DNA of 33,675 bases from Pseudomonadota bacterium (GCA_018830925.1 JAHJRK010000566.1:1-33675), one strand, 5' to 3'; positions 1 through 33,675 are shown, numbered from the stretch's first letter. Notes: generated by a model from the letters alone, not told the origin. Translations and numbers: made by a program.

Positions 1-83
1 ACCTTTGAAGAACGTCCAGTTTTGGTCAAGTACAAGGAAGGCGAGAATTTTAACCACAGGAATACATTGAGTATTTCGAGGAT

Positions 84-102
84 AGCGCTATCGGTTAGCG
101 CT
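84..102. other. Perfect 7-bp hairpin
   Basis: AGCGCTA-TCGGT-TAGCGCT. Confidence 0.5.
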
Positions 103-170
103 TACGCTTCACTCCGTGTCACTTTGTGCCGAAATTTGAGCCTGACGCTGTAATCGGGCAAAAGGGGGCG

Positions 171-185
171 TTATGCAAAGGTCTC
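171..185 (+). repeat. GCAAAGGTCTC dispersed motif, copy 1 (short)
   Basis: TTATGCAAAGGTCTC. Confidence 0.6.
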
Positions 186-393
186 ACTTTGATGAATGTC
201 CCCCCATTCGCCCCTATACTTTCTCGGAACAGTTTACATAAGGAAGCCGGATATTCAAACTCATCAATGATTATGACACCGATAATGTTTCAAAAAAAGT
301 GCTCCGGATTATAATGAGTTACACCGGTTATGTGAACCGTACCGTCTGGTATAAATGAATCGGCATATGATAATGAGGCCATCTGAAGAAGTA

Positions 394-442
394 AAATACA
401 AGTTAACGAAAAACGATTTTTGGGTAGTTGTGCAAAGGTCTC
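394..442 (+). repeat. GCAAAGGTCTC dispersed motif, copy 2
   Basis: AAATACAAGTTAACGAAAAACGATTTTTGGGTAGTTGTGCAAAGGTCTC. Confidence 0.75.
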
Positions 443-515
443 TAAATAAGACTTCAATAAAATCAATTCGCCTTTTATCCAGACAGCAACATTTGCCATT
501 ACAGAGGGGCATCAG

Positions 516-1721
516 ATGAAAGATCAATCCAAGACAAAACAAGAACTCCTCGTACAAAAAGCCATCAGTTTTATCTTATTAGTATCGGTTTTTTTGCTAT
601 TAAATATCCCTTTAAGCGTCATTGCAAAGGATAGTAAATATAAGACAACACCTTTATTAAATAATGGTAAGAAATGGCGGATAGGATATTACGAGGGAGG
701 GCCGTATATAAATTATCCGGCCAATTTGATAACCTTAGTTAAAGGCCTCAATGAACTTGGTTGGATGGGAGCTATCACTATTAATACAAAAAAAAATCCG
801 ACCGATTCAAGAGTGGTATGGGATGAGCTTTCTAAAGCAAAGAGCAAATATATTCAATTCGTTCCTGATGCCTATTGGTCTGCAAATTGGGACAAGACGG
901 TGCGGGTAAAAAATACTGAAAATGCTATAAAAAGACTTCAATCGGGAGATATCGATTTTATGGTTGCCATGGGAACCTGGGCGGGACAGGACTTGGCTAA
1001 CAATAATCACTCCGTTCCAACCATGGTAGTATCTGCAAGCGATCCGGTTCAATCCAACATTGTTAAAAGTGCCGAGGATTCAGGAAATGACCATGTCCAT
1101 GCAAAGTGTGACCCCACACGGTATATTAATCAGATCAAGCTGTTTCATAATATGTTTAACTTCAAAAAGTTAGGAATTGTTTATGAGAATTCGGTAGAAG
1201 GCCGGTCATATGCTGCAATAGCCGATGTGGAGAAAGTTGCCAAAGACAGGGGTTTTGAAATTGTCAAATGTGAAGCTCCTGCTTCCGGTGTTGAGGAAAA
1301 AGAGTCCGTAAAAGCGGTAATTCTTTGTCATGAGGAATTGGCGCCCAAGGTCGACGCCGTTTATGTTACGGTCCACAGGGGTATTGTCAGCGAGCACATG
1401 CCTGAAATTTTGGCGCCGTTATATAAGCACAAGATTCCTACCTTTTCCATGCGTGGTCCTGAAGAAGTTGAGAAAGGGGTGTTGTTGAGTATTTCCAGAG
1501 ACATGTTCGTATCAGTAGGAAAGTACCATGCAGGGATTATGGCTCGGATATTCAACGGAGCCAAACCAAGGGAACTGAATCAGATTTTTATGGATCCTAA
1601 AACAATTGTCGTCAATATTAAGACTGCTGAAATCATAGGGCATGTAATTCCACCAGCGTTTCTGAAAGTAACCGACAAAGTTTATAGCGGGGTTCATCCG
1701 GAGGTTAAAAGCCGGAATTAA
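516..1721 (+). CDS. ABC-type substrate-binding protein (PF04392-like), N-terminal signal/TM
   Basis: ORF; hydrophobic N-terminus; KWRIGYYEGGPYINYP...GDIDFMVAMGTWAGQDLANN...PTMVVSASDPVQSNIV resembles ABC sugar/Trp-type binding proteins; GGGG-containing RBS region upstream. Confidence 0.75.
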   Translation: MKDQSKTKQELLVQKAISFILLVSVFLLLNIPLSVIAKDSKYKTTPLLNNGKKWRIGYYEGGPYINYPANLITLVKGLNELGWMGAITINTKKNPTDSRVVWDELSKAKSKYIQFVPDAYWSANWDKTVRVKNTENAIKRLQSGDIDFMVAMGTWAGQDLANNNHSVPTMVVSASDPVQSNIVKSAEDSGNDHVHAKCDPTRYINQIKLFHNMFNFKKLGIVYENSVEGRSYAAIADVEKVAKDRGFEIVKCEAPASGVEEKESVKAVILCHEELAPKVDAVYVTVHRGIVSEHMPEILAPLYKHKIPTFSMRGPEEVEKGVLLSISRDMFVSVGKYHAGIMARIFNGAKPRELNQIFMDPKTIVVNIKTAEIIGHVIPPAFLKVTDKVYSGVHPEVKSRN

Positions 1722-1734
1722 TTGGGACACGTCC

Positions 1735-3096
1735 ATGAATTTGAATGTAAGAGAAAAGATATTTGTAATAGGATTGATCCTGTCACTGGTTGTTTTTTTG
1801 ACGATCAACGCAGTTTCGTATTGGAATACTAAGAGACATATCGAGAGCAGGGCAAATGTTGAAAAAACGCTCGTAATTATCTACGAGTTTGAAAATCTGA
1901 TTTCCTTGATTAAGGATGCCGAAACCGGGCAACGTGGATTTATTATAACAGGGGACCGGACTTTTCTTGAACCTTATTACAATGGCGTAACTTCAGTTTA
2001 TCAAAGTATGAGAAAACTGAAGGAGTTAATGCCGATCGATGCTCAGTCCCATCAAAAGCTTGATACTATTGAAGGGATGATAGAAAAGAGGTTTGCTCAA
2101 TTTCACAAAGCAATCGGCTTAAGAAAAAATGAAGGCATTGCGGTTGCAATAAAGTCATTCATGACTGCCGAAAATGAAAATGTAATGTTCGATATTCGAA
2201 ATTTGGTGGAGGGGTTGAAACGGGAGAAAACCGATTTGCTGCAGGGGCTGAATAGAATCTCCAAAGCAAGGAGTCAGCGTACACTTTTTACAATCTTTTT
2301 CGGAAATTTAATCGCTCTCCTGTTTGTTTTCTTTAGTTTGTTTCAGCTGTATCGAGACATAACCGAGGGCAAGCGGGTGGAGGAGGAGTTGAAAGCTTCT
2401 CAACAACAGTTACGCTCTCTTACCGGACGATTCGAAGAGATTCGCGAAGAAGAGAGGATCATAATTTCAAGGGAAATTCATGACATGATGGGCGGAGGAC
2501 TGACCGGATTGAAGCTTGATCTTTCATGGCTGATGAACAAGGTGAAAAATGCTGAATCAGATAACGGGCAAGCCGCTATGACGTGCAGAATTCTTTCATC
2601 GATTGAGTCCATAGATAAAATGATCAAGGTCACCCGCCGTATATCTACCGAGTTGCGGCCGCCTGTTCTGGATGATTTAGGTCTAATAGCCGCTCTGGAG
2701 TGGCAGTTGTCGGATTTCACAAGTCGCACAGGCGTTCTTCATAAGTTTACCACAGCTTATCAAAATGTAACCATAGAAAAGGACAAAGCCGTTGCCGTGT
2801 TTCGCATATCTCAGGAAATCCTCACCAACATTGCGCGACACTCAGAGGCAACAAAGGTTGTCGTTGCTTTACTGGAGGATGAGGAAAATTCTTTTCGGGA
2901 TGAAAATTTTATTCTCGAGATCAGGGATAACGGCCGTGGGATTAAAGAAGAGGAAATTCTGGATCCGAAAGCCCTTGGTTTGCTTGGCATGAAAGAACGT
3001 GCTCTATCTTTTGGAGGAAAATTCTTGATTTTTGGTCACCCCGGCGGAGGGACGTCCGTGACCGTTAAAATACCACGAAATCTGGGAGGACCGTAA
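1735..3096 (+). CDS. Sensor histidine kinase, CHASE3-like periplasmic domain, NarL-type HisKA_3/HATPase_c
   Basis: Two N-terminal TM segments flanking a helical domain with DAETGQRGFIITGD (CHASE3 hallmark); IISREIHDMMGGGLTGLKLDLSWL H-box; EIRDNGRGI and GLLGMKERALSFGGKF ATPase motifs. Confidence 0.9.
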   Translation: MNLNVREKIFVIGLILSLVVFLTINAVSYWNTKRHIESRANVEKTLVIIYEFENLISLIKDAETGQRGFIITGDRTFLEPYYNGVTSVYQSMRKLKELMPIDAQSHQKLDTIEGMIEKRFAQFHKAIGLRKNEGIAVAIKSFMTAENENVMFDIRNLVEGLKREKTDLLQGLNRISKARSQRTLFTIFFGNLIALLFVFFSLFQLYRDITEGKRVEEELKASQQQLRSLTGRFEEIREEERIIISREIHDMMGGGLTGLKLDLSWLMNKVKNAESDNGQAAMTCRILSSIESIDKMIKVTRRISTELRPPVLDDLGLIAALEWQLSDFTSRTGVLHKFTTAYQNVTIEKDKAVAVFRISQEILTNIARHSEATKVVVALLEDEENSFRDENFILEIRDNGRGIKEEEILDPKALGLLGMKERALSFGGKFLIFGHPGGGTSVTVKIPRNLGGP

Positions 3097-3725
3097 TGAT
3101 CAAAGTTATCATTGTTGATGACCATCCAGTGGTCAGGCGCGGCCTGAAGCAGATTATTGATGATGAACCGGATATGGATGTCGTCGGTGAAGCAGGAGAT
3201 GCCAGGGAATGTTTTGAGCTTGTACGAATGACGGACTGTAATCTTGTTGTCCTGGATATTACTCTGCCGGACTGGAGCGGTATAGATGTCCTGAATCAAT
3301 TGAAATATGAGAAACCGAACCTTCAGATCCTCATTCTGAGCGTTCTCCCGGAAGACCAGTATGGTTTGAGACTGATCAAAGCCGGCGCTTCAGGATATCT
3401 CATGAAAGAGAGCGCCCTGACAGAGCTCGTGAAGGCCATCAGAAAAGTGAGTTCGGGGGGCAAGTATGTCAGCGCAGTTCTCGCCGAGAGTATGCTCAGC
3501 CTGTCTGATGACTCTGAGGAGTTGCCATCTCACGAGAACCTTTCAAACCGGGAATATCAGATATTTTGCATGATTGCACAGGGAAAGTCACAGAAGAGCA
3601 TAGCCAGTATACTCCGTATCAGCGAAAAAACGGTCAGCACCTATCGCAGCCGCATCATGGGAAAAATGAAAATGAGCAATAATTCCGATCTGATACGCTA
3701 TGCTTTAGAACAACATCTCGTCTAA
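3096..3725 (+). CDS. NarL/FixJ (LuxR-type HTH) response regulator
   Basis: IIVDDHPVVRRGLK, phospho-Asp in NLVVLDITLPDWSG, C-terminal NLSNREYQIFCMIAQGKSQKSIASILRISEKTVSTYRSRI HTH; TAATG overlap with the kinase. Confidence 0.93.
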   Translation: MIKVIIVDDHPVVRRGLKQIIDDEPDMDVVGEAGDARECFELVRMTDCNLVVLDITLPDWSGIDVLNQLKYEKPNLQILILSVLPEDQYGLRLIKAGASGYLMKESALTELVKAIRKVSSGGKYVSAVLAESMLSLSDDSEELPSHENLSNREYQIFCMIAQGKSQKSIASILRISEKTVSTYRSRIMGKMKMSNNSDLIRYALEQHLV

Positions 3726-3762
3726 AATCATCGTTAAACATTCCTCGGATCACCATATTTCT

Positions 3763-3780
3763 TGTAGGGATATTCCTACA
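3763..3780. promoter_or_regulatory. Gac-box-like palindrome TGTAGG-N6-CCTACA
   Basis: TGTAGGGATATTCCTACA, 16 of 18 positions palindromic; compare Gac box TGTAAG-N6-CTTACA. Confidence 0.5.
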
Positions 3781-3854
3781 GAAAATATAAGGTTTATCTG
3801 ACAGGCAAACTCCCTGAATATGATATTATAAAAAGGATAATCTCAATAAATAAT

Positions 3855-3881
3855 AATTTTTAGGGTGTTGTGCAAAGGTCT
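3855..3881 (+). repeat. GCAAAGGTCTC dispersed motif, copy 3
   Basis: AATTTTTAGGGTGTTGTGCAAAGGTCT. Confidence 0.75.
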
Positions 3882-3931
3882 TGTTTTGTAATCGAGAGGG
3901 CGGAGCTTTGAGAGCTTTATTGAAAAATCTT

Positions 3932-3953
3932 ACAGATTCCGGATAATGACATT
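3932..3953 (+). repeat. 22-nt intergenic repeat, copy A
   Basis: ACAGATTCCGGATAATGACATT, 20/22 identical to 5337-5358. Confidence 0.65.
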
Positions 3954-4064
3954 CATATAAGTTTTAAAAGAATATCAGCAAGTAGAATGCAGTATATTTA
4001 TCAATATCCGCAAGAAAGGCTGGAAAATTGATAGAGGGATTTTTAATCAAATAGGATATTCAGC

Positions 4065-4301
4065 ATGACAGGAACCGTTGAAAATCAATATGACTCACAT
4101 TTCGAACTCAAGCAGAGGAAAGGTCTGGCTAAACTGGGTGTTGAAAAGAACGCCAATTGGCATGGCGATCCGAAGCGCCTTATCTTCGTGCTTTCCCGCT
4201 ACAAGTTTGTGGCAAAGATGCTTAGCGGAAAACAGAATGTATTGGAAATAGGCTGTGGTGATGCCTTTAACTCTTTGCCCCTTTCGGGGTATGGTGAGTA
4301 A
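4065..4301 (+). pseudogene. 3'-truncated class I SAM methyltransferase
   Basis: Methyltransferase N-terminus up to motif I (KQNVLEIGCGDAF), then unrelated residues and a stop; the rest of the catalytic domain is absent. Confidence 0.75.
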
Positions 4302-4348
4302 AAAAGAAGTTGCATAAAACAATTTTTGGATAGTTGTGAAAAGGTCTC
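4300..4348 (+). repeat. GCAAAGGTCTC dispersed motif, copy 4
   Basis: AAAAAAGAAGTTGCATAAAACAATTTTTGGATAGTTGTGAAAAGGTCTC. Confidence 0.75.
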
Positions 4349-4383
4349 CCGATATTCAATCTTCGGCTTTTCGGTTTTTCTTC

Positions 4384-4418
4384 AACCAGAAACTATGAAC
4401 CAGAAACCAGAGACTATT
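4384..4418 (+). repeat. Degenerate heptanucleotide tandem repeat, 5 units
   Basis: AACCAGA AACTATG AACCAGA AACCAGA GACTATT. Confidence 0.7.
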
Positions 4419-4465
4419 CTCTTATAGAATGATTAACCGGAATTTATGAGCGAGGGAAAATAAAC

Positions 4466-5302
4466 ATGGACGTTCAAAAAGAGCAACTCTATGATGATGA
4501 AATCGATCTGTTCGACCTTGTCAAGAAACTCTGGCGCTGGAAAAAAATGATTGTTGGAGTTACTTTGACATGTACAATCCTGATGTTTGGGATCTACTCC
4601 TTTTTCCCAAAAATTTACCGGGTAAATGCTATCATCGAACCCGGAACAAAGCTATTTTATAAGCAGAACGGACAAATGGCTTTTGAAGAGAAACCTATCG
4701 AGTCGCCTGTTTCAATTCGTGAAACAATTCTTGGGGGAGTTTTCGACAAAGAGATTGCAGACAAGTTAGCTTTAAATATATCAGATATTCCAAAAATCAA
4801 AGTTAAAATTCCTAAAGACACAAATCTATTGATATTTTCTCTGGAAAGCCATGACACTCAAAAAGGGATAGGCATCCTTAATGAACTTATATCCAAAGTC
4901 TCCGGTAACATTCAGACAAAGATTGATTTGGAAAAGCAACAGATTGAAAGCATGATCAAAACTGCTACGGAGCAGGTACTTCAAACCAGGAAGAAGATCG
5001 AGAGGTTGGAGGCCAGCCGAAAAGAAGCTATAGGCAATCAGCCCACCAATGCCATGTCTGTGCTCCTGTACTTCAATGAAATTAAGGAACATCAGATCTA
5101 TTTAAATGAACTTGAAGACAAGGTTATGAACTATCGTCACAGGAACGCAGATATCCGGGCAATCAGAATCCATTTGAATCCGACGGTCGAAGAGAATCCG
5201 GTTGGTCCTAAAAAATTCCTGGCAACCGCTGGAGCTTTCATTTTTTCATTGTTTGCCAGCATCGTTCTGGCATTAATCCTCGAGAAAGTCAGGTCAAAAT
5301 AA
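4466..5302 (+). CDS. Wzz-type chain-length determinant
   Basis: EIDLFDLVKKLWRWKKMIVG N-terminal TM, coiled-coil centre, C-terminal NPVGPKKFLATAGAFIFSLFASIVLALILEK second TM (Wzz topology). Confidence 0.88.
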   Translation: MDVQKEQLYDDEIDLFDLVKKLWRWKKMIVGVTLTCTILMFGIYSFFPKIYRVNAIIEPGTKLFYKQNGQMAFEEKPIESPVSIRETILGGVFDKEIADKLALNISDIPKIKVKIPKDTNLLIFSLESHDTQKGIGILNELISKVSGNIQTKIDLEKQQIESMIKTATEQVLQTRKKIERLEASRKEAIGNQPTNAMSVLLYFNEIKEHQIYLNELEDKVMNYRHRNADIRAIRIHLNPTVEENPVGPKKFLATAGAFIFSLFASIVLALILEKVRSK

Positions 5303-5336
5303 TTAAAGATTTTATGTAATGAACTTCATAAATATA

Positions 5337-5358
5337 ACAGATTTCGGATAATGGCATT
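5337..5358 (+). repeat. 22-nt intergenic repeat, copy B
   Basis: ACAGATTTCGGATAATGGCATT. Confidence 0.65.
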
Positions 5359-5403
5359 TGAATTCATCTTAAAACGCAACACACAACATTCAAAACAACC
5401 CTT

Positions 5404-6726
5404 ATGATCTTGGGAAACAAAAAAGGAGTTCTTGGAAACAATTTTTTAGGAATTATACAAAGGTCTCAACGCTTTCGCCGGCTTTCCAAGGAAGGCTTTT
5501 GGATTGTCTTAGGCCAGGCGATGTCTGTGGTGGGCTCGCTGATCGGTGTAAGGTTGCTTACAGAACTGCTGGATCCAGCGGCCTATGGTGAACTGGCTTT
5601 AGGAATGACTGTTGCCACCTTGGTCAATCAGGCTGTTCTGGGGCCTTTGAGCAATGGGGTAATGCGCTTTTATGCCCCGGCAGTGGAACAGGATGATTTT
5701 GGTAGCTATTTGAACGCAGTAAAACGTTTGGTTTTATCAGCGACAGGAGGCACTGCTATTTTAATACTGATAGTGGTTGCAGGATTGTTAATCGCTGATC
5801 AAACGAAAATGATCGGAATCGCAATTGCAGCATTCATTTTTGCTATTCTCAGTGGATACAACTCGATTCTCAGCGGAATACAGAATGCTGCTAGGCAAAG
5901 AGCCATCGTAGCACTTCATCAAGGAATGGAATCCTGGGCGCGGTTTCTGATTGCTGCCGGTTTGCTGATGTGGCTGAGCGCCACAAGCACGATGGCTATA
6001 GTCGGGTATGCTGTGGCAGCCGTACTGGTGCTTGGATCGCAGTATGTGTTCTTTAGCAGAATCGTTCCAAAAGATGTAACAGGCCAAAATAAAAAAGGAG
6101 CTTGGCAGAAAGAGATGTGGAATTTTTCATGGCCAATTTCAATCTTTGGCATGTTTACTTGGTTGCAACTTGTATCTGACCGTTGGGCACTGAATCTTTA
6201 TTCGACAGTACAAGATGTTGGTCTTTATGCGGTAGTCTTTCTTTTGGGGTATTATCCAATGTCAATAGTTACCGGTGTTGCGATGCAGTTTTTTGCTCCC
6301 ATCTTTTACAACCGAGCCGGTGATGCAAACGATAGCCTACGAACCGCAAATGTAAACAGACTGAGTTACTATCTAACCGGGTTGACACTGGCTGTGACGA
6401 GCTGTGCTTTTTTGTTGTCTTACTTGTTTCATATGAAAATATTTAGGCTTTTTGTGGCTAAGGAGTACGCGTCTGTATCTCATTTATTACCGTGGATGCT
6501 TCTTGCCGGTGGTCTGTTCGCTGCTGGTCAATCTATATCACTCAATCTTCAGAGCCAAATGAAAACGCGTATTATGATGGTGCCAAAAATCATTACAGCA
6601 TTGTTGGGTGTCTTTTTAAATATTGCAGGTGCCTATTTGTATGGCACTTCGGGTATAGTTATGGCAGGAGTCTTATTTTCTGCCTCGTATTTTCTTTGGA
6701 TGGCGGTGCTTTCGAAACGTAAATGA
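5404..6726 (+). CDS. Oligosaccharide flippase, Wzx/polysaccharide biosynthesis type
   Basis: About 12 hydrophobic segments; KEGFWIVLGQAMSVVGSLIGVRLLTELLDPAAYGELALG typical of MATE/Wzx. Start uncertain; the N-terminus overlaps a dispersed repeat. Confidence 0.87.
   Translation: MILGNKKGVLGNNFLGIIQRSQRFRRLSKEGFWIVLGQAMSVVGSLIGVRLLTELLDPAAYGELALGMTVATLVNQAVLGPLSNGVMRFYAPAVEQDDFGSYLNAVKRLVLSATGGTAILILIVVAGLLIADQTKMIGIAIAAFIFAILSGYNSILSGIQNAARQRAIVALHQGMESWARFLIAAGLLMWLSATSTMAIVGYAVAAVLVLGSQYVFFSRIVPKDVTGQNKKGAWQKEMWNFSWPISIFGMFTWLQLVSDRWALNLYSTVQDVGLYAVVFLLGYYPMSIVTGVAMQFFAPIFYNRAGDANDSLRTANVNRLSYYLTGLTLAVTSCAFLLSYLFHMKIFRLFVAKEYASVSHLLPWMLLAGGLFAAGQSISLNLQSQMKTRIMMVPKIITALLGVFLNIAGAYLYGTSGIVMAGVLFSASYFLWMAVLSKRK
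5419..5467 (+). repeat. GCAAAGGTCTC dispersed motif, copy 5 (inside the 5' end of the wzx ORF)
   Basis: AAAAAAGGAGTTCTTGGAAACAATTTTTTAGGAATTATACAAAGGTCTC; ungapped 49-nt alignment to copy 4. Confidence 0.65.
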
Positions 6727-7583
6727 ATAGAATATCATTGAAAACAAAATCAATCTCTTTGGTGAAACCTCTCATTGAAAGACTTCCTCTTATAGCTGCC
6801 ATGTGTAGGGGTTTACGTGATCAATTTGAATATTTCACCGATAAGTCAACCACTACCCCGTGGGGTTTTAAACTGGCTGGAAATAAAATCATGGCTCAGG
6901 GATCTTTTGAGCCTAATGAAACTAAAATCGTAAGGGATCTTCTCAAGAATATGGATATACTGATCAATGTAGGTGCGAATGTCGGTTATTACTGCTGCCA
7001 CGCCTTGAGTATGGGAAAGCCAGTGATTGCATTCGAACCCATTGAGAGAAATCTTCGGTACCTATGTAAAAACATAAAAGACAACTGCTGGTCTGGCGCT
7101 GAAATATATCCAGTAGCATTGTCTAATAGTGTAGGCATAATAGAGATATATGGAGGTAACACAGGCGCATCCGTTGTTAAAGGGTGGGCAGGTATCCCCG
7201 AAAGCTATGTGACACTTGTGCCGTCTTCAACAATGGATGTGGTGCTTGATACTCGGTTGCGAGGGAAAAACGTGCTGGTATTAGTTGATGTTGAGGGTGC
7301 AGAGAAACAGCTGCTGGAGGGTGCGACAAAAATGCTTGTTAACGATCCGAAGCCAGTTTGGTTGGTCGAAATAACGACTAAAATTCATCAGCCGCACGGT
7401 GTTGAAATAAACCCGAATTTTAAGAGCACATTTCAATTGTTTTTCCAAAATGGTTATCAAGCATTCAATGTTGATCAAGATATGAGTCCGGTAATAATGG
7501 AACATGTTGATCTGGTTTCAAGTGGCAGTCTAAGATTTGCGACGCACAACTTTCTGTTTTGCGAGTCGAAGGCAACATTATGA
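6723..7583 (+). CDS. FkbM family methyltransferase
   Basis: DILINVGANVGYYCCHALSMGKPVIAFEPIERNLRYL and VDVEGAEKQLLEGA FkbM motifs; ATGA overlap with wzx. Confidence 0.88.
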   Translation: MNRISLKTKSISLVKPLIERLPLIAAMCRGLRDQFEYFTDKSTTTPWGFKLAGNKIMAQGSFEPNETKIVRDLLKNMDILINVGANVGYYCCHALSMGKPVIAFEPIERNLRYLCKNIKDNCWSGAEIYPVALSNSVGIIEIYGGNTGASVVKGWAGIPESYVTLVPSSTMDVVLDTRLRGKNVLVLVDVEGAEKQLLEGATKMLVNDPKPVWLVEITTKIHQPHGVEINPNFKSTFQLFFQNGYQAFNVDQDMSPVIMEHVDLVSSGSLRFATHNFLFCESKATL

Positions 7584-8362
7584 ATATTCGGGGCATGCTC
7601 CTAAAGTTCCACTGGCTCCTCAGTTCCCAATTCGGCATAGATCTTAGAAAAATGTTTCGTTCTTTGCGGGGCATACCACGATATGTGCGGGATTTGTTCC
7701 GTTTCGGTTCCAACTATACAGGGCGCCTTGAATTGCTGCCCTGTCTGCATGACTGGTATGAAGAAGGCGGAACGACCAAAAACGAATATTTCTGGCAGGA
7801 TTTGCTGGTCGCCAGAATGATCTTTGAGGCGCAACCTGAAAAACATGTGGATATAGGATCTCGTGTGGATGGTTTTGTTGCCCATGTGGCCAGTTTCCGT
7901 GAGATTGAGGTTTTCGATATTCGTCCAATAGCCACCGGCATCCCAGGCGTGATTTTCAAGCAGGCTGATCTGATGAATCCTGCTGCAGCCCTCACAGATT
8001 ACTGTGATTCGCTTTCATGTCTTCATGCACTTGAGCATTTTGGCCTTGGCCGTTATGGCGATCCAATTGACTCGAAAGGCTATGAATCGGGTATTCGTAA
8101 CATGGCGCGTTTTCTTTGCCCCGGGGGGACACTTTATCTTTCCGTGCCCGTGGGCTTTGAGCGCGTGGAATTCAATGCACAACACGTGTTTAATCCGAAC
8201 ACCATTGTTAATGTTGCTGAGAACAATCAGCTTCTACTGCGCGCATTTGCATTCTTTTCCGCTGATAGCGGTTTGGTCGAGACGGATGCAGCATTTGAAA
8301 CCCTTGTTGCAGTGGGTAAAAAACGATATGGGCTCGGTATTTTTACATTTATAAAGAAGTAG
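7580..8362 (+). CDS. DUF268-type protein (methyltransferase-like fold)
   Basis: VDIGSRVDGFVAHVASFREIEVFDIRP, LSCLHALEHFGLGRYGDPID, LYLSVPVGFERVEFNAQHVF typical of DUF268; ATG at 7580 overlaps the upstream stop (ATGA). Confidence 0.82.
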   Translation: MNIRGMLLKFHWLLSSQFGIDLRKMFRSLRGIPRYVRDLFRFGSNYTGRLELLPCLHDWYEEGGTTKNEYFWQDLLVARMIFEAQPEKHVDIGSRVDGFVAHVASFREIEVFDIRPIATGIPGVIFKQADLMNPAAALTDYCDSLSCLHALEHFGLGRYGDPIDSKGYESGIRNMARFLCPGGTLYLSVPVGFERVEFNAQHVFNPNTIVNVAENNQLLLRAFAFFSADSGLVETDAAFETLVAVGKKRYGLGIFTFIKK

Positions 8363-8385
8363 CAATATGATGCAGGCGTTAAAAA

Positions 8386-9099
8386 ATGTTTTATACAAAC
8401 ACAAATGACAGTAATCGCGCGGTATGGCTATCTTCCAAGCTTAACCGAATTCCATCAGGACTCCGCATTCTTGATGCAGGTGCGGGTGAGCTTCGAAACA
8501 AGCCGCTTTGTGCTCACCTAAATTATGTTTCTCAAGATTTCGGCCAGTATGACGGAGGAGGCGATGGTAAAGGTCTGCAAACAGGAAAGTGGGATACCAG
8601 CCAGATCGATTTGGTCTGTGATATTACTGCTATCCCAGAACCGGATGCCTCTTTCGATGTAATCCTGTGCAGCGAAGTGCTGGAGCATGTCCCCGAACCC
8701 ACCCATGTCCTGGACGAATTTGTGCGCCTGCTCAAGCCCGGTGGCAAATTGATCCTGACTGCACCTTTTGCCTCATTTGTACACATGGCGCCGTACCACT
8801 ATTGCAGCGGTTTTTCGCGCTACTGGTATGAGCATCATCTTGTGCCACGTGGCTTCGAGATTATGGAACTCACCGCCAACGGTGACTGGTTCGCTTATAT
8901 CGAGCAGGAACTTATGCGCCTCGGCAGCATGGAGCGCCAGCGCGGCAACTGGTCTTGGTTGCTCGCCTACGCTTACAGCATGTTGGGTGTGCTTTATTTC
9001 AAACTGCGCGGCAACAAACAGGCAGAAGATCTTGCTTGCTTTGGTTGGCATTGTGTTGCGGTGAAAACTTCAGGCAACTTAAGACTGAAAAACAAATGA
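8386..9099 (+). CDS. Class I SAM-dependent methyltransferase
   Basis: LRILDAGAGE, SFDVILCSEVLEHVPEPTHVLDEFVRLLKPGGKLILTAPF. Confidence 0.88.
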   Translation: MFYTNTNDSNRAVWLSSKLNRIPSGLRILDAGAGELRNKPLCAHLNYVSQDFGQYDGGGDGKGLQTGKWDTSQIDLVCDITAIPEPDASFDVILCSEVLEHVPEPTHVLDEFVRLLKPGGKLILTAPFASFVHMAPYHYCSGFSRYWYEHHLVPRGFEIMELTANGDWFAYIEQELMRLGSMERQRGNWSWLLAYAYSMLGVLYFKLRGNKQAEDLACFGWHCVAVKTSGNLRLKNK

Positions 9100-9190
9100 T
9101 CCAGCTTTTTGCGAATCTTCTGATACGATATAACTCTGACCGTTTGCTCTTAGATACTTCCGCTTACCAACAATACTGGTTTAATAATTG

Positions 9191-10669
9191 ATGATATCCC
9201 TCTACTCAATCTTATTCTTGCCGCTAGGCATGTTTGCTGTCGTTCTATTTCACGAAAGCATTTACATACCGATATGGATGTCAGTTTTTATCTTTATAGG
9301 GGTTTCTATATTTTTGCTGCAGAAGCTAAGAAGAAAGCGGCTCGGGGTTATGATATTGCTGTTATGGCTGGTTTACGCCATTCCATTCATCCACATTGTG
9401 CCATATTTGTGGTTTGACTTTGATTGTGACAACCCATTGATCTTATGGGGGCTGGCTGTTAATCCTTATATGCTGGATGAGCAAATAATTAAACTGACGG
9501 CCATGATAGGCGCAGTGGGAGGAATAGGATTTGCACTTGGTGTCTCGCTCAATAACAAGAGGATTGATAGAGATACAGGTCTTATTTCTAAGGAATATCC
9601 GAAACAAGCTAGAGTGCTCTCCACACCCATATGGATTATTTGGGTTACCGGAGGAGTTGCTTTATCTTGGCTAGCAGCACCACAGGAAACGCTCTTCACT
9701 GCGGTCTACACTACCTCTGCCAGTATAATTGAAAATGCCAATTTCAGCAGCGCGTGGATGATTTCTTACGTGCTGCTGGCTTTTGCCTTGAGCGATGCAA
9801 TTTTAGATCGGAATCTTGTAAGAAAAGCATTCAAACAACAGGCAATTTTTTGGACGATCGCTTTTGTTGTGTTGTTCTTTCAACTTCTGCGGGGTGACCG
9901 GGAGTCAGTGCCTTTTGTATTCGGGGCTCTTCTTGTTTACTTTTATTGGGCAGCGCCTATCACCCAGAAGCATCGATTGAAGTTACCGTGGGTGAAAATT
10001 GCGATTGGTGGTTTATTATTGGTTGTTGTATCAATGCTTCTGGGTGCAGCACGACACGCACTGATCGACGCGGAGAACATCGGTAGTATTATATTGCTGT
10101 TTGGCGAATTAGCTCAGTCAGAACAAATCGGTATTTCCAACCTGCTTTATGGGACTTGGTCCGCTGCGCTGCTAACACCGCTTTCGGTGGCGGGCGATCA
10201 TATCAATGGGCTTTTATCGCTCAATCTCGGCCAAGACTATTTGAATTTGTTACTATCTATCCCGCCGGGGTTTATTGCTGATGCAGTCGGATACACACGG
10301 TCTTTGGATTCATTTACGGGACCATCCTGGGGAATGCGCTATGGTATTGGCGGTACACACGCTATTGTTGTGCCTTTTTTGAACTTTCGAATGATCGGCG
10401 TATTTCTGATTCCCGCTTTATGGGCTTACCTTTTTACAAGTTATGAAAAAGTAGCATTGAAGCGATTGAGTGTCATCAATCTTTCATTCCTATGCACTGT
10501 TGCCATGGCTTCGCCGCATTGGTTGTGGTATGGGGAGAAAGCTGGAGTTAATGCGTTGATAATTTGGTTTTTGTTGGCTTTCTTTTATCGAGTCTGCAAG
10601 GTGCCATTCCACCAATCGAAAGTGCGTCGCACTCTGTCACCCGCCTTGCACGCAGTTAACCATACTTGA
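9191..10669 (+). CDS. Polytopic membrane protein, candidate O-antigen polymerase (Wzy-like)
   Basis: More than 10 hydrophobic segments; located between polysaccharide genes; large loop in the C-terminal half (LLSIPPGFIADAVGY...GPSWGMRYGIGGTHA). Functional call by context. Confidence 0.6.
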   Translation: MISLYSILFLPLGMFAVVLFHESIYIPIWMSVFIFIGVSIFLLQKLRRKRLGVMILLLWLVYAIPFIHIVPYLWFDFDCDNPLILWGLAVNPYMLDEQIIKLTAMIGAVGGIGFALGVSLNNKRIDRDTGLISKEYPKQARVLSTPIWIIWVTGGVALSWLAAPQETLFTAVYTTSASIIENANFSSAWMISYVLLAFALSDAILDRNLVRKAFKQQAIFWTIAFVVLFFQLLRGDRESVPFVFGALLVYFYWAAPITQKHRLKLPWVKIAIGGLLLVVVSMLLGAARHALIDAENIGSIILLFGELAQSEQIGISNLLYGTWSAALLTPLSVAGDHINGLLSLNLGQDYLNLLLSIPPGFIADAVGYTRSLDSFTGPSWGMRYGIGGTHAIVVPFLNFRMIGVFLIPALWAYLFTSYEKVALKRLSVINLSFLCTVAMASPHWLWYGEKAGVNALIIWFLLAFFYRVCKVPFHQSKVRRTLSPALHAVNHT

Positions 10670-10672
10670 AAA

Positions 10673-11569
10673 ATGTCTATTGTGATAACTCCCTCCAAAA
10701 TCATTTCCCGCATCCTCGGAGGCATCGGCAACCAACTCTTCTGCTATGCGGCGGCACGACGACTGGAGCTGGTTAACAATGTGGAACTGGTTATTGATGA
10801 TGCCACTGGCTTTGCGCGGGATCGGCAGTTTAGCCGGAGATATGCGCTGGATCATTTTCACATTCCTTGTCGAAAGGCAACGCCTGCTGAGCGATTGGAA
10901 CCTTTCGAGCGTTATCGTCGTGGTTTTATGAAATGGTCGTCACGCCGGCGACCTTTTGAAAAGCGAAAATATGTAGAGCAGGAAGGGATCGATTTCGATA
11001 AGAGGCTGCTTGCTTTAAAGGTAAATGGTGTTATCTATTTGGATGGTTTGTGGCAAAGCGAGCAATATTTCAAAGATGTGCAGGAGGTTATTCGTGAAGA
11101 GTTGCGGATAGTCCCGCCGACGGATGAACTGAATCAGCGAATAGCAGAAGAGATTTGTAATAGCAACGCCGTAGCATTGCATGTGCGTTGGTTTAATGCA
11201 CCGGGCAGTATGGTATCACATAATTTATCAGTTGACTATTATCATCGCGCTATTGCTCTAATGGAGGAGAACATTGATTCGCCTCGCTATTTCCTGTTTT
11301 CTGATGCACCGGATGCAGCCCGTGTCTTACTATCTTTACCGGAGAGCAAAGTGGTGTTTGTCTCCCATAATCAGGGTGACGCATATGTCGATCTATGGCC
11401 GATGTCCCAGTGTAAACACTTCATTACTGCCAATAGTACGTTTAGTTGGTGGGGGGCTTGGCTTGGGAACGAGCAGAATAAAACCGTTTTGACTCCTGAT
11501 CTGCAATTAGGAGGAATCACTGCATGGGGTTTCGATGGGCTGATACCTGGTGAGTGGGTGAAAGTTTGA
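10673..11569 (+). CDS. Alpha-1,2-fucosyltransferase family (GT11), copy 1
   Basis: GGIGNQLFCYAAARRL, YLDGLWQSEQYF, VALHVRWFNA, HFITANSTFSWWGAWL (GT11 motifs). Confidence 0.9.
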   Translation: MSIVITPSKIISRILGGIGNQLFCYAAARRLELVNNVELVIDDATGFARDRQFSRRYALDHFHIPCRKATPAERLEPFERYRRGFMKWSSRRRPFEKRKYVEQEGIDFDKRLLALKVNGVIYLDGLWQSEQYFKDVQEVIREELRIVPPTDELNQRIAEEICNSNAVALHVRWFNAPGSMVSHNLSVDYYHRAIALMEENIDSPRYFLFSDAPDAARVLLSLPESKVVFVSHNQGDAYVDLWPMSQCKHFITANSTFSWWGAWLGNEQNKTVLTPDLQLGGITAWGFDGLIPGEWVKV

Positions 11570-11677
11570 TGTTACTTTTTGCGCCCAGTTATCGGCATAT
11601 ACGGTATGGCAAAGCGTATCGTGAACATCGTTTGAAATAAAATACGTCCCAAGAAAAAGTATACGGGTCGAACATTA

Positions 11678-13114
11678 TTGCGAGATAACCAGCAGAAACG
11701 CACCGAAAGATTACAAGATATAGCCACTATCATACTCACGTTGATTGCTTGGCTGTGGTCATGTCATATCCTAAAATCTACGAGCCACTACTACATAATC
11801 TCAGTGGTTACTGGAGCAGCTTTTTTGGCCATCATTTCATTTGCGATGAATCTGTGCGCGCCTGAACTTCCGGAAAAAATTAAATGGATACTTATCGGAT
11901 TATTAGCGATGAAAATGATTGGATCGGTGGCGTATTTTGAACATTTTTTTATTATTCGCGAAAGCGGTAATGTAACCATTACAGCATACGGAGATAGTTT
12001 TCTACACCATCGAGCCGCTGTTGAGTTTCTGGAAAGCTGGGCAAAAAATGGAACCGATCTGGGGCTAAATCCGGACAACCAAGCAAGTTATGAGCCAAGC
12101 CTTGTAACTAGTTTGGGATATTCTGGCCTCCTGGCACTGATTTATTTTGTCGCTGGTATCGTGCCGGAGGTTGGAATAGTTGTTAATGCTTTCCTATCAT
12201 TTATTTTTTGTCTTTTGAGTTATAAGCTCTTTATCATCGCTGGTTTATCAACCCGCACCGCTCTTGTTGGGTTGGTAATATTGTTTTTTTGTCCTGGATT
12301 GTGGCTTTGGAGCGCACTTCTATACAAAGATTCTCTATTATTTACAATTGTGGCCGCCTGTACATTGGCCGCCATTAAATTGATTGATAAATATAGTTGG
12401 AGAAGCTTATTACTCGTCATCGTCTTGTTAGTTTTATTGCTCACTTTAAGATTTTCTTTTGTCATTCCTCTTTTAGCCCTGCTTTTATTTGGCTCATTTT
12501 ATTTAAGTCAAACCACTTTTAAGAAAAGTTTGTTTGTTTCGCTGGCGGGCGGTGGAGTTTTGATTGCTCTCCTAATAATACAAGTAAACTTTAATTTGAT
12601 GAACACCACTGTATCCATAATGGATACAGTAAAAACGGTCATAGACCTGAAACCAGCCGGGGGAAATTTCATGACTAATGGAATTGGCAGCATTTCTCCC
12701 AATATCTCAAACTTTTGGTACACGTTACCAGCGAGAGCAGTTTATATTCTAATGATCCCCATGCCCTGGTTTGGGGGTAATTCGGGAGTTGAACGTTTTG
12801 ATTACATAGTTAGTCACCTTGATGCTGTCTATGACATCACCTTGTTTATGGCGCTGCTCATCACGCTTTTTCAGAGAAAATATATTGAATCTATTAAAAT
12901 TCAGAACACTCTGCTGGTTATCGGGTTAATGTATTTTATAATTCCACTGTTCTTCTTTTCCCCAGGCAGGCGGTATATGACTATTGCCATGCCATTTTTA
13001 CTCGTTTATACACTACCCTTTTTGATACAAAAGAAAAATGCAATTACAAGTTTGATAATGGCGGCTATTTTTATATCCATAGTGCAAATCACCTATTACG
13101 CTATATACTCATGA
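11678..13114 (+). CDS. Polytopic membrane protein of a polysaccharide locus (GT-C or Wzy-like)
   Basis: Multiple TM segments throughout; TTG start; function unassigned. Confidence 0.6.
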   Translation: MRDNQQKRTERLQDIATIILTLIAWLWSCHILKSTSHYYIISVVTGAAFLAIISFAMNLCAPELPEKIKWILIGLLAMKMIGSVAYFEHFFIIRESGNVTITAYGDSFLHHRAAVEFLESWAKNGTDLGLNPDNQASYEPSLVTSLGYSGLLALIYFVAGIVPEVGIVVNAFLSFIFCLLSYKLFIIAGLSTRTALVGLVILFFCPGLWLWSALLYKDSLLFTIVAACTLAAIKLIDKYSWRSLLLVIVLLVLLLTLRFSFVIPLLALLLFGSFYLSQTTFKKSLFVSLAGGGVLIALLIIQVNFNLMNTTVSIMDTVKTVIDLKPAGGNFMTNGIGSISPNISNFWYTLPARAVYILMIPMPWFGGNSGVERFDYIVSHLDAVYDITLFMALLITLFQRKYIESIKIQNTLLVIGLMYFIIPLFFFSPGRRYMTIAMPFLLVYTLPFLIQKKNAITSLIMAAIFISIVQITYYAIYS

Positions 13115-13201
13115 AAAAAAAGTTTGAAGATTATTGTTGTCGGAAACTATCACTCCGAACTGCACGAAGAGAACCGGTTCAGAAAGGGGAAATGTGAAGA
13201 G

Positions 13202-14068
13202 ATGAGGATGGAGGATATAAAGGCGCAAATGCTGAGATTATTACCGCATAATAATTTTTTTTATCGTATTTGCAAACGCTATATTGATCTTTATAACAGC
13301 GAGAACAATTGCAATATTCTCACCAACGGTGAATTGCGCCTGATGCGCTCAGTTTTGCCGCATTGTAAGACGGTGTTTGATGTGGGCGCAAATGTTGGCG
13401 ATTGGACCGCATTGGCCTTTGAAATTAAACCGGATTTGCAAATTCACTGTTTTGAACCCAGCGAGGCAACTTTTCGACATTTAGTAGCGCGCAATTTCGA
13501 CGCTGAAGTTACGTATAATAATTGCGGACTGGGCTCATCCACAGGAGAGGCGACCTTATATGTGTATCGTGATGGTTCTGGTGAAAACTCACTTTATAAG
13601 CGCCGGGGATTAGAAGACGGTTGGGGACTTGACCCCCAGACGCAAACTGAAACTGTAGTCCTTCAGGCTCTAGACGAATATTGTAAGAATGAAAATGTGC
13701 ATCATATTGACTTCCTCAAGGTGGATGTAGAGGGGCATGAATTGGAGGTGTTCAAGGGCGCGTTGGGGATGATAGCTCAAGGTAAGATCAAGCGTATCCA
13801 GTTTGAATACGGCGGCTGCAATATTGACGCAAGGGTTTTACTCAAAGATATATTCGATTTTTTTGCGCCATACGGCTACGTTTTTTACAAGGTCTTTCCA
13901 TGTGAACTGAGGCATGTGACGCGCTACGACCAACGATTGGAAAATTTTCAGTATCAGAATTGGGTAATAATGGCACCGGATATTAACGATAAAAAAGGGC
14001 TTCCCCCGAAAACTGCATTGGGATCAAAATTTTTGCGAAACACGACTTGTTATGATGCCACCCCATAA
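13202..14068 (+). CDS. FkbM family methyltransferase
   Basis: CKTVFDVGANVGDWTALAFEIKPDLQIHCFEPSEATFRHL and LKVDVEGHELEVFKGA. Track ORF opens at TTG 13124; the FkbM domain more plausibly starts near ATG 13202. Confidence 0.86.
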   Translation: MRMEDIKAQMLRLLPHNNFFYRICKRYIDLYNSENNCNILTNGELRLMRSVLPHCKTVFDVGANVGDWTALAFEIKPDLQIHCFEPSEATFRHLVARNFDAEVTYNNCGLGSSTGEATLYVYRDGSGENSLYKRRGLEDGWGLDPQTQTETVVLQALDEYCKNENVHHIDFLKVDVEGHELEVFKGALGMIAQGKIKRIQFEYGGCNIDARVLLKDIFDFFAPYGYVFYKVFPCELRHVTRYDQRLENFQYQNWVIMAPDINDKKGLPPKTALGSKFLRNTTCYDATP

Positions 14069-14951
14069 AATCATTGTCCGCATCAAAGGCGGTCTCGGGA
14101 ACCAACTATTCTGCTACGCTGCTGCAAGGCGCCTGTCGTTGGTGAACGACGCTGAATTGGTAATCGATGACGTCACCGGCTTTATTAGAGATCGTCTCTA
14201 TTGCCGGCGGTATATGCTGGATTGCTTCAACATACCGGCCCGCAAGGCGACGAAGTCGGAGCGGTTGGAACCCTTCGAGCGCTATAGGCGTGGTGTGATG
14301 AAATGGTTATCCCGCAGCAAGCCGTTCGCGGAAAAACGTTATTTGGAGCAGGATGGGCTGGATTTCGATGGGCGGCTTCTGGAGTTGAAGGTTAAGGGGC
14401 CGCTTTACATAGATGGACTGTGGCAAAGCGATGGCTATTTCAAGGATGTGGAGCAGACCATACGCGAGGACCTGCGGATCATCCCACCCACGGATGGGTT
14501 GAACCAGCGCATGGCCGAGAAGATTCGCAGCAGCAATGCCGTGGCCTTGCATGTGCGCTGGTTTGACGCTACCGAAAGTGAAACATCATTCCACAATGTG
14601 TCTGGAGCCTATTATCAGCGCGCGATTGCGGAAATTCAGCGGTACGTCAAAAAGCCACATTACTTCCTTTTTTCTGACGACCCTGCAGCAGCTAAGCGTC
14701 TACTGGATATCACGGATGAACGTGTGGCTTACGTGGATCATAATCGTGGTGATGAGAACGGCTGCTCCGATCTTTGGCTTATGACCCAATGCAGGCACTT
14801 TATAACTGCCAACAGCACCTTCAGTTGGTGGGGGGCATGGCTAGGGGGAGGCAACAACAGCATTATCATAGCACCGAATATCAAATTACGCGGCGGTATT
14901 ACCTCATGGGGATTTAACGGTCAGATACCTGAAAGGTGGATACGTATCTGA
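14052..14951 (+). CDS. Alpha-1,2-fucosyltransferase family (GT11), copy 2
   Basis: Same motifs as copy 1 (GGLGNQLFCYAAARRL, LHVRWFDA, HFITANSTFSWWGAWLG). Confidence 0.9.
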   Translation: MMPPHKIIVRIKGGLGNQLFCYAAARRLSLVNDAELVIDDVTGFIRDRLYCRRYMLDCFNIPARKATKSERLEPFERYRRGVMKWLSRSKPFAEKRYLEQDGLDFDGRLLELKVKGPLYIDGLWQSDGYFKDVEQTIREDLRIIPPTDGLNQRMAEKIRSSNAVALHVRWFDATESETSFHNVSGAYYQRAIAEIQRYVKKPHYFLFSDDPAAAKRLLDITDERVAYVDHNRGDENGCSDLWLMTQCRHFITANSTFSWWGAWLGGGNNSIIIAPNIKLRGGITSWGFNGQIPERWIRI

Positions 14952-15059
14952 TAACTGAATGAGGTGCGGAAATAGTATAATGGCAATAATATGTCAGACC
15001 CTCAACCTACTCGAAACGGAAGAGAACCAACTTGTTACGATGCCATCAAGGAGTATATA

Positions 15060-16229
15060 ATGTATCGAATATTGTTTGCTGGTGCTTGGCAACATGAGAT
15101 GTACGAAGAAGCCTGTAGCAAAACCTTAGAGCGACTTGGCTGCCAGGTTATCCCATTCAGATGGGCTCATTATTTTACCGGCTTACTTGGAAAACTGCAG
15201 CACAAATACTCAATATGTGGCCCTGCGATTCTTAAGCTTAATTCTGAGTTGCTTCACAAGGCAATTGATATGAAGCCAGATATTATCTTTATTTGGTCGG
15301 GAACGCAGATCCTCGCTAAGACGCTTCGCGAGATCAAGAAGAAGACAGGGGCTGTTACCGTGTCATATGTACATGATGATCCCTTTTCCTATAAAATCAT
15401 GCCTAATTGTCCAAGGCATTCTGCAGCATTTTGGCGTTTGTACGATAGTTGTATTACATCCTATGATGTACAATTTTACTCAAAGCAATTAAACGTAGAC
15501 GAAGCTTATAAGATGGGAGCCAAAGAAGCCCATGTTTGGATGCAGTACTATGTTCCTGAAATGCACCACCCTTATCAGCTATCGGAAGCAGATCTATCTC
15601 GGTTTAGTTGCGACGTTGTTTTTGCAGGGCATTACGAGGATGACGGCCGGGAACGATATTTGCGGGCGCTTGTGAAGACCGGCATAAGTGTAAAGTTGTA
15701 TGGAGATCGCTACTGGTCGAAAGAGGTTCTTGGCGATTTGGCAGATTATTTTGGCGTAATTCACCGCCCCTCGGGTGACGACTATATGAAGGCGCTATGT
15801 GGTGCAAAATTATGCCTCTGTTTTATGTCAAAAATGAACAGGGATTCTTATACGACTCGATGCTTCGAGATACCTGCCTGTGGACGACTGTTGCTCAGTG
15901 AGAGAACGAACGATCTTCAGCGCTTGTTCAAGAATAATGAGGAGGCGATCTTCTTTTCCAGCCCGGAGGAGCTAGTGGAGAAGGCGGCTTGGCTTCGGGA
16001 CCATCCGGATGAGCGCAAGCGCATTGCCCGTGCTGGAATGCGCCGGGTTCTTACGGACGGACATTCTGTGGATGACCGAATCAAGCAGTTTCTTATTATT
16101 ATGAAGGCATCCCGGGAATGGAAATCTTCAAGATCGTCGTCACCGGAGCGCTGGCTGGCCGCATCGGGAGCCACGCCTTCAACGCCTTCAAGGCCATCTT
16201 GCTTACCGGATCCGGGCAGATCGTGGTAG
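15060..16229 (+). CDS. CgeB-like glycosyltransferase; out-of-frame-looking C-terminal tail
   Basis: MYRILFAGAWQHEMYEEACSKTLERLG N-terminus; FVYVHDDP-like VSYVHDDPFSYK; YTTRCFEIPACGRLLLSERTNDLQRLFKNNEEAIFFSSPEELVEKA. Tail after about 16110 is Ser/Pro-rich and low quality. Confidence 0.8.
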   Translation: MYRILFAGAWQHEMYEEACSKTLERLGCQVIPFRWAHYFTGLLGKLQHKYSICGPAILKLNSELLHKAIDMKPDIIFIWSGTQILAKTLREIKKKTGAVTVSYVHDDPFSYKIMPNCPRHSAAFWRLYDSCITSYDVQFYSKQLNVDEAYKMGAKEAHVWMQYYVPEMHHPYQLSEADLSRFSCDVVFAGHYEDDGRERYLRALVKTGISVKLYGDRYWSKEVLGDLADYFGVIHRPSGDDYMKALCGAKLCLCFMSKMNRDSYTTRCFEIPACGRLLLSERTNDLQRLFKNNEEAIFFSSPEELVEKAAWLRDHPDERKRIARAGMRRVLTDGHSVDDRIKQFLIIMKASREWKSSRSSSPERWLAASGATPSTPSRPSCLPDPGRSW

Positions 16230-16315
16230 GCAATATTCACAGTATCGCGCAGAAGATGCTCAATTACCAGGTATGTATTAAAAGCTCTCAAGAAGACGGC
16301 ACTCATCAAATATGA
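16118..16315 (+). pseudogene. Possible N-terminal relic of an NAD-dependent epimerase/dehydratase
   Basis: KIVVTGALAGRIGSH resembles the Rossmann start MKIVVTGALGHIGS; no downstream catalytic domain. Confidence 0.35.
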
Positions 16316-16360
16316 ATTATTCGCTAATAAATAGTACTCAATCCCCAGAGGCCCTTATCT

Positions 16361-17206
16361 ATGAAGCCCAGTTATAGATTGAACAACATCCTCTGGTCTT
16401 TAAGAAAGATCAGACTTCCGCTATGCGCGAGCGACTTGGTGCTGGATGTAGGATCTGGCAGCAACCCTCATCCCGCCGCAGATGTCCTACTTGAAAAGTA
16501 TGTGGACGCTACACACCGCTACGAGGCCTTAGTTGTGGATCGGCCCACGGTGCTGGCTGATGCCTGCAAGATGCCGTTCAAGGACAAGACATTCGATTTC
16601 ATCTTGGCATTTCATGTTTTGGAACACATGCATGATCCGGCCGCCTTTATGAAGGAGTTGCAAAGGGTTGGCAAGGCTGGCTACATCGAAACGCCCAACG
16701 CGATTTTTGAAAGATTGTCTCCCTACGATGTGCATTTGCTCGAGATCATGGATGTTGAAGGTGTATTACGCATACACAAAAAGTCTTCTGCCAGCCCCGA
16801 TAGCTTTCTGAATGGAATCAACCTGATCAAGAAAAATACGCAATGGAGGAAATTTTTCTACAGGAATCCTGAATTGTTCCATATAAGGTACATTTGGAAA
16901 GACAGGATTCAATATGAGATTATGAATCCTGAAACCTCCACCGACTGGTTTATTGATCCCGAGATGCGGCTGATTGAGGATGGCCAGTTGGACGCCCGTA
17001 GGAATATGAAGGATTTTAGGGGGTTAGCCATGGCGGCTATTAGAAAATGGTACTGCGCTAAAAAGCGAAAGGTGGATTTAGACCGGATGCTTGTCTGCCC
17101 GGAGTGTCATGGCGGCCTGAAAGTTGATCCGGATTACTACTGTTGTCCGGAATGCGGTACGCGCTATTCCAGGCGTTCCATCCCCGATTTCACCGCGCCA
17201 GTGTGA
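16361..17206 (+). CDS. SAM-dependent methyltransferase with C-terminal Trm112-like zinc ribbon
   Basis: LVLDVGSGSNPHPAADVLLEKY, FDFILAFHVLEHMHDPAAFMKELQRV; C-terminal LVCPECHGGLKVDPDYYCCPECGTRYSRRSIPDF. Confidence 0.85.
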   Translation: MKPSYRLNNILWSLRKIRLPLCASDLVLDVGSGSNPHPAADVLLEKYVDATHRYEALVVDRPTVLADACKMPFKDKTFDFILAFHVLEHMHDPAAFMKELQRVGKAGYIETPNAIFERLSPYDVHLLEIMDVEGVLRIHKKSSASPDSFLNGINLIKKNTQWRKFFYRNPELFHIRYIWKDRIQYEIMNPETSTDWFIDPEMRLIEDGQLDARRNMKDFRGLAMAAIRKWYCAKKRKVDLDRMLVCPECHGGLKVDPDYYCCPECGTRYSRRSIPDFTAPV

Positions 17207-17242
17207 GATGGTTGGATGTGGCTTATCAAAAAGGAATCAGAT

Positions 17243-17935
17243 ATGCGAAGATTAATAGAATTAATTACGACATTACTTGGTTGGTCGCGCTACAAGCTCG
17301 GTTTCAGAATAAAATCCACAAGCGGTATGGTGAAAGTCAATCTTGGATGTGGTTTGGCAGTTACTACAGGTTGGATAAATGTTGATGGAAGTTTGAACGC
17401 CTTTGTGGCCACACTTCCAGAAGTATTTCATAGGTTGGCTTTTCGGTTGAGCGGAGCGAACCGTTACTACTCTGAGCCGGAATACCGCCATCTTTTGGCC
17501 AGCAACACATTTTTCCATGCCAATCTTTCCTATGGCATCCCTTCTAAAAATGAATCTGTAGATTTCGTCTATTCTTCTCACTTCTTGGAGCATCTCTGCC
17601 CCAGCGAAGCGGAAAGCTTCTTACGGGAGTGTTTGCGAATATTGAAGCCCGGCGGTGTGATAAGGGTCTGCGTCCCTGACCTCGCATATGCGATGAAAAT
17701 GTATAGCTCTGGCCGCAAGCAGGAGGCGTTAGATAAATACTTTTTTGTTGAAGATAAAGGTAGTTTTTACGCTAGACATAAGTACATGTACGATCTTGAG
17801 TTACTTTCAAATCTATTATCGGAAATCGGATTCAAGTCAATCAGACAATATGACTACCGTGTCGGAAATGTACCCGACATTGAGCTTTTAGATAATCGCC
17901 CCGAGGACACGTTATTTGTGGAGGCGAAAAAGTGA
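17243..17935 (+). CDS. SAM-dependent methyltransferase
   Basis: KVNLGCGLAVTTGWINVDGS, VDFVYSSHFLEHLCPSEAESFLRECLRILKPGGVIRVCVPDL; RBS AAGGAA before ATG 17243. Confidence 0.85.
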   Translation: MRRLIELITTLLGWSRYKLGFRIKSTSGMVKVNLGCGLAVTTGWINVDGSLNAFVATLPEVFHRLAFRLSGANRYYSEPEYRHLLASNTFFHANLSYGIPSKNESVDFVYSSHFLEHLCPSEAESFLRECLRILKPGGVIRVCVPDLAYAMKMYSSGRKQEALDKYFFVEDKGSFYARHKYMYDLELLSNLLSEIGFKSIRQYDYRVGNVPDIELLDNRPEDTLFVEAKK

Positions 17936-18966
17936 AATCGGACAATAAAATACTTCTATCTATTTGCATTCCCAGTTACAACCGCCCCGGACAACTTGCC
18001 ACGTTGTTGTCCACTATTGATTGTAATTCTGATTTGGTTGAAATTGTTATTTGCGAAGATGCCGCTCCGCGCAGAGAAGAAGTTCGAAATGTTGTCGATA
18101 AATTTAGGCAAGTCTCAAAATACAAAGTAGTGTATAAGGAAAACCCATCAAACTTGGGATACGATGGTAACCTGAGGCGTCTCGTTGAAATGGCGCAAGG
18201 GCAATTCGTTATGTTCATGGGCGACGACGATCTTTTTATTAATGGCGCGCTTGATCGATTTATCGCATTTCTTACGGAACATAAGGACAAGAAGTATTTT
18301 TTACGCTCGTATATATCCAAACATCCCGACGGCCGTGTTGAGCAGTTTCGATATTTACCCGTTAAAACGGTTTTCCCTCTCGGTGAAAAATCGGTTGCAT
18401 GGCTTTTCAAGAGAAGTGTTACGATTTGTGGCTTCACAATTGCGAGAGATGACGCATTTAAGGTTTCAACATCAGAATTAGACGGCACACTGCTTTATCA
18501 AGTTTACCTGATGGCGCAGATATGTCTTGACCATGAGTCTATTTACTGCGATTTTCCTGTTGTCCAAGCCGTGCAGTCGTTTCGGGATGATAAGCCTATG
18601 TTTGGTTCTTCTGCGGCAGAAAAGAGCCGCTATACGCCGGGAACGGTGTCACAGGATAATTCGATTAACTTTACCAAGTCGTATTTCGAGGTGACAAAAT
18701 ACCTTGATGATCGTCGAGGTACTCGGCTTACGAATCTTGTCAGAACGGATCTATCCAAATATTCTTATCCGTTTCTTTCTATCCAGCGCAAGCGCGGAAT
18801 CGGACCATTCCTTCAATATGCAAAAAGGCTTGAGACAGAGGTTGGCTTTGGATGTACGCCTTATTATTACATCTATAAATGGGGTCTTGTCCTATTTGGT
18901 GAAAAACTCTGTGATCGATCAATTCTGCACATAAAGAATATCCTTGGCCATACACCCAATTTTTAG
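17932..18966 (+). CDS. Glycosyltransferase family 2
   Basis: LLSICIPSYNRPGQLATLLSTID, FVMFMGDDDLFINGALD; GTG start overlapping the upstream stop. Confidence 0.9.
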   Translation: MKSDNKILLSICIPSYNRPGQLATLLSTIDCNSDLVEIVICEDAAPRREEVRNVVDKFRQVSKYKVVYKENPSNLGYDGNLRRLVEMAQGQFVMFMGDDDLFINGALDRFIAFLTEHKDKKYFLRSYISKHPDGRVEQFRYLPVKTVFPLGEKSVAWLFKRSVTICGFTIARDDAFKVSTSELDGTLLYQVYLMAQICLDHESIYCDFPVVQAVQSFRDDKPMFGSSAAEKSRYTPGTVSQDNSINFTKSYFEVTKYLDDRRGTRLTNLVRTDLSKYSYPFLSIQRKRGIGPFLQYAKRLETEVGFGCTPYYYIYKWGLVLFGEKLCDRSILHIKNILGHTPNF

Positions 18967-18989
18967 ATGCACTGCGAGTTGATTATTTT

Positions 18990-20861
18990 ATGTGTGGTAT
19001 CATGGGCATAGTATCTCAAACCCCTGTCGCTGATCGACGCTGGCTTGTTGCTGGCCGGGATGCCATGCGCCACCGTGGCCCGGACGATGCCGGAGAGTGG
19101 TGGTCGGCGGATGGCTGCATCGGTTTGGCGCATCGGCGGCTTTCGATCATTGATCTGACGCCTACTGGTCATCAGCCGATGTTGGATGCGACCGGCCAGA
19201 TATGTATCGTCTTCAACGGGGAAATCTATAATTACCTTGAATTGAAAAAGGAATTGCAGTCCTTGGGACATGCTTTCCGTTCAACAAGCGACACGGAAGT
19301 AGTGCTTGCGGCGTATCATGAATGGGGAACAGAATTTATCCGGCATCTTAACGGTATGTTCGCGTTCGGTATATACGATCAAAAAAAGCGGTGTCTTTTC
19401 TTGGCCCGTGACCGGGCGGGCGAGAAGCCCTTGTTTTACCGTATTGCAAACCGATCCATTTCTTTCGCGTCCGAGTTGAAAGCTCTCATGGCAGCCCCAG
19501 ACTTTCCGCGGAGGGTTGATCCGGATGCCTTGGACTGTTATCTGACTTATGGATATGTGCCTGGCGCCCGATGCATCCTGCAGGGAGTGAATAAACTGCC
19601 GCCTGCACACGCTCTCTTGTTCGATTTGGAAAGTGGTCAATCACGGGTATGGCGTTATTGGCACTTGCCGGATATGGATGCCGCAGTGGCGGCCGATCAG
19701 GTCGATGAAACGTCGCTCCTCGATACACTGGAGAACCTATTAGAAGATGCCGTACAACGACAATTGGTAGCGGATGTTCCGGTGGGTGTGCTCCTCAGCG
19801 GTGGGGTGGATTCCAGCCTGGTAACGGCAATGGCGGTGCGGGCGGCGGCGAAGGTCAGTACCTTCACCATCCGTTTCCCAGGTTATGGCCTGTATGATGA
19901 AACAGACCACGCCCGGTTGATTGCCCGGCACTTCGGTACGGAACATGTCGAATTGGAAGCCGCTGATGTAACTGTTGACCTTTTGCCTGTGCTTGCCCGG
20001 CAGTTTGACGAGCCTATCGTGGATTCGTCGATGATTCCAACATATCTCGTCAGTAAGCTGGTGCGTCAACATTGCACCGTGGTTTTGGGGGGCGATGGCG
20101 GGGATGAACTATTCGGTGGTTATGGGCACTACGATCGTCTTTTGTGGATGCAGCGGTGGCTGGGCGGGTTTCCGCAAGGCGTGCGGATTTCTCTGGCGAG
20201 GGCGGCGGGTGCACTTTTGCCCGTAGGCTTCAAGGGTCGCAACTGGCTGCAGGGGCTGGCTGTTGATCTAAAAAGGGGTGTGCCCCTTATTGCTTCTTGC
20301 TTCGATCAAGGCATGCGTCGTCGATTAATAGCTCGACAAGATTCTTGGTCGCCGGTTGCCGAGGCAATCCGTGAAGGTCGCGTCCCTCAGACGGCTGATC
20401 TGTTGCAGCGGGCTACACGTATGGATTTCGAGAATTATTTGCCTGAGGACATTCTTGTTAAAGTGGACCGCACCAGCATGCTGAACTCGCTGGAAGTCCG
20501 CGCACCATTTCTGGACTACCGCATCATCGAGTTTGCCTTCGGTAAAGTGCCGTCGTATCTGAAGGCCACGCCGACTTCCCGCAAAGTGCTGCTGAAAAAG
20601 CTGGCGGAACGCCTTCTGCCCATGGAATTCGACCATCAGCGTAAGCAGGGGTTTTCCATTCCACTCGGGTCATGGCTGCAAAAGGGGCCATGGAAACAAT
20701 TCTTCCATGAAACGCTTTTGGGATCAAATGATACGCTCTTTAACCGCAAGTGTGTGAAAGGCTTGCTTGATGGTCAGGCCAAAGGCCGGGCGAACAGTGA
20801 GCGCTTGTTTGCCTTGGTACTGTTTGAATTGTGGCGCCGGGAATATAAAATCTCACTGTAA
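18990..20861 (+). CDS. asnB: Asparagine synthase (glutamine-hydrolysing), AsnB-type
   Basis: MCGIMGIVS (N-terminal Cys), [39 protein letters not shown]-loop, [16 protein letters not shown]. Confidence 0.95.
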
Positions 20862-20923
20862 GGTTTGTTATCGTACTGCGAGGATTTATTCCGGTTGGCT
20901 TGTTAAGGGATCTCTCAAACGTT

Positions 20924-21634
20924 ATGACTGAAAAGCGAAAAAAAATCGCCATTGTCCAGTCCAACTACATCCCCTGGAAGGGCTATTTCGATTTGATAGC
21001 TGCCGTTGATGAGTTTATCCTTTACGACGACATGCAATATACCCGGCGTGACTGGCGCAACCGCAACCAGATCAAGACCCCGCAAGGTTTGCAGTGGCTG
21101 ACCGTTCCTGTCAAGGTGAAGGGCAAATACCACCAGACCATTAGAGAAACGGAAATTGAAGGTGTGGATTGGGCCAAGTCGCATTGGAAGTCGCTATACC
21201 AGAACTATCGTCGTGCAAAACATTTCAATGCACTAGCGCAGGAACTTGAGCCACTTTACCTCCAAACCGAGTATTCGCACCTGTCGCAACTCAACCGCTC
21301 ACTCATTGAATGGGTGTGCTCGAAGTTAGGCATAAAGACCATTATCAGCAACTCTTGGGATTATCAACTGATCGATGGCAGGTCCGAACGTATAACCGAT
21401 TTGTGCGTCAAAGCAGGCGGCCGCGAATACATCTCCGGCCCAGCCGCCCGTGATTATATTGATGAAACAGTATTTGCGGAAGGTGGCATCAAGCTCACCT
21501 GGTTCGATTATACAGGCTACCCCGAATACCCTCAGCTCTGGGGAGACTTCACCCATGGCGTCTCCATTCTTGATTTGCTGTTCAACTGCGGCAAAAATGC
21601 GCCGCATTACATGAAAAATCTGCTTCGCAACTAA
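20924..21634 (+). CDS. WbqC-like protein
   Basis: [57 protein letters not shown] is the WbqC-family hallmark. Confidence 0.93.
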
Positions 21635-21655
21635 TTTACGAAAGGATTTAATTAA

Positions 21656-21892
21656 TTGGGTAAAGAAAAAATTAAGCAGCTACTGGAAGATGTTTTTACG
21701 GATGAAAGTTCTCTGGCTGCAAAGGGAGTTACTTTTAGCGAACTGGAATGCTGGGACTCTTTACATTACGTGCAACTGGTTGTAGCCGTTCAGGCCACTT
21801 TCGGGATTGAATTAAACAGCGAGCAGATACAACGCATCACTTCATTAAACGGATTGCTGGAAGTGCTCAAAGAACACAGCGTCGACCTATAG
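21656..21892 (+). CDS. Acyl/peptidyl carrier protein
   Basis: ELECWDSLHYVQLVVAVQATFGIEL: phosphopantetheine-site DSL; 78 aa; TTG start. Confidence 0.9.
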   Translation: MGKEKIKQLLEDVFTDESSLAAKGVTFSELECWDSLHYVQLVVAVQATFGIELNSEQIQRITSLNGLLEVLKEHSVDL

Positions 21893-21902
21893 AGGAAATG
21901 CC

Positions 21903-22655
21903 ATGAGCGAGAAAAAGCAAAATATCTTGATTACCGGTTCTTCCGGCAGCTTCGGCTCCTTCATATGTCGGGAGTTCCTGAGTGAGGGGCATTGGGTTAC
22001 AGGTATTGATCTGAATGATCAACAGTCCTCACCTATTGAGAGTAATCAACTCGATCTGTGGCGCTTTATTACCTGCGATCTTGCCAACAGCGGCCAGGTT
22101 CAGGCCGTACTTGATGAGGCACATTCAATCCGAGGTGCATTCAACCTTGTGGTGAACAATGTCGGGTTGATTTACAATGCTCCGCTTCTCAGCTTTCAAA
22201 AAGGAAAACTACAGATCCATGATTTTGATGCTTGGAATAAGGTGTTGTCAGTTACACTCAGCGCTGGCTTTTATGTGACAGCCCTTTGCGCTCAGAAAAT
22301 GGTTGCCACCAAGAGTCCCGGTGTTATCGTCAATATCAGTTCAATTTGCGCCACAGGCAACGCCGGGCAAGCGGCTTATTCTGCGGCAAAAGCCGGGGTC
22401 AACGCCATGACTGCGGCCTTGGCCAAGGAGCTTGGTCCTTTGGGTATTCGTATCGCTGCCATTTCCCCGGGTTTTTTCGATACACCCTCCACTCATGCCA
22501 ATCTGGATGAAGACAAAATCGCCCATATTCGCAAATCAGTGCCTTTACGCAAGTTAGGCCAACCGAAACATATCATGAGTGCTATCCGGTTCATAAATGA
22601 AAACGATTACTTTCATGGCAAAGTGCTGGAACTGGATGGAGGGTTGACCATATGA
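21903..22655 (+). CDS. SDR-family oxidoreductase
   Basis: ILITGSSGSFGSFICREF, NNVG, YSAAKAGVNAMTAALAKELGPLGIRIAAISPGFFDT. Confidence 0.92.
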   Translation: MSEKKQNILITGSSGSFGSFICREFLSEGHWVTGIDLNDQQSSPIESNQLDLWRFITCDLANSGQVQAVLDEAHSIRGAFNLVVNNVGLIYNAPLLSFQKGKLQIHDFDAWNKVLSVTLSAGFYVTALCAQKMVATKSPGVIVNISSICATGNAGQAAYSAAKAGVNAMTAALAKELGPLGIRIAAISPGFFDTPSTHANLDEDKIAHIRKSVPLRKLGQPKHIMSAIRFINENDYFHGKVLELDGGLTI

Positions 22656-24208
22656 GCCCCACCAGAAAGCATTTTGGACATCACTATAACCCATCGCAAC
22701 TTTTCCAAGAGGTTGTTCAACGATATGTCAATCGACCAGCCATCGCTTTTAATTTAAACAATAGAGTTACATACGACGAACTGGATCGGTTTTCCAATCA
22801 GGCTGGCCGCTTTCTTTTGAAACAGGGTTTGCGCAAGGGCGATTGCGTGGGACTCTGTCTTGAGAAAAGCACTTCCTTTTATATCCTTGTATTAGCTGCC
22901 CTGAAAATCGGGACACCATATTTTGCCTTGGACCCGCGCAATCCAGCTTCCCGCATCGCAAGCATTATAGAGCAATGCCGACCTGGAGTTATCTTTTCCC
23001 AAAAACCTCTGGTTGCCCGCCTGGATGCCACGACCAATCTTATATGCCCAGAAGGCAGTGACCTCCCGGAGTTCTGTGAAGGGTATTCAGATCAGCCCTT
23101 GCCGGAGATGCACACCGTGTGCGGATCCGACCCTGCCTACATCATGTTTACTTCCGGTTCCACCGGCACGCCTAAAGGTGCGGTCATGAGCCACGACAAC
23201 CTGCTGCACTTCATTCAGTGGGCCGCAGCACAGTATGGTTTTACACCTGAAGACGTACATACACACCTAAACCCCGTGTATTTTGACAACTCGGTTTTCG
23301 ACATATTTTCGACATTTTTTACAGGCGGCCAGCTCGTTCCGTTTGCGCAAAGTACCATTCTAAATCCCGTAGCACTGGCCAGACGTCTTAAGGAAATGAG
23401 CTGTACGGTCTGGTTTTCGGTACCATCTCTCCTGCTTTTTGCGCAGGTTATGAAAGTGACCTCGCCGGAGTATTTTGGCGGCCTGCGCAAGATTATCTTT
23501 GGTGGTGAGGGTTTTCCCAAGGTCAAGCTTTCGGCCTTGATGGATGCACTGGGGAAAAACATTGAATACCACAATGTTTCCGGCCCGACAGAATGCACCT
23601 GCATCTGCTCCACATATCGCGTCATGGAGGCTGATTTCGATGATCTTGAAGGTCTGCCGCCGATGGGTTCACTCATCCCTAACTTTACAGGATACATTTT
23701 GGATGGTAATGCGCCTGTGGAACCAGGGCAAACTGGAGAACTCTTCCTTAGCGGGCCTTGTGTCGGCTTAGGTTATTACAATCAGATAGAGATAACCCAG
23801 CGGGCTTTCGTTCAAAATCCATTGAACAATAGCTATCGGGAAATCATTTACCGCACCGGGGATCTGGTGCGGCTGAATCCTGATGACAACAAACTCTATT
23901 TTGTTGGCCGCAAGGATCTACAAATTAAGCATATGGGTTATCGCATCGAACTGGAGGAGATTCAGCACGCCTTATGTCTTTGCCATGGCGTGGATGAATC
24001 AGCAGTTTTGTACAGGCAAGCCCAAGGCGAAATAATTGCCATTATAGCTGCCCACAAGACACCCGAACTGGGGGCCTTACGCGCTGAACTGGCAGGACTT
24101 ATTCCCAAATACATGATGCCCGCGAAATTTCACTTTCTAGAACGTCTGCCCAAAAACGCCAACGGCAAGACTGACAGACAAGCCTTGATCATGGAATACG
24201 GAGGATGA
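22652..24208 (+). CDS. Stand-alone amino acid adenylation enzyme (NRPS A-domain / AMP-binding)
   Basis: A3 YIMFTSGSTGTPKGAVMSH, A5 NVSGPTECTC, A7 YRTGDLV, A8 GRKDLQIKHMGYRIELEEIQ, A10 NANGKTDRQAL; ATGA overlap with SDR. Confidence 0.93.
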   Translation: MSPTRKHFGHHYNPSQLFQEVVQRYVNRPAIAFNLNNRVTYDELDRFSNQAGRFLLKQGLRKGDCVGLCLEKSTSFYILVLAALKIGTPYFALDPRNPASRIASIIEQCRPGVIFSQKPLVARLDATTNLICPEGSDLPEFCEGYSDQPLPEMHTVCGSDPAYIMFTSGSTGTPKGAVMSHDNLLHFIQWAAAQYGFTPEDVHTHLNPVYFDNSVFDIFSTFFTGGQLVPFAQSTILNPVALARRLKEMSCTVWFSVPSLLLFAQVMKVTSPEYFGGLRKIIFGGEGFPKVKLSALMDALGKNIEYHNVSGPTECTCICSTYRVMEADFDDLEGLPPMGSLIPNFTGYILDGNAPVEPGQTGELFLSGPCVGLGYYNQIEITQRAFVQNPLNNSYREIIYRTGDLVRLNPDDNKLYFVGRKDLQIKHMGYRIELEEIQHALCLCHGVDESAVLYRQAQGEIIAIIAAHKTPELGALRAELAGLIPKYMMPAKFHFLERLPKNANGKTDRQALIMEYGG

Positions 24209-24215
24209 TTACTGT

Positions 24216-25139
24216 ATGAAACTCTCTGTTGTGACCACTCTGTATCAATCTGCGCCATACATCGAAGAATTTGTGCGACGAGTTTGTGCGGAGGCGGGAA
24301 AACTTACGGACGATTATGAGATTATCCTGGTCGATGACGGGTCGCCGGATATTTCTCTCGACGTTACTCTCAATATTCAGAAAACAAATCCGCATCTGCA
24401 TATAATTGAATTGTCGCGTAATTTTGGCCACCACAAGGCCATGATGACCGGTCTAGAACATGCCAAAGGTGAACTTGTTTTTCTTATCGATGTCGACCTT
24501 GAGGAACCCCCGGAACTGTTGACACGCTTTTATGAAGAAATGCAAAAAGGCAGATATGATGTTGTCTATGGTGTTCAGAAAGAACGGGAAGGCAGTATTG
24601 CAAAGCGGGTCGGCGGAAGACTCGGCTGGTGGCTTATAAAAACCATGCTGCCAATACACATACCACCCAACCAGAGTACAGTCCGTTTGATGAAGAAACA
24701 ATATGTTATGGAATTAGTCCGACATAAAGAACATATGACTGCTATCGGCGGGCTATGGGTACTTACAGGATTCAGCCAAACCGCATTATTATTTGAAAAA
24801 GCTTGCCGCAGTAATTCGAGCTACTCTTTCCTCAAGCGTTTGCGAATGCTTCTAGACAGCGTCACGTCTTTTAGTGAAAGACCGCTTTATGGTGTGTTTT
24901 TTCTGGGGTTCGGAATATTTATCATGTCGTCAATAGTAGCTTTATACCTTCTTACTCTAAAATTTTCGGGAAGGATATTAGATGGTTGGATTTCCGTTAT
25001 GGTTTCGGTTTGGGGATTAGGTGGTCTTATTTTACTCTGTATTGGCTTGGTTGGATTGTATATTTCTCGAATATTTATTGAAACAAAAAATAGACCCTAT
25101 ACAATTGTGAAGAGGATACATAATGCAAACAACAGATAA
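24216..25139 (+). CDS. GT2 polyprenyl-phosphate glycosyltransferase (GtrB/DPM1-like, two C-terminal TMs)
   Basis: LSVVTTLYQSAPYIEEFVRRV, DYEIILVDDGSPD, ELSRNFGHHKAMMTGLEHAKGELVFLIDVDLEEPPELL; two C-terminal TM helices. Confidence 0.9.
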   Translation: MKLSVVTTLYQSAPYIEEFVRRVCAEAGKLTDDYEIILVDDGSPDISLDVTLNIQKTNPHLHIIELSRNFGHHKAMMTGLEHAKGELVFLIDVDLEEPPELLTRFYEEMQKGRYDVVYGVQKEREGSIAKRVGGRLGWWLIKTMLPIHIPPNQSTVRLMKKQYVMELVRHKEHMTAIGGLWVLTGFSQTALLFEKACRSNSSYSFLKRLRMLLDSVTSFSERPLYGVFFLGFGIFIMSSIVALYLLTLKFSGRILDGWISVMVSVWGLGGLILLCIGLVGLYISRIFIETKNRPYTIVKRIHNANNR

Positions 25140-26064
25140 CCAGGCAAGATTATTTTTTTTTTTGGGTCCTCATTTTGGTGTATTATTTTTAAAAAAAATA
25201 ATACATTATTTTAACAGCTCAAACTATAAAGTTGTCACATATTCTGAAGAAAGCGATTCATATTACGGATACGAAAACGTAATTGACTACTGCAAAATAA
25301 ATAATATTGATTTTTTGGATACTTCAACTAATAAAAGAGAGGTGTTGAATCTCTTCACACAGTTTAATCCAACCATAATACTATGCGGATACTATGCAAA
25401 AATTCTCCCAATTGAGATTCTCAAGTTAGCTCAAGATGGTGCTTACAATATTCATCCAGGCAAATTGCCTAACTATAGAGGGCCTTTCCCTACGGCATGG
25501 GCTCTCATAAACAATGAGCAGGAAATTGGAATAACTATTCATGAAATGGACAGTCGGATCGATACCGGGCATATTGTAGCTCAGAAAGTGTACACGATAT
25601 TGCAAGATGAGACAGGCTATGAGCTATATAGAAGGAGTATGGAGTTGAGTGCCGAATACTTATTTTCTTTTATGCCAGACATACTGAAAAAAAATTATGA
25701 ACCCATTGATCAGGTAACAATTGGAATGGGAAGTTATTATGGAAAGATTGATTCACATTACCATATAGACTGGAAAGACAATACTAAAAGGATTAGGAAT
25801 CTTGTCCGTGTACATTCCAAACCTTATTTTCCTGCTTATACCTTTCTGAAAAACAAGATGCTTCTTGTTAATAGATGTAATCCAATAACAAACCAAGCAA
25901 CGAAACTACAAGGTCCAGGCAGGATTCTCGATGTTACTCCCGATAGTACATTCTATGTGTCATGTGGCGATGGTATTATTGAGGTTGCTGACTATGACTT
26001 ATGCCCACTTAATAATAATAGCAGAAAAGAAGAATTTATCAAAAAAGGATTACAATTATTTTAG
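25123..26064 (+). CDS. Methionyl-tRNA formyltransferase-like sugar N-formyltransferase
   Basis: ILCGYYAKILPIEIL, YNIHPGKLPNYRGPFPTAWALINNEQEIGITIHEMDSRIDTGHIVAQ: formyltransferase N/H/D signature. Confidence 0.88.
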   Translation: MQTTDNQARLFFFLGPHFGVLFLKKIIHYFNSSNYKVVTYSEESDSYYGYENVIDYCKINNIDFLDTSTNKREVLNLFTQFNPTIILCGYYAKILPIEILKLAQDGAYNIHPGKLPNYRGPFPTAWALINNEQEIGITIHEMDSRIDTGHIVAQKVYTILQDETGYELYRRSMELSAEYLFSFMPDILKKNYEPIDQVTIGMGSYYGKIDSHYHIDWKDNTKRIRNLVRVHSKPYFPAYTFLKNKMLLVNRCNPITNQATKLQGPGRILDVTPDSTFYVSCGDGIIEVADYDLCPLNNNSRKEEFIKKGLQLF

Positions 26065-26087
26065 AAAATAAAAGCTATAAAGATTCA

Positions 26088-26789
26088 TTGAGCGAAAAAT
26101 CCTACTCTCAAAAATATACTGCGGATACATCTAACGCTATATACCCTGTCGAATTTGTCGTTCGAGCCTTTCTGGGCACATACCCTGAACTCCACATGCC
26201 GAAAGATGAATACAATGGTAAGCGTATCCTCGATCTTGGTTATGGCGATGGGAGAAACATGCCGTTACTCAGCAACCTTGGCATGAAAATCCATGGTGTG
26301 GAAATATCGAAAGATATTAACTGGCATGTCCAGGAACGCCTTGCAATATTAGGTATTCAGGCCGAACTTAAGACAGGGACTAATGCGCACATCCCATATA
26401 ATGAATCTTTTTTCCAATACGTACTTGCCTGCCATTCATGCTACTACGTCGAACCTGGCAGCACATTTAGCGACAACCTTGCTGAAATAGCGCGGGTGCT
26501 TGAAACAAGTGGGTTTTTTATCGCATCCTTGCCAATGAGCGATACATATATCCTCAATGGTGCAAGACCTTTGCCTGACGGCCACTATGAGATCACAAAT
26601 GACCCATACGGATTAAGGAACGGCACGGTATTCCGTGTCTTTGATTCCGAAGAAGAAATTCAAGAAACATTAGCCCCTTTTTTTAATGATTTTTGTATCG
26701 GATATTGTGACGATATGTTTTGGGGTATTCATCAAAAAGTATGGACAGTTGTTTGCCGCAGACTAAAAAATAAGAGCTCGGAGGGTTAA
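26088..26789 (+). CDS. SAM-dependent methyltransferase
   Basis: GKRILDLGYGDGRNMPLLSNLGMKIHGVEIS; FQYVLACHSCYYVEPG; TTG start. Confidence 0.82.
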   Translation: MSEKSYSQKYTADTSNAIYPVEFVVRAFLGTYPELHMPKDEYNGKRILDLGYGDGRNMPLLSNLGMKIHGVEISKDINWHVQERLAILGIQAELKTGTNAHIPYNESFFQYVLACHSCYYVEPGSTFSDNLAEIARVLETSGFFIASLPMSDTYILNGARPLPDGHYEITNDPYGLRNGTVFRVFDSEEEIQETLAPFFNDFCIGYCDDMFWGIHQKVWTVVCRRLKNKSSEG

Positions 26790-26790
26790 A

Positions 26791-27807
26791 ATGCATAAAA
26801 AACTAATCAATGAATATGTTTGTCCGTACACAAAAAAATGCATGACATTAGAAGCCGGAGTTTATGAGGGAGATAAACTACGAGAGGGCCGGTTTGTGAG
26901 TCCCTCAGGTTTATCTTTTACAGTGAAAGATGGCATACCGGTTTTTCTTGATCCCTCACAGCTTGGCGAGATGGAAAAAAAAACTCAGTCTGAATATGAT
27001 CTGGTAGCAAATGAATTTTATGATAATGCTTTAGAATGGCAATTTGCGAGTCTTTATGAAGATGAAAATAAGGTCAGAGATGGCATGGTTGATCTTCTTA
27101 ACCTTCGCTCTGAATCATATGTGCTTGAAATCGGGTGCGGTACCGGACGTGATTCTTTTCGTATCGGGCGTCGGCTTAGCTTAAATGGGGTTCTTTTCCT
27201 TCAGGACCTCTCACGCAACATGGTGATAAAGACAAAAGAGACTATTGACTCTTATCGAGAAAAAAACGGTTTGGGTTGTGAAACACATTATTTTGTATCC
27301 GATGCCTTACACCTTCCTTTCCCTGATGGTTTTTTTGATGCGGTTTTCCATTTCGGCGGGTTCAATAATTTTTCAGAACCAAAGAAATCTTTAAATGAAT
27401 TCGCCCGCATTACCAAAAAAGGGGGAAAGATCGTCGTCGGTGACGAATCATTACCCCCTTGGCTTGAAGGAACAACTTTTGGTGATATCGTCTGTGTAAA
27501 CAACCCGTTATTCCGTCACAAAGTACCTCTTCACACTATTCCGGAATGTGCCAGGGATGTAGCGGTTCGCTGGATATTGGGCAGTTGTTTTTACGTGATT
27601 GACTTCCGCATAGATCAGGGGTCGCCGCCACTTAATCTCGACCTGCCGCACAAGGGGCGGCGTGGAGGCACTATGCGCACTCGCTACTATGGGCAGCTTG
27701 AAGGTGTTTCTCTGGATGCAAAAAAAATGGCCCAGGAAACAGCAGCCAAACAGGGGGTCAGCCTGCATGACTGGCTTGACCAGGTGATTCGCAGAGCAGC
27801 AGACTAA
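26791..27807 (+). CDS. SAM-dependent methyltransferase with N-terminal Trm112-like segment
   Basis: YVLEIGCGTGRDSFRIGRRL, FDAVFHFGGFNNFSEPKKSLNEFARITKKGGKIVVGDE; N-terminal YVCPYTKKCM...FTVKDGIPVFLD. Confidence 0.86.
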   Translation: MHKKLINEYVCPYTKKCMTLEAGVYEGDKLREGRFVSPSGLSFTVKDGIPVFLDPSQLGEMEKKTQSEYDLVANEFYDNALEWQFASLYEDENKVRDGMVDLLNLRSESYVLEIGCGTGRDSFRIGRRLSLNGVLFLQDLSRNMVIKTKETIDSYREKNGLGCETHYFVSDALHLPFPDGFFDAVFHFGGFNNFSEPKKSLNEFARITKKGGKIVVGDESLPPWLEGTTFGDIVCVNNPLFRHKVPLHTIPECARDVAVRWILGSCFYVIDFRIDQGSPPLNLDLPHKGRRGGTMRTRYYGQLEGVSLDAKKMAQETAAKQGVSLHDWLDQVIRRAAD

Positions 27808-27835
27808 GCTAAAGGTGTTACAGGGGGGTTATTTT

Positions 27836-28519
27836 ATGAGCAAAGTTATACTTTTTGGTTGCGGGCGCGGGGCGGATATCGCCTACCGCTACCTGAAAAA
27901 TGACAGCGAACATCAGGTCTTGGGATTCACGGTTGATGCGGCATACTGCAAAGAGAAGTCATATAAGGGGCTTCCCTTGGTCCCTTTTGAAGAAGTGGAG
28001 AGGCATTTTCCGCCAGATGATTACAAAATGCTAATTCTTCTTGGTTTTCAACAAATGAACCATTTACGCGCAGATAAATACCTGGCCGCAAAAAATAAGG
28101 GCTACTCTTTTATTAACTATATCAGCAGCCGAGCCTATTCCTTAGAGCCTTTGGATATCGGTGAAAACTGCTTTATCCTGGATGGCCAATGCATCAATCT
28201 GGATGTTTCAATTGGTAACAATGTGGTCATGTGGTCTTGCAATCAAATCGGGGATAATACCGTGATTGGCGATCATGTCTGGCTAAGTTCCCATGCGACA
28301 ATAGCAGGTGATGCAAAAATTGAAGACTATTCTTTTTTGGGTGTCAACGTATCAATCTCTAACCATGTGATTATCGCACCGGAGACTTTTATAGGCGCAG
28401 GCGCATTTATTGCTCAGAACACCAAGAAAGGCAGTGTCTATGTGCAGCCGGAGGCAAAATGTTTCGGCAATGACAGTCTGACGTTTATGAAAGTCATGGA
28501 GGCTACGAAAAAATTATGA
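27836..28519 (+). CDS. NeuD-like left-handed beta-helix acyltransferase
   Basis: VILFGCGRGADIAYRYL...VLGFTVDAAYCKEKSYKGLPLVPFEEVE NeuD N-domain; hexapeptide repeats (IGDNTVIGDHVWLSSHATIAGDAKIEDYSFLGVNVSISNHVIIAPETFIGAGA). Confidence 0.88.
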   Translation: MSKVILFGCGRGADIAYRYLKNDSEHQVLGFTVDAAYCKEKSYKGLPLVPFEEVERHFPPDDYKMLILLGFQQMNHLRADKYLAAKNKGYSFINYISSRAYSLEPLDIGENCFILDGQCINLDVSIGNNVVMWSCNQIGDNTVIGDHVWLSSHATIAGDAKIEDYSFLGVNVSISNHVIIAPETFIGAGAFIAQNTKKGSVYVQPEAKCFGNDSLTFMKVMEATKKL

Positions 28520-29415
28520 AGTGGCGCAAGTTAGGTCGCATTTATAAGCCTTCCGGAACATTGGCCTGGGCGCGGACATATGCGGCAAATCCTGTGGCAG
28601 AGCTTGTGGCCGGCGATTTATACCGCATCTACTTCAGCACCAGAAACGACCAGAACCAATCCAGTATCGGCTATATTGTAGTTGATATTAACAACCCGAC
28701 CCTGGTTATCGAAGTCGCTGAAGAACCAGTGCTGATGCCCGGAGAGCTTGGCATGCCAGACGATTCAGGTGCTTCCATTGGCTGCATCTTACCAGTTAGC
28801 GGGAAGCGCTATCTATATTACATGGGATGGAATCTGTCCGTGACAGTCCCATGGCGTAATGCTATTGGACTTGCCATTAGTGAGGAAGGCAAGAAAGGGT
28901 TTCATCGCTATTCGCGGTTTCCCATAATCAACCTCGACGAGACCGACCCTTACACCATCTCATATCCCTGGATAATGATAGAAGACGGCCTTTACCGCAT
29001 GTGGTACGGTTCTAATCTCAAATGGGGCCCGGAAAAGAAGGATATGTTGCACATCATTAAATATGCTGAATCAAAGGACGGAATTATCTGGCAACGTCCG
29101 GATATTATTTGCATAGATTCAAAAGGGCCTGAAGAATACGCAATCTGCAAGCCTTGCGTCCTGAAAGATGGCGATACTTATAGGATGTGGTATTGTCATC
29201 GCGGGCTGACATATCGTATAGGGTATGCTGAATCTATGGACGGGATACATTGGGACCGCCTTGACCATCTTTCCGGCATTGATGTTTCTCAGGATGGATG
29301 GGATTCTGAAATGATAGAGTATCCTTTTGTTTTCGATCACAAAGACAAGCGTTACATGCTTTATGCAGGAAATGGTTTTGGGAAAACAGGTTTTGGTATT
29401 GCCATTCTGGAATGA
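28516..29415 (+). CDS. Five-bladed beta-propeller glycosidase-like protein (GH43/GH130-like)
   Basis: Repeated propeller-blade patterns (DLYRIYFSTRNDQNQSSIGYIVVD, KRYLYYMGWN, LYRMWYGS, TYRMWYCHRG, RYMLYAGNGFGKTGFGIA); no signal peptide. Confidence 0.72.
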   Translation: MKWRKLGRIYKPSGTLAWARTYAANPVAELVAGDLYRIYFSTRNDQNQSSIGYIVVDINNPTLVIEVAEEPVLMPGELGMPDDSGASIGCILPVSGKRYLYYMGWNLSVTVPWRNAIGLAISEEGKKGFHRYSRFPIINLDETDPYTISYPWIMIEDGLYRMWYGSNLKWGPEKKDMLHIIKYAESKDGIIWQRPDIICIDSKGPEEYAICKPCVLKDGDTYRMWYCHRGLTYRIGYAESMDGIHWDRLDHLSGIDVSQDGWDSEMIEYPFVFDHKDKRYMLYAGNGFGKTGFGIAILE

Positions 29416-29440
29416 AATTAGCCCTGTTCAATTTTGTACA

Positions 29441-29866
29441 GTGAAATGGAAATTAATTTTGAAATTGTCTAAAGAGTTCATTCGTTATGTCGTCGTCGGC
29501 GCCGCTATGAACGGTTGCGGATTCTTGCTCTATGCCCTATTCACAACACTTGGCGTAAGCCCTGTTTTGACGATCAGTATCTTCTATCCCATTTACATCG
29601 GATTAGCGTTTTATCTCAATAAAAAATGGTCATTCAACCATAAGGGGCGTATTTCTGCTTCTGCTGTCAGATACCTGATTTCATATATTGGTTGTTATGT
29701 CTTGAATGTCGCCGTGCTCAAATTCTTCAGCGGATATCTCGGCTATCCTCATCTGGTCGTGCAGGCGATCGCCATCCTGGTATTTGCTTTGCTGCTTTTC
29801 TTGGCCCAAAAATACTGGGTTTTCAGAACGCAGGTCATCTCAATTGCACACGTGCAGCACTTATGA
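29441..29866 (+). CDS. GtrA-like membrane protein
   Basis: KEFIRYVVVGAAMNGCGFLLYALFTTLGVSP...LAFYLNKKWSFNHKGR...KYWVFR; GtrA fold. GTG 29441 preferred over the upstream ATG, which overlaps the previous gene. Confidence 0.87.
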   Translation: MKWKLILKLSKEFIRYVVVGAAMNGCGFLLYALFTTLGVSPVLTISIFYPIYIGLAFYLNKKWSFNHKGRISASAVRYLISYIGCYVLNVAVLKFFSGYLGYPHLVVQAIAILVFALLLFLAQKYWVFRTQVISIAHVQHL

Positions 29867-30753
29867 AACTGTGTCTCCATTGCTCCAAAGCATTTGAAAG
29901 CATTAATTGGCATTGTCCGAACTGTGGGTGGCAGCCTGAAAGAAGCGGCACGGTGCCGGTTTTTGCGCCTGAATTGGCGCAAAACAACAGCGGCTTCAAG
30001 GCTTCTTATTTTGGGCCACTTGCGGAACTGGAGGCGAGTCATTTCTGGTTTCGCGCGCGTAATGCCCTGATCATCTGGGCCCTTGGAAAATACGGCGCAA
30101 GAGTCTCTTCATTCATGGAGATCGGATGCGGTACGGGGTTTGTGTTGCAGGGCATCGCTCGCAACTTTCCGAAAATTCATCTTGTCGGCAGCGAGATATA
30201 TCCTGAAGGGTTAGCCTTCGCGGTTGATAGAATCGAGGGTGGGGAATTCATGCAGATGGACGCGAGACAGATCCCATTTGTCGCTGAATTTGACGCCATT
30301 GGGGCGTTCGATTTACTTGAACACGTTGCGGAGGATGAGACGGTGCTAAAGCAAATGCATCAAGCATTGAAGCCTGGCGGCTTGTTGCTGCTCACGGCGC
30401 CGCAACATCGGTGGCTGTGGAGTTCGGTAGACGAATATTCGTGCCATATCCGGCGCTATACCGCACAGGAACTGCATGACAAGGTGGTGCTTGCTGGTTT
30501 CACCATTATGCGAAGTACCTCCTTCGTCATAAGCTTGTTGCCGTTCATGTTGATCTCCAGGCTATTGCAGCGAAACAAGTCCGAGAGCTTCGTCCCACAG
30601 GCAGAATCGCAAATTCATCCGCTATTGAACCGAATCTTTGAGGGATTTTTGCGCTTGGAGCTTTGGTTGATTCGGATGGGTGTTTCATTTCCCTTTGGCG
30701 GTTCGAGGCTGGTGGTAGCCACAAAGATTGAAAAAACTGGTACAAACGATTGA
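29863..30753 (+). CDS. SAM-dependent methyltransferase with N-terminal zinc ribbon
   Basis: MKLCLHCSKAFESINWHCPNCGWQPER; SFMEIGCGTGFVLQGIARNFPKIHLVGSE; DAIGAFDLLEHVAEDETVLKQMHQALKPGGLLLLTAP; ATGA overlap with gtrA. Confidence 0.88.
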   Translation: MKLCLHCSKAFESINWHCPNCGWQPERSGTVPVFAPELAQNNSGFKASYFGPLAELEASHFWFRARNALIIWALGKYGARVSSFMEIGCGTGFVLQGIARNFPKIHLVGSEIYPEGLAFAVDRIEGGEFMQMDARQIPFVAEFDAIGAFDLLEHVAEDETVLKQMHQALKPGGLLLLTAPQHRWLWSSVDEYSCHIRRYTAQELHDKVVLAGFTIMRSTSFVISLLPFMLISRLLQRNKSESFVPQAESQIHPLLNRIFEGFLRLELWLIRMGVSFPFGGSRLVVATKIEKTGTND

Positions 30754-30763
30754 GAGGCTGAGC

Positions 30764-31900
30764 ATGGAGTTTATCCCGTTTAATAAACCCTATATGACCG
30801 GCCGTGAGCTATCGTATATTGCCCAGGCACACGCCAACAGCCATCTTTCCGGGGATGGAAACTTTACCAAGAAGTGTAATATGTGGTTGGAGGCGCTCAC
30901 AGGTGCGCACAAGGCGCTGCTCACCCATTCCTGCACGGCGGCGCTCGAGACGGGGGCGCTTTTGGCGGATATCCAGTCCGGTGACGAAGTCATCATGCCG
31001 TCATACACCTTCGTTTCGACAGCCAATGCCTTTGTGTTGCGAGGTGGTGTCCCGGTATTTGTCGATATCCGTCCGGATACGCTCAACATTGATGAGACGC
31101 TGATCGAGAAGGCCATAACGTCTCGCACCAAAGCCATCGTACCAGTTCATTACGCCGGTGTGGCTTGTGAAATGGATGTCATCATGGACATCGCAAAGCG
31201 TCATAACCTGCTTGTAATTGAAGATGCAGCGCAGGGCATCATGTCCACCTATAAAGGGCGGCCGTTGGGTTCGATTGGGCATCTTGGCGCTTATTCATTC
31301 CATGAGACCAAGAACATCATCGCGGGCGAGGGCGGCGCTCTGCTGGTCAACGACGAACACTTTGCCGAACGCGCAGAGATCATCCGGGAGAAGGGTACGA
31401 ATCGAAGCCAGCTTTTTCGCGGACAGGTTGATAAATACACGTGGGTCGATATAGGTTCTTCGTACTTGCCCGGTGAAATCACAGCAGCTTTTCTTTGGGC
31501 GCAGATGGAAGTAGCCGAGGCCATCACAGAAAAGCGACTGGCAATCTGGAAGCATTACCATGAAGTGTTGGCCCCTTTGGAGACTGCCGGTGTGCTGCGC
31601 CGGCCCATCATTCCTGAAGACTGCCGACATAACGCGCACATGTATTATATCCTGCTGCAATCTTTGGAGAAGCGCAACGAGTTGATTGACCGTTTACAGG
31701 AGCAGGGCGTGAATACGGTTTTTCACTATGTGCCGTTGCACAGCTCATTAGCTGGAATGCGATATGGTCGGGTGTGTGGGACGATGATAAATACTATATC
31801 GGTATCTGATTGTCTGCTACGGTTGCCATTGTGGGTGGGAATGGGTGAGATGCATATAGACCAAACAGCCGGTGCCATAAAGCGGACGATCTGCCCATAG
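30764..31900 (+). CDS. wecE: DegT/DnrJ/EryC1 aminotransferase, WecE/RffA-like (dTDP-4-amino-4,6-dideoxyhexose transaminase)
   Basis: IPFNKPYMTGRELSYIAQAHANSHLSGDGNFTKKC, LTHSCTAALETGALL, VIEDAAQGIMSTYKGRPLGSIGHLGAYSFHETKNIIAGEGGAL (PLP-Lys). Confidence 0.9.
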   Translation: MEFIPFNKPYMTGRELSYIAQAHANSHLSGDGNFTKKCNMWLEALTGAHKALLTHSCTAALETGALLADIQSGDEVIMPSYTFVSTANAFVLRGGVPVFVDIRPDTLNIDETLIEKAITSRTKAIVPVHYAGVACEMDVIMDIAKRHNLLVIEDAAQGIMSTYKGRPLGSIGHLGAYSFHETKNIIAGEGGALLVNDEHFAERAEIIREKGTNRSQLFRGQVDKYTWVDIGSSYLPGEITAAFLWAQMEVAEAITEKRLAIWKHYHEVLAPLETAGVLRRPIIPEDCRHNAHMYYILLQSLEKRNELIDRLQEQGVNTVFHYVPLHSSLAGMRYGRVCGTMINTISVSDCLLRLPLWVGMGEMHIDQTAGAIKRTICP

Positions 31901-31943
31901 ATTGGGGATTATTTATGTGAGTTGTAGATTCGGAGGGTAGATT

Positions 31944-32099
31944 ATGAATAAGGGGATAGTACCCATTTCAGGAGCTATAGATGCTCTTACGGTCAGGGAT
32001 GATGGATTAAGGGTAATAAACCTCCCCGTAGCAAGCTTCGGGGTATCCAAGACAGCAAGAAATAAAGCAAGCTTCGGGGAATTTACCCTGAGAGATTAA
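31944..32099 (+). CDS. Possible 51-aa small ORF spanning a palindromic repeat
   Basis: GGAGG RBS 7 nt before ATG; MNKGIVPISGAIDALTVRDDGLRVINLPVASFGVSKTARNKASFGEFTLRD*; below the cutoff of the provided track. Confidence 0.35.
   Translation: MNKGIVPISGAIDALTVRDDGLRVINLPVASFGVSKTARNKASFGEFTLRD
32024..32079 (+). repeat. Two 14-nt direct copies of AGCAAGCTTCGGGG, one forming a CCCCG/CGGGG hairpin
   Basis: AGCAAGCTTCGGGG at 32030-32043 and 32066-32079; CCCCG 32024-32028 pairs with CGGGG 32039-32043. Confidence 0.75.
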
Positions 32100-32122
32100 A
32101 CGATGGAAAGCAGAGGTAACCC

Positions 32123-33448
32123 ATGAGACAACAAATAGCGGCCTTGTTTGCATACTGTAAAAAACCAGGAGTTTTCAATGCGAATATTATATTTATTTCT
32201 ACTAGTATTTTAATTTTTATTGCGCTTAACTTAACTGTCCACTCGAATACTATTGCAGAAGTGGAAAAAGCGCATAGCTTTCTTCCAATGATGCAAAACT
32301 TTATAGAAACCTGGATTCGAGAGGGATATCTTAAGCATGGCGGTCTTTATTATAATGGTTATGATATATCAAGAACATGGCATCCTGAGCCTTATTATTA
32401 CAACGCAGGTGTCACTCTGCTGGCTCCATATTTACTACAAAAAATAAATTATATTGTTACTGGGCATTCTAATATTTTTTTGTTGGCTTTATCTAATCAA
32501 ATTATTGTAATGATCGGCGCTATTTTTCTATCTTTATTGAGTTGGAGGATGGCTGAAAAATCCAATCCAGACAATTATAATGGAAATATTGCAATAGCCC
32601 TGTCATGTCTTATTGTTTTTCAGACGTTTCCCCAAAACATTTTTTTTTATTGGTTTCCATCTCCGCAAAGTTTATTTTTGATATTTTTCTTACCTTTTTT
32701 GTTTTTCATGGATTACTTTTTAAGTAAACAATTCATTCGCTCCAAAAAAAGTGTTGTTTTTTTATTCGCTTTAATTTTTTTAATGATGCTTTCTGAACGT
32801 GTTGCAGCAACATTATCGATAGCCTCCTTGCTAATTGCTATGCATTTTATGGATACAGAATCTGTAAAAAAGAAAATGATTATTTTGACATCAATTTTAG
32901 CCGGATCTCTGGTTGTTATATTAGGTCTATGTCAAAGTGTATTAGCTAAACGCTATCATCCGGGTGTTGAAATATTAGGTTCTGGCGCGGTCGTTAGAAC
33001 AGGATTCGATGGCTCGACGCTTCACTATAACACGCATTGGGATCTTTTATTTAGCCGACATCCGTCTATGAAATACCCCACACTTGGTAGTCTTGGCGAT
33101 TTCCTATCTTGGAAAGCTTTGTTTATTGTAGGAGTTGTTGCTGTCATTTTTATTTTATATCAACAATTTAAAAAACCCAATAGCATCTTTCCAATATTGT
33201 TCAGTTTTTTTGGGACTTACCTCCTTTATGCCTTTATATTCTCAAACGCTGTTGTTCTCCATACAGATCTCTATGATGTATTTATTTTTACACCAATTGC
33301 TTTGTCGGTTTTTGGGATCGTGCCAATTTATGTATTTCGGTATTTCAAAAATAATGTTTGGACCTGTGTGAGTTTTCTCATGGCAATATGTTATACAGCT
33401 GTTCAAATAAGGAGCTACGCAACTACGATACCGCTCCCCCCAGCTTAG
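32123..33448 (+). CDS. Polytopic membrane protein, GT-C-like, possibly 3'-truncated
   Basis: Multiple TM helices; long first periplasmic loop with acidic/aromatic residues (HSFLPMMQNFIETWIREGYLKHGGLYYNGYDISRTWHPEPYYYNAG) as in GT-C enzymes. Confidence 0.6.
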   Translation: MRQQIAALFAYCKKPGVFNANIIFISTSILIFIALNLTVHSNTIAEVEKAHSFLPMMQNFIETWIREGYLKHGGLYYNGYDISRTWHPEPYYYNAGVTLLAPYLLQKINYIVTGHSNIFLLALSNQIIVMIGAIFLSLLSWRMAEKSNPDNYNGNIAIALSCLIVFQTFPQNIFFYWFPSPQSLFLIFFLPFLFFMDYFLSKQFIRSKKSVVFLFALIFLMMLSERVAATLSIASLLIAMHFMDTESVKKKMIILTSILAGSLVVILGLCQSVLAKRYHPGVEILGSGAVVRTGFDGSTLHYNTHWDLLFSRHPSMKYPTLGSLGDFLSWKALFIVGVVAVIFILYQQFKKPNSIFPILFSFFGTYLLYAFIFSNAVVLHTDLYDVFIFTPIALSVFGIVPIYVFRYFKNNVWTCVSFLMAICYTAVQIRSYATTIPLPPA

Positions 33449-33474
33449 AAATTATTCATGCAGTGTGTCCCCCT

Positions 33475-33543
33475 GTGAAAGACTTGCTGGAGGGTTAGGC
33501 CAGAGGATTAGCTAACAGCGAATGCTTGTTTGCCTTAGTTTTG
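33475..33543 (+). pseudogene. 3' relic of an asnB paralog
   Basis: Ungapped 69-nt match to 20755-20823, differences mainly at third codon positions: VKDLLEG*ARGLANSECLFALVL vs [23 protein letters not shown]. Confidence 0.85.
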
Positions 33544-33675
33544 ATCTAAACCCTCCACCTCTGGTGGAGGACCCGGAGAGGTTCTACCGATCCGGCGTAA
33601 AATGATATAGGCTCACCCTCCGGGAAAGTCTCGAAAGAGCAAATCGGAGGATGAACCTATGCATGATTGGGAGAG
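33544..33675 (+). mobile_element. Left end of an IS200/IS605-family (IS200-like) element, truncated by the window edge
   Basis: Perfect hairpin CCTCCACC-TCT-GGTGGAGG at 33552-33570 followed by RBS GGAGG and an ORF starting MHDWE, the usual opening of IS200-type Y1 transposases. Confidence 0.7.
33659..33675 (+). CDS. tnpA: Partial IS200-like transposase start (MHDWE...)
   Basis: ATG CAT GAT TGG GAG preceded by GGAGG; runs off the window. Confidence 0.6.

Follow-up and report, generated by a model that had tools for sequence, protein, structure and literature searches.

The first 5.5 kb of the 33,675-nt window contain five copies of a short motif, all in one orientation, and raise the question of whether these are ends of transposons, a family of miniature elements, or regulatory sites placed before polysaccharide genes. 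The window is the whole of one contig (C552) from the 3.17-Mb, 583-contig, 85%-complete genome of an uncultured Desulfobacteraceae bacterium. We consider it very likely that two families of non-autonomous IS5-type elements (MITEs), here called T1 (copy 1) and T2 (copies 2-5), have this motif as their right terminal inverted repeat. A regulatory role for copies 2-5 and their relatives would be secondary to this identity, and is favored by a strong orientation bias. The reading given in an earlier note on this DNA, which was made without database searches, is partly supported.

Copies of the motif and their edges

A search with TTGTGCAAAGGTCTC, allowing up to three mismatches, returns five matches in the window, all on the + strand (171-185, 428-442, 3868-3882, 4334-4348, and 5453-5467), while the shuffled window gives a mean of 1.07 and reaches five in 0/100 shuffles, confirming the five same-orientation copies first described. 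The longer motif AAACAATTTTNNGGNAGTTRTGCAAAG matches copies 2-5 only, with a chance expectation of 0.00. The consensus search of the host genome that the earlier note had proposed finds 84 tip sites (two or fewer mismatches), versus 2 for a reversed control pattern.

The right edge of all five copies reads (C)AAAGGTCT[C/T] on the same strand. The description of every copy as ending in GGTCTC holds for copies 1 and 2 only, which terminate in GCAAAGGTCTC, but not for copy 3 (GGTCTT), copy 4 (GAAAAGGTCTC), or copy 5 (TACAAAGGTCTC). Likewise, copies 2-5 do form one motif family (T2), but copy 1 has only its last ~16 nt in common with them and falls in a different subfamily (T1). The sharpness of the right edge is upheld: the downstream sides of 29 T2 loci lack common homology beginning at that edge, apart from self-overlaps of one contig and a promoter unit in L091/L099, and at copy 3 an alignment with a related locus restarts at 3883. 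Other downstream stretches common to T2 loci are unrelated repeats, such as T1.

The T1 family and its IS5-type relatives

Copy 1 is, by its tips and its likeness to an element in locus L004, a T1 MITE of the 188-bp class (1-185, + strand; left tip 1-13, right tip 170-185). The contig starts within the element, so that its first 3 bases (GAG) are missing; the left inverted repeat, clipped by the contig end, is ACCTTTGAAGAAC at window bases 1-13, and the window start ACCTTTGAAGAACGTCCA matches the left tip GAGACCTTTGAAGAACGTCCA. L004 holds a complete element of 188 bp, flanked on either side by ACAAT, to which copy 1 is near-identical. The claim that no opposite-orientation partner exists is therefore wrong for copy 1, whose partner was overlooked because the contig edge cuts the left tip, an example of how one half of a transposon can be concealed by the end of a contig.

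T1 elements are 141-234 bp long, mostly 142, 143, 165, or about 187 bp, and lack a transposase gene. Their terminal inverted repeats are imperfect and about 36 nt long, and the inverted tips are asymmetric (left GAGACCTTTGAAGAAC, right GAGACCTTTGCATAAC), the left tip being GAGACCTTTGAAGAACGTCCAATTTTGG and the right tip, read inward, GAGACCTTTGCATAACGCCCCCTTTTG. Many of the tips in the host genome occur as inverted pairs 130-190 bp apart, and the host and related MAGs together hold 65 distinct elements after removal of double counts. Exact 5-nt flank duplications accompany 33/95 entries, versus 0-5 at other lengths, or 22/64 distinct elements when double counts are removed. T1 thus has the features of a MITE (short length, absence of a transposase, inverted repeats, target duplication, and multiple dispersed copies), and its identification as a complete MITE of IS5 type is firm. 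Among named records, these repeats occur in MAGs of Desulfobacteraceae/Desulfobacterales, including Candidatus Desulfaltia, and in one Omnitrophota MAG. In the latter, a T1 MITE at L176 3873-4037 carries a GGTGG duplication, reflecting either horizontal spread or a mis-binned contig.

The right tip of T2 is found upstream of the start of IS5-type transposases. In G209 a T2-like right end runs into an inward-reading transposase start, MGFKKIDRKIGFAE, and in G036 ~165 nt separate the tip GAGACCTTTGCATAACTCC from the transposase start MGYKKMKKNLGFADFALASS downstream of it; in an IS5-family IS, the counterpart of the T2 right end is the segment that separates the tip from the start codon of the transposase. 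Matching tips occur in relatives, and the host genome contains IS5-type transposase fragments. One of these (L225 3854-4348) is the 164-aa N-terminal half of an IS5-type transposase with an open frame and a DUF772 domain (PF05598). Its homologues in three sister species (G001, G002, and G006) are 72-93% identical, it has plasmid homologues annotated as IS5-family transposases, and it is either a fossil or a domesticated gene.

The same tips are found in named elements. ISAba23 carries GAGACCTTTGCACGAA, and a Solidesulfovibrio IS5 element has GAGACCAATGCACA with an ATATC duplication. The tips of ISNme1 (GAGACCTTTGCAAAA), ISPg1 (GAGACCATTGCA and TTCAAAGGTCTC), and BrickBuilt (GAGACCTTTGCA) all belong to IS5 or IS5-related elements (PMC4596501). 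ISAba23, ISNme1, and ISPg1 share the terminal GAGACC(T/A)TTGCA with T1 and T2, and ISPg1 also shares the asymmetric TTCAAAGGTCTC end with T1; unlike T1 and T2, they are autonomous and transposase-bearing. The earlier note had proposed a search for an intact IS with these termini; named IS5 elements match at their tips, but a complete autonomous IS carrying both tips (GAGASCTTTGAARAAC and GAGASCTTTGCAYAAC) was not recovered. Multi-copy ISs frequently drop out of MAGs. A search for DDE_Tnp_1 in the host MAG gave no match, and in the loci examined from 59 relatives no PF01609 transposase has these tips on its flanks. The interpretation as an IS end or MITE is borne out by paired inverted tips, 5-bp target duplications, and the presence of the same tips in named IS5 elements and at the starts of IS5-family transposases. 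Both T1 and T2 would have been moved in trans by a transposase of the IS5 family, and T2 would have arisen by internal deletion of an IS5-family IS and is presumably old and mostly immobile.

Two described MITEs offer close comparisons. Like T1 and T2, BrickBuilt of Porphyromonas gingivalis is intergenic, has tips (GAGACCTTTGCA and TGCAAAGGTCTC) matched to the IS5-family ISPg1/ISPg9, and has degenerate or missing tips in many copies; its promoter activity has been measured (PMC4596501). It differs in its 23-nt tandem repeats, which are absent from the interiors of T1 and T2, and in its variable short target duplications, in contrast to the 5-bp duplications of T1, and T1 and T2 are hosted by Desulfobacteraceae. 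The small MITEAba12 of Acinetobacter has outward promoters and a tip that can fuse to the 5' ends of neighboring genes, giving the peptide MQQS (PMC6382973); here, ATGCAAAGGTCT gives MQRS. Unlike T1 and T2, it has GGCTTTGTTGCACAAA tips and 9-bp duplications and is moved by ISAba12. A literature search on IS5 MITEs in Desulfobacteraceae found no earlier description of the T1 and T2 families.

The T2 family and its copies in the window

Sequence-only models of the T2 right end (R1 and R2) find 11 strong copies in the host genome, more in the genus, and a few in other families. Aligned copies have in common a right block of ~55 nt with the terminus AAAGGTCTC, extending to ~160 nt in longer copies, and are about 75% identical to one another. 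The tip pair is GAGAGCTTTGAAAAAC and GAGACCTTTGCACAAC, the right tip also being given as GAGASCTTTGCAYAAC, and is homologous to the T1 pair, with the same asymmetry. Conservation is much stronger at the right end than at the left. Several copies show a left end, GAGAGCTTTGAAAAACTTAACAGATTCCGGATAATG; a paired inverted left end is seen in L083_1905, L086, L087, and L090, an isolated intact one in L278, and none was recognized in other copies. The reported absence of a partner for copies 2-5 therefore needs qualification, in that some copies have a degenerate left end and "solo or degenerate ends" is a fair description. None of the T2 copies, including the both-ended L086, L083_1905, and L090, showed a target duplication, which decay with age could explain. 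On some contigs T2 occurs in 3-4 copies of one orientation, while many others are single. The identification of T2 as IS5-type MITE ends, of a subfamily older than T1, is strong. No conserved pairs indicating an RNA structure or hairpin were detected in T2, and an Rfam scan and a plasmid search with the motif gave no match. A conserved leader peptide was rejected by eye, as frames and indels vary between copies, and so was a sigma-54 promoter, the GG-GC spacing being 8 rather than 10.

Copy 2 (388-442, + strand; R1/R2 E=2e-12 / 6e-14) lies 74 nt upstream of the ATG of an ABC substrate-binding protein gene (Pfam PF04392). Upstream of copy 3, and behind a LuxR-type response-regulator gene (3096-3725), is a unit consisting of a palindrome (TGTAGGGATWTTCCTACA) and a promoter-like site. 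The palindrome, TGTAGGGATATTCCTACA at 3763-3780, occurs in 5/10 genus genomes with at most one mismatch and is a candidate operator of a LuxR-type two-component system; beyond the window it is found at L258, L263, L264, and L265, and in G004 homologous response-regulator 3' ends are kept beside it (L269 and L270). The promoter-like site, CTGACA-N18-GATATT (3798-3827, + strand), was found by consensus scan only and is conserved together with the palindrome in related loci. T2 follows this unit in four loci at a similar distance.

Copy 3 (3822-3882, + strand; R1 E=1e-9) is a discrete block of ~61 nt. L268 aligns with the sequence on either side of it (3759-3821 and 3883-3977) but not with the T2 block, and the second alignment begins exactly one base past the copy; the block is therefore discrete, with its right edge exactly at 3882. 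It is followed by a T2-type left-end module, GAGAGCTTTATTGAAAAATCTTACAGATTCCGGATAATG (3910-3969, + strand; direct repeat D3), whose intact form, GAGAGCTTTGAAAAACTTAACAG, is present in L278. This module contains a promoter-like TTGAAA-N16-GATAAT (10/12 in a promoter scan). A 78-aa ORF (4065-4301, + strand) ending just before copy 4 has no Pfam match and, assigned by eye, appears to be what remains of the N-terminal part of a methyltransferase-like gene. A composite element with the truncated ORF (3910-4348) has both ends and no target duplication, and we do not claim it.

Copy 4 (4293-4348, + strand; R2 E=1.5e-10) has 79 nt in common with the L088 copy at 89% and lies 117 nt upstream of wzz, a Wzz-type chain-length determinant gene (4466-5302, + strand; PF02706). 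Between them, at 4381-4424, is an intergenic repeat, AACCAGAAACTATGAACCAGAAACCAGAGAC, also present in L085 and L268; the related CCAGAAACC occurs inside the 180-200-bp T1 class. A second, more decayed T2-type left-end module with TTCATA-N16-GATAAT (5325-5374, + strand; direct repeat D3 74%, promoter scan) precedes copy 5 (5412-5467, + strand; R2 E=4e-10). Copy 5 overlaps the 5' end of a flippase-like ORF (5404-6726), its tip being in frame as ...IIQRSQ..., and its wzz-T2 junction is also found in L090/L271. A tip providing ATGCAAAGG.. (MQR/MQS) as the start of, or in frame into, the downstream ORF is seen at L094 4577, L096 5591, and window 5404-5470.

Orientation of T2 and its possible causes

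The right tip of T2 faces the start of a co-directional right neighbor in 26/27 copies (p=4e-7), or on 19/20 contigs, based on simple ORF calls and with several copies sharing an operon or common ancestor. For T1, with double counts of its near-palindromic tips removed, the right neighbor is co-directional in 39/57 cases, a difference from T2 with Fisher p=0.004 when T2 is counted per copy and 0.017 per contig. Transposase-less IS5-related MITEs are ordinary mobile DNA; this orientation of T2 toward gene starts is the unusual part. The downstream genes, several of them assigned by eye, encode Wzz, flippase-like, glycosyltransferase, GalE-like, CysC-like, and sugar-transferase-like proteins, as well as the non-glycan AAA_14/DUF4143, PIN, HicB-like, YraN-like, and TA proteins; in L084, for example, a small hicB-like gene lies 50 nt downstream of a further copy. 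Separately, a 1434-bp element with tips GAGATCTTTGCATAA/GAGACCTTTGCACAA and AAAT on both sides (L072 87-1520) lacks a transposase and has an AAA_14/DUF4143 ATPase gene as its only gene; it resembles a mobile insertion cassette, and such elements could contribute to the spread of DUF4143 genes.

L268, a related locus, has both flanks of copy 3 and lacks T2. Judging from orientation and context only, T2 may have been kept as a mobile leader/promoter or as a gene-shuffling joint. We tentatively suggest that the surviving copies are exapted 5' leaders, in which the right end, an AT-rich leader, and the promoter-like module of the left end would feed the downstream gene. More broadly, T2 could possibly serve Desulfobacteraceae as a standard leader/promoter module, placed in a fixed orientation 5' of glycan and toxin-antitoxin genes that are shuffled horizontally, with a two-component-regulated promoter at some loci. 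Such a function would extend a known theme, because outward promoters and 5' fusions are known for MITEs of this kind (PMC6382973). It is somewhat less probable that copies 2-5 are neutral, decayed IS ends whose bias comes from sampling, through co-directional operons and common descent. In favor of this, the young T1 is biased in the same direction, more mildly (39:18), and the left neighbors of T2 are also mostly co-directional (20:6), but the 19:1 ratio of T2 by contig still differs from that of T1 (Fisher p=0.017), and the right end of T2 is much better preserved than the left.

Homologous-recombination joints that shuffle gene blocks of glycan islands, with orientation set by direct-repeat geometry, would be compatible with a MITE origin and are an unlikely, though not negligible, explanation. 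Upstream side and T2 are in common while the downstream gene differs in W_5467/L090 and W_3882/L091, and in L084/L098, where the upstream epimerase gene and T2 are 86-88% identical and the downstream genes unrelated. The clusters of 3-4 same-orientation copies per contig and the truncated ORF terminating at copy 4 also fit, but many copies are alone on their contig, copies with about 75% identity are rather divergent for homologous recombination to be efficient, and glycan loci vary anyway, so a break at T2 may be coincidence. Least probable, and in our view quite improbable, is that T2 is a dedicated cis-regulatory leader of glycan operons that recruits a NusG paralog and is not a MITE remnant. 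T2 presumably resembles the RfaH ops/JUMPstart element in being short, conserved, and oriented toward glycan operons, but no sequence relation was demonstrated, and T2 is built from a transposon tip, its last ~16 nt and edge being those of T1 and known IS5 elements. The near-uniform orientation, the many glycan genes downstream, the position in a predicted leader just behind the conserved palindrome promoter at four loci, and the two NusG-family genes of 7/10 genus members would agree with a dedicated leader; TA, AAA_14/DUF4143, PIN, and YraN-like genes downstream and the lack of a conserved RNA hairpin would not. A link to NusG was rejected, as two NusG genes occur in most genus members with no correlation with T2: G006 and G007 have a second NusG and no T2, and the host paralog is on a contig without T2. 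The second NusG-family gene lies at L253 1298-1822 and is present in most genus genomes.

The formerly unexplained motif is now assigned, very probably, to two IS5-type MITE families of little-studied relatives of sulfate reducers. Should the orientation bias of T2 have a functional basis, it would provide a clear natural case in which transposon tips are reused as expression leaders for surface-polysaccharide genes, and if the surviving copies are indeed exapted leaders, a mobile leader would wire newly acquired genes into expression.
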